A program made the position numbers and the translations under genes. 64,000 nucleotides of DNA from Streptantibioticus cattleyicolor NRRL 8057 = DSM 46488 (GTDB lineage Bacteria; Actinomycetota; Actinomycetes; Streptomycetales; Streptomycetaceae), in NCBI RefSeq assembly GCF_000240165.1, contig NC_017586.1, positions 4,973,228-5,037,227 on the forward strand, written 5' to 3'. Under the pieces are notes generated by a model, which was not told the DNA's origin, ran no database searches, and saw only the letters and a program-made list of their open reading frames with translations. Positions 1 through 64,000 of the stretch are shown piece by piece; positions within the stretch are counted from its first letter, which is position 1, and each line of letters opens with the position of its first letter.

Positions 1-32
1 GCCCAGCCGACGGTGACGCGGCGCTCAGCCAT
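1..32 (-). CDS. ptsH: HPr phosphocarrier protein, N-terminal fragment
   Basis: Only the first ten codons and part of the eleventh are inside the window, read leftwards from an ATG at 32-30. They give MAERRVTVGW, which is the characteristic start of streptomycete HPr; the active-site His region lies outside. HPr carries phosphate from enzyme I to the EIIA components of the sugar phosphotransferase system in the cytoplasm. A ribosome binding site (AAGGG) sits about 7 nt upstream of the start, and a DasR site lies just beyond it, which fits the known control of ptsH by N-acetylglucosamine metabolism in Streptomyces. The call rests on ten residues plus the operator and on the neighbouring acetyltransferase gene, which adjoins ptsH in related genomes. 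Confidence 0.75.
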   Translation of the reverse strand, partial: MAERRVTVGW

Positions 33-55
33 GGTTCAACCCTTCTGGTGGTTCT

Positions 56-71
56 GGTTGTCTAGACCAGT
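56..71 (-). promoter_or_regulatory. DasR-responsive element (dre) upstream of ptsH
   Basis: On the minus strand the site reads ACTGGTCTAGACAACC, which agrees at 14 of 16 positions with the dre consensus ACTGGTCTAGACCACT as I remember it. It lies 24 nt upstream of the ptsH start. DasR is the GntR repressor of PTS and N-acetylglucosamine genes and ptsH is an established target in S. coelicolor. Confidence 0.75.
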
Positions 72-164
72 GTAAGCACGGTCGCGGGGTGTTCCGGTGC
101 CCTTCCCCGCCCGGCCCCGCGGCACACCCGAACAGGCCCGGGGGCGTCCGCCCCGGCGGCGGCC

Positions 165-170
165 TACCCT
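165..170 (+). promoter_or_regulatory. -10 box of a leaderless transcript (TACCCT)
   Basis: TACCCT is followed after 6 nt by the ATG of the acetyltransferase gene, and no Shine-Dalgarno sequence is present. This is the usual geometry of a leaderless streptomycete promoter, so transcription probably starts at the A of the start codon. Confidence 0.45.
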
Positions 171-176
171 TACGCC

Positions 177-2939
177 ATGGAGTCCACGCCCACGGCCGCG
201 TACCCGGTCCACTGGGAGGCCGACGTGGTGCTGCGCGACGGCGGCATCGCCCATGTGCGCCCCATCACCCCGGACGACGCCGAGCGCCTGGTCAGCTTCT
301 ACGAGCAGGTCTCCGACGAGTCGAAGTACTACCGCTTCTTCGCCCCCTACCCCCGGCTCTCCGACCGGGACGTGCACCGCTTCACCCACCACGACTACGT
401 GGACCGGGTGGGGCTCGCCGCCACCGTGGGCGGTGAGTTCATCGCCACCGTCCGCTACGACCGGCTCGACGACGGGGTGGCCGAGGTCGCCTTCCTGGTC
501 CAGGACGCCCACCAGGGGCGCGGCGTCGCCTCCGCGCTGCTGGAACACATCGCCGCGGTCGCCCGGGAGAACGGCATCCGGCGCTTCGACGCCGAGGTGC
601 TCCCCGCCAACCGCAAGATGATCAAGGTCTTCACCGACGCCGGCTACACCGCGCAGCGCAGCTTCACCGACGGTGTCGTCCGCCTCGAACTCGACCTGGA
701 GCCCACCGAGGCGTCGGTGGCCGTCATGCGCGCCCGGGAACAGCGCGCCGAGGCCCGTTCCGTCCAGCGGCTGCTGGCCCCCCGCTCGGTCGCCGTGGTC
801 GGCACCGGCCGCGCCGAGGGCGGCGTCGGCCGCACCGTCCTGCGCAACCTGCTCGCCGCCGGATTCACCGGCCACGTCCACGCCGTCAACCGCAACTTCC
901 CGGCGGTGCCCGGCGTCCTGGAGCCCGAGGGCGTCCCCGCCTACCGCCGGGTGGCCGACATCGGCGAGCCGGTCGACCTCGCGGTGCTGGCGGTGCCGGC
1001 CGAGGCGGTCCCCGAGGCGGTCGCCGACTGCGGGGCCCACGGCGTCCAGGGGCTGCTGGTGATCGCCAGCGGCTACGCCGAGTCCGGGCCGCACGGCCGC
1101 GCCCGCCAGCGCGAACTCGTCCGCCAGGCCCGCTCCTACGGGATGCGGGTGATCGGACCCAACGCCTTCGGCATCCTCAACACCGCCCCCGAGGTCCGCC
1201 TCAACGCCTCGCTCGCCCCGCAGCAGCCGGCGACCGGACGGCTCGGCCTGTTCACCCAGTCCGCGGCCATCGGGCTGGCGCTGCTGAGCGGACTGCACCG
1301 GCGCGGCGCCGGACTCGGCGCCATCTCCACCTTCGTCTCGGCCGGCAACCGCGCCGACGTCTCCGGCAACGACCTGCTCCAGTTCTGGCACGACGACCCG
1401 GCCACCGACGTGGCGCTGATGTACCTGGAGACCATCGGCAACCCGCGGAAGTTCACCCGCCTCGCCCGGCGCACCGCCGCCGCCAAGCCGGTCGTCGTGG
1501 TCAAGGGCGCCCGCCACTCCGGCAGCCTGCCGCCCGGCCACACCGTGCCCGCCACCCGGCTGCCCGACGCCACCGTCTCCGCGCTGCTGCGCCAGGCCGG
1601 CATCATCCGGGTGGAGACCGTCACCGAACTCCTCGACACCGGGCTGCTCCTGGCCCACCAGCCGCTGCCGGCCGGCCCGCGCGTGGCCATCCTCGGCAAC
1701 TCCGAATCGCTCGGCCTGCTCGCCTACGACGTCTGCCTCACCGCCGGGCTGCGCCCCGGCCCGCCGCGCGACCTGACCACCGCCGCCGCCCCGGAGGACT
1801 TCCGCGCCGCGCTGCGCGACGCCCTCGCCGACACCGGCACCGACGCCGTCGTGGTCACCGCCATCCCCCGGGTCGGTGCCATCGACGCCCGCCATCCCGA
1901 CTCCGGCGACGACCCGCCGCTCGCCGACGCCCTGTTGGAGGCCGCCCGCGGCGGCGCCGGCAAGCCCGTCGTCGTGGTCCACCTCGCCCTCGGCGGTCTC
2001 GCCGCCCGCCTCGGCGACCCCCCGGCCGCCCCCGGCGACCAGGTGGTGCGCATCCCCGCCTACCCCTCCGCGGAACGGGCCGTCCACGCGCTCGCCGAAG
2101 CCGCCCGCTACGCCCGCCGGCGCGCCGAGTCTGCGGTGCCCGGCCGGGTACCCGAACTGGACGGCATCGACGAGGCGGCGGCCCGCGCCCAGGTGGAGCA
2201 GGTCCTGGACGCCGCCACCCAGCCCGGCGCCCTGCCGCCCGGGGCCGCCCACGCGCTCACCCTCGACGACACCACCGGCCGCACCCTGCTCGCCCGCTAC
2301 GGCATCCCCGTGCTGCCCACCCTGCCCGCGCCCGACGCCGACGCCGCGGCCGACGCCGCCCGCCGGCTGGGCTACCCGGTCGCCCTCAAGGCCACCGCGC
2401 CCCATCTGCGGCACCGTGCCGACCTCGGCGGGGTCCGCCTCGACATCACCGGCGAGGCCGGGCTGCGCCGCGCCTACCAGGAGATGACCGACCGCATCGG
2501 CCGCCCCGCCGAGGTGCTGCCGGTGGTCCAGCGGATGGCGCCGCGCGGCGTGGACACCGTGGTACGGGCGGTGGTCGACCCGGCGGTCGGCGCCGTCCTG
2601 TCGTTCGGCCTGGCCGGCGCCGCCTCCGAACTCCTCGGCGACCTCGGGCACCGGCTGGTGCCGGCCACCGACCGGGACGCCGCCGAACTGGTCCGGTCGA
2701 TCAAGGCGGCCCCGCTGCTGTTCGGCTGGCGCGGCGCCGAGCCCGCCGACACCGGCGCCCTGGAGGAGCTGCTGCTGCGGGTCTCCCGGCTCGTGGACGA
2801 CCTGCCCGAGGTGGTCTCGGTCGCCCTGGAGCCGGTGGTGGTGGCCGGCCGGGGCCTGAGCGTGCTGGGCGCCACCGTCCACCTCGCCCGCCCGCCGGCC
2901 CGTACCGATCTCGGCCCGCGCGCCCTGTCCGCGCTGTGA
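177..2939 (+). CDS. patA: Protein lysine acetyltransferase: GNAT fused to NDP-forming acyl-CoA synthetase-like domains (PatA type)
   Basis: This 920-aa protein begins with a GNAT domain (about residues 18-180; acetyl-CoA loop QGRGVAS at 113-119). It is followed by a CoA-binding Rossmann domain (about 200-300), succinyl-CoA-ligase-like domains with the conserved GN-D and KP-V-V-K segments and a His at 455 in the position of the phospho-histidine loop, and a C-terminal ATP-grasp-like domain (about 690-905). GNAT at the N terminus is the reverse of the Salmonella Pat order and matches S. lividans PatA, which acetylates acyl-CoA synthetases. The ligase half in such proteins is usually a CoA/acyl-CoA-sensing, non-catalytic module; whether that holds here cannot be read from sequence. 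The ATG at 177 is supported by a leaderless -10 box. It lies divergently next to ptsH. Confidence 0.85.
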   Translation: MESTPTAAYPVHWEADVVLRDGGIAHVRPITPDDAERLVSFYEQVSDESKYYRFFAPYPRLSDRDVHRFTHHDYVDRVGLAATVGGEFIATVRYDRLDDGVAEVAFLVQDAHQGRGVASALLEHIAAVARENGIRRFDAEVLPANRKMIKVFTDAGYTAQRSFTDGVVRLELDLEPTEASVAVMRAREQRAEARSVQRLLAPRSVAVVGTGRAEGGVGRTVLRNLLAAGFTGHVHAVNRNFPAVPGVLEPEGVPAYRRVADIGEPVDLAVLAVPAEAVPEAVADCGAHGVQGLLVIASGYAESGPHGRARQRELVRQARSYGMRVIGPNAFGILNTAPEVRLNASLAPQQPATGRLGLFTQSAAIGLALLSGLHRRGAGLGAISTFVSAGNRADVSGNDLLQFWHDDPATDVALMYLETIGNPRKFTRLARRTAAAKPVVVVKGARHSGSLPPGHTVPATRLPDATVSALLRQAGIIRVETVTELLDTGLLLAHQPLPAGPRVAILGNSESLGLLAYDVCLTAGLRPGPPRDLTTAAAPEDFRAALRDALADTGTDAVVVTAIPRVGAIDARHPDSGDDPPLADALLEAARGGAGKPVVVVHLALGGLAARLGDPPAAPGDQVVRIPAYPSAERAVHALAEAARYARRRAESAVPGRVPELDGIDEAAARAQVEQVLDAATQPGALPPGAAHALTLDDTTGRTLLARYGIPVLPTLPAPDADAAADAARRLGYPVALKATAPHLRHRADLGGVRLDITGEAGLRRAYQEMTDRIGRPAEVLPVVQRMAPRGVDTVVRAVVDPAVGAVLSFGLAGAASELLGDLGHRLVPATDRDAAELVRSIKAAPLLFGWRGAEPADTGALEELLLRVSRLVDDLPEVVSVALEPVVVAGRGLSVLGATVHLARPPARTDLGPRALSAL

Positions 2940-3018
2940 CCCCCGGCCGGTGGCGCGGGCCGGGCGGGCGGCGGGAGCCGGTCCCCGCAGCGAGGCGTTC
3001 GACGCCCTCGGGCCGACA

Positions 3019-3024
3019 TAAGAT
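3019..3024 (+). promoter_or_regulatory. -10 box (TAAGAT) deciding the DUF5998 start
   Basis: TAAGAT ends 7 nt before the ATG at 3032. An in-frame ATG at 3023 overlaps this box, so the box favours the downstream ATG and leaderless expression. Confidence 0.45.
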
Positions 3025-3031
3025 GGTGCCC

Positions 3032-3622
3032 ATGGCGAAGACCGGTACGACCACCCAGGGCCTGCGTGCGGCCATCGAGCGCAGCGGTTACTACCCCGCT
3101 CTCGTCGCGGAGGCCGTGGAGTCGGCGGTCGGCGGCGAGTCCGTGGTGGCCTACCTGGTCAACCAGGAGACCACGTTCGACGCCAACGAGGTGCGGCGCC
3201 ACGTCACCGTCCTCGTCCTCACCCCGACCCGCTTCCTGGTCAGCCACACCGACGAACAGGGCGCCGACGACACCTCGCCGACCCCCTACGCCACCACCTC
3301 CACCGAATCCGTCAAGATCGACCGGATCTCCTCGGTGGTGCTCAGCCGCGTGGTGGCCAACCCCGAGTCGTACACCCCGGGCACGCTGCCCCGCGAGGTG
3401 GTGCTCACCATCGGCTGGGGCGCGGTGAGCCGGATCGACCTGGAGCCCGCGGCCTGCGGCGACCCCAACTGCGACGCCGACCACGGCTTCACCGGCTCCT
3501 CCACCGCCGACGACCTGTCGCTGCGGGTCAGCGAGGCGGGCGACGGCCCGGACGCGGTACGCCAGACGCTCGCCTTCGCCCAGGCGCTCTCCGAAGCCAC
3601 CACCGCCGCGGCCCAGCGCTGA
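3032..3622 (+). CDS. DUF5998 family protein
   Basis: The protein has 196 residues and begins MAKTGTTTQGLRAAIERSG, typical for the DUF5998 family that is nearly universal in Streptomyces and related actinobacteria. No catalytic motif, signal peptide or membrane segment is visible. A pair of cysteines in ACGDPNCDADHG near residue 150 could bind metal, but this is only suggested by spacing. The stop codon overlaps the start of the next gene by one base, so translation is probably coupled. Function is unknown. Confidence 0.85.
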   Translation: MAKTGTTTQGLRAAIERSGYYPALVAEAVESAVGGESVVAYLVNQETTFDANEVRRHVTVLVLTPTRFLVSHTDEQGADDTSPTPYATTSTESVKIDRISSVVLSRVVANPESYTPGTLPREVVLTIGWGAVSRIDLEPAACGDPNCDADHGFTGSSTADDLSLRVSEAGDGPDAVRQTLAFAQALSEATTAAAQR

Positions 3623-4821
3623 TGGCACATCCGCTCGTCACCCCGCGGCCCGGCCCCGAACCCGAGCCGCTCGACCCGCGTACCGCGCCCGCCCCCCGCT
3701 ACGGCACCGCCTCCCTCGCCGACCTGCTGCCCGCGCTCACCGCCCCGCACGCGGTGCCCGGCGTCGCCGCCACCGGCCTGGAGCTGCCCGGCGCCGACCG
3801 CAACTGCGTCTTCCTGGTCGACGGCATGGGCTGGGAGCTGCTGCGCGCCCACCCCGACGAGGCGCCGTTCCTCACCTCGCTGCTGGCCACCTCGCTGGGC
3901 GGCAGCGGAGAACCGCTCACCGCCGGCTTCCCGGCCACCACCGCCACCTCGCTGGCCTCGGTCGGCACCGGGCTGCCCTCCGGCGCGCACGGGCTCGCCG
4001 GATACTCGGTGGCCGTCCCCGGCGAACGGCGGCTGATGAACCAGCTGCGCTGGCAGCCGTACACCGACCCGCACCTGTGGCAGCCGTACCCCACCGTCTT
4101 CGAACTCGCCCAGGCCGCCGGGATCGAGTCCTGCCAGGTCTCCTCGCCCACCTTCGAGCACACCCCGCTCACCAGGGTCGCCCTCTCCGGAGGAACGTTC
4201 CTGGGGCGGCTCACCGGTGAGGAGCGGATGGACCTCGCGGCCGAGCGGCTGGCCGCCGCCGACCGCAGCCTGGTCTACACCTACTACAGCGAACTCGACG
4301 GCATGGGCCACCGGTACGGGGTCGACTCCGACGCCTGGCGCGGCCAGTTGATGACCGTCGACCGCCTCGCCCAGCGCCTCGCCGAACAACTGCCGCCGCG
4401 CTCCGCGCTCTACATCACCGCCGACCACGGCATGGTCGACGTGGCGGCGGAGGACCGGATCGACTTCGACGAGGACTGGGAGCTGCGGGCGGGGGTCGCC
4501 CTGCTCGGCGGGGAGGCCCGGGCCCGGCACGTCTACGCGGTGCCGGGCGCCGCCGCCGACGTGCTCGCCGTCTGGCGCGAGGTGCTGGGGGACCGGATGT
4601 GGGTGGCCGGCCGGGACGAGGCCATCGCCGCCGGCTGGTTCGGCCCGTACGTCGACGAACGGGTCCACGGCCGGATCGGCGACGTCGTCGCGGTGGCCGC
4701 CACCGACGACATCGCGGTCACCGCCTCGCACAACGAGCCGGGGGAGTCCTCGATGGTCGGCCTGCACGGCTCGCTCCACCCGGCCGAGCAGCTCGTCCCG
4801 CTGCTGGAAGTCCGTACCTGA
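3622..4821 (+). CDS. Alkaline-phosphatase-superfamily phosphodiesterase / nucleotide pyrophosphatase
   Basis: The 399-aa product has the two-metal core of the type I phosphodiesterase/nucleotide pyrophosphatase family: FLVDGMGW (first metal Asp), GFPATTATS (nucleophilic Thr), YSELDGMGHRYG (Asp and His) and ITADHGMVD (Asp-His). No signal peptide is seen, so it should act in the cytoplasm. The substrate is unknown; phosphonate ester or nucleotide hydrolysis are the common activities of the family. The ATG overlaps the stop of the DUF5998 gene, and the thymidine kinase gene follows on the same strand after 66 bp, so the three genes may form one transcription unit. Confidence 0.85.
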   Translation: MAHPLVTPRPGPEPEPLDPRTAPAPRYGTASLADLLPALTAPHAVPGVAATGLELPGADRNCVFLVDGMGWELLRAHPDEAPFLTSLLATSLGGSGEPLTAGFPATTATSLASVGTGLPSGAHGLAGYSVAVPGERRLMNQLRWQPYTDPHLWQPYPTVFELAQAAGIESCQVSSPTFEHTPLTRVALSGGTFLGRLTGEERMDLAAERLAAADRSLVYTYYSELDGMGHRYGVDSDAWRGQLMTVDRLAQRLAEQLPPRSALYITADHGMVDVAAEDRIDFDEDWELRAGVALLGGEARARHVYAVPGAAADVLAVWREVLGDRMWVAGRDEAIAAGWFGPYVDERVHGRIGDVVAVAATDDIAVTASHNEPGESSMVGLHGSLHPAEQLVPLLEVRT

Positions 4822-4887
4822 CGCGGCGCCGACGGCCCGTCCCCGCCCGCCCCATGCCCCCTGTGTCGAAAGGCCCCCGGCCCCACC

Positions 4888-5571
4888 ATGTCCGAGCTGG
4901 TCTACTTCTGCGGAACGATGGACTGCGGCAAGAGCACCCTCGCCCTCCAGATCGAGCACAACCGCTCGGCCCGCGGCCTGCACGGCATGATCTTCACCCG
5001 CAACGACCGGGCCGGCACCGGGGTCCTCTCCTCCCGCCTGGGGCTGTCCACCAAGGCCGTCGAGGCCGGTGACGACCTCGACTTCTACGTCCACGTGGTC
5101 GACCACCTCTCCGGCGGCGGGCGGGTGGACTACGTCATCGCCGACGAGGCCCAGTTCTTCACCCCCGAACAGGTCGACCAGCTCGCCCGGGTCGTCGACG
5201 ACCTCGGCCTGGACGTGTACGCCTTCGGCATCACCACCGACTTCCGCACCCGGCTCTTCCCCGGCTCCGCGCGGCTGGTGGAACTCGCCGACCGCATCGA
5301 GGTGCTCCAGGTCGAGGCGTTGTGCTGGTGCGGCGCCCGCGCCACGCACAACGCCCGCACGGTGGACGGACGGATGGTCGTCGAGGGCGCCCAGGTGGTC
5401 GTCGGGGACGTCAACGGGTCGGCCGGCGAGGTGGGTTACGAGGTGCTCTGCCGCCGCCACCACACCCGGCGCATGACCGCCGCCACCGCCCGGGCCGCCG
5501 CGCTCTCCCCCGACGTGCTGCCGGTGGACACCCCGGCGGCCCGGGCCATGGAGCCGGTGCCCGACGCCTGA
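4888..5571 (+). CDS. tdk: Thymidine kinase (type II)
   Basis: A 227-aa thymidine kinase, which phosphorylates thymidine to dTMP in the salvage pathway. The P-loop GTMDCGKST is at residues 9-17, and the Walker-B-like segment YVIADEAQFF follows near residue 90. Zinc-ribbon cysteines are present in the C-terminal half (LCWCGARAT and EVLCRRHH), as in the TK1-like family. The sequence is full length with a short extra C-terminal tail. The start lies 66 bp behind the phosphodiesterase gene. The neighbouring gene on the right is convergent. Confidence 0.93.
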   Translation: MSELVYFCGTMDCGKSTLALQIEHNRSARGLHGMIFTRNDRAGTGVLSSRLGLSTKAVEAGDDLDFYVHVVDHLSGGGRVDYVIADEAQFFTPEQVDQLARVVDDLGLDVYAFGITTDFRTRLFPGSARLVELADRIEVLQVEALCWCGARATHNARTVDGRMVVEGAQVVVGDVNGSAGEVGYEVLCRRHHTRRMTAATARAAALSPDVLPVDTPAARAMEPVPDA

Positions 5572-5581
5572 GGCCGCCGCC

Positions 5582-6367
5582 TCACCCCGCCGCCGTCGGG
5601 CGGATCACCGTGAAGACCGCCCCCTCGACGTCGGCCACGGTGGCCTGCCTGCCGAAGGCGCGGTCCGCCGGCTCGTCGAGCACCCGGCCGCCCAGTTCCA
5701 CCACGCGGGCCGCGGCGGCGTCCGGGTCGGCCACCGCGAAGTACGTCATCCAGTGCGCGCCCCGGTCGGCCGGGAGCGCTCGGCCCACGCCGTGGACGCC
5801 GGCGACCCGCCGCCCGTTCAGCCGCAGCGTCAGATGGTCGGCGGCCGTGGCGCCGCCGGTCGCCTCCGACTCGTAGCCGAAGACCGCCGTGTAGAACTTG
5901 GCGACCGCCCCGGCCTCCCGGGTGACCAGTTCGCTCCAGGCCAGGCTGCCGGGTTCGCCGGAGACCTGGAGGCCGGGGTGGAGGCCCGGCTGCCAGACGC
6001 CGAAGACGGCGCCGGAGGGGTCGGCGGCGATCACCATCCGCCCCGCCTCGTCGTCCGCGTCCAGCGGCCCGACCGCCACCGTGCCGCCGCACACCCGGAT
6101 CAGCTCGGCGGTGGCGTCGGCGTCCGGCGAGGACAGATAGGTGGTCCAGGCGATCGGCAGACGGCGGCCTCTGGGGGCCTCGCCGATCCCCGCCACCATC
6201 CGGCCGTCCAGCGTCGCCCGTACGTACGGGCCGAAATGGCGTGGCCCCGGCTGGAACTCCCAGCCGAACAGGCCGCTGTAGAACTCCTGGGTCACCGGCA
6301 GGCTGCGCACCATCAGGCTGACCCAGCAGGGGGCGCCCTGCGGTCGACGGGTGGGTACCTCGGTCAT
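5582..6367 (-). CDS. VOC-family protein with two glyoxalase-like domains
   Basis: The protein is 261 aa and consists of two vicinal-oxygen-chelate repeats (about residues 10-122 and 135-258). Each begins with the V/L-x-F-Y-x-x-x-F-G-(W/Y) pattern (EFYSGLFGWEF and KFYTAVFGYES). Many streptomycete proteins of this build are annotated as glyoxalase or as hydroxylase; the substrate cannot be told from sequence. The start at 6367 is chosen because AGGAG lies about 10 nt upstream; an in-frame extension to 6643 has no such site and crosses the divergent promoter region. It converges with tdk, only 10 bp apart. Confidence 0.85.
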   Translation of the reverse strand: MTEVPTRRPQGAPCWVSLMVRSLPVTQEFYSGLFGWEFQPGPRHFGPYVRATLDGRMVAGIGEAPRGRRLPIAWTTYLSSPDADATAELIRVCGGTVAVGPLDADDEAGRMVIAADPSGAVFGVWQPGLHPGLQVSGEPGSLAWSELVTREAGAVAKFYTAVFGYESEATGGATAADHLTLRLNGRRVAGVHGVGRALPADRGAHWMTYFAVADPDAAAARVVELGGRVLDEPADRAFGRQATVADVEGAVFTVIRPTAAG

Positions 6368-6602
6368 GGGGAATCTCTCCTCGCGCGACGACGGTCGGGG
6401 GACGAGCCAGGGGTCGATATTCGCACTGTGCGGCGCGTCGCGCGCCCCGGCCGCGCCGGTTCCGTGTCCGGGGGCCGACACGGTGTGACGGCCCGGCGGA
6501 GGAATGCCCGGTTCCTCATGTCCCGTCCGTTTCCGCCGCGTTGCCCGCCCGGCGTGGCGGTGGCGTCCGCGGTCGCACACCGCGGGAGGCGACAATGACC
6601 CC

Positions 6603-7427
6603 ATGAACGCCATCATCTCCGCGGCGGACCTGCGGGCCGGCACCGCCGTCCGCGAGCCGGTCCTGCTCGACGTGCGCTACCGGATGGGCGGCCCGCCCGG
6701 CCGTCCGCAGTACGAGGCCGGGCACCTGCCCGGCGCCCGCTACGTGGACCTGGAGTCCGAACTCGCCGGGCCGCCCGGGGCCGGGGGCCGCCATCCGCTG
6801 CCGCCGCTGGAGGTGTTCACCACGGCGATGCGCCGCGCCGGGGTCTACGACGGCGGCCGCCCGGTGGTGGTCTACGACGGCGGCCAGGGATGGGCCGCCG
6901 CCCGCGCCTGGTGGATGCTGCGCTGGGCCGGCCACCCCGACGTCCGCGTGCTGGACGGCGGATTCGCCGCCTGGGACGGCCCGTTGGAGACCGGCGCCCT
7001 GCCGCCCGCCGACGGCGACTTCACGCCCCGGCCGGGCGCGCTGCCGGTGCTCACCGCCGACCAGGCCGCCGAACTCGCCCGCACCGGGCTGCTGATCGAC
7101 GCCCGCGCCGCCGAGCGCTACCGCGGCGAGACCGAGCCCATCGACCCGGTCGCCGGCCACATCCCGGGCGCCGTCAACGCCCCCACCACCGAGAACGTCG
7201 CCCCCGACGGCACGTTCCTGCCCGCCGAGCGCCTCACCGCCCGCTTCGCCGAACTCGGCGCCACGAAGGCCCCCGAGGTCGGCGTCTACTGCGGCTCCGG
7301 CGTCTCGGCCGCCCACGAACTCCTCGCCCTGCACATCGCCGGCGTCCCCGCCGCCCTCTACGTCGGCTCCTGGAGCGAGTGGACCCGGGATCCGTCCCGC
7401 CCGGTGGCCACCGGTCCGACGCCGTAG
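6603..7427 (+). CDS. Sulfurtransferase with two rhodanese domains
   Basis: This 274-aa protein has an inactive N-terminal rhodanese domain (LLDVRYRMGG through LDGGFAAWDG, residues about 15-130) and a catalytic C-terminal one with the active-site loop CGSGVSA (Cys230). The loop resembles the CG(S/T)GVT loop of 3-mercaptopyruvate sulfurtransferases more than the CRKGV loop of thiosulfate enzymes, so 3-mercaptopyruvate is the likelier donor; this is inference. No export signal is present. It is transcribed divergently from the VOC gene and its end is separated from the convergent sepH gene by a strong hairpin. Confidence 0.88.
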   Translation: MNAIISAADLRAGTAVREPVLLDVRYRMGGPPGRPQYEAGHLPGARYVDLESELAGPPGAGGRHPLPPLEVFTTAMRRAGVYDGGRPVVVYDGGQGWAAARAWWMLRWAGHPDVRVLDGGFAAWDGPLETGALPPADGDFTPRPGALPVLTADQAAELARTGLLIDARAAERYRGETEPIDPVAGHIPGAVNAPTTENVAPDGTFLPAERLTARFAELGATKAPEVGVYCGSGVSAAHELLALHIAGVPAALYVGSWSEWTRDPSRPVATGPTP

Positions 7428-7437
7428 GAACGGCCGT

Positions 7438-7470
7438 CACGGCGCGCGGAGACCCGGTCCGCGCGCCGTG
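7438..7470. terminator. Bidirectional terminator hairpin
   Basis: A perfect 13-bp stem (CACGGCGCGCGGA and its complement) with a 7-nt loop lies between the convergent sulfurtransferase and sepH genes. There is no T-run, which is common for streptomycete terminators. Confidence 0.7.
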
Positions 7471-7564
7471 CCAACGGGCGTGCGCCAACGGTGGATCGGG
7501 GTGCGCGGGCGCTCGCGCCGCTCGGAGCGCGCCCGGGCCCGCCCGAACGCGCCCTCCTCACACG

Positions 7565-8629
7565 TCAGTCCTGCTTCTTGCGGCGGCTGCCGAAGACGAT
7601 CTCGTCCCAACTGGGCACCGTGGCACGGCGTCCCGGGCGCACGCCGTCCGCCTCCGCCTGGCGGTCGGTGGTGCCGACCAGCCGGTCGCGGTGGCCGGCG
7701 ACCGAACGCGGCATCAGCACGTCGGCGTAGGCGGAACCGGCGCTCGCGGCGGGGGCCGGGGGCGCCGGCTCCTCGACCGCGGCGGCGCTCTCCTCGGCCT
7801 CCTCGGCGGAGGGCACCGCCGGTTCGCCGGAGGGTACCGAGGGCACCACCAGATCGCCCCGGAAGCTGGGCACCGCCTCCAACAGGCTGGTCAGCGAGTC
7901 CCGTTCGTCCTCGCCGCGCTCGGCGCGCTGCTCCTGGCGGTCCGGGTCGCGGGGGGTCTGGCGGTCCAGGGCGCGGTCGAGCCCGCGGTCCAGCGGCCGG
8001 TCCCGGGGGAGCCGGGCGATCCGCGGCACGAACGGGTAGCTCGGCTCCGGCGCCTCCGGCACCGTCTCGCCGATCAGCGTGCGCGCCTCGTCGTCCACCG
8101 CCTGCACCAGCCGCCGCGGCGGGTCGAACGTCCAGCACGCCGAGTGGGTCTCCCCGGCCACCCGGTAGGCCAGCAGCACCTCCCAGGTGCCGTCGTCGCG
8201 CCGCCAGGAGTCCCACTGGGTGCTGTCCTTCTCGGCGCCGCGCAGCAGCAGCCGTTCCGCGACCGCCTCGCCCAACTGCGGCCCGGTGCTCTCGCCGGAC
8301 CGGCGCACGGGGGTCTTGCGGGCGCGCTCGGCCATGAACGCGCGTTCGGCGAGCACCGGCCCCTCGAACCGCCGCACCCGCTCCACCGGGATGCCGGCCA
8401 GCTGGGCGACCTCCTCGGCGGAGGCACCGGCTCGTATCCGCGCCTGGATGTCCCTGGGGCGCAGGTGGCTCTCGACCTCGATCTCGATCTGGCCCAGCCG
8501 GGCCCGGTCGTTGCGCACGGCGGCGCGCAGACGCTCATCGATGGGGAGGGTGTATTCCGTGTTGTCCGCAGCTTTGAGCACCAGTCGTGTGCCGTCGTTG
8601 CTGACGGCCACGACACGCAGATCGGGCAT
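7565..8629 (-). CDS. sepH: Septation protein SepH
   Basis: The 354-aa product has the N-terminal DUF3071 domain that defines SepH (MPDLRVVAVSNDG, then a predicted helix-turn-helix around residues 60-90 with ASAEEVAQLAGIPVERV) and a long, charged, probably disordered C-terminal region ending in basic residues RKKQD. SepH is known in S. venezuelae and mycobacteria to bind FtsZ through its C-terminal part and to stimulate Z-ring assembly during sporulation septation. The start at 8629 is preceded by GGGAGG at 5-nt spacing. The gene is convergent with the sulfurtransferase gene and divergent from a membrane-protein gene across a 467-bp spacer. Confidence 0.93.
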   Translation of the reverse strand: MPDLRVVAVSNDGTRLVLKAADNTEYTLPIDERLRAAVRNDRARLGQIEIEVESHLRPRDIQARIRAGASAEEVAQLAGIPVERVRRFEGPVLAERAFMAERARKTPVRRSGESTGPQLGEAVAERLLLRGAEKDSTQWDSWRRDDGTWEVLLAYRVAGETHSACWTFDPPRRLVQAVDDEARTLIGETVPEAPEPSYPFVPRIARLPRDRPLDRGLDRALDRQTPRDPDRQEQRAERGEDERDSLTSLLEAVPSFRGDLVVPSVPSGEPAVPSAEEAEESAAAVEEPAPPAPAASAGSAYADVLMPRSVAGHRDRLVGTTDRQAEADGVRPGRRATVPSWDEIVFGSRRKKQD

Positions 8630-9096
8630 GGGGACCTCCCGGGTGGTGCCTGCCGACGTCACGTGCGTCGCTGCTCCCGAAGAACGAGTGTGGCCTGCCC
8701 ATCTGCGGCCTGCCACAACCTTGCCGAGTTGCCCGGCGTGTCGGGCGCCTTCCCCGACCCGCCGTTATGGCACGGTTACCTTTTCGCAACGATGCGTGAC
8801 AAACCTCGTCACTCCTCGTTGCGAGCGCCGGTCCTGGGCGACGGTGCCAGGCTGGTCTCGGCACCTTCGGGCCCCCTCCCGCAGGATCCGGGCAGCCGGA
8901 CGGGAAACCGGTGCACGGGCTGGCCACAGTACTCCATTCGGGCCATCGGAGTGCAGCACCGCGCCGCCGATGTTGCCGGGAGACGTGCGACTCACAGTGG
9001 TGATATTCACACCATCTTCATAACTGGAACTGACGCCTTCGGTCATCTGTCTCGTCCTTGTGCAAGATGGAAGGGAACGCCAACCAAGGGACGGGG
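8630..9096. other. 467-bp divergent intergenic region
   Basis: This spacer separates sepH from the membrane-protein gene. It is less GC-rich than the genes and contains an AT-rich patch around 9000-9025 with the imperfect palindrome GGTGATATTCACACC, a plausible operator or promoter zone. Short open frames on both strands lack ribosome binding sites and the strong third-position G/C bias of the neighbours, so no gene is called. Confidence 0.5.
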
Positions 9097-10002
9097 ATGG
9101 ATGACAAGGGCGAAACCCGAACGAAAACCACCGACAAGCGCATCGACCTCAGCCTGACACAGGTCGCCGGCAGCGCCGCCGCCGCGGTGACGGCGGCCGT
9201 GCTCGCATCGTTCCTCGGGGTCTACGGGACCGTCATCGGGGCCGCCGTGGTCAGCGTCGTCGCCACCACCGGCGGCGTCATCTACCAGCATCTGTTCCGG
9301 CGAACCGGCGAGCAGTTGCGCGAGGTCACCGTGTTGACCCGGCCGCAGCGCCGCGGGCGGGCCGACGACGGCCGGACCGGGGCCACCGGTCCCGCGCCCG
9401 CCGCCGAGGAGCCCGGCACCGTCCTGACCGCCTCCGACGCGCCGTACGGCGACGGGCGGACGCCCTGGTACGACTCGGGCTACGGCGAGGGCACCGTGCA
9501 CGGCACCCGGTGGCGCGGCTGGCGGCGCTCGCTGGCCGCCGCGGGGGCCGTCTTCCTGCTGGCCATGCTGGTGATCACCGGTATCGAACTGCTCACCGGA
9601 CCGGTCTACGGCTGGTTCCACCACGGCGCCGGCGGCGGCACCAGCGTCGGACGCGTCTTCGGCGGCGGCAGCGGCAAGCCCGCGCACCCGCCGGTCCACC
9701 GGCCCTCGCCCGGCGACCTGCCGAGCGGCGGCGGCCACCCCACCACACCGGCCGGCGGTGCCTCCTCCGCCCCGGGCCGCGACGGCACCGGCGACGGCGC
9801 CTCGCGCAGCCCCGGCACCGGGCAGACCCCCGGCACCGGCGGCGACTCCCCGTCGCCGTCGCCCTCCGGCCACCCCTCCACCGGCCCGACCCGGGACGAG
9901 GGCGCCGGCCAGGGCGGTCAGGACAACGCCGGGCCAGGCGCCGGCGGCACCGGCCAGGCGGCGTCCCCTCCGGCGGCCCAGCCGTCCGGCGCCGGCCAGT
10001 GA
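9097..10002 (+). CDS. Membrane protein with long Gly/Pro/Ser-rich tail
   Basis: The 301-aa product is not a family whose function I know. A short polar N terminus (MDDKGETRTKTTDKRID) is followed by an Ala/Val-rich hydrophobic stretch (about residues 20-60, one or two membrane helices), a charged cytoplasmic segment, one more membrane helix (about 140-162, AAAGAVFLLAMLVITGIELL) and about 130 residues rich in Gly, Pro, Ser and Thr that are probably disordered and outside the membrane. The ATG at 9097 follows AAGGGACGGGG; an in-frame ATG at 9067 is possible. It stands alone between sepH and a convergent oxidase gene. Confidence 0.75.
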   Translation: MDDKGETRTKTTDKRIDLSLTQVAGSAAAAVTAAVLASFLGVYGTVIGAAVVSVVATTGGVIYQHLFRRTGEQLREVTVLTRPQRRGRADDGRTGATGPAPAAEEPGTVLTASDAPYGDGRTPWYDSGYGEGTVHGTRWRGWRRSLAAAGAVFLLAMLVITGIELLTGPVYGWFHHGAGGGTSVGRVFGGGSGKPAHPPVHRPSPGDLPSGGGHPTTPAGGASSAPGRDGTGDGASRSPGTGQTPGTGGDSPSPSPSGHPSTGPTRDEGAGQGGQDNAGPGAGGTGQAASPPAAQPSGAGQ

Positions 10003-10061
10003 CCGCCACGCCCGCTTCCGTACCTCCCGCGCGCCTGGCTCATGCGCCGGGCGCGCGGCGT

Positions 10062-10099
10062 GCGTCCAGGCGCCGGAGCACGCGCCGGCGCCTGGACGC
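10062..10099. terminator. Bidirectional terminator hairpin
   Basis: A perfect 15-bp stem (GCGTCCAGGCGCCGG with its complement) and an 8-nt loop separates two convergent genes and ends directly at the stop codon of the minus-strand oxidase gene. Confidence 0.75.
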
Positions 10100-11434
10100 T
10101 CACTCGCCCAGCACCCGGCGCAGATACCCGTTGGCGAACCGCCGTTGCGGGTCGAGCCGGTCGCGCACCGCGGTGAACTCGGTGAACCTCGGGTAGACCC
10201 GGGCCAGATCGCCCGCGTCGCGGGTGTGCAGCTTGCCCCAGTGCGGCCGGCCCTCGTGGGCGGTCATGATCTTCTCGACCGCGGTGAAGTACTCCTGGTA
10301 GCGCGTGCCGCGGTACATGTGCACCGCGATGTAGGCCGACTCCCGCCCGGACGCCGTCGACAGCGCGATGTCGTCCGCCGGGGCCACCCGCACCTCCACC
10401 GGGAACGCCACGCGCAGCGCCGAGCGCTCCACCATCGCCTTCAGCTCGCGCAGCGCCGTGGTGGCGGCGGCCCGCGGCACCGCGTACTCCATCTCCACGA
10501 AGCGCACCCGCCGCGGGCTGGTGAACACCTTGTAGGCGGTGTCGGTGTAGCTCCGGGCGGAGAGCGCCCGGCTGGATATCCGCGCCATCCCCGGCACCGC
10601 CGCGGGGACCGCCTTGCCGAGCGAACAGACCGCCTGGAAGAGGCCGTTGGAGAGGAACTCGTCGTCCAGCCAGCCGCGGAAGGCGGGCAGCGGGGCGGCC
10701 GGACCCATGCTGCGGTTGTTCCGCTTGGTGATGCAGCCCTCGGTGTGCGGAAACCAGTAGAACTCGAAGTGCTCGTTCTCGGCCACGAGTTGATCGAAGT
10801 CGGCGATGACCCGGTCGAACGTCATCGGCTCCTCCCGGGCGGACAGGAGGAACGACGGCTCCACCGCGAAGGTCACCGCGCTGATCACACCGAGCGCGCC
10901 GAGTCCGATCCGGGCGGCGGAGAAGACCTCGGGGTTCTCCCGCGCGGAGCAGGTGAGCACCGACCCGTCGGCGAGCACCAGTTCGAGCGCGGTGATCTGG
11001 GCGGCGACCGACGCGGAGTCGCGGCCGGTGCCGTGGGTGCCGGTGCTGACGGCGCCGGCCACCGTCTGCTCCATGATGTCGCCCATGTTGGTCAGCGACA
11101 GCCCGGCCGCGTCCAGCATCCGGTTGAGCCGGTGCAGCGGCATCCCGGCCTCCACGGTGACCGTGCCCGCCGCGGCGTCCACCGAGCGCACCGCCGCCAT
11201 CCCCTCCGGGCGGATCAGGACGCCGTCGGTGGCGGCGACCGCGGTGAACGAGTGCCCGGTGCCGACCGCCTTGACCGGCAGCCCGTCCTCGGCCGCGGCG
11301 CGGACGGCGGCGGCCAGCTCGTCCACCGACCTCGGGGAAACGATCCTGCTCGGCCGCGCGCCGACGTTCCCGGCCCAGTTACGCCACGTGGCCGTCCCGC
11401 TGGTGGTCTTCGTTCCGGTGGTGCTCGTGCTCAT
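10100..11434 (-). CDS. FAD-linked oxidase of the sugar-1,4-lactone oxidase family
   Basis: The 444-aa protein has a VAO-type FAD-binding domain ([18 protein letters not shown], then [15 protein letters not shown], whose His is the usual site of covalent flavin attachment) and a C-terminal aldonolactone-oxidase domain ending with the family motif HWGKLHT near residue 400. Homologues oxidise arabinono-, gulono- or galactonolactones or alditols; the substrate is not determined here. The start at 11434 gives [11 protein letters not shown]; a longer frame upstream lies inside the preceding gene. Its first 56 bp overlap the 3' end of the MFS gene, so the two are co-transcribed. Confidence 0.85.
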
Positions 11435-12635
11435 CGCGGCGCTGCCCCTCCCGCTCCGGCGCCGGCCGCAGCCGGCGGTACCCGAGGAACGCCACCGCCA
11501 CGGCCAGCGCCCCGGCCGCCGCCGGCACCACGTAGCCGGCGCGCGCACCGGACGCGTCCACGACCGATCCGGCCACCGACGAGCCGATCGCCACGCCCAC
11601 CGCGAGCCCGGTGCTCGTCCAGGTCATGCCCTCGGTCAGCTTCGCCCGCGGTACCAGCCGCTCGACCAGGCCCATGGTGGTGATCATCGTCGGGGCTATC
11701 GACAACCCGGCGACGAACAACGCCACGGCCAGGGCGGGCAGGTTCCCCACCAGTTGGAGGGGGATCATACTCACGGCCATCCCGCACACCCCCACCACGA
11801 ACCGGCGGGCCGGGGAGCCGCTCAGCCTCAGCAGCCCGAAGACCGCGCCCGCCACGCACGACCCCAGCGCGTAGACCGAGAGCACCAGGCTGGCCGCCGC
11901 CTTGTGGCCCTGGGCCTGGGCGAAGGCCACGGTGACCACGTCGACCGCGCCGAAGATCGCGCCGGTGGCGGTGAAGGTGGCCACCAGCACCCGCAGCCCC
12001 GGCGAGCGCAGCGCGGAGCCGCCGCCGTGGTCGGAACGCGGGTGCGGGACGGGCTCCGTGGCGCGCTGCGCGGTGAGCCAGTGGACGCCCACCGCCAGGA
12101 AGACCGCCGCCAGCAGCGGACCGGCCTGCGGGAACCACGCCGTGCTCAGCCCGATCGACAGGATGGGCCCGAAGATGAAGCAGACCTCGTCCATCACGGA
12201 CTCGTAGGAGTACGCCGTGTGCAGCGTCGGCGAACCCCGGTAGATGGCCGCCCAGCGCGCCCGCACCATCGAGCCCACGCTGGGGGTCGCGCCGGCCACC
12301 GCCGAGCAGCAGAAGTACGCCCAGTCCGGCGCGTGCAGCTCCACGCCGACCAGCAGCCCGGCCACCGCGGCCACGGTGACCAACGCGGCCGGCCGCAGCA
12401 CCCGGCGCTGCCCGAACCGGTCCACCAGCCGGGACACCTGCGGCCCGAGCACCGCCGCGGAGAGCGCCAGCGTCGCCGACAGCCCGCCCGCCAGCCCGTA
12501 CCTGCCGGTGACCTGGCTGATCATCGTGACGATGCCGATCCCCAGCATCGACAACGGCATCCGTCCGACGAGCCCCGCCATGGAGAACGCCAGCGTGCCG
12601 GGGGCGGCGAATATAGCGCGGTAGGGGGCGAGCAC
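11379..12635 (-). CDS. MFS transporter
   Basis: A 418-aa major facilitator protein with about twelve hydrophobic helices and the loop motif [11 protein letters not shown] after helix 2. The second half begins near residue 215 ([19 protein letters not shown]). It resembles drug/solute exporters of the YceL/SotB kind; no substrate can be assigned. The GTG at 12635 is preferred because GGAG lies 5 nt upstream; a TTG start at 12674 would add thirteen residues without a ribosome site. The short His-rich C terminus ([16 protein letters not shown]) is encoded in the overlap with the oxidase gene and may bind metal. It is divergent from the ferrochelatase gene. Confidence 0.85.
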
Positions 12636-12869
12636 GGGCGCTCCAAGGCAGGCGAAGAGGAAAGCGGGACACAACGGGATGAGCCGTGCACGCCACCGGG
12701 GGCCCGGAGGGGTCCGGTAAGGCGCATAGAGGGCTTATACAGCTTACGCCGCCCGCGCAACGGATTTTCCGGCCGATCGCGGCCCGGTCAGGCCGCCCGC
12801 GCCCCGGCGACCGGCCGCCCACCGGCCCGGACAGGCGGGCGCGCACCGGGGGGTGGCAGGATCGGGGGC

Positions 12870-13985
12870 ATGGCCGATGAGCTCGATCCCACCCCCTACG
12901 ACGCCCTGCTGCTGCTCTCCTTCGGCGGCCCCGAAGGCCCCGACGACGTGGTCCCGTTCCTGGAGAACGTCACCGCCGGGCGCGGCATCCCGCGTGAGCG
13001 GCTGAAGGAGGTCGGGCAGCACTACTTCCTGTTCGGCGGCGTCAGCCCGATCAACGCGCAGAACCGGGAGTTCCTCGCCGCGCTGCGCGCCGACTTCGCG
13101 GCACACGGCCTCGGCCTGCCGGTCTACTGGGGCAACCGCAACTGGGCCCCGTACCTCACCGACACCCTGCGCGCCATGGCCGACGACGGCCACCGCCGCA
13201 TCCTCACCCTGGCCACCAGCGCGTACGCCTCGTACTCCGGCTGCCGGCAGTACCGGGAGAACCTCGCCGACGCGCTCGCCGCGCTGGAGGCCGAGGGGCG
13301 CCCGCGGCTGGAGATCGACAAGCTGCGCCACTACTTCAACCACCCCGGCTTCGTGCGCCCCATGGTCGACGCCGTGCTGGCCGCCCTCGACGAGCTGCCC
13401 GCCGACGTCCGCGACCGCGCCCATCTGGCGTTCACCACGCACTCCATCCCGCTGACCGCCGCCGACACCTCCGGCCCCGTCGAGCGGCACGGCGACGGCG
13501 GCGCGTACGTCGCCGAGCACCTGGACGTCGCCACCGTGGTGGCCGACGCGGTGCGCGAGGCGACCGGGGTGGACCGCCCGTGGCGCCTGGTCTACCAGTC
13601 GCGCAGCGGCGCCCCGCACATCCCGTGGCTGGAACCCGACATCTGCGACCACCTCCAGGACGAGCACGCCGCCGGGGCCCCGGCCGTGGTGATGGTGCCG
13701 ATCGGCTTCGTCTCCGACCACATGGAGGTCAAGTACGACCTCGACACCGAGGCCACCGCCAAGGCCGCCGAGCTGGGCCTGCCGGTCGCCCGCGCGGCCA
13801 CCGTGGGCGCCGACCCGCGCTTCGTGGCCGGTATCCGCGAGCTGGTACTGGAGCGCGCCACCGCCGAGCGCGGCGCGCCGGTGGAGCGGTGCGCGCTGGG
13901 CGCCCTCGGCCCCAGCCACGACGTCTGCCCGGTCGGCTGCTGCCCGGCCCGCACCCCCCGGCCGGCCGCCGCCGGCCGCGACTGA
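12870..13985 (+). CDS. cpfC: Ferrochelatase (actinobacterial coproporphyrin type)
   Basis: The 371-aa enzyme inserts Fe2+ into a porphyrin. Family motifs are visible: [15 protein letters not shown] at the start, [11 protein letters not shown], the catalytic region TTHSIP (His about 191) and [15 protein letters not shown]. Cysteines at 125 (SGCRQY) and at 341, 353, 357 and 358 (DVCPVGCC) are suited to carry the [2Fe-2S] cluster known from actinobacterial ferrochelatases. Actinobacteria use the coproporphyrin-dependent haem pathway, so coproporphyrin III is the expected substrate. The ATG follows GGATCGGGGG. An inositol-phosphatase gene follows after 56 bp. Confidence 0.93.
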
Positions 13986-14041
13986 CCGGCGCCGCACCGC
14001 CGCACCACGCCGCCCGCCCCGCACCGGACGAAGGGAACCCC

Positions 14042-14839
14042 GTGACCGACCTGGACCACGAACTGCTCGACATCGCGCTGGAGGCCGCCCGCCGGGCCGG
14101 CGCCATGCTGCGTGACGGACGCCCCGCCGACCTCGGCGTGGCCGCCACCAAGAGCAGCCCCATCGACGTGGTCACCGAGATGGACATCGTGGCCGAGAAG
14201 CTGATCACCGGCTACATCGCCGAGCGGCGCCCGGACGACGGACTCCTCGGCGAGGAGGGGGCCAGCCGCGCCGGAACCAGCGGCGTGCGCTGGGTGATCG
14301 ACCCGCTGGACGGCACCGTGAACTACCTGTACGGCCTGCCGTCCTGGGCGGTCAGCATCGCCGCCGAGGCCGACGGGCGCACCCTGGTCGGGGTGGTCGA
14401 GGCCCCGATGCGCCAGGAGACCTACCGCGCGGTGCTCGGGCGGGGCGCGTTCGTCAACGACAAGCCCGCCGCGTGCCGCCCCGCGCCGGTGTTCGAACAG
14501 GCGTTGATCGGCACCGGGTTCGGCTACCTCACCGAGCGCCGCGCGGCCCAGGCCGGCGTGGTGGCCGCCCTGCTGCCCCGGGTGCGCGACATCCGGCGCG
14601 GCGGCTCGGCCGCCATCGACCTGTGCGACCTCGGCTGCGGACGTCTCGACGGCTACTACGAACGCGGCCTCAACCCCTGGGACCTCGCGGCCGGGGAGCT
14701 GTTCGCCCGGGAGGCCGGTGCCCGTACCGGCGGCCGTCCCGGGGCGGTGGCCGGGCCGGAGCTGACCGTGGCGGCGGCCCCGGGCCTCTTCGAGCCCCTC
14801 CAGGCGTTCCTGGAGGCCGAGGGCGCCTGGCACGACTGA
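14042..14839 (+). CDS. Inositol monophosphatase family protein
   Basis: The 265-aa protein has the Li+-sensitive metal-dependent phosphatase motifs: LLGEEGAS (metal Glu), WVIDPLDGTVNYLYG (Asp-Pro-Leu-Asp-Gly-Thr metal site) and NPWDLAAGELFAREAG near the C terminus. Substrates in the family include myo-inositol-1-phosphate, fructose-1,6-bisphosphate and histidinol phosphate; the sequence does not separate these. The GTG start at 14042 has AAGGGAA upstream. In mycobacteria the homologue (suhB) lies in the same chromosomal neighbourhood. A hairpin separates it from the convergent 59-aa gene. Confidence 0.9.
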   Translation: MTDLDHELLDIALEAARRAGAMLRDGRPADLGVAATKSSPIDVVTEMDIVAEKLITGYIAERRPDDGLLGEEGASRAGTSGVRWVIDPLDGTVNYLYGLPSWAVSIAAEADGRTLVGVVEAPMRQETYRAVLGRGAFVNDKPAACRPAPVFEQALIGTGFGYLTERRAAQAGVVAALLPRVRDIRRGGSAAIDLCDLGCGRLDGYYERGLNPWDLAAGELFAREAGARTGGRPGAVAGPELTVAAAPGLFEPLQAFLEAEGAWHD

Positions 14840-14882
14840 GCCGCCCGCGGGGCCGAGGCCGGCGGTCCCGCGCCCATGCGAA

Positions 14883-14913
14883 CGCCCCGGTACCCGCCGA
14901 AGGGTCCGGGGCG
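14883..14913. terminator. Bidirectional terminator hairpin
   Basis: CGCCCCGG and CCGGGGCG form an 8-bp stem that can extend through ACCC/GGGT with one bulge. It lies between two convergent genes. Confidence 0.6.
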
Positions 14914-14929
14914 CAGGCCCGATGGAGTA

Positions 14930-15109
14930 CTAGGCGACCCGGGAAACCGACTCGACCTCGACGCCGTGCTCGGCGGCGAGGCGGCGCAGATCGTCGAGCT
15001 CGGCCTGCTCCACCTCCACGAGGAAGTCGTCACCCGACTCCCGGGCGCGGTCGAGGTCGTACTGGGTGCTCCGTATGCGCTGCATGATGCCGGTGGTGAA
15101 CGCGTCCAT
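14930..15109 (-). CDS. Conserved 59-aa hypothetical protein
   Basis: A short real gene. The ATG at 15109 has AGGGGG at 6-nt spacing, the codons show the strong third-position G/C bias of the genome, and it ends just before a terminator hairpin. The product (MDAFTTGIMQRIRSTQYDLD at the start) is acidic, predicted to be mostly helical and ends EVESVSRVA. It has no membrane segment or cysteine. Similar small proteins occur at this position beside inositol-phosphatase and cutRS in Streptomyces, as I recall. Function unknown. Confidence 0.8.
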   Translation of the reverse strand: MDAFTTGIMQRIRSTQYDLDRARESGDDFLVEVEQAELDDLRRLAAEHGVEVESVSRVA

Positions 15110-15481
15110 GGGCGCCCCCTCGTCTTCGTCGGAACAAGGTGAACTTGCGGCTCGGCGCGATCACGCGGAGAAGAGAACGCCGAAACGCGCAAGGTAGGGC
15201 GTGATCGCGGGGTTGCACTCGTCTTCCCCAGCCCCGACACGGCGAAAACCTCCCGCACCCCACCAATTCTCAAATGGATCTCAAACGGTCCTCCGATCCG
15301 GTCACCCGCCGCGCGGACATCCGGCCACCCGGCCCGCCCGGATCCGGCCACGCCCCCGTCCGCCACCGCCCGCGGGGCCCCGCCCACCGCCGGTCGCCGC
15401 CGGGACCCTTACCGCCGGTTTAACCGCATCCGAGGCAGGATGGGTGGCAGACCGATCGTTCTACCTGGAAGGACCTGCGCC
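15110..15481. other. 372-bp divergent intergenic region upstream of cutR
   Basis: The spacer carries the promoters of the 59-aa gene (leftwards) and cutRS (rightwards). It is AT-richer than its surroundings around 15110-15290 and contains a direct repeat described separately. No additional gene is supported. Confidence 0.5.
15268..15285 (+). promoter_or_regulatory. Direct repeat TCTCAAA-N4-TCTCAAA, candidate response-regulator site
   Basis: Two identical heptamers lie exactly 11 bp apart, about 200 bp upstream of cutR. Tandem half-sites one helical turn apart are how OmpR-family regulators such as CutR bind DNA, so autoregulation is possible. This is inference from geometry. Confidence 0.35.
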
Positions 15482-16135
15482 GTGCGCGTACTCGTCGTCG
15501 AGGACGAGCAGCTACTCGCCGATGCGGTGGCCACCGGCCTGCGCCGGGAGGCCATGGCCGTCGACGTCGTCTACGACGGTGGCGCCGCGCTGGAACGGAT
15601 CGGGGTCAACGACTACGACGTCGTCGTGCTCGACCGGGACCTGCCGGTGGTCCACGGCGACGAGGTGTGCCGCAAGCTCGTCGCGCTCGGGATGCCCACC
15701 CGGGTGCTGATGCTCACCGCCGCCGGTGACGTCAGCGACCGCGTCGAAGGGCTGGAACTCGGCGCCGACGACTACCTCCCCAAGCCGTTCGCCTTCAGCG
15801 AACTCATCGCCCGGGTCCGCGCCCTCGGCCGCCGCACCAGCGTCCCGCTGCCCCCGGTGCTGGAGCGCGCCGGCATCAAGCTGGACCCCAACCGCCGCGA
15901 GGTCTTCCGGGACGGCCGGGAGGTCCACCTGGCGCCCAAGGAGTTCGCGGTGCTGGAGGTGCTGCTGCGCAGCGAGGGGGCCGTGGTCTCGGCCGAGCAG
16001 CTGCTGGAGAAGGCGTGGGACGAGAACACCGACCCGTTCACCAACGTGGTGCGGGTCACCGTGATGACGCTCCGCCGCAAGCTGGGCGAGCCGCCCGTCA
16101 TCGTGACGGTCCCCGGCTCGGGTTACCGGATCTAG
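15482..16135 (+). CDS. cutR: Response regulator CutR (OmpR family)
   Basis: The 217-aa protein has a receiver domain (residues 1-115; acidic pocket EDE at 7-9, phospho-acceptor Asp51 in VVVLDRDLP, Lys in PKPFAF) and a winged-helix DNA-binding domain (about 125-217). Length and sequence match streptomycete CutR. The GTG start is preceded by GGAAGGA. It forms an operon with cutS, which begins 5 bp after its stop. CutRS was first linked to actinorhodin and copper phenotypes and is now associated with the secretion-stress response. Confidence 0.93.
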   Translation: MRVLVVEDEQLLADAVATGLRREAMAVDVVYDGGAALERIGVNDYDVVVLDRDLPVVHGDEVCRKLVALGMPTRVLMLTAAGDVSDRVEGLELGADDYLPKPFAFSELIARVRALGRRTSVPLPPVLERAGIKLDPNRREVFRDGREVHLAPKEFAVLEVLLRSEGAVVSAEQLLEKAWDENTDPFTNVVRVTVMTLRRKLGEPPVIVTVPGSGYRI

Positions 16136-16140
16136 AGCCG

Positions 16141-17400
16141 ATGCCCATGACCACCTCCCCGGCCCCCGGACCGTCCGCGACCACGCCGCCCCGGCCGACC
16201 TGGGACCCGCGTCCGCCGGAGACCACCGCGCCGTGGCTGCGGCCCACCATCCGGATCCGCCTCACCGTGCTCTACGGCGGCATGTTCCTCATCGCCGGCG
16301 TGCTGCTGCTGCTGATCATCTATCTGCTCGCGGCCCAGGCGATGCACCAGGGCGGCGAGGCGCCGTTCCGGCTGCTCGGCGGCAACGTACAGGTCAACAG
16401 CAACGCCTGCCCCGGGCTCTCCGACCCGAGCCTGACCGCCTCGCACTTCAACGACGTCCTCGACGCGTGCATGGCCCAGCAGCGCCAGATCGCCCTCAAC
16501 AACCTGCTGCGCCGCTCGCTGCTGGCGCTGCTCGGGCTCACCGTGGTCGCCTTCGCCTTCGGCTACGTGATGGCCGGCCGGGTGCTCTCGCCGCTGGGCA
16601 AGATCACCCGCACCGCGCGCGTGGTGGCCGGCTCCGACCTGTCGCGCCGCATCGAGCTCGACGGCCCGGACGACGAGCTGAAGGAGCTCGCCGACACCTT
16701 CGACGACATGCTCGACCGGCTGGACCGTTCCTTCGAGTCGCAGCGCCGGTTCGTCGCCAACGCCTCGCACGAGCTGCGCACCCCGCTGGCGATCAACCGC
16801 ACGCTGCTGGAGGTGCAGCTCGCCGACCCGGACGCCTCGCCCGACCTCCAGCAGCTCGGCAAGACGCTGCTGGCCACCAACGAGCGCAGCGAGCAGCTGG
16901 TGGAGGGGTTGCTGCTGCTCGCCCGCAGCGACAACGAGGTGGTCGAGCGCAAGGCCGTCGACCTCGCCGAGGCCGCCGCCCAGGCGCTGGAGCAGACCCG
17001 TGGCGAGGCCCAGGCCAAGGGCGTGGAGCTGCGCAGCGAGGGGCTGCGCCCGGCGGTGGTCCAGGGCAGCGGCGTCCTGCTGGAACGGATCGCGCTCAAC
17101 CTGGTGCAGAACGCGGTGCGCTACAACGTGCCGGACGGCTGGGTGGAGGTGGCCACCGGCGTCGAGGGCGGCCACGCGGTGCTGACGGTGGCCAACACCG
17201 GGCCGGTGGTCCCCGCCTACGAGCTGGACAACATCTTCGAACCGTTCCGGCGGCTGCGCACCGAGCGCACCGGCAGCGACAAGGGCGTCGGCCTCGGGCT
17301 GTCCATCGTCCGCTCGGTGGCCCGGGCGCACGGCGGTGCCATCACCGCGGTGCCCCGGGAGGGCGGTGGCCTGGTGATGCGGGTCTCGATACCGTTGTGA
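16141..17400 (+). CDS. cutS: Sensor histidine kinase CutS
   Basis: The 419-aa kinase has a Pro-rich cytoplasmic N terminus, a membrane helix (about 42-66), a short extracytoplasmic sensor loop of about 60 residues, a second helix (about 125-148), HAMP, HisKA with the phospho-acceptor His210 in NASHELRTP, and an HATPase domain with N-box LVQNAVRYN and G-boxes near the end. The sensor loop contains exactly two cysteines, Cys90 and Cys110, placed to form an intramolecular disulfide; redox or disulfide sensing by this pair has been proposed for CutS. The ATG at 16141 is used; a second in-frame ATG is at 16147. Confidence 0.93.
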   Translation: MPMTTSPAPGPSATTPPRPTWDPRPPETTAPWLRPTIRIRLTVLYGGMFLIAGVLLLLIIYLLAAQAMHQGGEAPFRLLGGNVQVNSNACPGLSDPSLTASHFNDVLDACMAQQRQIALNNLLRRSLLALLGLTVVAFAFGYVMAGRVLSPLGKITRTARVVAGSDLSRRIELDGPDDELKELADTFDDMLDRLDRSFESQRRFVANASHELRTPLAINRTLLEVQLADPDASPDLQQLGKTLLATNERSEQLVEGLLLLARSDNEVVERKAVDLAEAAAQALEQTRGEAQAKGVELRSEGLRPAVVQGSGVLLERIALNLVQNAVRYNVPDGWVEVATGVEGGHAVLTVANTGPVVPAYELDNIFEPFRRLRTERTGSDKGVGLGLSIVRSVARAHGGAITAVPREGGGLVMRVSIPL

Positions 17401-17575
17401 CCGCCGCGCCGAGGGTGAGCGGCGTGACCGGTGCGGCAGGAAATGTGACCGATGCGACCACGCCCGGAGCGTGTTCGCTTCACGCGAAATAATCCGGTCT
17501 GTCCCGGCGCTGCACCACCTGTGACTGATCGCACATGCGATTTGTGTCATGCCTACGCAGTGTGATCGGCAGTCT

Positions 17576-17608
17576 TGCGGAAAAAGCCGAAAAATCCATG
17601 TTTCCGCA
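17576..17608. repeat. Inverted repeat TGCGGAAA-N17-TTTCCGCA
   Basis: Perfect 8-bp arms separated by 17 nt in the region upstream of the DUF4193 gene. The long spacer makes an operator for a dimer or a weak hairpin possible. No regulator is assigned. Confidence 0.3.
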
Positions 17609-17695
17609 GGTCCTGATCACGGGAAGTACCCGTGACGGTGCCAGTGAAGTGCGACATTCGGACCGTGTTCGGTCATGATCGACAGCCCACATGAT

Positions 17696-17711
17696 CACCT
17701 CTTCGGAGGTG
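17696..17711 (+). promoter_or_regulatory. Hairpin with UUCG tetraloop in the DUF4193 leader
   Basis: CACCTC-TTCG-GAGGTG forms a 6-bp stem capped by the exceptionally stable UUCG tetraloop, 130 bp upstream of the DUF4193 start. Its 3' arm contains GAGGTG, resembling a ribosome binding site held in a stem. A leader structure is possible; its role is unknown. Confidence 0.35.
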
Positions 17712-17841
17712 CGGTTGGGTGTCGATTGAGTAACAGGGCTTGATGTGAGGCAAAATCTCCGCCTCGGGTCGGGCACAAGTCCGGCCCCTCGCGCGTTACG
17801 TGCGCTGGAGATACCGCAAACACCCGGAGGGGGAGAGCGCC

Positions 17842-18141
17842 ATGGCAACCGATTACGACACGCCACGCAAGACCGACGACGACCTCAACGAGGACAGCAT
17901 CGAGGAGCTGAAGGCTCGGCGGAACGAGAAGTCGACCTCCGCCGTCGACGTCGACGAGTTCGAACAGGCCGAAGGCCTGGAGCTGCCTGGCGCCGATCTG
18001 TCCAACGAAGAACTCTCGGTGCGGGTGCTGCCCCGCCAGGCCGACGAGTTCACCTGCATGAGTTGCTTCCTGGTCCACCACCGCAGCCAGCTGGCGGAGG
18101 AGAAGAACGGCCAGCCGATCTGCCGCGACTGCGCGGCCTGA
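17842..18141 (+). CDS. DUF4193 family protein (zinc-ribbon-like)
   Basis: A 99-aa acidic protein. The C-terminal half carries CMSC and CRDC pairs (about residues 73-76 and 95-98), spaced like a four-cysteine zinc ribbon as in DksA/TraR-type proteins. The N-terminal half is rich in Asp and Glu and probably disordered. The ATG at 17842 follows a very strong site, GGAGGGGGAG. The family is nearly universal in actinobacteria, and the mycobacterial homologue also lies near dut and DUF3710. Its function is not known to me. Confidence 0.9.
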   Translation: MATDYDTPRKTDDDLNEDSIEELKARRNEKSTSAVDVDEFEQAEGLELPGADLSNEELSVRVLPRQADEFTCMSCFLVHHRSQLAEEKNGQPICRDCAA

Positions 18142-18155
18142 CGGTCGGGCCGGCC

Positions 18156-19031
18156 GTGGCGGGTCCCGTACCGTTCCGGAAGCGACGCACACCCCGCACG
18201 ACGGGCGACGAAGCCCCCGCCCCGGGTCCGGTCGAGCCGTACGACGCGCTCGCACCGGAGCCGGACGGGGCGGACGCGCGCCCGTCGCAGCGGCGGCGTG
18301 TCCCGCCCGCCGTCCGGACGGTGGCGGACGGCGGGCGCAGGCTCGCCCACCGCACCGCGCGCGGCGCGCGGACCGGCGCGACGGCGCTCGCCGAGCGCCT
18401 GATCGAGACGGCCCCGCGGATCCCGGTCCGGGACCTGGCCACCTTGCGCCGGCACTTCCCCGGCCTCGGTCCCGAGGAGATCGCCGACCGGCTGACCACC
18501 GCGGCGATCAAGGGCAGCTCGGCCGTGGGCGCGGGGGTGGGCGCCGCCGCGATGCTGCCGGTACCCCCGGCGATGACGGCGGAGCTGGCCGCCGAGACGC
18601 TGGCGGTGGCCGCCGTCGAGTTCAAGCTGATCGCCGAGCTGCACGAGGTCTACGGACTGCGGGCGCCCGGCACCGCCCGCGAACGGGCCGCCGCCTACCT
18701 GGCCGAATGGGCCGGCGAACGCGGCATACACCTCACCCGGCCGTCCAGCGTCAACACCGCCCTGAGCGGCCAGGCCAAACGCGAACTGCGCCAGCAGATC
18801 CTCAAGCGCGGCGCCCGCCACCTCCCGGTGCTGACCCCGTTCCTGGTCGGCGCCGCCGTCGGCGCGCTGCTCAACCGCCGCGACACCCGCAAGATGGCCC
18901 AGCGCGTCCGGGACGACCTGCGCGCCCGGCAACGCCCCTGGCCCGACGACCCGGCCGGGCCGGCGCCCCACGAGCCCCCACGGGGCCCGCACGACGGGCC
19001 CGACGACGCGGCCCCTACCGGTCGGCCCTGA
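18156..19031 (+). CDS. Conserved hypothetical protein with two hydrophobic helices
   Basis: The 291-aa product is of unknown function. A Pro/Arg-rich N terminus of about 85 residues leads to a helical domain with a hydrophobic hairpin (about 125-160, GAGVGAAAMLPVPPAMTAE) and a second hydrophobic segment near residue 230 (PVLTPFLVGAAVGALLN), followed by a basic and then Pro-rich tail. It reminds me of EcsC/DUF697-type membrane-associated proteins, but I cannot confirm this. The GTG at 18156 is 15 bp behind the DUF4193 stop and has no good ribosome site, so the start is uncertain. Its last 17 bp overlap the convergent DUF3093 gene. Confidence 0.7.
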   Translation: MAGPVPFRKRRTPRTTGDEAPAPGPVEPYDALAPEPDGADARPSQRRRVPPAVRTVADGGRRLAHRTARGARTGATALAERLIETAPRIPVRDLATLRRHFPGLGPEEIADRLTTAAIKGSSAVGAGVGAAAMLPVPPAMTAELAAETLAVAAVEFKLIAELHEVYGLRAPGTARERAAAYLAEWAGERGIHLTRPSSVNTALSGQAKRELRQQILKRGARHLPVLTPFLVGAAVGALLNRRDTRKMAQRVRDDLRARQRPWPDDPAGPAPHEPPRGPHDGPDDAAPTGRP

Positions 19032-19464
19032 CCGCCTCCAGCGCCGCCGCCAGCCGCCGCGGCGAGCGGGTCGACAGATACAGGTACGGCGTCGGGTCCT
19101 CCGGGTCGGTCACCTCGACCTTCAGCGCGGTCGGCACGTAGGACCGCAGCAGCATGAAGGCGCGGGTGTCGGCCTTGTACGTCCGCCACGCGCGGGCCTG
19201 CTCGGCGTCGAGCTGCACCGCCTCGCCCAGCGCCGTCACCGGGATCCTGGCGTCCCCGGCCACCAGCGAGCCGGCCACCACCCGGATGCGCACCGAGCCG
19301 TAGGAGCTGACCAGCACGCAGAAGAGCGCCGTGGTCACCGCGAAGGTGCCCAGCAGCGGCAGCGTCCCGAACGGCAGGGCCACCAGGCCGCAGCAGATCC
19401 CGGCCAGGACGGCGATGACCCACCAGGATCGGGGGGCGGTGAGGCGTTCGTCGTAAGGCTGCAT
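19015..19464 (-). CDS. DUF3093 family membrane protein
   Basis: The 149-aa protein starts MQPYDERLTAPRSWW, the typical DUF3093 opening. It has two membrane helices (about 14-34 and 36-58) followed by a soluble domain that looks like the PH-like fold of this family (VRIRVVAGSLVAGDARIP). Function is unknown. The gene is transcribed divergently from the thioesterase and dut genes, as its homologue is beside dut in mycobacteria. The start at 19464 is the only ATG that leaves the domain complete. Confidence 0.85.
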   Translation of the reverse strand: MQPYDERLTAPRSWWVIAVLAGICCGLVALPFGTLPLLGTFAVTTALFCVLVSSYGSVRIRVVAGSLVAGDARIPVTALGEAVQLDAEQARAWRTYKADTRAFMLLRSYVPTALKVEVTDPEDPTPYLYLSTRSPRRLAAALEAVRADR

Positions 19465-19581
19465 GACACCAGCTTGGCACGGCCCCGCCGGGCGGCCCCG
19501 AGGCACCGTCCCGCCGCCGTTCCCGGGCGCTGCCGGGCAGGTCCCGGCCGCACACGGGAGGGGAGGCGGGCCCCAGGAGGG

Positions 19582-19587
19582 TAGGGT
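19582..19587 (+). promoter_or_regulatory. -10 box (TAGGGT) of a leaderless transcript
   Basis: TAGGGT lies 7 nt upstream of the GTG of the thioesterase gene. The AGGAGG further up (19575-19580) is too far to serve as a ribosome site, so leaderless initiation is favoured. Confidence 0.45.
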
Positions 19588-19594
19588 TCGGGCC

Positions 19595-20200
19595 GTGAGT
19601 GGAGCCAATGCAACCGACAGCGGCCGGCGTGAGCCGCTGACGCCGCCGCCGGACGCCGGACGTCCGGTACGCCACCCCGACGCCCCCGCCCCCGGCGAGC
19701 TGCTGGGCGCCCACTACGACCAGTGCTTCGGCTGCGGCGACGGCCAGTCGCACGGACTGCACCTGGCGGCCCGGGCCGGGGAGGGCGTCACCGTCACCGC
19801 CGAGTTCACCGTCCGCCCCGCCCACCAGGGCGCGCCCGGGCTCGCGCATGGCGGGGTGCTGGTCTCGGCGCTGGACGAGACGCTGGGCTCGCTCAACTGG
19901 CTGCTGCGGGTGATCGCGGTCACCGGCCGCCTGGAGACCGACTTCGTGCGCCCGGTGCCGGTGGGCGCCACCTTGCACCTGACCGCCCGCTGCACCGGGG
20001 TGGCCGGCCGCAAGATCTACGGCTCCGCGGAAGGGCGGATCGGCGGACCGGACGGCCCGGTGGCGGTCCGCGCCGACGCCCTGTTCATCGAGGTCGACCT
20101 CGGCCACTTCACCCGCAACGGCCGCCCCGACGAGATCGAGGCCGCCCTCGCCGACCCCGACCAGCTCAAGGTCGCCCGCGCCTTCGAGGTGAACCCGTGA
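19595..20200 (+). CDS. PaaI-type hotdog thioesterase
   Basis: The 201-aa protein has the hotdog-fold signature AHGGVLVSALDETLG (about residues 88-102), the segment that carries the catalytic acid in PaaI/YdiI-type acyl-CoA thioesterases. A conserved CFGCG motif lies before it (about 45-49), seen in actinobacterial members. The acyl substrate is unknown. The first 40 residues are Pro/Arg-rich and may be flexible. GTG at 19595 is supported by the leaderless promoter. The stop overlaps the GTG of dut by four bases, indicating translational coupling. Confidence 0.87.
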   Translation: MSGANATDSGRREPLTPPPDAGRPVRHPDAPAPGELLGAHYDQCFGCGDGQSHGLHLAARAGEGVTVTAEFTVRPAHQGAPGLAHGGVLVSALDETLGSLNWLLRVIAVTGRLETDFVRPVPVGATLHLTARCTGVAGRKIYGSAEGRIGGPDGPVAVRADALFIEVDLGHFTRNGRPDEIEAALADPDQLKVARAFEVNP

Positions 20201-20745
20201 GCCGCGCCCCGGTCGACGTCCTCATCCGCCGCCTCGACCCCGAGGTGCCGGTCCCGGCCTACGGCCACCCCGGCGACGCCGGGGTCGACCTGGTGACCAC
20301 CGAGGCGTGCCAACTCGCCCCCGGGGAGCGGGCGTTGCTCCCCACCGGCATCGCCATCGCGCTGCCCGACGGCTACGCCGCCTTCGTCCACCCCCGTTCC
20401 GGACTGGCCGTCCGCTGCGGTGTCGCCCTGGTGAACGCCCCGGGCACGGTGGATGCCGGGTACCGTGGGGAGATCAAGGTGATCGTGGTCAACCTGGACC
20501 CGCGTGAGAGCGTACGGTTCGAGCGGTTCGACCGCATCGCCCAGCTTGTCGTCCAGCAGGTCGAGAAGGTCCGCTTCCACGAGGTGGCGGAACTGCCCGG
20601 CTCCGCACGGGCCGCGGGGGGCTTCGGTTCCACCGGCGGGCACGCCGCGGTGGACGCCCCGGTGGTCGGTGCGACGGACACCAGTGTCGGTAAGGGATAC
20701 GCTTCGGTCGCCGCAGACCGGACCTCAGACGGGGAAGGACAGTGA
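20197..20745 (+). CDS. dut: Deoxyuridine 5'-triphosphate nucleotidohydrolase (dUTPase)
   Basis: The 182-aa enzyme hydrolyses dUTP to dUMP and pyrophosphate, keeping uracil out of DNA and feeding dTMP synthesis. All five trimeric dUTPase motifs are present in order: PGDAGVDL, HPRSGLAV, GTVDAGYRGE, RIAQLVV and the C-terminal P-loop-like GGFGSTGG. About 40 extra residues after the last motif are low in complexity. It starts with GTG inside the stop of the thioesterase gene and its own stop overlaps the GTG of the DUF3710 gene, so the three genes form one operon. Confidence 0.95.
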   Translation: MSRAPVDVLIRRLDPEVPVPAYGHPGDAGVDLVTTEACQLAPGERALLPTGIAIALPDGYAAFVHPRSGLAVRCGVALVNAPGTVDAGYRGEIKVIVVNLDPRESVRFERFDRIAQLVVQQVEKVRFHEVAELPGSARAAGGFGSTGGHAAVDAPVVGATDTSVGKGYASVAADRTSDGEGQ

Positions 20746-21515
20746 CCGTGTTCCGTCGTCGCCGCAAGGAGCGCGAAGACGCCCTCGACGAGCCTGTGGA
20801 GGACACGGGCCCGGACGAGTCGGCCGAGGAGTCGCCGGACGCCGAGCGGCCCGGCCGTTACAACTTGCCGCCGGCGCCGCGGCCGGACGGCCCGTGGGAC
20901 ATCGGTGAGGTGGACAACCCCGCCGAGGGCCGGGTCGACCTCGGCGGCGTCCTGGTGCCAGGGGTCGAAGGGATGGAGCTGCGGGTCGAGGTGGCCGGTG
21001 ACGCCATCGTCGCCGCGACCGTCGTCCTGCACGACAGCGCCATCCAGCTCCAGGGGTTCGCCGCCCCCAAGTCGGAGGGCATCTGGGGCGAGGTCCGCGA
21101 GGAGATCGCCGCCGGGATCACCCAGCAGGGCGGGGTCGTCGACGAGGTCGAGGGCCCGCTGGGCTGGGAGCTGCGGGCGCAGGTGCCGGTGCAGCTGCCG
21201 GACGGCACCAACGGGGTCCAGGTGGTCCGGTTCGTCGGCTGCGACGGCCCCCGCTGGTTCCTGCGCGGCGTGATCTCCGGGCAGGGCGCGGTGCAGCCGC
21301 AGGCCGCCGGGGTGCTGGAGCAGATCTTCCGGGACACCGTGGTGGTCCGCGGCGACGCGCCGATGGCCCCCCGGGACCCCATCGTCCTCAAGCTGCCGGA
21401 CGACGCCCAGATGATGCCCGAGGGCATGGCCCCCGAGCAGGGCGGCGCCCCCGGCAAGTTCTCCGACGGCATCGACCCGATGCGCCGCGGACCGGAGATC
21501 AGCGAAGTGCGCTGA
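20742..21515 (+). CDS. DUF3710 family protein
   Basis: A 257-aa cytoplasmic protein. The first 45 residues are highly charged (FRRRRKEREDALDEPVEDTG). The rest is a globular DUF3710 domain (GPWDIGEVDNPAEGRVDLGG, GWELRAQVPVQLPDG, WFLRGVISGQGA), ending with a Met/Pro-rich tail. It follows dut in both streptomycetes and mycobacteria, which suggests a role near nucleotide metabolism, but no activity is known to me. The operon ends in a strong terminator. Confidence 0.87.
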   Translation: MTVFRRRRKEREDALDEPVEDTGPDESAEESPDAERPGRYNLPPAPRPDGPWDIGEVDNPAEGRVDLGGVLVPGVEGMELRVEVAGDAIVAATVVLHDSAIQLQGFAAPKSEGIWGEVREEIAAGITQQGGVVDEVEGPLGWELRAQVPVQLPDGTNGVQVVRFVGCDGPRWFLRGVISGQGAVQPQAAGVLEQIFRDTVVVRGDAPMAPRDPIVLKLPDDAQMMPEGMAPEQGGAPGKFSDGIDPMRRGPEISEVR

Positions 21516-21558
21516 GCCGTCCGCTCCCGCCCGCCCGTCGAGGGCCGGCGGACCACCG

Positions 21559-21604
21559 CCGCGTGCCCGGCCGGGACCACCCCGGCCGGGCACGCGGCTT
21601 TTCC
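21559..21604 (+). terminator. Intrinsic terminator of the thioesterase-dut-DUF3710 operon
   Basis: A perfect 17-bp stem (CCGCGTGCCCGGCCGGG and complement, 5-nt loop) is followed directly by CTTTTCC, one of the few T-runs in this window. Confidence 0.85.
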
Positions 21605-21803
21605 ACGCCCGCCCCCGCCGCGCCCCCGCGCCCCCGCCGAGAACCGGCCACCCGGCGCCCGGACCGCGCCACCGCACCCGCGTAAGGAACCCGTCAGGGG
21701 CCGCCCGGCCGCCGTACAGAAGGCGTCAACGGCGGCGGGAAGGCCAGGTTCCGGCGATTCACTCGACGGTGTCCGAAAAACGATCCCGATCGAGGAGCAC
21801 ACG

Positions 21804-21887
21804 ATGGCCGACCTGGCCTTCGTCCTGACCACCCTCGTGGTCTTCGCGCTGGTGGCGCTCGTGGCCCGGGGGGTGGCCAAGCTGTGA
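21804..21887 (+). CDS. 27-aa single-helix membrane microprotein upstream of kdpF
   Basis: ATG at 21804 has GAGGAG at 6-nt spacing, and the product [19 protein letters not shown] plus eight residues is one complete membrane helix with a basic end (VARGVAKL). The stop TGA overlaps the GTG of kdpF in a GTGA junction, so it is translated with the kdp operon. I recall similar unnamed mini-ORFs before kdpF in other actinobacteria. A role as a further small subunit or regulator of the Kdp complex is inference. Confidence 0.7.
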
Positions 21888-21973
21888 GCGCCGAGAACAT
21901 CGTCGGCCTTGTGGTGGCCGTCGCACTGCTGGGCTATCTCGTCGTCGCCCTCGTCCTTCCCGAGAGGTTCTGA
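21884..21973 (+). CDS. kdpF: Potassium-transporting ATPase subunit KdpF
   Basis: The 29-aa peptide starts with GTG and reads [20 protein letters not shown], ending LVLPERF, which is the standard actinobacterial KdpF: a single membrane helix that stabilises the KdpABC complex. It overlaps the preceding microprotein gene by four bases and is 8 bp ahead of kdpA. Confidence 0.9.
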
Positions 21974-21981
21974 GCGATCCG

Positions 21982-23643
21982 ATGAGTCCCACAGCAGCTG
22001 ACGTGCTCCAGGTCCTCGCGCTCGTCGTGGCGCTCGCCCTGGTCCACCGCCCGCTCGGCGACTACATGGCCGCCGTCTACACCTCCCGGCGGCATCTGCG
22101 TGCCGAGCGGTGGATCTACAGGTGCATCGGCGCCGACCCGGACGCCGAGATGCGCTGGCCCGCCTACCTGCGCGGGGTGCTGGCGTTCTCCGTGGTGAGC
22201 GTCCTGTTCCTCTACCTGCTCCAGCGGGTGCAGAACCACCTGCCGGGGTCGCTGGGGTTCGCCGCGGTCACCCCGCAGCAGGCGTTCAACACCGCCGCGT
22301 CGTTCGTCGCCAACACCAACTGGCAGTCGTACTCGGGCGAGTCGACCATGGGCCACGTGGTGCAGACTGGCGGCCTGGCGGTGCAGAACTTCGTCTCGGC
22401 CGCGGTCGGGATCGCGGTGGCCATCGCGCTGGTCCGCGGCTTCGCCCGCTCCCGCACCGGTGAACTGGGCAACTTCTGGTCCGACCTGGTGCGCACCACG
22501 GTGCGGATCCTGCTGCCGATCGCCTTCGTGGCGGCGGTCGTCCTGGTGGCCTGCGGCGCGATCGAGAACTTCGCCGGATGGCACGAGGTCACCACGGTGA
22601 CCGGCGCCCACCAGGCCATGCCCGCCGGGGCGGTGGCCTCCCAGGAGGCCATCAAGGAGCTGGGCACCAACGGCGGCGGCTACTTCAACGCCAACTCCGC
22701 CCATCCCTTCGAGAACCCCACCGCGTTCACCAACCTCTTCGAGATCTTCCTGATCCTGGTGATCCCCTTCTCGCTTACCCGTACCTTCGGCAAGCTGGTC
22801 GGCAGCCTGAAGCAGGGGTACGCGATCCTCGCCGCGATGGGCGTGATCTGGCTGGTCTTCACGGTGTTGATGACCTGGTCGGAGTCGGCCCATCCGGGCG
22901 CGGCGCTACAGGCGGCGCACGGGGCGATGGAGGGCAAGGAACAGCGGTTCGGCGTCGGGGCGTCCTCGCTCTTCGCCACCAGCACCACGCTGACCTCCAC
23001 CGGCGCGGTGGACGCCTTCCACTCCTCGTTCTCCGCGTTCGGCGGTGGCATCGCGATGCTGGGGATGATGCTGGGCGAGATCGCGCCCGGCGGCACCGGA
23101 TCCGGCCTGTACGGCATGCTGATCATGGCGGTCATCGCGGTCTTCATCGCCGGACTGATGGTCGGGCGCACCCCGGAGTACCTGGGCAAGAAGATCGGCA
23201 GCCGGCAGATCAAGTACGCGGCCTGCTACATCCTGATCACCCCGGCGCTGGTGCTGGTCTTCACCGCGCTGTCGATGGCGCTGCCCACCCCGATCCGCTC
23301 CGCGGCCAACCCCGGCGCCCACGGCTTCTCCGAGGTGCTGTACGCGTTCACCTCCGCGGCCAACAACAACGGTTCGGCGTTCGCGGGGCTCAACGCCAAC
23401 ACCGACTGGTTCAACACCACCACCGGGCTGGCGATGCTGCTGGGCCGTTTCCTGCCGATGGTCTTCGTGCTGGCGCTGGCCGGCTCGCTCGCCGAGCAGC
23501 GGCCGGTGCCGGAGACCGCGGGCACCCTGCGCACCGAAAAGCCGCTCTTCGCCGGGCTGCTGGTCGGCACGGTGATCATCGTCACCGGGCTGACCTACTT
23601 CCCGGCGCTGGCGCTCGGCCCGATCGCTGAAGGACTGTCATGA
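21982..23643 (+). CDS. kdpA: Potassium-transporting ATPase subunit KdpA
   Basis: The 553-aa channel-like subunit binds and translocates K+ in the high-affinity KdpFABC pump. It is polytopic (about ten helices) and has the four selectivity-filter-like repeats expected for the superfamily of K+ transporters; conserved blocks such as [38 protein letters not shown] and [14 protein letters not shown] are intact. Length is normal. The ATG at 21982 follows kdpF by 8 bp, and its stop overlaps the start of kdpB (ATGA). Confidence 0.97.
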
Positions 23644-25745
23644 CAACCGCTACCCCCGTACGCAGCGACCAGCCGGACGGCAGCCCGGCACCGGACGCCG
23701 GACCCGGCCGGGTCCGGGCCGGCGTCTTCGACCCCAAGCAGCTGTGGACCTCGCTGCCGGACGCGCTGCGCAAGCTCGATCCGCGGGTGATGGCCAAGTC
23801 CCCGGTGATGTTCGTGGTGGAGATCGGCTCGGTGCTCACCACCGTGCTGGCGATCGCCCACCCCGGCGCCTGGTTCGGCTGGACCATCGCGGCCTGGCTC
23901 TGGCTCACCGTGATCTTCGCCAACCTGGCCGAGGCGGTGGCCGAGGGGCGCGGCAAGGCCCAGGCGGACACGTTGCGCAAGGCCAAGACCGACACCGTGG
24001 CCCGCCGGCTGACCGGCGACGGCGCGGCCGAGGAGTCCGTCCCGGGCACCGCGCTGCGCGTGGGCGACCTGGTGGTCTGCGAGGCCGGCGACGTCATACC
24101 CGGCGACGGGGACGTGGTCGAGGGGGTCGCCAGCGTCGACGAGTCGGCGATCACCGGCGAGTCCGCCCCCGTGATCCGCGAGTCCGGCGGCGACCGCTGC
24201 GCGGTGACCGGCGGCACCAAGGTGCTCTCCGACCGCATCGTCGTGAAGATCACCACCCGGCCGGGGGAGACCTTCATCGACCGGATGATCAACCTGGTCG
24301 AGGGGGCGGCCCGGCAGAAGACGCCCAACGAGATCGCCCTCAACATCCTGCTGGCCTCGCTGACCATCGTCTTCCTGCTGGCCGTGGTCACCTTGCAGCC
24401 GTTCGCGGTCTACGCGCACGCCGAGCAGTCGATGACCGTGCTGGTGGCCCTGCTGGTCTGCCTGATCCCCACCACCATCGGCGCGCTGCTGTCGGCGATC
24501 GGCATCGCCGGCATGGACCGCCTGGTGCAGCGCAACGTGCTGGCGATGTCCGGACGGGCCGTGGAGGCCGCAGGCGACGTCTCCACGCTGCTGCTGGACA
24601 AGACCGGCACCATCACCTACGGCAACCGGCAGGCCACCGAGTTCGTCCCGGTACGGGGCACCACCGCGGCCGAGGTGGCCGACGCCGCCCAGCTCTCCTC
24701 GCTGGCCGACGAGACCCCCGAGGGGCGCTCGGTGGTGGTGCTGGCCAAGGAGCGGTTCGGGCTGCGCGAACGCCACACCGGCGAACTGGCGCACGCCACC
24801 TGGATCCCGTTCACCGCCCAGACCCGGATGTCCGGGGTGGACGTGGACGGGCGCATGGTCCGCAAGGGCGCCACCGGCTCCGTCCTCGCCTGGGTACGGG
24901 AGCGCGGCGGCGAGGTCGCCGAGGACGCCCAGCGGCTGACCGACGAGATCTCCCAGGCCGGCGGCACCCCGCTGCTGGTGGCGGTGGACGACGCCGACGG
25001 CGCCCGGGTGCTCGGGGTGATCCACCTCAAGGACGTGGTCAAGAACGGCATGCGGGAGCGCTTCGACGAACTGCGCCGCATGGGCATCAAGACCGTGATG
25101 ATCACCGGCGACAACCCGCTGACCGCCAAGGCGATCGCGCAGGAGGCCGGGGTGGACGACTTCCTCGCCGAGGCCACCCCCGAGGACAAGATGGCCCTGA
25201 TCAAGCGGGAGCAGGCGGGCGGCAAGCTGGTCGCCATGACCGGTGACGGCACCAACGACGCCCCGGCGCTGGCCCAGGCCGACGTGGGTGTGGCGATGAA
25301 CACCGGCACCTCGGCCGCCAAGGAGGCCGGGAACATGGTGGACCTGGACTCCAACCCCACCAAGCTCATCGAGATCGTGGAGATCGGCAAGCAGTTGCTG
25401 ATCACCCGGGGCGCGCTGACCACGTTCTCCATCGCCAACGACGTGGCCAAGTACTTCGCGATCATCCCGGCGATGTTCGCGGTGGCCTACCCGGGGCTGA
25501 ACAAGCTCAACATCATGGCGCTGCACAGCCCTCAGTCCGCCATCCTGTCCGCGATCATCTTCAACGCGCTGATCATCGTGGCGCTGGTGCCGCTCGCCCT
25601 GCGCGGGGTGCGCTACCGCCCGATGAGCGCCGACCGGATGCTCCGCCGCAACCTGGCGATCTACGGGGTCGGCGGACTGATCGCCCCGTTCATCGGCATC
25701 AAGATCATCGACCTGCTCATCACGCTCATCCCCGGGATCGGGTGA
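23640..25745 (+). CDS. kdpB: Potassium-transporting P-type ATPase subunit KdpB
   Basis: The 701-aa catalytic subunit couples ATP hydrolysis to K+ uptake. P-type hallmarks are all present: ITGESAPV in the actuator domain, the phosphorylation site DKTGTIT (Asp320), nucleotide-domain KGA, and the hinge motif [11 protein letters not shown]. Seven membrane helices are expected. About 35 extra polar residues precede the first helix. It overlaps kdpA by four bases and kdpC by four bases, so the complex is made from one tightly coupled transcript. Confidence 0.97.
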
Positions 25746-26371
25746 CCGGCATGAACGCCACCTTCCGCAACACCGCACGCCTGACCTGGGCCGCGCTGCG
25801 CGCGCTGCTCGTCCTCACCGTGGTCACCGGGGTGCTCTACCCGCTGGCCGTCTTCGCGGTCGGCCAGGCCGCCTTCCACGACAAGGCCAACGGCTCGCCG
25901 GTCGGCGCCGGCGGCCACGTGGTCGGCTCCAGCCTGCTCGGGCAGAGCTTCGACCTGCCCGGCAAGCCGGGCACCCCCGACCCCCGGTGGTTCCAGCCGC
26001 GCCCCTCGGCGGCCGGGCAGAACGGGTACGACACCCGTGCCTCCGGCGCCTCCAACCTCGGCCCCACCAACCCGGCGCTGGTCAAGACGATCGAGGAACG
26101 CCGCACGCAGGTCGCCGCCTTCAACCGGGTGGCACCCTCCGCCGTCCCCGCCGACGCGGTCACCGCCTCCGGCTCCGGCCTGGACCCGGACATCTCCCCG
26201 GCCTACGCCAGGATCCAGACCGACCGGGTCGCCCGCGCCCGCCACCTGGACCCGGCCGAGGTCGCCCGGCTCGTCGCCGACCACACCGAAGGACGCCAGT
26301 TCGGCTTCCTCGGCGAACCCACCGTCGACGTCCTCCAGCTCAACCTGGCGCTGGCCCGGCTGGCGGGGTGA
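25742..26371 (+). CDS. kdpC: Potassium-transporting ATPase subunit KdpC
   Basis: A 209-aa subunit with one N-terminal membrane helix (about 18-40) and an extracytoplasmic domain with the family segments [32 protein letters not shown] and [12 protein letters not shown]. KdpC helps assemble or tune the KdpB nucleotide site. GTG at 25742 overlaps the kdpB stop; an ATG three codons later (25751) is an alternative. It is the last gene of the kdpFABC cluster, and a GC-rich hairpin follows. Confidence 0.95.
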
Positions 26372-26403
26372 CCACCGGTCCGTACCACCGCCGTGTCCCC
26401 GCC

Positions 26404-26431
26404 GCCCCCGCCGTCGTCCCCCGGCGGGGGC
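26404..26431 (+). terminator. Terminator hairpin after kdpC
   Basis: GCCCCCGCCG and CGGCGGGGGC form a perfect 10-bp stem with an 8-nt loop, 33 bp beyond the kdpC stop. No T-run follows. Confidence 0.6.
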
Positions 26432-26517
26432 GGCGGGGGCGTCTGAGAGTTCGGTCACAGCGGGTTTCGCCGCTGTCGAGTTGGGAATTGGCGAAATCCT
26501 GACGCTTTCCTAACGCG

Positions 26518-26564
26518 TTCGCAGGCTGCTGCGGGGTCATCGCCTGCGAATCCATGCCTAGGAT
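26518..26564 (+). promoter_or_regulatory. Promoter of the first KimA-like gene with flanking inverted repeat
   Basis: TTCGCAGG (26518-26525) and CCTGCGAA (26543-26550) form an inverted repeat that would overlap the -35 region. A -10-like TAGGAT at 26559-26564 lies 8 nt before the GTG at 26573, suggesting a leaderless message. The repeat may be an operator. No structure resembling a c-di-AMP (ydaO-type) riboswitch is visible. Confidence 0.4.
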
Positions 26565-26572
26565 CGCGTCCC

Positions 26573-28528
26573 GTGACCATGCTCCCCAAGCAGTTCCTGC
26601 TGGGCCGGCCGCTGCGCACCGCGCAGATGGGGGAGACGCTTCTGCCGAAGCGCCTGGCCCTGCCGGTCTTCTGCAGCGACCCGCTGTCCTCCGTCGCCTA
26701 CGCCACCGAGGAGATCCTGCTGATCCTCGCCCTCGGCGGCACCGCCCTGCTCCACCTGGCCTGGTGGGTCGGGGCGGCGATCGTGCTCCTGCTGGTCGTG
26801 GTGATCGCCTCGTACCGGCAGACCTGCCACGCCTACCCGGGCGGCGGCGGGGCCTACGTGGTCAGCGCGGAGAACCTGGGGCGCAACGCGGCGCTCACCG
26901 CCGCCAGCGCGCTGCTCGTCGACTACGTGCTCACCGTCGCCGTCTCCGTGGTGGCCGGCGTCGCCGCGATCACCTCGGCCGCGCCCTCGCTCGCCAAGCA
27001 CGCCGTCGCCCTCTCGGTCGGCTTCGTGGTGCTGCTGACCATCGTCAACCTGCGCGGCCTGAAGGAGTCCGGCAAGGCGTTCGCGGTGCCCACGTACGCG
27101 TTCGTGCTCGGCATCTACGTGATGTTCGGCTTCGCCGCGGTACGGATGGCCACCGGCACCCACATCCGCGCCGAATCCGCCCACCTGCCGATCCACGCCA
27201 TGGGCACCTACGGCGGGCTCGGGCTGGTGCTGCTGGCGCTGCGGGCGTTCGCCTCCGGGTGCACCGCGCTCACCGGCGTCGAGGCGATCAGCAACGGCGT
27301 CCCGGCGTTCCGCGCGCCCAAGGCGAGGAACGCCGCCAGGACGCTGGCGGTGATGGGGCTGATCTCGGTCACCATGTTCGTGGGCATCACGTTCCTGGCC
27401 ATGGTCTACCGGGTGCACGTCACCGACGACCCCACCCAACTGGGGCTGCCGGCCGGCACCTCCACGCCCACCGCGCTCGCCCAGATAGCCAAGGCGTCCT
27501 TCGGGAACGCGACCTTCCTGTTCTACTACGTCCAGGCGGCCACCGCCGGGGTGCTGGTGCTCGCCGCCAACACCGCCTTCAACGGCTTCCCGATGCTCTC
27601 CTCGATCCTCGCCCAGGACCGCTACCTGCCGCGGCAGCTGCACAACCGGGGCGACCGGCTGGTCTTCTCCAACGGCGTGGTGCTGCTCGCGCTCGCCGCG
27701 ATCGGCCTGATCGTCGCCTTCGACGCCGACACCTCCTCGATCATCCAGCTCTACATCATCGGCGTCTTCGTCTCCTTCACCCTCTCCCAGGCCGGCATGG
27801 TCCGGCACTGGAGCCGCCGGCTCGCCGAGACCGCCGCGCCGGCCGAACGCCGCCGGATGCGCCGCTCCCAGGCGATCAACGCGCTCGGCGCGGTGCTCAC
27901 CGGGGTCGTGCTGGTGATCGTGCTGATCACCAAGTTCACCCACGGCGCCTACATCGTGGTGATCGCCATGCCGCTGCTCTTCCTGGCCATGGTCGGGGTG
28001 CGCCGGCACTACGACCGGGTGGCCGAGGAGCTGGCGGTGGCCGACGACTCCCGCCCCGAGGCGCCCGCCCGCAACCACGCGGTCGTCCTGGTCTCCACCG
28101 TCCACGCGCCCACCCTGCGGGCCGTCGGCTACGCCCGCTCGATCCGTCCCGACACCGTCGAGGCGGTCACCGTCGGAGTCGTCCCCGAGGACGCCGAGGC
28201 GCTGCGCGCGCGGTGGGACGCCCACGACATGGGGGTGCCGCTGAAGGTGCTGGACTCCCCGTACCGCGAGATCACCCGGCCGGTGCTGGACCACGTGCGC
28301 GCCCTGCGCCGCGACAGCCCGCGCGACGTGGTCACCGTGGTCATCCCCGAGTACGTGCTGGGCCGCTGGTGGGAGCAGATCCTGCACAACCAGAGCGCGC
28401 TGCGGCTCAAGGCCCGGCTGCTGTTCACCTCCGGCGTGATGGTGATCAGCGTGCCCTACCTGCTCGGCTCCGCCCAGCGCCGTACCGAGCGCGAGGACGC
28501 CCGCCGCGCGCCGGCTGCCGCCCGCTGA
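26573..28528 (+). CDS. KimA-type potassium/proton symporter (APC superfamily)
   Basis: The 651-aa protein has twelve membrane helices (residues about 28-475) and a cytoplasmic C-terminal domain. I recognise it as a homologue of B. subtilis KimA (YdaO). The residues I recall as K+ ligands in the KimA structure are present at the same positions or nearly so: Asp36 and Tyr43 (SDPLSSVAYA), Asp117, Tyr118 and Thr121 (LLVDYVLT), Thr234 and Glu237 (TGVEAISNGV). Automatic annotation usually calls this family amino-acid permease. Its place between kdpC and kdpD supports K+ transport. GTG at 26573 is used; ATG two codons later is an alternative. Confidence 0.85.
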   Translation: MTMLPKQFLLGRPLRTAQMGETLLPKRLALPVFCSDPLSSVAYATEEILLILALGGTALLHLAWWVGAAIVLLLVVVIASYRQTCHAYPGGGGAYVVSAENLGRNAALTAASALLVDYVLTVAVSVVAGVAAITSAAPSLAKHAVALSVGFVVLLTIVNLRGLKESGKAFAVPTYAFVLGIYVMFGFAAVRMATGTHIRAESAHLPIHAMGTYGGLGLVLLALRAFASGCTALTGVEAISNGVPAFRAPKARNAARTLAVMGLISVTMFVGITFLAMVYRVHVTDDPTQLGLPAGTSTPTALAQIAKASFGNATFLFYYVQAATAGVLVLAANTAFNGFPMLSSILAQDRYLPRQLHNRGDRLVFSNGVVLLALAAIGLIVAFDADTSSIIQLYIIGVFVSFTLSQAGMVRHWSRRLAETAAPAERRRMRRSQAINALGAVLTGVVLVIVLITKFTHGAYIVVIAMPLLFLAMVGVRRHYDRVAEELAVADDSRPEAPARNHAVVLVSTVHAPTLRAVGYARSIRPDTVEAVTVGVVPEDAEALRARWDAHDMGVPLKVLDSPYREITRPVLDHVRALRRDSPRDVVTVVIPEYVLGRWWEQILHNQSALRLKARLLFTSGVMVISVPYLLGSAQRRTEREDARRAPAAAR

Positions 28529-28556
28529 CCACCGCGCCCGCGCGGATACCCTGGTC

Positions 28557-28599
28557 ACCCGTCAGGATCGTGTCAATACGGCCCTGACGGGTGGCTTTT
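28557..28599 (+). terminator. Intrinsic terminator after the first KimA-like gene
   Basis: ACCCGTCAGG and CCTGACGGGT form a 10-bp stem; the 16-nt loop contains a further CGT/ACG pairing. GGCTTTT follows. It lies between the permease gene and kdpD, so kdpDE probably has its own promoter. Confidence 0.7.
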
Positions 28600-28671
28600 C
28601 TCCGTTTCGCCGGTTTCGCGCTGCGTACGCTCGGCGATGCCGGACCGTTTCGACGCTACGAAGATGGAGCC

Positions 28672-31215
28672 ATGGCACGCGGCAGACTGCGTATCTACCT
28701 CGGGGCGGCCCCCGGGGTGGGAAAGACCTACGCGATGCTCTCCGAGGGGCACCGGCGGCTGGAACGCGGCACCGACCTCGTCGTCGGCTTCGTCGAGACC
28801 CACAACCGGCCGCGCACCGAGGTGATGCTGCACGGGCTGGAGCAGATCCCGCGCCGCACCCTGACCTACCGCGGCTCGCGCTTCACCGAGATGGACGTGG
28901 ACGCCGTCCTCGCCCGCCGCCCCGAGGTCGCCCTCGTCGACGAGCTGCCGCACACCAACGTCCCCGGCTCCCGCAACGCCAAGCGCTGGCAGGACGTCGA
29001 GGAACTCCTCGAAGCCGGCGTCGACGTGATATCCACCGTCAACATCCAGCACCTGGAGTCGCTGGGCGACGTCGTCGAGTCGATAACCGGCGTCCGGCAG
29101 CGGGAGACCGTCCCCGACGAGGTGGTCCGCCGCGCCGACCAGATCGAACTGGTCGACATGTCGCCACAGGCGCTGCGCCGCCGCATGGCGCACGGCAACA
29201 TCTACCAGCCGGACAAGATCGACGCGGCGCTCGCCAACTACTTCCGCCCCGGCAACCTCACCGCACTGCGCGAACTCGCCCTGCTGTGGACCGCCGACCG
29301 GGTGGACGAATACCTCCAGCAGTACCGTGCCGAGCACCGCATCTCCTCCACCTGGCAGGCCCGCGAGCGGATCGTCGTCGGCCTCACCGGCGGTCCGGAG
29401 GGGCGCACCCTGATCCGGCGCGCCGCCCGGCTGGCCGCCAAGGGCTCCGGCAGCGAGATCCTCGCCGTCTACGTGGCCCGCAGCGACGGCCTCGCCTCTG
29501 GCTCCCCCAAGGAGCTGACGGTCCAGCGGACCCTCGTCGAAGACCTTGGCGGATCGTTTCACCACGTGGTCGGCGACGACGTCCCCACCGCCCTGCTCGA
29601 CTTCGCCCGCGGCGTCAACGCCACCCAGATCGTGCTGGGCACCTCCCGCCGCAAGGCCTGGCAGTACGTCCTCGGCCCCGGCGTCGGCGCCACCGTGGCC
29701 CGTGAATCCGGCCCCGACCTCGACGTCCACATCGTCACCCACGAGGAGGCCGCCAAGGGCCGCGGACTGCCGGTGGCCCGCGGCGCCCGGCTCGGCCGCG
29801 CCCGGATCGCCCTGGGCTGGCTGGTCGGCTGCGGCGGCCCGGCGCTGCTCACCCCGTTGCTGCTGGCCTTCACCCCCGGCCTCGGGCTCGCCAACGACAT
29901 GCTGCTCTACCTGGCGACCACGGTGGCGGCGGCGCTGGTCGGCGGGATGCTCCCGGCGCTCGCCTCGGCGGCCGTCGGCTCGCTGCTGATCAACTACTTC
30001 TTCGCCCCGCCGGTCCACCGGTTCACCATCGCCGACCCGCACAACATCGTGGCGATCGTGATCTTCGTGGCGGTCGCCGTCTCGGTGGCCTCGGTGGTCG
30101 ATCTCGCCGCCCGCCGCACCCACCAGGCCGCCCGGCTGCGCGCCGAGGCCGAGATCCTCTCGCTGCTGGCCGGCAACGTCCTGCGCGGCGAGACCTCCCT
30201 CGACGCCCTGCTGGAACGGGTCCGCGAGACGTTCGCCATGGACAGCGTCGCGCTGCTGGAACGGAACGACGAGTACGCCCCGTGGACCCGGGCCGGCGGG
30301 GTGGGGCCCACCCCGTGCGGCCGGCCCGACGCCGCGGACGTGGCGGTGCCGGTGGGCGACCGGATGTCGCTGGCGCTCAGCGGCCGGGTGCTCCCGGCCG
30401 AGGACCGCCGGCTGCTGTCCGCCTTCGCCGCCCAGGCCGCCGTCCTCCTCGACCGCCGCCGGCTGGTGGGCGAGGCCGAGCAGGCCCGGGAACTCGCCGA
30501 GGGCAACCGCATCCGCACCGCCCTGCTCGCCGCCGTCTCCCACGACCTGCGCACCCCGCTGGCCGCCATCAAGGCCGCCGTCTCCTCGCTGCGCTCCGAC
30601 GACGTCGCCTGGTCGCCGGAGGACGAGGCCGACCTGCTGGAGGCCATCGAGGAGGGCGCCGACAAGCTCGACCACCTCGTCGGCAACCTGCTGGACATGT
30701 CCCGCCTGCAGACCGGCACCGTCACCCCGCTGATGCAGGAGGTCGACCTGGACGAGGTGGTGCCCATGGCGCTCGGCGGCGTACCGCCCGACTCGGTCGC
30801 CCTCGACATCCCCGAGACCCTGCCGATGGTCCTCGCCGACCCCGGACTGCTGGAACGCCTGGTCGCCAACGTGGTGGAGAACGCCGTGAAGTACAGCGGG
30901 GACGCCGAACGGGTCCTGGTGGCCGCCAGCGCCCTGCGCGACCGGGTGGAGCTGCGCATCGCCGACCGCGGCCCGGGCGTCCCCGACACCGCCAAGGAAC
31001 GCATCTTCGAGCCGTTCCAGCGGTACGGCGACGCGCCCCGCGGCGCCGGCGTCGGCCTGGGCCTGGCGGTCGCGCGCGGCTTCGCCGAGGCCATGGGCGG
31101 CACCCTGGTCGCCGACGACACCCCCGGCGGCGGGCTGACCATGGTCCTCACCCTGCGGGCGGCCGGCGCCCTCGACCCCTCCGCCCCGGAGCTTCCCGCC
31201 GAGGTCACCTCATGA
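28672..31215 (+). CDS. kdpD: Sensor histidine kinase KdpD
   Basis: The 847-aa kinase controls kdpFABC with KdpE. Order of parts: KdpD N-terminal domain with Walker A GAAPGVGKT (11-19) and ALVDELPHTNVPGSRNAKRW, a universal-stress-protein-like domain (about 225-350), four closely spaced membrane helices (DUF4118, about 383-485), a GAF-like region, HisKA with His624 (AVSHDLRTPLAAIK) and HATPase to the end. ATG at 28672 is preferred since it puts the conserved RGRLRIYLGAAPG at the N terminus; the nearest ribosome-like site (GGAG) is very close. Its stop overlaps a possible kdpE start. Confidence 0.95.
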   Translation: MARGRLRIYLGAAPGVGKTYAMLSEGHRRLERGTDLVVGFVETHNRPRTEVMLHGLEQIPRRTLTYRGSRFTEMDVDAVLARRPEVALVDELPHTNVPGSRNAKRWQDVEELLEAGVDVISTVNIQHLESLGDVVESITGVRQRETVPDEVVRRADQIELVDMSPQALRRRMAHGNIYQPDKIDAALANYFRPGNLTALRELALLWTADRVDEYLQQYRAEHRISSTWQARERIVVGLTGGPEGRTLIRRAARLAAKGSGSEILAVYVARSDGLASGSPKELTVQRTLVEDLGGSFHHVVGDDVPTALLDFARGVNATQIVLGTSRRKAWQYVLGPGVGATVARESGPDLDVHIVTHEEAAKGRGLPVARGARLGRARIALGWLVGCGGPALLTPLLLAFTPGLGLANDMLLYLATTVAAALVGGMLPALASAAVGSLLINYFFAPPVHRFTIADPHNIVAIVIFVAVAVSVASVVDLAARRTHQAARLRAEAEILSLLAGNVLRGETSLDALLERVRETFAMDSVALLERNDEYAPWTRAGGVGPTPCGRPDAADVAVPVGDRMSLALSGRVLPAEDRRLLSAFAAQAAVLLDRRRLVGEAEQARELAEGNRIRTALLAAVSHDLRTPLAAIKAAVSSLRSDDVAWSPEDEADLLEAIEEGADKLDHLVGNLLDMSRLQTGTVTPLMQEVDLDEVVPMALGGVPPDSVALDIPETLPMVLADPGLLERLVANVVENAVKYSGDAERVLVAASALRDRVELRIADRGPGVPDTAKERIFEPFQRYGDAPRGAGVGLGLAVARGFAEAMGGTLVADDTPGGGLTMVLTLRAAGALDPSAPELPAEVTS

Positions 31216-31259
31216 CCGTCACCGGGAACGAACACCTCATCACGCGAAAGGCAGGTTCC

Positions 31260-31976
31260 ATGCCCCAGCCCTCAGGGGGGCAGCCCCGTACCCCGGTGCG
31301 GGTGCTCGTGGTCGACGACGAGCCGCAGATCGTCCGCGCCCTCGTGATCAACCTGCGGGCCCGCAAGTACGAGGTGGACGCCGCCCCCGACGGCGCCACC
31401 GCCCTGCAACTGGCCGCCGCCCGCCACCCCGACGTGGTCGTCCTCGACCTCGGCCTGCCCGACATGGACGGCACCGAGGTGATCAAGGGGCTGCGCGGCT
31501 GGACCCGGGTGCCGATCATCGTGCTCTCCGCCCGCCAGGCCTCCGACGAGAAGGTCGAGGCGCTCGACGCCGGCGCCGACGACTACGTCACCAAGCCGTT
31601 CGGCATGGACGAACTCCTCGCCCGGCTGCGCGCCGCGGTACGCCGCGCCGCCCCGGGCGGCGACGGCGAGGAGGCGGTCACCGTGGAGACCGACTCCTTC
31701 ACCGTCGACCTGGCCGCCAAGAAGGTCAACCGGGACGGCACCGACGTACGGCTCACCCCCACCGAGTGGCACCTGCTGGAGGTGCTGGTGCGCACCCCCG
31801 GCCGGCTGGTCAGCCAGAAACAGCTGCTCCAGGAGGTCTGGGGCCCGGCCTACGGCACCGAGACCAACTACCTGCGCGTCTACATGGCCCAGCTGCGCCG
31901 CAAACTCGAAGCCGACCCCGCCCACCCCCGCCACTTCATCACCGAGCCGGGCATGGGCTACCGCTTCGAGCCGTGA
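31260..31976 (+). CDS. kdpE: Response regulator KdpE
   Basis: The 238-aa OmpR-family regulator has a receiver domain (phospho-acceptor Asp63 in VVVLDLGLPDMDG, conserved SARQ and TKPFG) and a winged-helix domain with LTPTEWHLLEVLV and the terminal PGMGYRFEP. The ATG at 31260 has AAAGGCAGG upstream. An in-frame ATG at 31212, overlapping the kdpD stop (ATGA) and following GAGG, would add sixteen residues and is equally possible. The last codons and the stop are duplicated downstream. KdpE activates kdpFABC when K+ is limiting. Confidence 0.95.
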   Translation: MPQPSGGQPRTPVRVLVVDDEPQIVRALVINLRARKYEVDAAPDGATALQLAAARHPDVVVLDLGLPDMDGTEVIKGLRGWTRVPIIVLSARQASDEKVEALDAGADDYVTKPFGMDELLARLRAAVRRAAPGGDGEEAVTVETDSFTVDLAAKKVNRDGTDVRLTPTEWHLLEVLVRTPGRLVSQKQLLQEVWGPAYGTETNYLRVYMAQLRRKLEADPAHPRHFITEPGMGYRFEP

Positions 31977-31987
31977 GGGAGATCCGG
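31937..31987 (+). repeat. Direct repeat copy 1: 3' end of kdpE
   Basis: The 51 bp from the last thirteen kdpE codons through the stop and 11 further bases occur again, without mismatch, at 32028-32078. The period is 91 bp. Confidence 0.9.
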
Positions 31988-32000
31988 GGGGCCGGGGGTA

Positions 32001-32016
32001 CGGGGGTCGTCCCCCG
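32001..32016 (+). terminator. GC hairpin inside the kdpE duplication
   Basis: CGGGGG-TCGT-CCCCCG forms a 6-bp stem within a G-rich stretch that starts at 31986. Similar G-rich/C-rich hairpins are common behind genes in Streptomyces, so it may terminate kdpDE. Confidence 0.4.
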
Positions 32017-32027
32017 GAAGACTGCAG

Positions 32028-32078
32028 CATCACCGAGCCGGGCATGGGCTACCGCTTCGAGCCGTGAGGGAGATCCGG
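32028..32078 (+). repeat. Direct repeat copy 2: non-coding duplicate of the kdpE 3' end
   Basis: An exact copy of 31937-31987 lies between kdpE and the OB-fold gene. The short motif CCGGAAGAC following each half is also repeated (32013 and 32075 areas), so the duplicated unit was probably longer and has partly diverged. The copy still contains a stop codon but no start. Confidence 0.9.
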
Positions 32079-32106
32079 AAGACCGCGGCACCGGGGTGGC
32101 GCCCGG

Positions 32107-32112
32107 TAACCT
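32107..32112 (+). promoter_or_regulatory. -10 box (TAACCT) of a leaderless transcript
   Basis: TAACCT lies 7 nt upstream of the OB-fold ATG at 32120, and no ribosome site is present. Confidence 0.45.
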
Positions 32113-32119
32113 TGCCCTC

Positions 32120-32518
32120 ATGAGTGGTGCCACCCGTTCGGGCCGTCCGTCCGGCGTCTTCCGCCGGTTCATCGACCGCATCGCCCCGTCCCAGGAGGAG
32201 CTGGACTCCGAAGAGCTCCGCAAGGACACCGCCTCGGTCGGCTGCGTCCGGATCCAGGACTGCCAGGACCGCCAGGTCGTCACCGTCACCGGCACGCTGC
32301 GCACCGTCACCCTGCGCCCGCGCGCCGGGGTCCCCGCGCTGGAGGCGGAGCTGTTCGACGGCACCGCCCCGCTGGACGTGGTCTGGCTCGGCCGCCGCAA
32401 CATCGCCGGCATAGAACCCGGACGCAGGATCATCGCCTCCGGCCGGATCGCCCTCAACCGGGGCCGCCGGGTGCTCTTCAACCCCAAGTACGAGCTGCGT
32501 CCGATCGGACAGGAGTAG
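32120..32518 (+). CDS. OB-fold nucleic-acid-binding protein
   Basis: The 132-aa protein contains a single OB-fold domain (about residues 40-128; QVVTVTGTLRTVTLRP, ELFDGTAPLDVVWLGRRN, PGRRIIASGRI). Such tRNA-anticodon-type OB folds bind single-stranded nucleic acid. It occurs next to DUF3159 and the TrkA pair in mycobacteria as well. No further domain is present, and the biological role is unknown. The DUF3159 gene starts 3 bp after its stop, indicating an operon. Confidence 0.85.
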   Translation: MSGATRSGRPSGVFRRFIDRIAPSQEELDSEELRKDTASVGCVRIQDCQDRQVVTVTGTLRTVTLRPRAGVPALEAELFDGTAPLDVVWLGRRNIAGIEPGRRIIASGRIALNRGRRVLFNPKYELRPIGQE

Positions 32519-32521
32519 CCG

Positions 32522-33241
32522 GTGGCGTCCACCAACGAACCGACCGGGCAGATCATCGACGAGGACCGGCGCGCCGCCTCCAAGGCGGCGGCCGACGCGG
32601 CGCTGCTGGAGGCGTTCGGCGGCGTGTGGGGCATGGTGGACACCACCGTCCCCGGGCTGGTCTTCGTCGCCGTCTTCACCGCCTGGCACGACATCACCAC
32701 CTCCGCGGTGGCCGCGCTGGCGCTCAGCCTGGTGCTGGCCGTCGCCCGGCTGGTGCGCAAGCAGACCCTCAAGCACGCCTTCAGCGGCGTCTTCGGCATC
32801 GCCTTCGGTGCGTTCTTCGCCATGCTGTCGGGCAACGCCAAGAACTTCTACCTGCCCGGCATGCTCTACACCCTGGGTCTGGCGGTGGCCTACGTGATCT
32901 CGGCGCTGGTGCGCTTCCCGCTGATCGGGGTGCTGCTCGGGCCGATCATGCGGGAGAACCTCTCCTGGCGTACCCGCAACCCCGGCCGCTTCCGCGCCTA
33001 CACCCGCTCCACCTGGGCCTGGGGGATCATCCTGCTGGTCAAGTCGGCGATCCTCTTCCCGCTGTACTGGTTCGGCGACGCCACCCAGCTCGGCTGGGTC
33101 AAGGTGGCCCTGGGCATCCCGCCGTTCCTGCTCGCGGTCTACCTGACCTGGATCTTCCTGGCCAAGGCGCCGCCGCCGATCGACGTGATCGCCGAGATGG
33201 AGGCCGCCGAGAAGGCCGAGGCCGGACGCGAGGCCGCGTAA
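32522..33241 (+). CDS. DUF3159 family membrane protein
   Basis: A 239-aa integral membrane protein with five or six helices (the first near residue 43, the last near 205) and a short charged tail. The DUF3159 hallmarks VGGVWGMVDTTVPG-like start and the SWRTRNPGRFRAYTRSTWAW loop are present. GTG at 32522 has AGGAG upstream. Function is unknown. Conserved position between the OB-fold gene and the TrkA pair suggests a link with ion homeostasis; this is inference from neighbourhood only. Confidence 0.87.
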   Translation: MASTNEPTGQIIDEDRRAASKAAADAALLEAFGGVWGMVDTTVPGLVFVAVFTAWHDITTSAVAALALSLVLAVARLVRKQTLKHAFSGVFGIAFGAFFAMLSGNAKNFYLPGMLYTLGLAVAYVISALVRFPLIGVLLGPIMRENLSWRTRNPGRFRAYTRSTWAWGIILLVKSAILFPLYWFGDATQLGWVKVALGIPPFLLAVYLTWIFLAKAPPPIDVIAEMEAAEKAEAGREAA

Positions 33242-33254
33242 CCCCGGTACGCCA

Positions 33255-33290
33255 CAGGGCCCGGAACCCCCGCACGGGTTCCGGGCCCTG
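33255..33290. terminator. Bidirectional terminator hairpin
   Basis: CAGGGCCCGGAACCC and its exact complement form a 15-bp stem with a 6-nt loop between the convergent DUF3159 and trkA genes. Confidence 0.8.
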
Positions 33291-33306
33291 CCGCGTCCGG
33301 TCGGCG

Positions 33307-33987
33307 TTACCCCTCGGCGCCCGGCTCGCGGGTGACCGACAGCAACTCCTCCAGCTGCTCCTCCCGGTCGGGCGCGGCCACGAAGAGCAGCTCGTCCCCG
33401 GCCTCCAGGGCGTCCTCCTTGGCCGGGGTGAGCACCCGGTGGCCGCGGATTATCGTCACCAGCGAGGTGTCGGTGGGCCACTGCACCTCACCGACCCGGG
33501 TGCCGACCAGCGCGGCCTCCGGCGGCAGCGTCAGCTCCACCAGGTTGGCGTCGCCCTGGCTGAAGCGCAGCAGCCGCACCAGGTCACCGACGCTGACGGC
33601 CTCCTCCACCAGGGCCGACATCAGCCGCGGGGTGGAGACGGCGACGTCCACCCCCCACGCCTCGTTGAACAGCCACTCGTTCTTGGGGTTGTTGACCCGG
33701 GCGACCACCCGGGGCACCCCGTACTCGGTCTTGGCCAGCAGCGAGACGACCAGGTTCACCTTGTCGTCGCCGGTGGCCGCGATGACCACGTTGCAGCGCT
33801 GGAGCGCCGCCTCGTCCAGCGAGGTGATCTCGCAGGCGTCCGCCAGCAGCCACTCGGCCTGCGGCACCCGCTCCACCGAGATGGACGACGGGTTCTTGTC
33901 GACGAGCAGCACCTCGTGCCCGTTCTCCAGGAGCTCTCCGGCGATGGACCGGCCCACCGCGCCCGCTCCGGCGATCGCGACCCTCAT
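33307..33987 (-). CDS. trkA: TrkA-type potassium-uptake regulator (RCK protein, second of pair)
   Basis: The 226-aa protein has an N-terminal RCK/Rossmann domain with the dinucleotide motif GAGAVGRS (7-14) and a C-terminal TrkA_C domain (about 140-220). Such proteins bind NAD(H) or nucleotides and gate K+ transporters from the cytoplasmic side. It corresponds to CeoC of mycobacteria by position. The start overlaps the stop of the other trkA gene by four bases, so the two are co-translated. No TrkH/KtrB channel gene is in the window; the membrane partner may be the KimA-like permeases. Confidence 0.9.
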   Translation of the reverse strand: MRVAIAGAGAVGRSIAGELLENGHEVLLVDKNPSSISVERVPQAEWLLADACEITSLDEAALQRCNVVIAATGDDKVNLVVSLLAKTEYGVPRVVARVNNPKNEWLFNEAWGVDVAVSTPRLMSALVEEAVSVGDLVRLLRFSQGDANLVELTLPPEAALVGTRVGEVQWPTDTSLVTIIRGHRVLTPAKEDALEAGDELLFVAAPDREEQLEELLSVTREPGAEG

Positions 33988-34652
33988 GAACGACTCTCCT
34001 CGGGGCCCTCGGCGAACGCCGCCTCGACCTTCTCGACCTCGTCGGTGCGCATGATCACGTGCACCAGGTCGCCTTCCTGCAGCACGGTGGCGGCCTCCGG
34101 CAGCACCGCTTCACCCAACCGGGTGATGAAGGCCACGCGCGCCCCGGTCTCCTCCTGGAGCTTGCTGACGCGCTCACCGACCCACTTGACCGAGGTCTGC
34201 ACCTCGGCCAGCTGCACCCCGCCGCTGGGGTCCCGCCACAGCGGCTCGGCGCCGGACGGCAGCAGCCGGCGCAGCATCTGGTCGGCGGTCCACCGCACGG
34301 TGGCCACCGTGGGGATGCCCAGGCGCTGGTAGACCTCCGCGCGCCGCGGGTCGTAGATCCGGGCGGCCACCTTCTGGACGCCGAACATCTCCCGGGCGAC
34401 CCGCGCCGCGATGATGTTGGAGTTGTCACCGCTGCTGACCGCGGCGAACGCACCGGCCTCCTCGATGCCGGCCTCACGCAAGGTGTCCTGGTCGAAGCCG
34501 ACCCCGGTCACCCGGCGCCCGGCGAACCCGGACCCGAGACGGCGGAAGGCCGTGGGGTCCTGGTCGACCACAGCGACCGTATGACCCAGCGCTTCCAGGC
34601 TCTGGGCCAGGGTGGCTCCCACCCGCCCGCAGCCCATGATTACGACGTGCAC
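33984..34652 (-). CDS. trkA: TrkA-type potassium-uptake regulator (RCK protein, first of pair)
   Basis: The 222-aa protein begins with the Rossmann motif GCGRVGATLA (7-16) of an RCK_N domain and ends with a TrkA_C domain. The GTG at 34652 is chosen because GGAAGGA lies 6 nt upstream; a longer frame to 34724 lacks a ribosome site. By position it matches mycobacterial CeoB. The pair is divergent from the second KimA-like gene, and the 175-bp spacer holds both promoters. TrkA_C domains can bind cyclic di-AMP in some bacteria; this cannot be judged from sequence alone. Confidence 0.9.
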   Translation of the reverse strand: MHVVIMGCGRVGATLAQSLEALGHTVAVVDQDPTAFRRLGSGFAGRRVTGVGFDQDTLREAGIEEAGAFAAVSSGDNSNIIAARVAREMFGVQKVAARIYDPRRAEVYQRLGIPTVATVRWTADQMLRRLLPSGAEPLWRDPSGGVQLAEVQTSVKWVGERVSKLQEETGARVAFITRLGEAVLPEAATVLQEGDLVHVIMRTDEVEKVEAAFAEGPEESRS

Positions 34653-34827
34653 GCCTGTCCTTCCGGCTGTTGTCACTCGTCCGAGACCTTCCCAGCGTCT
34701 CAGACCGCGGCCAAAGCTACACACGCACGGGTGACACCGTGGCGTTGCCCGCGGCAGGAAGGGTGCCGTGCCGGGAGAAGGGGGTGGGGGTTGCCCGCCA
34801 TTATTGACGAACCCTTAACATCCTCGG

Positions 34828-36897
34828 GTGTCCAAACTGACCGACCTGCCGAAACGGATCTTGATCGGCCGGGCGCTGCGCAGCGACAAGCTGGGCGAGA
34901 CCCTGCTGCCCAAGCGCATCGCCCTGCCCGTCTTCGCCTCCGACCCGCTCTCCTCCGTCGCCTACGCGCCGGGAGAGGTGCTGCTGGTCCTCTCCGTGGC
35001 GGGCGTGTCGGCCTACCACCTCAGCCCGTGGATCACCGTCGCCATCGTGGTGCTGATGTTCACGGTGGTCGCCTCCTACCGCCAGAACGTCCACGCCTAC
35101 CCCAGCGGCGGCGGCGACTACGAGGTGGCCACCACCAACCTCGGCCCCAAGGCCGGGCTCACCGTGGCCAGCGCGCTGCTGGTCGACTACGTGATGACGG
35201 TGGCCGTCTCGATCTCCTCCGGCATCGAGAACCTCGGCTCGGCGGTGCCTTTCGTCATCGAGCACAAGGTGCTCTGCGCCCTGGTGGTCATCGGGCTGCT
35301 CACCCTGATGAACCTGCGCGGGGTGCGCGAGTCGGGGACGATCTTCGCCATCCCGACCTACGCCTTCGTCGGCGGCGTCTGCGTGATGATCATATGGGGT
35401 GCCGTCCGGGCACTGGCCTTCTCCGGCCACATGAAGGCCCCCACCGCCGACCTGACCGTCCACGCCGAGGTCCACGGCATCGGCGGCTTCGCCATGCTCT
35501 TCCTGCTGCTGCGCGCCTTCTCCTCCGGCTGCGCCGCGCTCACCGGCGTGGAGGCCATCAGCAACGGCGTCCCCGCCTTCCGCAAGCCCAAGAGCAAGAA
35601 CGCGGCGACCACGCTGGCCCTGATGGGCGGCCTCGCCGTGGTGATGTTCATCGGCATCATCACCCTCGCCCTCTACACCCACGTGCGGATGGCCGAGAAC
35701 CCGGCGACCGACCTGCTGCGCGACGGCCACCCGGTGGGCTCCGGCTTCACCCAGGACCCGGTGATCACCCAGGTCGCCGCCGCCGTCTTCGGCAACGGCT
35801 CGATCCCGTTCGTCTTCCTGTCCGCGGTCACCGCGCTGGTGCTCTTCCTGGCCGCCAACACCGCCTACAACGGCTTCCCGGTGCTCGGCTCGATCCTCGC
35901 CCAGGACCGCTACCTGCCGCGCCAGCTGCACACCCGCGGCGACCGGCTCGCCTTCAGCAACGGCATCGTGCTGCTGGCGCTCTTCGCCGGCCTGCTGGTC
36001 TACCTCTACGGCGCCGACTCCAACCGGCTGCTCCAGCTGTACATCGTCGGCGTCTTCGTCTCCTTCACCCTCAGCCAGACCGGCATGGTCCGGCACTGGA
36101 ACCGCCACCTGGCCACCGAGACCGACCCCGCGACCCGCCGCCGGATGATCCGCTCCCGGGCGATCAACACCTTCGGCGCCTTCCTCACCGGCCTGGTCCT
36201 GGTCATCGTGCTGCTGACCAAGTTCACCCACGGCGCCTGGGTGGCGGTGCTCGGCATGGCGCTGTTCTTCCTGCTGATGACCGGCATCCGGCGGCACTAC
36301 GACAGCATCTCCGACGAACTGGCCGCGCCCGTCCCCGGCCAGGCCGACGACGACCTCGCGGTGCCCTCCCGGGTCCACGCCATCGTGCTGGTCTCCAAGG
36401 TCCACAAGCCCACGCTGCGCGCGCTCTCCTACGCCCGGCTCTTCCGCTCCGACACCCTGGAGGCGCTCAGCATCAACGTCGACCCGGCCGAGACCAAGTC
36501 CCTCCAGGACGACTGGGAACGCCACGGCATCGACGTCCCGCTGAAGGTCCTCGACTCCCCCTACCGGGAGATAACCCGACCCATCATCGAGTACGTCCGC
36601 GCCCAGCGCCGCGCCTCGCCGCGCGACGTGATCAGCGTCTACATCCCCGAGTACGTCGTCGGCCGCTGGTACGAGCACCTGCTGCACAACCAGAGCGCCC
36701 TGCGGCTCAAGGGCCGGCTGCTGTTCACCCCGGGCGTGATGGTCACCTCGGTGCCCTGGCAGCTCGACTCCAGCGAACGGGCCCGCAAGCGGCTCAAGCG
36801 GCGCCACGAGTGGAGCGCCCCCGGCTCCGTGCGCCGCGGCCAGATCGGCCCGCCCCGCAAGGAACCGCGCGCCAAGGAGCCGGTCGCGGGGGAGTGA
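34828..36897 (+). CDS. KimA-type potassium/proton symporter, second paralogue
   Basis: The 689-aa permease is a paralogue of the one at 26573. It shows the same architecture (twelve helices, then a cytoplasmic domain) and the same putative K+ ligands: Asp39 and Tyr46 (SDPLSSVAYA), Asp120, Tyr121 and Thr124 (LLVDYVMT), Thr239 and Glu242 (TGVEAISNGV). It differs in having GGGDYEV where the first has GGGGAYVV and in a basic C-terminal extension of about 40 residues. It sits where mycobacteria have an APC-family gene beside ceoBC. GTG at 34828 has no ribosome site and may be leaderless. Confidence 0.85.
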   Translation: MSKLTDLPKRILIGRALRSDKLGETLLPKRIALPVFASDPLSSVAYAPGEVLLVLSVAGVSAYHLSPWITVAIVVLMFTVVASYRQNVHAYPSGGGDYEVATTNLGPKAGLTVASALLVDYVMTVAVSISSGIENLGSAVPFVIEHKVLCALVVIGLLTLMNLRGVRESGTIFAIPTYAFVGGVCVMIIWGAVRALAFSGHMKAPTADLTVHAEVHGIGGFAMLFLLLRAFSSGCAALTGVEAISNGVPAFRKPKSKNAATTLALMGGLAVVMFIGIITLALYTHVRMAENPATDLLRDGHPVGSGFTQDPVITQVAAAVFGNGSIPFVFLSAVTALVLFLAANTAYNGFPVLGSILAQDRYLPRQLHTRGDRLAFSNGIVLLALFAGLLVYLYGADSNRLLQLYIVGVFVSFTLSQTGMVRHWNRHLATETDPATRRRMIRSRAINTFGAFLTGLVLVIVLLTKFTHGAWVAVLGMALFFLLMTGIRRHYDSISDELAAPVPGQADDDLAVPSRVHAIVLVSKVHKPTLRALSYARLFRSDTLEALSINVDPAETKSLQDDWERHGIDVPLKVLDSPYREITRPIIEYVRAQRRASPRDVISVYIPEYVVGRWYEHLLHNQSALRLKGRLLFTPGVMVTSVPWQLDSSERARKRLKRRHEWSAPGSVRRGQIGPPRKEPRAKEPVAGE

Positions 36898-36909
36898 CCC
36901 GCCCCGCCC

Positions 36910-36959
36910 GCCGGTGGGCCGGTCCCCGTCCCGCACCGGGACGGGACCGGCCCACCGGC
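36910..36959 (+). terminator. Very long terminator hairpin
   Basis: GCCGGTGGGCCGGTCCC-C-GTCCC pairs with its complement over 22 bp with one bulged C and a 5-nt loop, 12 bp after the second KimA-like gene. Confidence 0.8.
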
Positions 36960-36963
36960 ACGT

Positions 36964-37000
36964 AGACTGGAGGGCTGTTGCCACGGGGCGAACCGCCCCG
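36964..37000 (+). promoter_or_regulatory. Promoter and leader hairpin of the RNA methyltransferase gene
   Basis: TAGACT at 36964-36969 is a good -10 candidate. The leader then contains a tight hairpin CGGGGCG-AAC-CGCCCCG (36984-37000) and GGAG at 37014-37017 before the ATG at 37030. Confidence 0.4.
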
Positions 37001-37029
37001 ACCCCACCTGCCTTGGAGCACCACCGCCG

Positions 37030-38397
37030 ATGACCGACCGCTCGCGTGTGAACCGTACGAAGGACCGGACGGCGGCCTCGCTGGTGGGCCGGCGGTACGA
37101 GGTCGAGGTGGGCCCGGTCGCCCACGGCGGCCACTGCATCGCCCGCCACGAGGGCCGGGTGCTCTTCGTCCGCCACACGCTCCCCGGGGAACGGGTGATC
37201 GCCGAGGTCACCGAGGGCGACGAGGACTCCCGCTTCCTGCGCGCCGACGCCGTCGAGGTGCTCACCGCCGCCCCGGACCGGGTGGCCGCGCCCTGCCCCT
37301 ACGCCGGCCCCGGCCGCTGCGGCGGCTGTGACTTCCAGCACGTCGCCCCCGGCGCCCAGCGCCGCCTCAAGGCCGCCGTCATCACCGAACAGCTCGCCCG
37401 CCTCGCCGGGCTCACCCCCGAACAGGCCGGCTGGGACGGCACCGTGGAGCCCGCCCCCGGCGACAAGGTGGCCAAGGGTGAGGTGCCGGCCTGGCGCACC
37501 CGGGTCCAGTACGCCGTCGACGCCGACGGCCGCGCGGGGCTGCGCCGCCACCGCTCGCACGAGGTCGAACCGGTCGACCACTGCATGATCGCCGCCCGGG
37601 AGGTCAGCGAACTCGGCGTCGAGGCCCGCCAGTGGCCCGGCATCACCGCCGTGGAGGCGATCGCCGCCACCGGCTCCTCCGACCGCCAGGTCGTCGTCAC
37701 CCCTGCCCCCGGCGCCCGGCTGCCGCTGATCGAGCTCGACCGCCCGGTCTCCGTGCTCCGCGTCGACGACCAGGGCGGCATCCACCGGGTGCACGGACGC
37801 CCTTTCGTCCGCGAACGCGCCGCCGGACGCACCTGGCGGGTCGGCGCCGGAGGCTTCTGGCAGGTCCACCCGCGCGCCGCCGACATCCTCGTGGACGCCG
37901 TCCTGGCCGGGCTCAAGCCCCGCCCCGGCGAGACCGCCCTCGACCTGTACTGTGGCGCCGGCCTCTTCGCCGGAGCCCTCGCCGAGGCGGTCGGCGAACG
38001 CGGTGCCGTCCTCGGCATCGAGTCCGGCAAGCGCGCCGTCGAGGACGCCCGGCACAACCTCGCCGACCTGGACCGGGTCCGGATCCAGCAGGGCAAGGTG
38101 GAACAGGTGCTGCCGCGCACCGGGATCACCGAGACCGACCTGATCGTCCTCGACCCCCCGCGCTCCGGCGCCGGCCGCGCCACCGTCGACCACCTGACCA
38201 CCCTCGGCGCCCGCGCCATCGCCTACGTAGCCTGCGACCCCGCCGCCCTCGCCCGCGACCTCTCCTACTTCGCCGCCTCCGGCTACCACCCGGTCTCCCT
38301 GCGGGCGTTCGACCTGTTCCCGATGACGCATCATGTGGAGTGCGTGGCGGTGTTGGAGAGAGTGGAGAAGGAGGCCTCGGGGGCCGCTCGCCACTAG
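37030..38397 (+). CDS. TRAM-domain class I SAM-dependent RNA (uracil-5) methyltransferase
   Basis: The 455-aa enzyme belongs to the TrmA/RlmC/RlmD family that makes 5-methyluridine in tRNA or 23S rRNA. It has an N-terminal TRAM domain (about 20-80), a four-cysteine iron-sulfur site (Cys89, Cys97, Cys100, Cys185), the SAM motif DLYCGAGLFAG, the DPPRSG motif and the catalytic Cys402 in YVACDP. The exact target base is not deducible. The neighbouring KimA-like/TrkA arrangement is shared with mycobacteria. It ends 72 bp before the convergent caspase-helicase gene and marks the left edge of the accessory segment. Confidence 0.9.
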   Translation: MTDRSRVNRTKDRTAASLVGRRYEVEVGPVAHGGHCIARHEGRVLFVRHTLPGERVIAEVTEGDEDSRFLRADAVEVLTAAPDRVAAPCPYAGPGRCGGCDFQHVAPGAQRRLKAAVITEQLARLAGLTPEQAGWDGTVEPAPGDKVAKGEVPAWRTRVQYAVDADGRAGLRRHRSHEVEPVDHCMIAAREVSELGVEARQWPGITAVEAIAATGSSDRQVVVTPAPGARLPLIELDRPVSVLRVDDQGGIHRVHGRPFVRERAAGRTWRVGAGGFWQVHPRAADILVDAVLAGLKPRPGETALDLYCGAGLFAGALAEAVGERGAVLGIESGKRAVEDARHNLADLDRVRIQQGKVEQVLPRTGITETDLIVLDPPRSGAGRATVDHLTTLGARAIAYVACDPAALARDLSYFAASGYHPVSLRAFDLFPMTHHVECVAVLERVEKEASGAARH

Positions 38398-38468
38398 CCG
38401 TCGCAAGACGGGGTCTGCCGCGTCGCCGGTGCCGTTCCCCGGCCGGCCGTACGGGGCCGACTGGTCGC

Positions 38469-41400
38469 TCAGTCGAACAACGGCACCAGCGCCTGCGGAC
38501 CCGCGAGAACGCGCCAGGCGGGGACGCGGACAACTCGCTGGACGTCGTCGGCCTTCGCACCCCGGCCGCCGGACGGCAGTCCTGTCAGCAGGCCGGCCCG
38601 CTCGTGCAGCAAGCGCAGGTGCCGTGCCGGATCGCGGCCCTGGGGCGGCCCGGTGTCGATCAGCACAGCCGTGTTGCCCTCGGCCGCGGTGTACAGCAGG
38701 TCGACCTGTTGCCCACCGACCACGGCGTCCCGTTCGAGTTCGGCGACGCCTCGTGAGGCGAGGAACCGCTGCACCATGTCGGCGAGATGCCTGCGGCGTG
38801 GGTCCTGCCGCGGGCCCGGCTCGGGTACGGGCGCGGGGCCCGCGTCGACGGCCCGTCCCCGGTGCCACAAGACCGAGCGCGACGACAGCAGATGTGGCAG
38901 ACCGGTCTGCTGCTGCCAGTAGCCGTGGTCGCCCACAGTGATCAACTGAGATCTTGCGCGGGTGATCGCGACGTTCCACAGGTTCACCTGGCTCGCCACC
39001 CAGTAGGCGGTCCTGGGAGGCGTGTTGGTGGTCGCCACCGGGCTGAGAACCATGACATCGCGCTGACCGCCTTGGAAGGCGTGCACCGTGCCCACCCGCA
39101 CCCGGTCGCTGCCCACCATGCGTTCCAGAACTTCCTTCTGCGCGCGGAAGGGGGTCACCACACCTACCGTCGCGGATTCCGGCAGGCGGCTCAGCAGCTC
39201 GTTCACGATTTCGGCCACGGCTGCAGCTTCGGAGGGGTTGCGCCACGATTTTCCGCCGGGGCCGCGTGCGGACTCGCCGGCAGGAACGTCCGCCCAGGCC
39301 AGCACGGGACCGGTTACGTCCTTGCCCATGAGGTCGATCGCGGGTACTTGCCGGCGTACGTCGGTCAGGATCTCAAGGGCGCCGGAGTAGCAGTAGCGGT
39401 TGACGATGTCGGCGATCTGCGGATGGCAGCGGTAGTGCTCGTCGAGGAGCAGGGCGGAGTCGCCGTTCTGCGCGGCGGCTTGGTAGGAGGAGTGGACGTG
39501 GTAGGCGAGCCGTCGGTCCTCCAGCCATGCCGCGCTCAGCCCCGCCCTGACACGCGCCTGACGCTCCTGCTCCGGTGAGATGCCGGGGATGTGGCTCAAC
39601 TGCATCGGATCACCGATGATCAGAGCTCGCCGGGCTCGGAAGAGCAACGGCAGGACCGCGGCGATCGAACACTGGCTGGCCTCGTCGATCACGACCAGGT
39701 CGAAGAGGTTCGGGGTCAGCTTCAGCTGACGCACCGCGTGCGTGGTGATCGCCCAGCCCTTCAGGTGGCGCAGCAGATTCAGCTGACTGCGCTGGGTACC
39801 CGATCGCTGCCGCAGCGACTGGAGGCGCTGGTTCACCAGCGATCGCCCGCGGCTCAGCGCCTCGGCCGACACCGCCGCGCACAGTTCCGCCGACAGCTCG
39901 GCGCGCGTTCTGGCGCAGTCGCTGCGGGCCTGACGTACGGCCTCCTCGTCGTGGGTGAGCTGGTCGCGAGTGAGTTCACGCACCCGCCGTTCGAGGTCCG
40001 TCACGTCCGCGAGATCTTTGAGGACCTCCCCCGCGACGGGGCGTTCGCCGGCCCACGTCGGCAGCCCCGCGGCCACCTCGGGGCCGGCAGCGGCGATGAA
40101 CGCCCCCATCGCACGCTTCCGCCGCCAGCGTCCCCACCAGCCCCTTGCCGTGGCCGCCGCCCGGGCCCGTGTTTCCCAACGGGCCAGTGCGGAGCCGTCC
40201 TCCGCCGGCCACATCTGTGACAGGAGTGGTACCGGAAGGCCGATCTTCTCGGCGTGCTTCGTGCGCTGCTCCAGAACCCCGGCCAGTCGCACCTCGCCCT
40301 CGACACATCGCCCGGCCTGGTCGCGCAGGGCGTCGGCGTGGGAGCCGAGGTTGCGCAGCTCACCCGCCACAGTGGCCGGGCTGCGGCCAAGCCGCGGAGG
40401 CGGGGCCGAGAGCAACTCCTCGAGCTTTCCGGCTTCCTTGACCAAGGCGTCCACGTTCCCGGTACGCATCAGCAGGCCAGGAGCGATCTCGTCGCACCTT
40501 CTGGCGACGACGTCCACGGCTTCGTTGTTGGTGGACGCCACAAGAACCGACTCCCCGGCCGCGGCGCACGTGGCGACCACCGCGGTGACGACCTCGCTCT
40601 TTCCGGTCCCGGGCGGCCCGGTCGCCACGGTCAGGGGTTGCGTCATCGCGGAGACGACCACCTGCTCCTGGCTCTCGTTGGCCGGCCCGGCGGCGACCAC
40701 GAGTACCGGATCGTTCTCCGAAGACGGGGCGGCGGGGTTCAGCAGCGCGTCCAGAGCCGTGCCGGGGATCTCCTCCGTGCGTGTGGAAATGGTCAGCAGA
40801 TTCTCCACCAGGCCGTCGGTGGCGAACCGTTCGACGCTTGACGGGGCAAGGATCACCGCGGCGTTGTGGGCGCCGGGGCGCAGGGCCTCGTTGACGGAGT
40901 CCGCACGGAGCGCCGAGGTGTCGAGTGGTTCGAGTTCTGGCAGCCCAAGCTCGGCGAGCAACTCCCTTACCGCCTTGAGCATCTGCGCGTCATTGCCCTG
41001 CTGCCAGGTCGGCTGCCAGCGGGCGAGCAACTGGGCACCCTCGTCCTCGGAAAGAAGCTCGGTGACCACCTTGGTGTGCAGGGAGGGCACCCCGCTCGGA
41101 ATGAGTACCGGGCGTCCGCTCTCGTCCGGAACCAGCTCCATCTGCTGGATGAGCAGCGGTGCGATGCCCACGTTTGTGCGCCGCCCGCCCGCGCCGCGCT
41201 GGGGGAGCGTTACGGCGGGGTAGCCGTACCAGTACTCGCGTTCATCGGCGGCCCCGCCTGACCGGCCTTTCGAGACGACGTCCTCGGCAGCGCGCGCACC
41301 GGGCAGTTGTGGCGGGGCCGGCAGCTCCGAGCCCAGACCGGACTGAATGGTCTCGGGCCCCTCGTCGACGAGGAAGTACTGCGAATTCCGTCCGGCCCGC

Positions 41401-42344
41401 CGGTCCGGCAGCATGCCGGCGGCAGCCTGGGCGCTCAGGCACTGGGCGTAGTAGCGGAGCAGCCGCTGCCAGTCACTGGCGCTCTCGGCGTCGGCCGCAG
41501 CGCGCTCGCGGGCTTTGAGCTGAGCGGTGGACACGGCAGGCGACTCGTCGGGTGGCGTGGGAAGACTCACCGGGCGCGCCACGGACCTGGCGAAGTAGAG
41601 CGTGTGGGTCGCGCGGATGGTCGACTTGGTCGGGCGCTGTTCCTTCGGCAGACCCTTGCGCACCATCCGCGCGGTCAGATACTCGAAGAGGTCGTCCGGC
41701 GAAATCCACCCGCTGTCCTTGATCCGTCCGTTCCGCAGCCCCTCGACGATCTCACCTGTGAACCGGGAGGTGCCCAGCGTCGAGCCTTCCGGAGCCATGG
41801 CGGACGCGGGCTGCAGCGCGTCGGAGGCGGTGATGAAGTAGACCCCGGTGGGACGCAGCAGAGTGCTGTGATCCGTTGCTTCCGGCACGGAAGCGTCCGC
41901 ACCTTTGGCGCGCCAGCCCTGAACGACCGAGCCGCTGGCGCAGCAGTCGAGCAGCACGATCTTGGACGCGGCCCGGCAGGACTGCAGCGTTCGCTCGAGG
42001 AACTCCGCCGACACGGCGGTGCGGGGCAGATCGGCAGGGTCGCTGTCGCGGGTGAGGAAGTACAGCTGACCGTCGGCCTCGCAGAACTCCCCGTGCCCGC
42101 TGAAGTACAGCAGCGCGGTCTCGCTCTGCTGGCGCTCTTCGAGGAACGACTCGATCGCGTGCAGCATCTCGGCGCGTGTCGGCTCGGTGACCACGTCGCA
42201 TTCGTTGTACAGACCGATTTCCGTGTGCTGCAGGACTGCCTGCATGTAGTGCAGGTCGGCGCGTACCGCTGGAAGGTCGTGGTACGCGTCGCTGTCGTAG
42301 GTGGAAACGCCGATCAGCATGGCGTACCGGTCGTTGTCGAGCAC
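38469..42344 (-). CDS. Caspase-like protease fused to SF1 helicase (EACC1-associated conflict-system effector)
   Basis: A 1291-aa protein with three parts. (1) Caspase/metacaspase-like domain, residues 1-245: MLIGVSTYDS start, catalytic His84 in YFSGHGEF and Cys135 in LLDCCASG. (2) SF1 helicase of the Upf1/Dna2 type: a domain at about 360-560 (WYGYPAVTLPQRG), Walker A GPPGTGKS near 575-582, a helical insert of about 230 residues, Walker B LVVIDEAS near 885, LDEHYRCHPQI, TVHAFQGGQRD near 1089 and NVAITRARSQL near 1130. (3) A C-terminal region (about 1185-1291) resembling a VSR/REase-type nuclease with altered acidic residues. GTG at 42344 starts 6 nt after the stop of the EACC1 gene. Base composition is lower in GC than the flanking core genes. 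Confidence 0.85.
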   Translation of the reverse strand: MLDNDRYAMLIGVSTYDSDAYHDLPAVRADLHYMQAVLQHTEIGLYNECDVVTEPTRAEMLHAIESFLEERQQSETALLYFSGHGEFCEADGQLYFLTRDSDPADLPRTAVSAEFLERTLQSCRAASKIVLLDCCASGSVVQGWRAKGADASVPEATDHSTLLRPTGVYFITASDALQPASAMAPEGSTLGTSRFTGEIVEGLRNGRIKDSGWISPDDLFEYLTARMVRKGLPKEQRPTKSTIRATHTLYFARSVARPVSLPTPPDESPAVSTAQLKARERAAADAESASDWQRLLRYYAQCLSAQAAAGMLPDRRAGRNSQYFLVDEGPETIQSGLGSELPAPPQLPGARAAEDVVSKGRSGGAADEREYWYGYPAVTLPQRGAGGRRTNVGIAPLLIQQMELVPDESGRPVLIPSGVPSLHTKVVTELLSEDEGAQLLARWQPTWQQGNDAQMLKAVRELLAELGLPELEPLDTSALRADSVNEALRPGAHNAAVILAPSSVERFATDGLVENLLTISTRTEEIPGTALDALLNPAAPSSENDPVLVVAAGPANESQEQVVVSAMTQPLTVATGPPGTGKSEVVTAVVATCAAAGESVLVASTNNEAVDVVARRCDEIAPGLLMRTGNVDALVKEAGKLEELLSAPPPRLGRSPATVAGELRNLGSHADALRDQAGRCVEGEVRLAGVLEQRTKHAEKIGLPVPLLSQMWPAEDGSALARWETRARAAATARGWWGRWRRKRAMGAFIAAAGPEVAAGLPTWAGERPVAGEVLKDLADVTDLERRVRELTRDQLTHDEEAVRQARSDCARTRAELSAELCAAVSAEALSRGRSLVNQRLQSLRQRSGTQRSQLNLLRHLKGWAITTHAVRQLKLTPNLFDLVVIDEASQCSIAAVLPLLFRARRALIIGDPMQLSHIPGISPEQERQARVRAGLSAAWLEDRRLAYHVHSSYQAAAQNGDSALLLDEHYRCHPQIADIVNRYCYSGALEILTDVRRQVPAIDLMGKDVTGPVLAWADVPAGESARGPGGKSWRNPSEAAAVAEIVNELLSRLPESATVGVVTPFRAQKEVLERMVGSDRVRVGTVHAFQGGQRDVMVLSPVATTNTPPRTAYWVASQVNLWNVAITRARSQLITVGDHGYWQQQTGLPHLLSSRSVLWHRGRAVDAGPAPVPEPGPRQDPRRRHLADMVQRFLASRGVAELERDAVVGGQQVDLLYTAAEGNTAVLIDTGPPQGRDPARHLRLLHERAGLLTGLPSGGRGAKADDVQRVVRVPAWRVLAGPQALVPLFD

Positions 42345-42350
42345 CCTCGG

Positions 42351-42785
42351 TCAGCCTGCCGCGGAGGTGTCGTTCCGGCCCGGCGTCCCTTCGTCCGCGC
42401 TGACCGTCATGGGCCGGTCGCCGGTCAGGAAACGTTCGAGAAGCTCCTCGTCCTCCCGGGCCTCGCGACCCGTGATCCGCAAGCTGGTCCCGTCAGGGCG
42501 GGTCGCGACGATGGTGCGCTGCGGCACCTTGGCGAGCCACACCTGAACGCAGGCGGCTGCCAACGAGCCGGCGTTCAGGGCCAGATCGACGACCCCCAGG
42601 ACGTCGGCCCCTTTGAGGGTGCCCGGGGAAGGAGTGGCCGAAGGCAGGCGAAGCGCGGCCGTCGGGTCGGTTGCGGACAGTTCGGCCAGAAGTTCCCGGG
42701 CGTCGCTGCGCGCCCTCAGCGGGTCGTCGTCGATCACAGAGATCAGCAGTTGTGGCCGTTCTTCGCCGGTGTTGTCGTCGCTCAC
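42351..42785 (-). CDS. EACC1 (effector-associated constant component 1) protein
   Basis: The 144-aa protein shows the pattern I associate with EACC1: an N-terminal ISVIDDDPLRARSDARELLA strand-helix unit, a central hydrophobic helix pair (DLALNAGSLAAACVQVWL, about 65-84) and the C-terminal strands TIVATRPDGTSLRITG followed by ELLERFL. EACC1 is the constant partner in actinobacterial NTP-dependent conflict systems whose variable partners include caspases and trypsin-like proteases. The GTG at 42785 is preceded by AGGGAG. It is the first gene of a two-gene operon with the caspase-helicase. The last 15 residues are polar and variable. Confidence 0.75.
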   Translation of the reverse strand: MSDDNTGEERPQLLISVIDDDPLRARSDARELLAELSATDPTAALRLPSATPSPGTLKGADVLGVVDLALNAGSLAAACVQVWLAKVPQRTIVATRPDGTSLRITGREAREDEELLERFLTGDRPMTVSADEGTPGRNDTSAAG

Positions 42786-43195
42786 GCCTCTCCCTTGCCC
42801 CGTCTGCGGTCGCCTTCGATCCTCTGGCAAGTTACTGGAGCGGTGACGAGAGGGAACACTCAATTTCCGAAAATCCGCCGCTGGTTGACGCGATTCTCAC
42901 TTCGACCGCGCGACGCGGGACACCGTTCCGTCCCCCCGGCCGCACTGAGCAGTCTGCGGTGCCGGGCGCCGATGCCCGTATCGGACAGCGTGAGGGAGGG
43001 GCGATTCCGCCGGGCTCGCTCGCATCGGCGGCACCAGCGCGGAGCGACGCCGCCGCTGTCCAGTCGAGGCCGCCGGCGCTGCCCCTGGCTGTGGCGCGGC
43101 AAGGCTGCGGTGGCCGGCCGCCCCGTCACGTGACGGAAGGCGGGAGGCTCACCCGGCGGAGAGACGGAACGGCGAGGCGTGCCGTTCCGTCCCCC
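42786..43195. other. 410-bp spacer between the EACC1 operon and the GH25 gene
   Basis: Both neighbours are read leftwards, so this region should hold the promoter of the EACC1 operon and the terminator of the GH25 gene. An AT-richer patch lies at 42845-42905. Open frames here have no ribosome binding site and mixed codon use, so none is called. Confidence 0.5.
43164..43190 (-). terminator. Terminator hairpin behind the GH25 gene
   Basis: ACGGAACGGC and its exact complement (10-bp stem, 7-nt loop) lie just beyond the stop of the minus-strand GH25 gene. Confidence 0.6.
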
Positions 43196-43822
43196 TCACC
43201 CCTCCCGCACCGCGGACTCCTCCCCCTCACCCCCGCTGCGCTCCGGGATCGCCGAGGTGCGGACGCCGGCCCATTGGCGGAGGTCGTCGGGGCCGGGGAA
43301 GTTGGCGACGTTCTTGTCGAGGGGGTTGCTGCTGTACTGGTGGAAGAGCCAGGGGTGTTTGATGCGGGGGTGGCCGGGGGTGGTGTAGTCGGCGATCCAC
43401 AGGCCGTCGGCGCAGGAGGAGTCGGTGTCGACGGAGAGCCAGTTGTTGCGGTCGCAGTAGAGGATGACGCGGTGGCCGGGGCACTTCTCCTTGACGTGGC
43501 GCAGCCAGGAGTCCTTGTAGGTGCGGGCGTCGGCGTCGGAGACGTTCTGGCCGTACCACTCCCAGTCGAGGCAGAGGACGTCGCCGTCGGCGAGTTCGAG
43601 CTGCTTGAGGAAGTGATCGGCCTCCGTCACGGCCGAGTTGGCGATGTGCGGGTAGTGGTAGAAGCCGGTGACGATCCCGGCTTTGCGGGCGGTGGCACGT
43701 TGGGCGACCCATTTGGGGTTGACGTAGGACATGCCCTCGGTGACCTTGATGAAGACGAAGGCCAGCCCGGAGGCCGAGTAGTCGGTGGGCTGGTACGAGC
43801 TGACGTCGATGCCGTTGAGCAT
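43196..43822 (-). CDS. GH25-family muramidase-like protein without signal peptide
   Basis: The 208-aa protein has the glycoside hydrolase 25 fold: GIDVSSYQ at the start (Asp6), FIKVTEG, GFYHYPH, and the catalytic pair in CLDWEW (Asp86, Glu88). GH25 enzymes cleave peptidoglycan between N-acetylmuramic acid and N-acetylglucosamine. Unlike secreted streptomycete lysozymes it has no signal peptide and no cell-wall-binding domain, as in phage endolysins. ATG at 43822 has GAGGAGG 9 nt upstream. It lies behind the EACC1 operon on the same strand but 410 bp away. It may be a phage-derived remnant or act in cell lysis; both are inference. Confidence 0.85.
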   Translation of the reverse strand: MLNGIDVSSYQPTDYSASGLAFVFIKVTEGMSYVNPKWVAQRATARKAGIVTGFYHYPHIANSAVTEADHFLKQLELADGDVLCLDWEWYGQNVSDADARTYKDSWLRHVKEKCPGHRVILYCDRNNWLSVDTDSSCADGLWIADYTTPGHPRIKHPWLFHQYSSNPLDKNVANFPGPDDLRQWAGVRTSAIPERSGGEGEESAVREG

Positions 43823-44000
43823 GGGTGTGCGCCTCCTCGTTCGTGGGGGGGTGAGGCGGGGCGGGCCGCCACGGGGCGTGGCGGACGCTATAGGGGTTTG
43901 ACGGTGGTTTACCCCGTCACGCGGCCACCGTAGCCCGTTCGGAGGAGCGCGGAGCAGGCGGAACGGTTCCGCTCACTCGTGGGTGGCTACGGTCGCTTCC

Positions 44001-45209
44001 GTGACCGTCAGTGACAGGCCGGATGTCGGGGAAGCGCGGGGAACGGCCGCGGGTGCGCGGGCGGACGGGGGCGGGGTGCGGCCGGTCCTCGCCGAGGTGC
44101 GGTTGTCGGCGTTCAAGCGCCATCGCGGGGCGGCCTTCGGGCTCGCCCCGGTCACCGTCTTCGCCGGGCCGGGCGGCAGCGGGAAGACCAGTGTGCTGGA
44201 GGCGCTGTCCCTGCTGGCGCTGCTGGGCCGGGGCGAGGCGGTGGAGGACGCCATCGCGGCGGTGGTGCGCGGTGGCGCCGGCGCGTGCGCCCCGCAAGGG
44301 GGCGCGTCGGACGGACAAGGGCGCCGTGGCTTCCGCCTCGGCTGCTCGGTGGCGGGCCCGCAGGGCACCGTGCGGCTCGACCTCGCCGTGCAGACCGAGC
44401 CCGAGGTGCGCGTCGTGGGCGAACGGCTCACCGCGGGCGACCGCGTGCTGCTGTCCACCGCGTTGCGGGACCCGGCCCGGCGGTGCGTCGAGGCGGTGCG
44501 CCACACCGCGGACGGCGCCCCCGGCGCGCGGACGCCGTTGCCGGACGACCGGCTGGTCACCGCCTCGCTGCCGCTGCGGGTGGCCGGCAGCACGCCGGGA
44601 CAGCGGCTGGTGGTGGCCGCCGCCGAGCAGGTGCTGGTCGCGCTGCGCTCGGTCTTCCCGGTGGATCCGCGGCCGGAACGGATGCGCGGGCCGGTGCCGG
44701 TCGGGGACGGGCGGTTGCGCGGCGGGTGCGACAACCTCTCGGCGGTGCTCCACCGCACCCGGGACGAGTGCCGTACCCGGCACGCCGCGCTGGTGGCCGC
44801 TGCCCGGGAGGCGTGCGCGGGGCCCGTCGCCGGGGTGGTCACCGTGGAACGCGGCGGCAGCGGCCGGGTGATGGCGGCCCTCGACCGCGGACCGCTCGGG
44901 CTCACCCCGTTCGACCGGCTCGGCGACGGCGAACTGCGCTTCCTGGCCATGGCGTTGGTGCTGCTCACCGGGCCCGACGTGCTGGAGATGGACCACGCCG
45001 CCGAGGTGCCCGCCGCCCTGCAGGCCATGACCGTCCTCGCGGACGGCCTCGACACCGGCATGGACGCCGTCCAGACCCGGCAACTCCTCTCCCTGGCCGC
45101 CCGCGCCACCGCCCGCGGCCACGTACGCGTCGCGGCCACCGCGTACGGCACCGGGTGGGCGGGGGAGGGGGCCGAGGTGATCGAGCTGGGGGAGGCGGAC
45201 GGCGAGTGA
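44001..45209 (+). CDS. AAA/ABC-type ATPase of unknown function (RecF/OLD-like)
   Basis: The 402-aa protein has Walker A GPGGSGKTS (residues 56-64) preceded by the strand-turn LSAFKRHRGAAFGLAPVTVF typical of RecF/SMC-like ATPases, and an ABC-signature-like LGDGELRFLAMALVLLTGP near residue 310. Walker B is degenerate (DVLEMDHAAE), and a long variable middle region has no known motif. The function is unknown. GTG at 44001 follows a -10-like TACGGT and may be leaderless; GTG at 43983 is an alternative. It is divergent from the GH25 gene across 178 bp, so a functional link to that gene or to the conflict system is possible but unproven. Confidence 0.7.
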   Translation: MTVSDRPDVGEARGTAAGARADGGGVRPVLAEVRLSAFKRHRGAAFGLAPVTVFAGPGGSGKTSVLEALSLLALLGRGEAVEDAIAAVVRGGAGACAPQGGASDGQGRRGFRLGCSVAGPQGTVRLDLAVQTEPEVRVVGERLTAGDRVLLSTALRDPARRCVEAVRHTADGAPGARTPLPDDRLVTASLPLRVAGSTPGQRLVVAAAEQVLVALRSVFPVDPRPERMRGPVPVGDGRLRGGCDNLSAVLHRTRDECRTRHAALVAAAREACAGPVAGVVTVERGGSGRVMAALDRGPLGLTPFDRLGDGELRFLAMALVLLTGPDVLEMDHAAEVPAALQAMTVLADGLDTGMDAVQTRQLLSLAARATARGHVRVAATAYGTGWAGEGAEVIELGEADGE

Positions 45210-45220
45210 GCGGAGGTGGG

Positions 45221-45285
45221 CGTACGGGACGGGGGCGCGGGCGTACGGACGGGTCGCGGGGGCGCTGACGTACGGGACGGGGGCG
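45221..45285 (+). repeat. Short degenerate tandem repeat between ATPase and MazG genes
   Basis: The 17-mer CGTACGGGACGGGGGCG occurs exactly at 45221-45237 and 45269-45285, and a diverged third copy (CGTACGGACGGGTCGCGGGG) lies between at 45242-45261. Confidence 0.8.
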
Positions 45286-45310
45286 TGCGCGGCGCGTCGG
45301 CGCCGTGCGG

Positions 45311-45316
45311 TACACC
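45311..45316 (+). promoter_or_regulatory. -10 box (TACACC) of a leaderless transcript
   Basis: TACACC lies 7 nt upstream of the GTG of the MazG-like gene; no ribosome binding site precedes the gene. Confidence 0.4.
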
Positions 45317-45323
45317 TGATGCG

Positions 45324-45644
45324 GTGACCGATGATCTCAACGCCCTGCGGCGCCGGCTCGCCGAGTTCGCGGCGGCCCGCCGGTGGCAGCCCTACCACAC
45401 GCCCAAGAACCTCGCCGCCGCGCTCAGCGTCGAGGCGTCGGAACTGCTGGAGATCTTCCAGTGGCTCACCCCCGAGGAGTCGTCACGGGTGATGGCGGAC
45501 CCGGACACCGCGCACCGGGTCGAGGACGAGGTCGCCGACGTGCTCGCCTACCTCCTCCAGTTCTGCGAGGTGCTCGGCGTCGACCCGCTCGCCGCGCTCG
45601 CCGCCAAGATCGACCGCAACGAACGGCGCTTTCCGCCGGTGTGA
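45324..45644 (+). CDS. MazG-like nucleotide pyrophosphohydrolase
   Basis: The 106-aa protein has the all-alpha NTP pyrophosphatase motif: ASELLEIFQWL (the E-x-x-E-(I)-F-x-W helix near residues 37-47) and DEVADVLAYLLQFC (the second metal helix near 72-85). Enzymes of this small MazG/RS21-C6 type hydrolyse dCTP analogues or other NTPs to monophosphates, acting in nucleotide-pool cleaning. The second helix begins E-D-E-V-A-D, so both acidic pairs are kept. It stands alone between the ATPase and egt genes. Confidence 0.9.
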   Translation: MTDDLNALRRRLAEFAAARRWQPYHTPKNLAAALSVEASELLEIFQWLTPEESSRVMADPDTAHRVEDEVADVLAYLLQFCEVLGVDPLAALAAKIDRNERRFPPV

Positions 45645-45951
45645 CGGCCGGGGCGCGCCGGCCGGTGTGCGGGTTCAACGCGCCCTGCCCGCCCGGGGTT
45701 CCCGCTTCGTGGCGCCGACAGGTTTCGGTCACCTGTTCGGGTGAATATCGGTCTTCGTGGGGCTGCTGGGGAATCTTCCCGTGATCCTCGGGAGTTGATC
45801 GCGGCGTAAGGGGGGAGACGGATCCGGGGGGAGTGACCGTCAGGTGAACAAATATTCACAAAGTGCGACAAACGGTGCGTGTCGCCCGCGATCGTGGTGC
45901 AGTGGTCTCGTTGCTGAGAGACCCACCGTCGACCGACAAGGGGGCGAGGCG
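45645..45951. other. 307-bp region upstream of egtA
   Basis: It contains two 5-bp inverted repeats with 6-nt spacers: TCACC/GGTGA at 45729-45744 and the AT-rich GTGAA/TTCAC at 45844-45859. Either may be an operator for the egt operon. No extra gene is supported. Confidence 0.45.
45844..45859 (+). promoter_or_regulatory. AT-rich palindrome upstream of egtA
   Basis: GTGAACAAATATTCAC has perfect 5-bp arms around CAAATA and stands out in this GC-rich sequence, 92 bp before the egtA start. A related element with the same geometry (TCACC-N6-GGTGA) is at 45729-45744. No regulator is assigned. Confidence 0.35.
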
Positions 45952-47643
45952 ATGCCGGAGAAGTCTCCGGGCCGCGCCGGACGAGACCCGGCGCAGCGCA
46001 CAACGACGACCACCGCTCAGGGCCCACCGCCAGGCTCTCCGGTGCCCGCACCGGACACCGCCGGGCCGGCCGGAACCGCGCCACCGCGGCTGACGGCGCC
46101 CACGGCCTCCACCGCCCCGCCGGACCGGCTGGGCGCGGTCACCGGTGCGGCACCGCGGGGTGCCGACAGGGCCGCGTCGGCCCCGGGTGCGCCCGGCGCG
46201 AGGTCGGGTGCGGTCGCGGCCGTACTGCGGACCCGCCCGCGCGTGACGGTGGCCGGGACGCCGGAGCCGGGCGGGACGGGGCCCGGCGCGGGGGAGGTGA
46301 CCGGGGACGAGCCGATCACCTTGGCCGAGGCGGAGGAACGGGCCCGGGGGATCTGTTTCAAGAACGGCCCGCCCAGCCGTGTCGGCGTCGAGCTGGAATG
46401 GCTCGTCCACGACGCGGCCGACCCGGCGGCACCGGCCGCCCCGGAACGGCTCGCCGCGGCCTTCGACGGGCTGCGGACGCTCCGGCTCGGTTCCGCGCTC
46501 ACCCGGGAGCCGGGCGGGCAGATCGAGCTCAGCTCGGCCCCCGCCGCCTCCCTCACCGCCTGCGTGGACGCGATGGCCGCCGACCTCGCCCAGGTCCGCG
46601 AGCGGCTGCGGGACCACGGGCTCGTCCTCGCCGGATACGGTCACGAACCCCGGCACCGGCCCCGCCGGGTGCTCGACCAGCCGCGTTACGCCGCGATGGA
46701 GAGCTACTTCGACCGCCACTGGCCGGTCGGCCGGGCCATGATGTGCGGCACCGCCTCGGTGCAGGTCTGCCTGGACGCCGGCCACGACGACCACGGCCCG
46801 CGCGGTTACCGGCACCGCTGGCGACTCGCCCACCTCCTCGGGCCCGTGCTGATCGCCGCCTTCGCCCACTCGCCGTTCAGCCGCGGCCGGCCCACCGGCT
46901 TCCGGTCCACCCGGCAGGCGGTCTGGATCGCGCTCGACCCGTCCCGCACCTGCGCCCCGCCCGGCATCGCCGATCCCCGCACCGACCCCAGGGACGCCTG
47001 GGCGCGGTACGCGCTGGACGCACCGGTGCTCTGCGTCCGCCAGGACGACGGACGCTGGGAGGTGCCCGACGACGGGATGACCTTCCGGCAGTGGATACAC
47101 CGGGGCGGCGGGCCGCGCGGCGGCCACCCGGGCCGGACGGCGACCGCGCCACGACCGCCCACCGCGGACGACCTCGCCTACCACCTGACCACGCTCTTCC
47201 CACCGGTCAGACCCCGCGGCCACCTGGAGCTGCGCATGATCGACGCGCAGCCGGGCGCCGACGGCTGGATCGTGCCGCTCGCGGTCACCACGGCCCTGCT
47301 CGACGACCCCGAGGCGGCCACCGCGGCCCACCGGACGCTGGCGCCGCTCGCCGACCGGGTCCGCGGCGACGCCCCCGGCGGCCCGCTGTGGCGGCGGGCG
47401 GCCCGGCACGGTCTCACCGACCCGGTGCTGCGGCGGGCCGCGGTGGCCTGCTTCGCCGCCGCTCAGGAGGGGCTGGAACGGCTGGGCGCGTCCGCCGCGA
47501 TCCGCGCCGCCGTGGACGAGTTCACCGAACGCCATGTGGCGCGGGGCCGATGTCCCGCCGACGACCTGCTCGACACGTTCCTCGCGGAGCGCCGGACGCC
47601 CGTCCGCCCGGCCCCGCCCGCCGGAAAGGACGGCAGCGCGTGA
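45952..47643 (+). CDS. egtA: Ergothioneine biosynthesis glutamate-cysteine ligase EgtA
   Basis: EgtA makes gamma-glutamylcysteine, the sulfur donor for ergothioneine. The GCS2-type core runs from about residue 130 to 555: ICFKNGPPSRVGVELEWLVH, LTREPGGQIELSSAP, MMCGTASVQVCLDAGH and HLELRMIDAQPG are family motifs. The protein is 563 aa from the ATG at 45952 (GGGGGCGAGG upstream), but the first 120 residues are a Pro/Ala/Gly-rich, probably disordered extension that I do not recall in other EgtA proteins; the true start may be downstream, for example the GTG at 46297. The stop overlaps egtB by four bases. Confidence 0.9.
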   Translation: MPEKSPGRAGRDPAQRTTTTTAQGPPPGSPVPAPDTAGPAGTAPPRLTAPTASTAPPDRLGAVTGAAPRGADRAASAPGAPGARSGAVAAVLRTRPRVTVAGTPEPGGTGPGAGEVTGDEPITLAEAEERARGICFKNGPPSRVGVELEWLVHDAADPAAPAAPERLAAAFDGLRTLRLGSALTREPGGQIELSSAPAASLTACVDAMAADLAQVRERLRDHGLVLAGYGHEPRHRPRRVLDQPRYAAMESYFDRHWPVGRAMMCGTASVQVCLDAGHDDHGPRGYRHRWRLAHLLGPVLIAAFAHSPFSRGRPTGFRSTRQAVWIALDPSRTCAPPGIADPRTDPRDAWARYALDAPVLCVRQDDGRWEVPDDGMTFRQWIHRGGGPRGGHPGRTATAPRPPTADDLAYHLTTLFPPVRPRGHLELRMIDAQPGADGWIVPLAVTTALLDDPEAATAAHRTLAPLADRVRGDAPGGPLWRRAARHGLTDPVLRRAAVACFAAAQEGLERLGASAAIRAAVDEFTERHVARGRCPADDLLDTFLAERRTPVRPAPPAGKDGSA

Positions 47644-49001
47644 CCACCCCGTACCCCGCGACACCCCGCCCCGGGGCCGACGGCATCGATCCCGAGCACC
47701 AGCGGCGGCGCGCCGTCGAGGTGCTGACCGCCGCCCGCAGCCGCACCGCGGCCCTGACCACCTGCGTGGACGACCACGACCTGACCGCCCAGCACTCTCC
47801 GCTGATGTCCCCCCTGGTCTGGGACCTGGCGCACATCGCCAACCAGGAGGAGCAGTGGCTGCTGCGCACCGTCGGCCGGCGTGCGGCGATCCGTCCCGAC
47901 ATCGACCCGATCTACGACGCCTTCGAGCACCCCCGGGCGGACCGTCCCGGCCTGCCGCTGCTCCCGCCCGGCGAGGCGCGCGGCTACGCCGCCGAGGTAC
48001 GCGGCCGGGTGCTCGACGTGCTGGAGGGCGCCCGGTTCACCGGCACGCCGCTGCTGGAGGCCGGGTTCGCCTTCGGCATGATCGCCCAGCACGAGCAGCA
48101 GCACGACGAGACCATGCTCATCACCCACCAACTGCGCCGGGGCCCGGCCGCGTTGAGCGCGCCGCCGCCCCCGCCGGCCCCCGTCGACGCCGCCCTGCTC
48201 CCGGCCGAAGTGCTCATCCCCGGCGGCCCGTTCACCATGGGCACCGACACCGAGCCGTGGGCGCTGGACAACGAACGCCCCGCCCACCAGGTCGAGGTGG
48301 CCCCGTTCTTCCTGGACACCGTGCCGGTCACCTGCGGCGCCTACCAGCGGTTCATCGAGGACGGCGGCTACCACGACGAGCGCTGGTGGGAGCCGCGTGG
48401 CTGGGCCATGGTCCGCGAACACCGCCTTGAGGCACCGCTGTTCTGGTCCCGCGAGGGCAACGGCTGGATCCGCCGCCGCTTCGGGGTGACCGAGCCGGTG
48501 CCGGCCGACGAGCCGGCGCTCCACGTCAGCTGGTACGAGGCCGACGCCTACGCGCGCTGGGCCGGCCGCAGACTGCCCACCGAGGCGGAATGGGAGAAGG
48601 CCGCCCGCCACGACCCGGCCACCGGACGCTCCCGGCGCTTCCCCTGGGGCGACGCCGAACCCTCCCCCGACCACGCCAACCTCGGCCAGCGCCATCTGCG
48701 TCCCGCCCCGGCCGGCGGCTACCCCGCCGGGGCCTCCCCGCACGGGGTGCGCCAGCTCATCGGTGACGTGTGGGAGTGGACGGCCGGGGACTTCCTGCCC
48801 TACCCCGGCTTCCGGGCGTTCCCGTACCGGGAGTACAGCGAGGTTTTCTTCGGCGGCGACTACAAGGTGCTGCGCGGCGGCTCCTTCGCGGTCGACCCGG
48901 TCGCCTGCCGGGGCACCTTCCGCAACTGGGACCACCCGGTCCGCCGGCAGATATTCGCCGGCTTCCGCACCGCCCGCGACGCGGCCCCGGAGCGCACCTG
49001 A
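47640..49001 (+). CDS. egtB: Ergothioneine biosynthesis sulfoxide synthase EgtB
   Basis: The 453-aa non-haem iron enzyme joins gamma-glutamylcysteine to hercynine with O2. An N-terminal DinB-like domain gives the iron ligands His65 (WDLAHIAN) and the HxxxH pair His151/His155 in QHEQQHDETM. The C-terminal half is a formylglycine-generating-enzyme-type (C-type lectin) domain: PFTMGTDTE, YEADAYARWAGRRLPTEAEW, GDVWEWT and LRGGSFAVDP. GTG at 47640 sits inside the egtA stop, and the egtB stop overlaps egtC by one base. Confidence 0.96.
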   Translation: MTTPYPATPRPGADGIDPEHQRRRAVEVLTAARSRTAALTTCVDDHDLTAQHSPLMSPLVWDLAHIANQEEQWLLRTVGRRAAIRPDIDPIYDAFEHPRADRPGLPLLPPGEARGYAAEVRGRVLDVLEGARFTGTPLLEAGFAFGMIAQHEQQHDETMLITHQLRRGPAALSAPPPPPAPVDAALLPAEVLIPGGPFTMGTDTEPWALDNERPAHQVEVAPFFLDTVPVTCGAYQRFIEDGGYHDERWWEPRGWAMVREHRLEAPLFWSREGNGWIRRRFGVTEPVPADEPALHVSWYEADAYARWAGRRLPTEAEWEKAARHDPATGRSRRFPWGDAEPSPDHANLGQRHLRPAPAGGYPAGASPHGVRQLIGDVWEWTAGDFLPYPGFRAFPYREYSEVFFGGDYKVLRGGSFAVDPVACRGTFRNWDHPVRRQIFAGFRTARDAAPERT

Positions 49002-49753
49002 TGTGCCGTCACATCGCCTACCTGGGGCCGGAGATCACGCTCGGCGAGGTGCTGGTCGAGCCGCCGCACTCGTTGTACCGGCAGTCGTGGGCGCCACGCC
49101 GGCAGCGCTACGGCACGGTCAACGCGGACGGCTTCGGCGTCGGCTGGTACGCGCCGCCGGACCCGGTGCCGGCCCGTTACCGCAGGACGGGGCCGATCTG
49201 GGCCGACCCGTCGGTCAAGGATCTGGCCCGGGTGGTGCGCACCGGCGCGCTGCTGGCCGCCGTCCGGGACACCACCGACGGCTCCGCCCCCGACGAGTCC
49301 GCCGCCGCCCCGTACGGCGCCGGGCCCTGGCTGTTCAGCCACAACGGCGCCCTGCCGGGGTGGCCGGAGAGCGTGGCCGGCCTCGTCGCCGAACTGCCCC
49401 CGGAGGACCTGCTGCGCATCGAGGCCCGCTGCGACTCGGCGCTGGTGTGGGCGCTGGTGCTGCACCGGCTGCGGGCCGGCCAGCCACCCGGCGAGGCGCT
49501 GGCCGACACCGTCACCGCCGTCGCGGCGCACACCGACGCGCGGCTCAACCTGCTGCTCACCGACGGCACCGCCATCGCCGCCACCGCCTGGGGCGACACC
49601 CTGTGGCACCGACTGGAACCGGGCCGCCAGGTCGTCGTCGCCTCCGAGCCCCACGACGACCGGCCCGGCTGGACGGAACTGCCCGACCGCGCCCTGCTGC
49701 TCGCCACCCGCGACGGCGTCGACGTCACCCCCCTCAAGGAGCCTCCCGCATGA
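49001..49753 (+). CDS. egtC: Ergothioneine biosynthesis amidohydrolase EgtC
   Basis: A 250-aa class-II glutamine-amidotransferase-fold hydrolase that removes the glutamate from gamma-glutamyl-hercynylcysteine sulfoxide. The catalytic cysteine is residue 2 (MCRHIAYLGP), exposed after Met removal. NADGFGVGWY and FSHNGALPG are the substrate-pocket and oxyanion motifs of the Ntn fold. The ATG shares one base with the egtB stop (TGATG), and the end overlaps egtD by four bases. Confidence 0.95.
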   Translation: MCRHIAYLGPEITLGEVLVEPPHSLYRQSWAPRRQRYGTVNADGFGVGWYAPPDPVPARYRRTGPIWADPSVKDLARVVRTGALLAAVRDTTDGSAPDESAAAPYGAGPWLFSHNGALPGWPESVAGLVAELPPEDLLRIEARCDSALVWALVLHRLRAGQPPGEALADTVTAVAAHTDARLNLLLTDGTAIAATAWGDTLWHRLEPGRQVVVASEPHDDRPGWTELPDRALLLATRDGVDVTPLKEPPA

Positions 49754-50724
49754 GCGCGTTCACCCTGACCAGGCTGCTCCCCGCCGACGCCGCCGGGGCC
49801 ACGCTCCGTGCCGACGTACGGGCCGGACTGACCGCCGACCCCAAGCAGTTGCCGCCCAAGTGGTTCTACGACGCCCGCGGCAGCGAGCTGTTCGAGGAGA
49901 TCACCCGGCTGCCGGAGTACTACCCGACCCGGGCCGAGCGCGCGATCCTCCGGGAGCGCTCCGACGCCATCGCCGAGGCGGCCGGCGCCCGTACCCTGGT
50001 CGAACTCGGCTCCGGATCCTCGGAGAAGACCCGGCTGCTGATCGACGCCCTGCGCCGGCGCGGCACGCTGGAGCGGTACATCCCGGTGGACGTCAGCGAC
50101 AGCGCGCTCGAACAGGCGGGGCAGGCGCTCCTCGCCGACTACCCCGGGCTCACCGTGCACGCCGTCGTCGCCGACTTCACCGAACGCCTCGACCTGCCGC
50201 CGGGTCCCGGGCCCCGGCTGGTCGCCTTCCTCGGCGGCACCATCGGCAACCTGCTGCCCGCCGAACGCGCCGCGTTCCTCGGCTCGGTGCGCGCCGCGCT
50301 GGGCCCGCGGGACGCGCTGCTGCTCGGCACCGACCTGGTGAAGGACGAACGCACGCTGGTCGCCGCCTACGACGACGCGGCCGGGGTGACCGCCGAGTTC
50401 AACAAGAACGTGCTCTCCGTGCTCCGCCGCGAACTCGGCGCCGACCTGACCCCGGAGGACTTCGACCACGTGGCGCTGTGGAACCGCGAGCAGGAGTGGA
50501 TCGAGATGCGGCTGCGCGCCCGCACCGCGCTCACCGCGAAGATCCCGGCGCTCGACCTCGCGGTGCGCTTCGCGGCCGGCGAGGAGCTGCGCACCGAGGT
50601 GTCGGCCAAGTTCCGCGAGGCCGGGGTGCGTACCGAGCTGAAGGAGGCCGGTCTCGAACTGACCCACTGGTGGACCGACGAGGAGGGGCGTTTCGCACTG
50701 TCACTCGCGCGTCCGCTCGGCTGA
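49750..50724 (+). CDS. egtD: Histidine N-alpha-methyltransferase EgtD
   Basis: The 324-aa SAM-dependent enzyme trimethylates L-histidine to hercynine, the first step of ergothioneine synthesis. Motifs: KWFYDARGSELFEEI, the SAM loop VELGSGSSEKTRLL, DVSDSALEQAG and FLGGTIGNL, then the histidine-binding tail ending WWTDEEGRFALSLARP. It closes the egtABCD operon. No egtE (the PLP-dependent C-S lyase) follows, which is usual in Streptomyces; the last step must be encoded elsewhere. Confidence 0.97.
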   Translation: MSAFTLTRLLPADAAGATLRADVRAGLTADPKQLPPKWFYDARGSELFEEITRLPEYYPTRAERAILRERSDAIAEAAGARTLVELGSGSSEKTRLLIDALRRRGTLERYIPVDVSDSALEQAGQALLADYPGLTVHAVVADFTERLDLPPGPGPRLVAFLGGTIGNLLPAERAAFLGSVRAALGPRDALLLGTDLVKDERTLVAAYDDAAGVTAEFNKNVLSVLRRELGADLTPEDFDHVALWNREQEWIEMRLRARTALTAKIPALDLAVRFAAGEELRTEVSAKFREAGVRTELKEAGLELTHWWTDEEGRFALSLARPLG

Positions 50725-50766
50725 GTGGTTCGCGTTCCACGGGTCGGGCGGGTGCAGGATTGAGGC

Positions 50767-51690
50767 ATGGATCTGCGCATCTTCACCGAGCCCCAGCAGG
50801 GGGCTTCCTACGACACGCTGCTGACCGTTGCCAAGGCCACCGAGGATCTCGGCTTCGACGCCTTCTTCCGCTCCGACCACTACCTGCGCATGGGCGCCTC
50901 GGACGGACTGCCCGGCCCGACCGACGCCTGGATCACGCTGGCGGGTCTCGCCCGCGAGACCCGCCGGATCCGGCTGGGCACCCTGATGACCGCCGGCACC
51001 TTCCGGCTGCCCGGCGTCCTGGCCATCCAGGTCGCCCAAGTGGACCAGATGTCCGGCGGCCGGGTGGAGCTGGGCCTTGGTGCCGGCTGGTACGAGGAGG
51101 AGCACACCGCGTACGGGATCCCGTTCCCGAAGGAGAAGTTCGCCCGGCTGGAGGAACAGCTGGCCATCGTCACCGGGCTGTGGTCCACCCCGGTCGGCCG
51201 GACGTTCAGCCACTCCGGTACCCATTACCACCTCCAGGACTCGCCGGCGCTGCCCAAGCCGGCCCAGAAGAAGGTGCCGGTGCTCATCGGCGGCCACGGC
51301 GCCAAGCGCACCCCGCAGCTCGCGGCCCGCTACGCCGACGAGTTCAACATCCCGTTCGCCTCGGTGGAGGACACCGAGCGGCAGTTCGGACGGGTCCGAG
51401 CGGCGGCCGAGGAGCACGGTCGCAAGGGGGACGACCTGGTGTACTCCAACGCGCTGGTGGTCTGCGTCGGCAAGGACGACGCCGAGGTGGCCCGGCGCGC
51501 CGCGGCGATCGGCCGTGAGCCGGACGAGCTGCGCGCCAACGGCCTGGCCGGCTCCCCGGCCGAGGTCGTGGACAAGATCGGCCGCTACGCGTCGGTCGGC
51601 TCCTCCCGCATCTACCTCCAGGTGCTCGACCTCCACGACCTCGACCACCTGGAACTGATCGCCTCCGAGGTCCAGTCCCAGCTCTCCTGA
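50767..51690 (+). CDS. LLM-class F420-dependent oxidoreductase
   Basis: The 307-aa protein is a luciferase-like TIM-barrel enzyme. Family features include DAFFRSDHYL near residue 35, RIRLGTLMTAGTFRLPGVLA (cofactor-binding strand), VELGLGAGWYEEEH and a C-terminal segment in which SSRIYLQVLDLHDLDHLELI closes the barrel. Actinobacterial members of this subgroup usually use coenzyme F420; the substrate is unknown. The ATG at 50767 has GATTGAGG upstream. It follows egtD by 42 bp on the same strand and could be co-transcribed, though no link to ergothioneine is known to me. Confidence 0.87.
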   Translation: MDLRIFTEPQQGASYDTLLTVAKATEDLGFDAFFRSDHYLRMGASDGLPGPTDAWITLAGLARETRRIRLGTLMTAGTFRLPGVLAIQVAQVDQMSGGRVELGLGAGWYEEEHTAYGIPFPKEKFARLEEQLAIVTGLWSTPVGRTFSHSGTHYHLQDSPALPKPAQKKVPVLIGGHGAKRTPQLAARYADEFNIPFASVEDTERQFGRVRAAAEEHGRKGDDLVYSNALVVCVGKDDAEVARRAAAIGREPDELRANGLAGSPAEVVDKIGRYASVGSSRIYLQVLDLHDLDHLELIASEVQSQLS

Positions 51691-51822
51691 CCGGTGCCGG
51701 GCGCGGGCCGGCTCCGTCCGGCCCGCGCCGATCCGTACCCCCGGGACGGCCCCGGGGAGCCGTACGTCCGCAGGGCGCGGCACACTGGGGGCACCGATCC
51801 GACACAGCGAGGGGTGTTGCGG

Positions 51823-52731
51823 GTGTCCTCCGTTCCGCTGGGCGACGCGCTGATGGCCGGGCCGGTCGTGCTCGACGGCGGTCTGTCGAACCAGTTGGCC
51901 GATCAGGGGTGTGACCTGTCCGACGCGTTGTGGTCGGCGCGGTTGCTGGCCGACGCGCCGGAGCAGATCGAGGCGGCGCACGCCGCGTACCTGCGGGCGG
52001 GGGCGCGGGTGCTGATCACGTCGAGTTATCAGGCGACGTACGAGGGGTTCGCCCGGCGGGGGCTGGAGCGGCGGGCGGCCGGGGAGCTGCTGCGGCGGAG
52101 CGTGCGGCTGGCCCGGCGGGCGGCCGGGGGGCGGGACGACGTGTGGGTGGCGGCCTCGGTCGGCCCGTACGGGGCGATGCTCGCCGACGGCAGCGAGTAC
52201 CGGGGCCGCTACGGGCTGAGCGTCGCCGAGCTGACCCGGTTCCACCGGCCCCGGATCGAGACGCTGGCCGAGGCCGCCCCGGACGTCCTCGCGCTGGAGA
52301 CGGTGCCCGACGCCGACGAGGCCGAGGCGCTGCTGCGCGCGGTGGAGGGCACCGGGGTGCCGGTGTGGCTGTCGTACACCGTGGCCGGCGACCGTACCCG
52401 GGCCGGGCAGCCGCTGGCCGACGCCTTCGCGCTCGCCGCCGGCGTACCGCAGGTGATCGCGGTCGGGGTGAACTGCTGCTCCGCCGAGGACGCGGGCCCG
52501 GCCGTCGCCCTGGCCCGGCAGGTCACCGGCAAGCCGGTGGTGGTCTACCCCAACAGCGGTGAGCGGTGGGACGCCGAGGCGCGCGCCTGGCGGGGCGGCG
52601 CCACGTTCGACCCGTCCCGGGTGGAGGGTTGGACGGCGGCCGGGGCCCGGCTGATCGGCGGCTGCTGCCGGGTCGGGCCGCGGCGGATCGCCGAGCTGGC
52701 GTCGGCCCTGCGGCCGGCCCCGCGCCCCTGA
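51823..52731 (+). CDS. mmuM: Homocysteine S-methyltransferase
   Basis: The 302-aa enzyme transfers a methyl group from S-methylmethionine or SAM to homocysteine, making methionine. It is a zinc-dependent barrel with VVLDGGLSNQL at the start, the first zinc cysteine in VGVNCCSAED (near residue 210) and the paired cysteines in IGGCCRVGP near the C terminus. Length and motifs match MmuM/YagD. GTG at 51823 has AGCGAGGGG upstream; GTG at 51814 is an alternative. It stands between the LLM oxidoreductase and arginine deiminase genes. Confidence 0.88.
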   Translation: MSSVPLGDALMAGPVVLDGGLSNQLADQGCDLSDALWSARLLADAPEQIEAAHAAYLRAGARVLITSSYQATYEGFARRGLERRAAGELLRRSVRLARRAAGGRDDVWVAASVGPYGAMLADGSEYRGRYGLSVAELTRFHRPRIETLAEAAPDVLALETVPDADEAEALLRAVEGTGVPVWLSYTVAGDRTRAGQPLADAFALAAGVPQVIAVGVNCCSAEDAGPAVALARQVTGKPVVVYPNSGERWDAEARAWRGGATFDPSRVEGWTAAGARLIGGCCRVGPRRIAELASALRPAPRP

Positions 52732-52803
52732 GCACGGCCACCGCCTGCTGGACGACACTGGTACAGGGGATAGCCCCGAGCCCTCTTGGGGGAAGGTTTC
52801 TGC

Positions 52804-54030
52804 ATGGGCTTCCACGTGGATTCCGAGGCCGGACGGTTGCGCCGGGTCATCCTGCACCGGCCGGACCTGGAGCTGAAGCGGCTCACCCCGTCCAACCGGG
52901 AGCAGTTGCTTTTCGACGACGTGTTGTGGGTACGCCGGGCCCGTGCGGAGCACGACGGGTTCGCCGACATACTGCGGGACCGGGGGATCGAGGTGTATCT
53001 CTTCGGGGATCTGCTGCGTGAGACGCTGGAGGTGCCGCAGGCGAGGGCGCTGGTGCTGGAGCGGGCCTTCGACGAGAAGGAGTTCGGGCCGCTGGCCACC
53101 GAGCACCTGCGGGCGGAGTTCGCCCGGATGCCCTCGGCGGAGCTGGCCGAGGCGCTGGTGGGCGGGGTGACCAAGCGGGAGTTCCTGGAGCGGTACCCGG
53201 AGCCGGTCTCGGTGCGCTTCCACGTCATGGAGCTGGACGACTTCCTGCTCAGCCCGCTGCCCAACCACCTGTTCACCCGCGACACCTCGGCGTGGGTGTA
53301 CGACGGGGTGAGCATCAACGCCATGCGCTGGCCGGCGAGGTGGCGGGAGACCGTGCACTTCGAGGCGATCTACCGGTACCACCCGCTCTTCGCGCCCGGC
53401 GGCTTCCACGTCTGGTCGGCGGGGCAGTCGGCCTACCCGTCCACCATCGAGGGCGGGGACGTGCTCGTCATCGGCAACGGGGCGGTGCTGATCGGGATGA
53501 GCGAACGCACCACGCCGCAGGCGGTGGAGATGCTGGCGCGCGGCCTGTTCGCGGCGGGCTCGGCGCGTTCCATCGTCGCCCTGGACATGCCGAAGGGCCG
53601 GGCCTTCATGCACCTGGACACGGTGATGACGATGGTGGACGGGGACACCTTCACCAAGTACGCGGGGCTGGGGATGCTGCGTTCGTACACCATCGAGCCG
53701 GGCGCCGAGGAACGCGAGCTGAAGGTGACCGACCATCCGCCCGAGCACATGCACCGGGCGATCGCGGCGGCGCTGGGCCTCGACGACATCCAGGTCTTCA
53801 CCGCCACCCAGGACGTCCACTCCGCCGAACGCGAGCAGTGGGACGACGGGTGCAACGTGCTGGCCGTCGAGCCCGGTGTGGTCGTCGCCTACGAGCGCAA
53901 CGTGACCACCAACACCTTCCTGCGCAAACGCGGCATCGAGGTGATCACCATCCCCGGCAGCGAACTGGGCCGGGGCCGGGGCGGACCACGCTGCATGAGC
54001 TGCCCGGTGGAGCGCGACGCGCTGCGGTGA
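52804..54030 (+). CDS. arcA: Arginine deiminase
   Basis: The 408-aa enzyme converts arginine to citrulline and ammonia. It shows the guanidino-modifying fold motifs [19 protein letters not shown] and [21 protein letters not shown], and the C-terminal loop [10 protein letters not shown] whose Cys397 is the nucleophile. The ATG at 52804 has GGAAGG 7 nt upstream. With the ornithine carbamoyltransferase gene behind it, it provides two of the three steps of the arginine deiminase pathway; no carbamate kinase gene is in the window. Confidence 0.96.
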
Positions 54031-54067
54031 GCACCGCCGGCCGCCGCGGAGGACCAGCCCGCATAGG

Positions 54068-54089
54068 CATGCGCATTATCGTATACACT
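54068..54089 (+). promoter_or_regulatory. Promoter of argF with AT-rich, ARG-box-like sequence
   Basis: GCATGCGCATTATCGTATACAC is unusually AT-rich here, includes a -10-like TACACT at its right end and resembles an ArgR half-site pair. It lies about 65 bp before the argF start. The match to an ARG box is loose. Confidence 0.3.
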
Positions 54090-54153
54090 TCCGACACGCT
54101 CACCGCCGAGCCCGTGTCCCGACCCGTTCCGCCGCCGCGACTAGGAGTGCCCC

Positions 54154-55152
54154 ATGGCCGTCGACCTCAAGGGCCGCCATTTCCTCAAGGAGATCGACTT
54201 CACGCCCGAGGAGTTCCGCTCGCTCGTGGAGCTGGCGGGTGAGCTGAAGGCCGCCAAGCGGGCCGGTACCGAGGAGCAGCGGCTGCGGGGGCGCAACATC
54301 GCGCTGGTCTTCGAGAAGACCTCCACCCGTACCCGTTGCTCGTTCGAGGTCGCCGCGGCCGACCAGGGCGCCTCCACCACCTACCTGGACCCGGCCGGTT
54401 CGCAGATCGGCCACAAGGAGTCGGTCAAGGACACCGCCCGGGTGCTCGGCCGGATGTTCGACGGGATCGAGTACCGGGGCAGCGGCCAGGAGATCGTGGA
54501 GGAGCTGGCCGCCCACGCCGGGGTGCCGGTGTGGAACGGGCTCACCGACGAATGGCACCCCACCCAGATGCTCGCCGACGTGCTCACCATGACCGAGCAC
54601 TCCGCCAAGCCGCTCGACGGGATCGCCTACGCCTACCTGGGCGACGCCCGTTCCAACATGGGCAACTCGCTGCTGGTCACCGGCGCCCTGCTCGGCATGG
54701 ACGTGCGCGTCGTGGCGCCCCGGGCGCTGTGGCCGGCCGACTCCGTGGTCGCCGAGGCCCGCCGGCTCGCCGCGGAGACCGGGGCCCGGGTCACCCTCAC
54801 CGAGGACGTGGCCGAGGGTGTGCGCGGCGCCGACTTCGTCCACACCGACGTGTGGGTCTCGATGGGCGAGCCCAAGGAGGTGTGGGACGAGCGGATCACC
54901 ATGCTGCGCCCCTACGCGGTCACCATGGACGTGCTGCGGGCCACCGGCAACCCGGACGTGAAGTTCATGCACTGCCTGCCCGCCTACCACGACCTGGGCA
55001 CCGCGCTCGGCCGGGAGATCCACGCCGCCTACGGCCTCGACTGTCTCGAAGTCACCGACGAGGTCTTCGAGTCCGCCCACTCCATCGTCTTCGACCAGGC
55101 GGAGAACCGCATGCACACCATCAAGGCGGTGCTGGTCGCCACGCTGGGCTGA
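54154..55152 (+). CDS. argF: Ornithine carbamoyltransferase
   Basis: The 332-aa enzyme interconverts ornithine plus carbamoyl phosphate with citrulline. The carbamoyl-phosphate loop STRTR is in [12 protein letters not shown] (about 56-66), with [12 protein letters not shown] and the ornithine-loop HCLPAYHD near residue 272. Length and the STRTR-CSFE sequence match catabolic-type (ArcB/ArgF) enzymes. It follows arcA by 123 bp but has its own promoter-like sequence. With ArcA it probably serves arginine catabolism; an anabolic role is also possible. Convergent with the XRE-MurA gene. Confidence 0.95.
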
Positions 55153-55179
55153 CCGGCACCGCCCGGATGTGACGGCCCG

Positions 55180-56709
55180 TCAGATGTCGCGGAACGTCTC
55201 GATCTGCGCGCCGATGGAGTTGAGGCGTTCCGCCAGCTCCTCGTAACCGCGGTTGATCACATAGACGTTGCGCAGCACCGAGGTGCCCTCGGCGGCGAGC
55301 ATGGCCAGCAGGACGACCACCGCGGGGCGCAGCGCGGGCGGGCACATCATCTCGGCGCTGCGCCAGCGGGTCGGCCCCTCGACCAGCACCCGGTGCGGGT
55401 CGAGCAGCTTGACCGAGGCACCCAGCCGGGTCAGTTCGGTCAGGTAGATCGCGCGGTTGTCGTAGACCCAGTCGTGGATGAGGGTCGAGCCCTGGGCGGT
55501 GGCCGCGATCGCCGCGAAGAACGGGACGTTGTCGATGTTGAGCCCGGGGAACGGCATCGGGTGGATCTTGTCCAGCGGCGCCCGCAGCTTCGACGGGCGT
55601 ACCGTCAGGTCGATCAGCCGGGTACGGCCGTTGTCCGCCGGGTACTCGCCGCTGCGCTCGTGGTCCAGGCCCATCTCCTCCAGCACCGCCAGCTCGATCT
55701 CCAGGAACTCGATCGGCACCCGGCGGATCGTCAGCTCCGAGGAGGTCACCACGGCGGCGGCGATCAGGCTCATCGCCTCGACCGGGTCCTCCGACGGCGC
55801 GTAGTCCACGTCCCGGTCGATCTCCGCGACGCCGTGCACGGTCAGCGTGGTGGTGCCGATGCCCTCGACCCGCACGCCGAGCTGCTCCAGGAAGAAGCAG
55901 AGGTCCTGGACCATGTAGTTGGAGCTGGCGTTGCGGATGACGGTGACGCCGTCGTGGCGGGCGGCGGCCAGCAGGGCGTTCTCGGTCACCGTGTCGCCGC
56001 GTTCGGTCAGCACGATGGCGCGGCTGGGGGAGACGGTGCGGTCCACCTCGGCGTGGTACGAGCCGGTGGTGGCCGTGACCTCCAGGCCGAAGTGGCGCAG
56101 CGCCGCCATGTGCGGGTGCACGGTGCGGGTGCCCAGGTCGCAGCCGCCCGCGTAGGGGATCTTGAAGCGGTCGGTGCGGTGCATCAGCGGCCCGAGGAAC
56201 ATGATCACGCTGCGCGTGCGACGGGCCGCCTCGGTGTCCATGGCGTCCAGGTCGAGGGTGGCCGGCGGGACGATCTCCAGGTCGTTGCCGTCGTTGATCC
56301 ACCGGGTGCGCACCCCGATGCTGCCGAGGACCTCCAGGATCCGGTAGACCTCCTCGATGCGGGCGACCCGCCGCAAGGTGGTGCGACCGGAGTTGAGCAG
56401 CGACGCGCACAGCAGCGCCACGCAGGCGTTCTTGCTGGTCTTGACGTCGATGGCGCCGGAGAGCTGACGGCCCCCCACCACCCGCAGATGCATGGGTCCG
56501 GCGTAGCCCAGGGAGACGATCTCGCTGTCCAGCGCTTCGCCGATGCGGGCGATCATCTCAAGGCTGATGTTCTGGTTGCCGCGCTCGATCCGGTTGACCG
56601 CGCTCTGACTGGTCCCCAGCGCCTCCGCCAGCTGGGACTGCGTCCACCCGCGGTGCTGGCGGGCGTCACGGATGAGCTTGCCGATGCGTACGAGGTAGTC
56701 GTCTGCCAT
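55180..56709 (-). CDS. MurA-like enolpyruvyltransferase with N-terminal XRE DNA-binding domain
   Basis: The 509-aa protein fuses an XRE helix-turn-helix (residues 8-64; WTQSQLAEALGTSQSAVNRIERG) to a UDP-N-acetylglucosamine 1-carboxyvinyltransferase domain (about 73-505). MurA residues are kept: Lys93-Asn94 in KTSKNA and the catalytic loop Cys190 in AGGCDLGTR. MurA makes the first committed peptidoglycan precursor from UDP-GlcNAc and phosphoenolpyruvate; this fusion is a second MurA-type protein known in Streptomyces whose role is unclear. The domain pairing suggests a regulator that senses UDP-GlcNAc or PEP. A palindrome lies 12 bp before the start. Confidence 0.93.
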   Translation of the reverse strand: MADDYLVRIGKLIRDARQHRGWTQSQLAEALGTSQSAVNRIERGNQNISLEMIARIGEALDSEIVSLGYAGPMHLRVVGGRQLSGAIDVKTSKNACVALLCASLLNSGRTTLRRVARIEEVYRILEVLGSIGVRTRWINDGNDLEIVPPATLDLDAMDTEAARRTRSVIMFLGPLMHRTDRFKIPYAGGCDLGTRTVHPHMAALRHFGLEVTATTGSYHAEVDRTVSPSRAIVLTERGDTVTENALLAAARHDGVTVIRNASSNYMVQDLCFFLEQLGVRVEGIGTTTLTVHGVAEIDRDVDYAPSEDPVEAMSLIAAAVVTSSELTIRRVPIEFLEIELAVLEEMGLDHERSGEYPADNGRTRLIDLTVRPSKLRAPLDKIHPMPFPGLNIDNVPFFAAIAATAQGSTLIHDWVYDNRAIYLTELTRLGASVKLLDPHRVLVEGPTRWRSAEMMCPPALRPAVVVLLAMLAAEGTSVLRNVYVINRGYEELAERLNSIGAQIETFRDI

Positions 56710-56720
56710 GCGCTGAGGCT

Positions 56721-56736
56721 ATCTCACATATGAGAT
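56721..56736. promoter_or_regulatory. Palindrome ATCTCA-CATA-TGAGAT at the XRE-MurA promoter
   Basis: Perfect 6-bp arms around a 4-nt spacer, centred about 20 bp before the start codon of the XRE-MurA gene. Position and symmetry suit binding by an XRE dimer, so autoregulation is likely; this is inference. Confidence 0.5.
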
Positions 56737-56857
56737 GACAAACGCATCGGGTGGTCGGTGTGGCGTGAGAACCGTCGGAATGGCCCAACGGACACGCCTC
56801 GTTCCCCGGCCTTCCGCCCTCGGATACCCGGGGTTCCGCCCGCCAACCCCCGCAGCT

Positions 56858-56896
56858 ATTGTTCTGAAGGAATTGTTCTAGGGGAACGCGAACAAT
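56858..56896 (+). promoter_or_regulatory. ATTGTTC half-sites upstream of the DUF1648-GntR operon
   Basis: ATTGTTCT is repeated directly at 56858-56865 and 56872-56879, and the inverted form GAACAAT is at 56890-56896. The site ends 12 bp before the GTG of the first gene. It is a good candidate for the operator of the GntR protein encoded in the same operon. Confidence 0.45.
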
Positions 56897-56908
56897 CGGA
56901 GGTGTCCC

Positions 56909-57889
56909 GTGGTGCCGACCCGCCCGGCGTCCTCACCGCGCCGTGCCGCCCCGGCCGTCGCGGCGCGGCGCGCGGTCCTGGCCGGGGTGGTCCACCTGGT
57001 CGCGCTCGCCGTCGTGGTCGGCGACTACCTGCGGGTCCGCGACCGGCTGCCCGACCCGATGGCCACCCACTTCTCCACCACCGCCGCCGACGGTTACTCC
57101 GCGGCCGGCTCCTTCCCGGCGGTCGTCGTGCCGCTGCTGCTCGTCACGGGTGCGCTGATGGTCTTCACCGTCCAGCGCACTTCAGGCCGGGTGGCCACCG
57201 GGGCGGCCTGCGCGGTCCCCGCCCTGCTGGCGTTCCTCCTGGTCGCCGTGGTCGAGGACAACGCGGGCGCGGCGAGCGCGGCGCGGGTGCGGATGGCGCC
57301 CTGGCAGCTCGCCGCCGCCGTGGGGTGCGCCGCCGTGGCCGGGGGGCTGGGGGCGCTGCTGGCCGGGCGCGACGGGGCGGTGCCGGCCGGCGGACGTCCG
57401 GCCGGCGTCCCGGACCGGCTCGACCTGCGGGCCGGGGAACGGGCCGGCTGGGCCCGTACCGTCGGGTCGCCGGTGCTGCTGGGCTCCGGTGTGACCGTGG
57501 CCGCCGCCGGATCGGTGCTGCTGTTCACCGCCGGCCGGGCGGCCGGGATCGGCTGCCTGGTGGCGGGCGTGGTCTGCCTGGCGGCCGGCGCGCTGCGGGT
57601 CACCGCCGACCGGCGCGGACTGACCGTGGCCCCGGCGTATCTGCCCTGGCCACGGCTGCGCATAGCGCTGAGCCGGATCGAGGAGGCCACCAGCGGTCCG
57701 GTGCGCGCCCTTAGCGACTTCGGCGGGTGGGGCTACCGGGTCCGGGCCGGCCGCACCGGCGTCGTCCTCCGCTCCGGCGACGCCGTCCGGCTGCGGCTGT
57801 CCGGCGGAGGCGAGTTCGTGGTCACCGTGGACGACTCCGCCACCGCGGCGGCGCTGCTCAACGCCCTGATCGAGCGCGAGCGACGGTAA
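56909..57889 (+). CDS. DUF1648-domain membrane protein
   Basis: The 326-aa protein has an Arg/Pro/Ala-rich N terminus, four or five membrane helices between about residues 20 and 235, and a soluble C-terminal domain of about 90 residues. RDRLPDPMATHFSTTAADGYS after the first helix is the DUF1648 motif. Proteins of this type lie next to YtrA-type GntR regulators in many actinobacteria; function is unknown. GTG at 56909 follows GGAGG at 6-nt spacing. The GntR gene begins 10 bp after its stop. Confidence 0.83.
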   Translation: MVPTRPASSPRRAAPAVAARRAVLAGVVHLVALAVVVGDYLRVRDRLPDPMATHFSTTAADGYSAAGSFPAVVVPLLLVTGALMVFTVQRTSGRVATGAACAVPALLAFLLVAVVEDNAGAASAARVRMAPWQLAAAVGCAAVAGGLGALLAGRDGAVPAGGRPAGVPDRLDLRAGERAGWARTVGSPVLLGSGVTVAAAGSVLLFTAGRAAGIGCLVAGVVCLAAGALRVTADRRGLTVAPAYLPWPRLRIALSRIEEATSGPVRALSDFGGWGYRVRAGRTGVVLRSGDAVRLRLSGGGEFVVTVDDSATAAALLNALIERERR

Positions 57890-57899
57890 GGGGGCCGCC

Positions 57900-58265
57900 A
57901 TGCTCTTCCGGGTCGACCCCGCCTCCCGTACCCCACTGGGCGACCAGATCGCCGGCTGCGTCCGCCGGGCGCTGGCCGACGGCACGCTGCGCCACGGCGA
58001 ACGGCTGCCCTCCGCCCGCGAGGTGGCCGCCTCGCTCGACGTCAACGTCCACACCGTGCTCCGCGGCTACCAGCGGCTGCGCGACGAGGGCCTGATCGAA
58101 CTGCGCCGCGGCCGGGGCGCGGTGGTCACCGGCGGCGTCCTCGCCCCCGACCGCGCCCGGCTGCTGGAGCGCGTCCGCTCGCTCGCCGAGGACGCCCGCA
58201 CCCTCGGCCTGTCCGACGCCGAGATCCTCGATCTGCTGCGCGCCGGGGTGTGGGGGAGCGGCTGA
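57900..58265 (+). CDS. GntR-family transcriptional regulator (YtrA subfamily)
   Basis: The 121-aa regulator has a winged-helix GntR domain (PLGDQIAGCVRRALADGTL, then LPSAREVAASLDVNVHTVLRGY, residues 12-75) and only a short two-helix C terminus of about 45 residues, the size that defines the YtrA subfamily. Members repress transporter or membrane-protein operons that include their own gene and respond to cell-envelope stress. AAGGGGG precedes the ATG. It should control the DUF1648 gene through the ATTGTTC sites. Confidence 0.92.
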   Translation: MLFRVDPASRTPLGDQIAGCVRRALADGTLRHGERLPSAREVAASLDVNVHTVLRGYQRLRDEGLIELRRGRGAVVTGGVLAPDRARLLERVRSLAEDARTLGLSDAEILDLLRAGVWGSG

Positions 58266-58328
58266 CGGGGACCCGGAGGCGTGGAAGGCCGGGCAGGGCA
58301 TGACCCGGCGGCGGCGATGTACTAGAGT

Positions 58329-58346
58329 TATCTCGACATCGAGATA
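58329..58346. promoter_or_regulatory. Perfect palindrome TATCTCGA-CA-TCGAGATA upstream of aconitase
   Basis: Eight-base arms with a 2-nt spacer lie 152 bp before the acnA start codon. This is typical of an operator for a dimeric regulator. I cannot name the regulator. Confidence 0.5.
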
Positions 58347-58381
58347 TCTGCCGAGAGGCGTGCCGCCACCGCTCACGTTGG

Positions 58382-58411
58382 TAAGGGTTGCCTAACTAAG
58401 GCTTACCTTAG
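58382..58411 (+). promoter_or_regulatory. Iron-box-like sequences upstream of aconitase
   Basis: The minus strand of 58382-58399 reads TTAGTTAGGCAACCCTTA, close to the DmdR/IdeR iron box TTAGGTTAGGCTAACCTAA. Overlapping it, 58396-58411 is the palindrome CTAAGG-CTTA-CCTTAG. Together they suggest iron-dependent control of this iron-sulfur enzyme. Confidence 0.45.
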
Positions 58412-61225
<2,814 letters not shown>

Positions 61226-61230
61226 GCACC

Positions 61231-61266
61231 GGTCCGGGGCCGGCGGGAGCCCGCCGGCCCCGGACC
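61231..61266 (+). terminator. Terminator of acnA
   Basis: GGTCCGGGGCCGGCGG and its exact complement form a 16-bp stem with a 4-nt loop, 5 bp beyond the acnA stop. Confidence 0.8.
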
Positions 61267-61316
61267 CGGACCCCGGGTGGACCCCACCGGATCCACCGAA
61301 CGGCGTCTTACGCGAC

Positions 61317-61352
61317 TTCGGCCGCACTCCGCGTTCGCGGGGTGCGGCCGAA
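61317..61352 (+). terminator. Second hairpin between acnA and ngcE
   Basis: TTCGGCCGCACTCCGCG pairs with CGCGGGGTGCGGCCGAA over 17 bp (one T-G pair) with only two unpaired bases, followed by TCTTTCT. It may be a back-up terminator. Confidence 0.65.
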
Positions 61353-61584
61353 TCTTTCTGTCAGGCCCTAATCTTTGCCTCGGGAAGTCCCACGGAGCCG
61401 GAGGTCTCAACTCGGGAAAGGTTGTCGCCGGGCCTTGCGCCCGATCTTGCCCCGTCCCAGGGGGGTGGACTATACCTGTCGGCGTTCAGCGGCCTTTCGA
61501 TAGACGACCCAGCTTCACCCCGACAGCGGTAGCCGGCGGTTTCCGGTGCACCGCCTGAGTCCTGGAGAAGGCGAGGACTTGAGC

Positions 61585-62997
61585 ATGGGATCCACCATCG
61601 AGCCGAACCGGCTCAACCGCCGAGACCTGATCAAACGCGCGGCCGCGCTGGGAATCGCGGCGGTTCCGGTGACCGGCCTCCTGAGCGCCTGCGCCGCCTC
61701 CGGGGGCGGCGGTGGCGGTGGTAAGCAGGAGAGCGGCAAGAAGAGCGCCACCAATCCGTTCGGTGTCGCCGACAGCGCCGCGCTGGAGGTCGTCATCTTC
61801 AAGGGCGGCTTCGGCGACGACTACGCCAAGCGCTTCGAGTCGCTGTACGCCAAGGAACATCCGAAGGCGAAGGTGTCGCACACGGCGACCCAGAACATCA
61901 CCGGTCTGCTCCAGCCGCGGCTCAACGCCGGGAATCCCCCGGACGTGGTCGACGATTCGGGAAACGCTCAGATCAAACTGGACGTGCTGGAAAAGGCTGG
62001 TCAGCTCGCCGATCTCGGCCCGCTGCTGGACGCGCCGTCGGTGGACGATCCGAGCAAGAAGGTCCGCGACATCCTGATGCCGGGCACCGTCGACCTGGGC
62101 ACGGTCAACGGCAAGTTCTGCAGCCTGCAATACGTCTACACCGTCTTCGGACTGTGGTATTCCGGAAAGCTCTTCAAGCAGCACGGCTGGACCGCTCCGA
62201 AGACCTGGGCGGATTTCCTCTCACTCGGCGGCGAGATCAAGAAGGCGGGTATCGCCCCCTTCGCCCACCAGGGCAAATACCCGTACTACATCAACGTCGC
62301 CATCGTCGACCTGATCATCAAGAACGGCGGTCTCGACACCCTCAAGCGGATCGACAGCCTCGACGACTCGGTGTGGGACGGGGACGCGGCCAAGCACGCC
62401 ATCGAGGCGGTCTACGAACTCGTCGACAAGGACTACCTGCTCCCGGGCACCAACGGCATGACCCACATCGAGGCGCAGACCGCCTGGAACCAGTACCGGG
62501 CGGCCTTCGTCCCGTGCGGCGCCTGGCTGGAGAACGAGCAGCTCAAGGCGACGCCGTCGGACTTCGAGATGACCTTCACGCCGATGCCCTCGCTGCCCGG
62601 CGACAAGCTGCCCTTCGAGGCCATCCGGGGCGGGGCCAACGAGCCGTACATCGTGCCGAAGAACGCCAGGAACGTCGCCGGCGGACTGGAGTTCATGCGG
62701 CAGATGCTCAGCAAGGCGGGGGCCACCGCGTTCGCCCAGACCGCCAACTCGCTCACCGTGGTCAAGGACGGCATCGACCCGGGCATCTCGCTGCGCCCCG
62801 GCACCCGTTCCACGGTGACCGCGCTCAAGGCGGCCGGCGCCAACGTCTTCAACCCCACCTACATGTACACCGCCAGCTCCCTGGACGTGGACATGGGCAA
62901 CGCCAGCGCCGAGCTGATGGCCAAGCGCATCAAGCCGGCCGAATGGCTCAATCGGGTCAAGGCCGCCACCCGCAAGGCGAAGAACGGCGGCGAATGA
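61585..62997 (+). CDS. ngcE: N-acetylglucosamine/chitobiose ABC transporter, substrate-binding lipoprotein NgcE
   Basis: The 470-aa solute-binding protein has a Tat-type lipoprotein signal: Arg12-Arg13 in NRRDLIKR, a hydrophobic stretch and the lipobox LLSAC with Cys36 as the lipid anchor, followed by a Gly/Ser-rich linker. The mature part is a family-1 sugar-binding protein. The sequence fits the NgcE group (GFGDDYAKRFESLYAKEHP region, GANEPYIVPKNARN). NgcEFG imports N-acetylglucosamine and chitobiose. ATG at 61585 has GAGG upstream; TTG at 61579 is possible. Close linkage to acnA matches S. coelicolor. Confidence 0.88.
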   Translation: MGSTIEPNRLNRRDLIKRAAALGIAAVPVTGLLSACAASGGGGGGGKQESGKKSATNPFGVADSAALEVVIFKGGFGDDYAKRFESLYAKEHPKAKVSHTATQNITGLLQPRLNAGNPPDVVDDSGNAQIKLDVLEKAGQLADLGPLLDAPSVDDPSKKVRDILMPGTVDLGTVNGKFCSLQYVYTVFGLWYSGKLFKQHGWTAPKTWADFLSLGGEIKKAGIAPFAHQGKYPYYINVAIVDLIIKNGGLDTLKRIDSLDDSVWDGDAAKHAIEAVYELVDKDYLLPGTNGMTHIEAQTAWNQYRAAFVPCGAWLENEQLKATPSDFEMTFTPMPSLPGDKLPFEAIRGGANEPYIVPKNARNVAGGLEFMRQMLSKAGATAFAQTANSLTVVKDGIDPGISLRPGTRSTVTALKAAGANVFNPTYMYTASSLDVDMGNASAELMAKRIKPAEWLNRVKAATRKAKNGGE

Positions 62998-63036
62998 GGT
63001 ACCGCTGAGGTATCCGTCGAGCGAGGATCGGCACGA

Positions 63037-63073
63037 CCGGTGGGGGCGCCATGACGCAGGGCGCCCCCACCGG
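63037..63073 (+). promoter_or_regulatory. Intercistronic hairpin between ngcE and ngcF
   Basis: CCGGTGGGGGCGCC and its exact complement form a 14-bp stem with a 9-nt loop, without a T-run, inside the transporter operon. Such structures protect the upstream message or reduce read-through so that more binding protein than permease is made. Confidence 0.6.
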
Positions 63074-63133
63074 TGGAGTCACGCAGCGCACCCGTCACCG
63101 GCCGCGGGCCGGCTCAGCAGCAGGGGCTAAGCC

Positions 63134-64000
63134 ATGCGACACCGCAAGTATCCGTTCATCGTGGGGTTCCTCGTGGTCCCGGTGGCGCTCTACGCGCTCC
63201 TGGTGATCTGGCCCTACCTGCAGACCTTCGGCTACTCGCTCACCGACTGGTCGGGCGAGTCCCAGGTGATGCACTTCGTGGGCCTGCGCAACTACACCAC
63301 CCTCTTCGGCGACGCGGTCTTCGTCAAGGCGCTCCTGCACAACGTGCTGCTGCTGATCTTCCTGCCGCTCGTCACCATCCTGCTGGCGCTCTTCTTCGCC
63401 TTCATGCTCAACGTCGGCGGACGCGGCACCACCGGCGGGGTGCAGGGGGTGCGCGGCGCCGCCCTGTACAAGGTGATCTTCTTCTTCCCCCAGGTGCTCT
63501 CCATCGCCATCCTCGCCGTCCTCTTCCAGGCGGTCTACCGCAGCGACGGCGGCGGCCTGCTCAACGGCGTCCTGCTGAAGCTGGGGCTGGAGGACGCCCA
63601 GCACCCCATCGAATGGCTCAACGACCCCGGCCTGGTGCTCTGGTGCATCCTGGCGGTGCTGGTCTGGTCGGGCGTCGGCTTCTACCTGGTGCTCTTCTCG
63701 GCCGCCATGCAGTCCATCCCCAGGGACATCTACGAGGCCGCGCTGCTGGACGGGGCCGGCCGCTACCAGACGTTCTTCCGGGTCACCCTGCCGCTGCTGT
63801 GGGACAGCGTCCAGACGGCCTGGGTCTACCTGGCGATCGCGGCGATGGACGCCTTCGCGCTGGTCTCCACGCTCACCCCGGGCGTCGCCTACGGGGGCGG
63901 CCCCGACCACCACAGCGAAGTCCTCGCCACCTATCTGATGCGGAACTTCCTCTTCTACGGCAAGAGCGGATACGCCTGCGCCATGGGCGTGGTGATCCTC
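63134..64000 (+). CDS. ngcF: Sugar ABC transporter permease NgcF, 3' end outside the window
   Basis: The frame is open from ATG 63134 (AGGGG upstream) to the edge, 289 codons. The product MRHRKYPFIVGFLVVPVALY has six expected membrane helices and the binding-protein-dependent permease (EAA) loop DIYEAALLDGAGRYQTFFRVTLP near residues 198-220, which docks on the ATPase subunit. It corresponds to the first permease of the NgcEFG system; the second permease should follow outside. Such systems usually share the MsiK ATPase encoded elsewhere. Confidence 0.88.
   Translation, partial: MRHRKYPFIVGFLVVPVALYALLVIWPYLQTFGYSLTDWSGESQVMHFVGLRNYTTLFGDAVFVKALLHNVLLLIFLPLVTILLALFFAFMLNVGGRGTTGGVQGVRGAALYKVIFFFPQVLSIAILAVLFQAVYRSDGGGLLNGVLLKLGLEDAQHPIEWLNDPGLVLWCILAVLVWSGVGFYLVLFSAAMQSIPRDIYEAALLDGAGRYQTFFRVTLPLLWDSVQTAWVYLAIAAMDAFALVSTLTPGVAYGGGPDHHSEVLATYLMRNFLFYGKSGYACAMGVVIL

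Follow-up and report, generated by a model that had tools for sequence, protein, structure and literature searches.

MurA catalyzes the first committed step of peptidoglycan synthesis and is the target of fosfomycin. Enzymes that combine, in a single polypeptide, a metabolic activity with DNA-binding repression of their own pathway are known as trigger enzymes; BirA, NadR and PutA are examples, and the first two carry an N-terminal helix-turn-helix (HTH) domain. The locus described here resembles these proteins in joining an enzyme to a probable repressor—both roles being read from sequence—and differs in that (i) none of the three uses MurA, and (ii) its regulation appears to be strictly autogenous, usually with one site per genome. 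A further likeness is to BzdR and BoxR, in which an N-terminal XRE HTH precedes an enzyme-derived (shikimate-kinase-like) C-terminal domain and transcription is controlled in response to a ligand of the latter domain (PMC3602430). The change to a regulator cost BzdR its enzymatic activity (PMC3602430), and its target is a catabolic operon; the fusion described here, by contrast, has its catalytic residues intact, is often the sole MurA of its genome, and has its own gene as the apparent target. The enzyme-repressor kind is already known, and a description of the XRE-MurA version was not found in the open-access literature, most subscription journals lying outside the search. In S. coelicolor, SCO5998 (MurA2) is probably an orthologue of the fusion, judging from gene order and annotation. 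The passages of the two papers that deal with this gene describe a second MurA that adjoins the aconitase SCO5999 and has a predicted DmdR1 box (PMC12161575), with a SigB-dependent promoter of a sequence different from that considered below (PMC8346170); in these passages SCO5998 is treated as a UDP-GlcNAc transferase, and neither an HTH nor a palindrome is mentioned.

The fusion gene lies at positions 55180–56709, on the minus strand, of the window (the whole 64-kb stretch of Streptantibioticus cattleyicolor DNA analyzed here). Its open reading frame and profile matches define a 509-residue protein with an ATG start. A Cro/C1-type (XRE) HTH with near-invariant positions occupies residues 9–62 (56524–56685, minus strand), and contains the putative recognition helix QSAVNRIER (residues 35–43; 56581–56607, minus strand), the role of which is assigned from the HTH family. 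The MurA (enolpyruvyl transferase) domain, identified by profiles, fold and invariant catalytic residues, follows at residues 75–507 (55189–56487, minus strand). In Pfam, HTH_3 matches residues 13–64 (57 bits, cut-off 23) and EPSP_synthase residues 79–496 (156 bits, cut-off 22.8). In NCBIfam, the protein passes the MurA subfamily model NF006873 (327 bits, cut-off 297) and misses the murA equivalog TIGR01072 (313 bits, cut-off 393), as does every fusion examined; the HTH also gives a weak match to PRK08154 in a profile search. Sequence searches retrieve MurA entries of the PDB (best match 3e-56), and the AlphaFold model (mean pLDDT 78, with an HTH part of low confidence that is too poor for domain geometry) matches MurA crystal structures with an E-value of 1e-35. 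NikO is also among the matches of both the sequence and the structure searches. This UMP enolpyruvyl transferase of nikkomycin biosynthesis shares the MurA-like fold; it lacks an HTH, however, and the fusion is far closer in sequence to MurA. In a quick tree, the fusions form one clade, apart from 35 sampled actinobacterial canonical MurAs and E. coli MurA. Within the class, 114 of the 394 genomes carry the fusion, as do 26 of 138 genera. Two copies appear damaged: one is apparently broken into two frames in a genome that also has a canonical MurA (G611, locus L264), and another is apparently interrupted, the match stopping at residue 376 (G121, locus L265).

Just upstream of the fusion gene lies the candidate operator O1 (56720–56737, no strand assigned), recognized by scans of the window and genome and by conservation among orthologues. 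Its core, the palindrome ATCTCACATATGAGAT (ATCTCA-N4-TGAGAT), occupies positions 56721–56736 and is separated from the ATG by 11 bases. The exact sequence ATCTCANNNNTGAGAT occurs once in the window, at O1, and once in the 8.1-Mb genome, where one more site has a single mismatch; a reversed-pattern control gave zero.

Conservation of O1 was assessed in (i) a near sample of 80 named orthologues from Streptomyces, Actinacidiphila, Kitasatospora and Nonomuraea, and (ii) a diverse sample of 60 further orthologues from other families (66–85% identity). A strict palindrome lies 27–34 nt upstream of the start in 78 of the 80 named orthologues, in flanking DNA that is dissimilar, and the diverse orthologues carry it too, in the generalized form TAWCTCA-N4-TGAGWTA. 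When near and diverse orthologues are taken together, 140 of 141 match at least 12 of 14 O1 positions. Random 230-nt windows seldom score 12, and at least some of those that do are probably explained by a separate aconitase palindrome (see below), which itself scores 12. A last batch of 20 orthologues, which includes all family genomes that have the fusion and lack the exact palindrome, adds 19 O1-type sites and brings the total to 159 of 161 at the same place. Since this position is kept while the surrounding DNA is not, the conservation of O1 is far above chance. In a set of 150 genomes of the family, 114 of the 125 that carry the fusion have the exact palindrome, versus 1 of the 25 that do not (Fisher p 2.5e-18, a value that shared ancestry makes too small); all 11 fusion genomes without the exact palindrome have a near variant in its place. 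O1 is also retained when the divergent neighbour differs, aconitase being found in the fetched flank of 52 of the 80 loci. A palindrome not conserved upstream of orthologues is what the first-pass annotation had named as counting against its proposal that the protein controls its own gene through this site. The palindrome is conserved, and the proposal draws strong support at the sequence level from the 159 orthologues with an operator.

O1 also overlaps the predicted promoter of the fusion gene, as had been suspected from its location. The coding strand reads ATCTCATATGTGAGATAGCCT-CAGCGC-ATG: the last base of the palindrome is the first base of a -10-like box, TAGCCT (TANNNT; 56716–56721, minus strand), and the ATG starts 7 nt past this box. 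TANNNT is found in 81 of 81 sequences of the near set, its fourth-base T being present in all of these and in 56 of 59 of the diverse set; the register is near-constant, with the first in-frame start usually 10–12 nt beyond. The arrangement looks like that of a leaderless transcript. In the near set, codons 2, 7 and 14 (56668–56706) also show unusual synonymous usage, perhaps reflecting a leaderless start. As SCO5998 is reported to have a SigB-dependent promoter, the gene may have another promoter besides that at O1.

We consider it highly likely that the fusion is a bifunctional enzyme-repressor, that is, a MurA whose XRE HTH binds O1 and negatively autoregulates its own gene only. The C-terminal domain would be a catalytically competent MurA, and the Cro/C1-type HTH at the N-terminus, presumably dimeric, would bind the generalized O1 sequence, which takes up the spacer of the putative leaderless promoter and runs into the first part of its -10 box. 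With enough fusion protein in the cell, HTH dimers on O1 (and on O2, see below) would block RNA polymerase at the -10 region, and this negative autoregulation would be limited to the fusion gene itself. In this way the enzyme very probably lowers its own production in many actinomycetes; an autorepressing sole MurA would set the supply of wall precursors without a separate regulator.

Codon conservation points to a probable second operator, O2 (56555–56570, no strand assigned), within the gene and with its centre 166 bp from O1. O2 covers codons Ile/Leu48-Ser-Leu50-Glu-Met52, inside the HTH. Its half-site TGAGAT (56560–56555, minus strand) is encoded by CTT-GAG-ATG, and uses the rare codon CTT at Leu50 (56562–56560). 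Leu50 is CTT in 77 of 81 near-set sequences, whereas CTT makes up 0.8% of their remaining Leu codons, and codon 50 is the most deviant of approximately 500 codon positions (z 9.3); because the sequences are related, a raw binomial value for CTT is no probability, and the evidence is the contrast with other Leu positions of the same genes. CTT is kept at Leu50 in Streptomycetaceae and relatives and not retained in more distant families, marking O2 as a lineage feature. O2 is probably an auxiliary operator, acting by looping or as a roadblock, and as such would strengthen repression in Streptomycetaceae and their near relatives. CTT could also be kept for another reason, such as translation pausing, mRNA structure or an antisense element; this explanation, which we regard as possible without favouring it, would fit the left arm of O2, which is imperfect (4 of 6) in most species, and the restriction of the CTT constraint to one part of the class. 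Three observations nevertheless suggest an operator. Firstly, CTT-GAG-ATG and CTT-GAT-ATG each give operator half-sites: all eight orthologues with Asp in place of Glu51 use the rare codon GAT (background 4%), giving TGATAT, a variant that also occurs in O1 of other genera. Secondly, CTT is not used at this position in the LDL clade, whose amino acid sequence is incompatible with a complete half-site. Thirdly, in several family genomes the gene contains another exact palindrome, 167 bp in, so that both palindromes are perfect.

An auxiliary operator at O2 would be reminiscent of the GalR/gal system, in which one operator lies at the promoter and one within a gene, more than 100 bp apart; the difference is that here the intragenic site would lie in the HTH codons of the repressor itself, and that looping is only proposed. 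An operator half-site within the codons of a protein's own DNA-reading domain is unusual. MurA moves between open and closed states, making it plausible that UDP-GlcNAc, PEP or a product changes DNA binding by the fusion, the first two having been suggested as its ligands in the first-pass annotation; through these states, DNA binding may be coupled to substrate occupancy. We tentatively suggest that the fusion senses how far it is occupied by UDP-GlcNAc/PEP (and thereby also senses fosfomycin), and that it controls its own synthesis by a switch with two operators, O1 and O2. Such a switch, if real, would give some actinomycete lineages an inbuilt means of controlling entry into peptidoglycan synthesis.

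Catalytic and contact residues in the MurA domain were assigned from the roles that we take the E. coli MurA residues to have. Lys93-Asn94 align with E. coli K22-N23, and Cys190 (56140–56142, minus strand) with C115, the residue targeted by fosfomycin; the reading of the protein as an XRE HTH joined to a MurA domain that keeps the Lys-Asn pair and the catalytic Cys, made in the first-pass annotation, therefore holds. Equivalents of K22, N23, R91, C115, R120, D305, R331, R371 and R397 are invariant in all 141 orthologues. The aligned UDP-GlcNAc contacts are uniformly replaced in the same 141 sequences (P121T, L124P, KVSVG at 160–164 to ERGDT, E188N, E190M, R232P and D369P), and the D123 equivalent is mostly E or Q. 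Every fusion, those of sole-MurA genomes included, has the ERGDT loop (residues 236–240; 55990–56004, minus strand) where ordinary MurA has its UDP-GlcNAc phosphate loop.

A search for any MurA covered 73 genomes, one of them a fusion-less control. The fusion is the sole MurA in 39 of the 72 fusion-bearing genomes—nearly all of them outside the Streptomycetaceae—and likewise in one further genome (G356), giving 40 in all. Thirteen of the 40 are single-contig assemblies with 99–100% completeness, and MurB was found in all 40. With MurB present and no other MurA, the fusion must make UDP-GlcNAc-enolpyruvate in these 40 genomes; the genetic evidence argues strongly that it is the working MurA there, in line with the enzymatic role first ascribed to it, and a scaffold-only or dead MurA is ruled out. 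The fusions bear the marks of a distinct class of MurA, set apart by a UDP-GlcNAc site that is remodelled even where no other MurA exists.

Where a second, canonical MurA does exist, as it does in this genome (G000:C2:2079287-2080582), the replaced contact residues mean that substrate or rate could differ. The canonical MurA might then build the wall, leaving the fusion mainly as a sensor or as the source of another enolpyruvyl product; the remodelled site would allow for this, and NikO is a precedent for a MurA-like enzyme switching its nucleotide substrate. We nonetheless think such a division of labour unlikely in two-MurA genomes: identical remodelled residues occur where the fusion is the sole MurA and so are compatible with the MurA reaction, and the catalytic residues are invariant in streptomycetes too. 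We infer that the fusion makes UDP-GlcNAc-enolpyruvate in this genome as well, beside the second MurA.

That the regulation is negative, we infer from the position of the operator only. An autogenous activator or dual regulator, bound between -35 and -10 and aiding RNA polymerase, would also place a palindrome in the promoter spacer, as with MerR-type activators, and could agree with the finding that no conserved -35 was seen in the aligned orthologue promoters. This seems improbable, however, in that the palindrome extends into the -10 box itself, and XRE proteins sitting on the -10 are typically repressors.

The DNA-reading residues and the operator change together. The recognition helix is near invariant in orthologues except in one genus (g23), and the only orthologues without O1, G668 and G285, both belong to this genus; their helix is rewritten, from TSQSAVNRIERGNQN to MTGTDIEQIEAGEHD and MTEQDIEQIESGQHD. 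In G668 (locus L236) the MurA domain is intact and is the only MurA of its genome, indicating, from the pattern of the pair, that DNA reading and operator were lost jointly while the enzyme was kept. The genus, in which the fusion is the only MurA, offers a natural comparison. (In G285, locus L252, the fusion gene is apparently split into two overlapping frames.) In a clade with an altered helix, TTQSAVAR, the operator arms are mostly CGCA (TATCGCA) instead of CTCA, and in one of its members (G083) both arms are altered symmetrically. Such co-loss and co-variation of helix and O1 are the marks of a regulator with its own operator. The literature ties SCO5998 to other regulators (SigB and, by prediction, DmdR1), but that the palindrome is the operator of another regulator of murA, with the fused HTH serving other DNA or dimerization, is very improbable given that it tracks the fusion across genomes, accompanies the gene into new neighbourhoods, and is missing from just those orthologues whose recognition helix has been rewritten, with arm changes going with helix changes.

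The regulon appears to consist of the fusion gene alone. The first-pass annotation had raised the prospect of other genes with the same site, which the genome scan did not bear out: beyond the exact copy at O1 there is the one single-mismatch site, and a wider regulon finds no support. The 18-bp form of O1 gives four sites with up to two mismatches in this genome, and family genomes usually contain one exact palindrome each. The idea of a conserved operon partner was rejected, acnA being adjacent in only 52 of 80 loci and other neighbours more rarely. The genes that converge on the fusion gene, at 52786–55152, probably encode arginine deiminase and ornithine carbamoyltransferase; they are matched in only 2 of 80 orthologue loci, and so are not a conserved partner.

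A separate 18-bp palindrome, TATCTCGACATCGAGATA, is located at 58329–58346, upstream of the divergent aconitase gene (start 58415). Its presence in 18 of 25 fusion-less family genomes argues against control of aconitase by the fusion through this sequence, and suggests that it is probably part of another system. The TATCTCGACATCGAGATA core is found upstream of aconitase in 49 of 52 streptomycete loci and, where present, every letter is invariant, the asymmetric centre included; it is probably an element of the acnA promoter in its own right, and under strong constraint.
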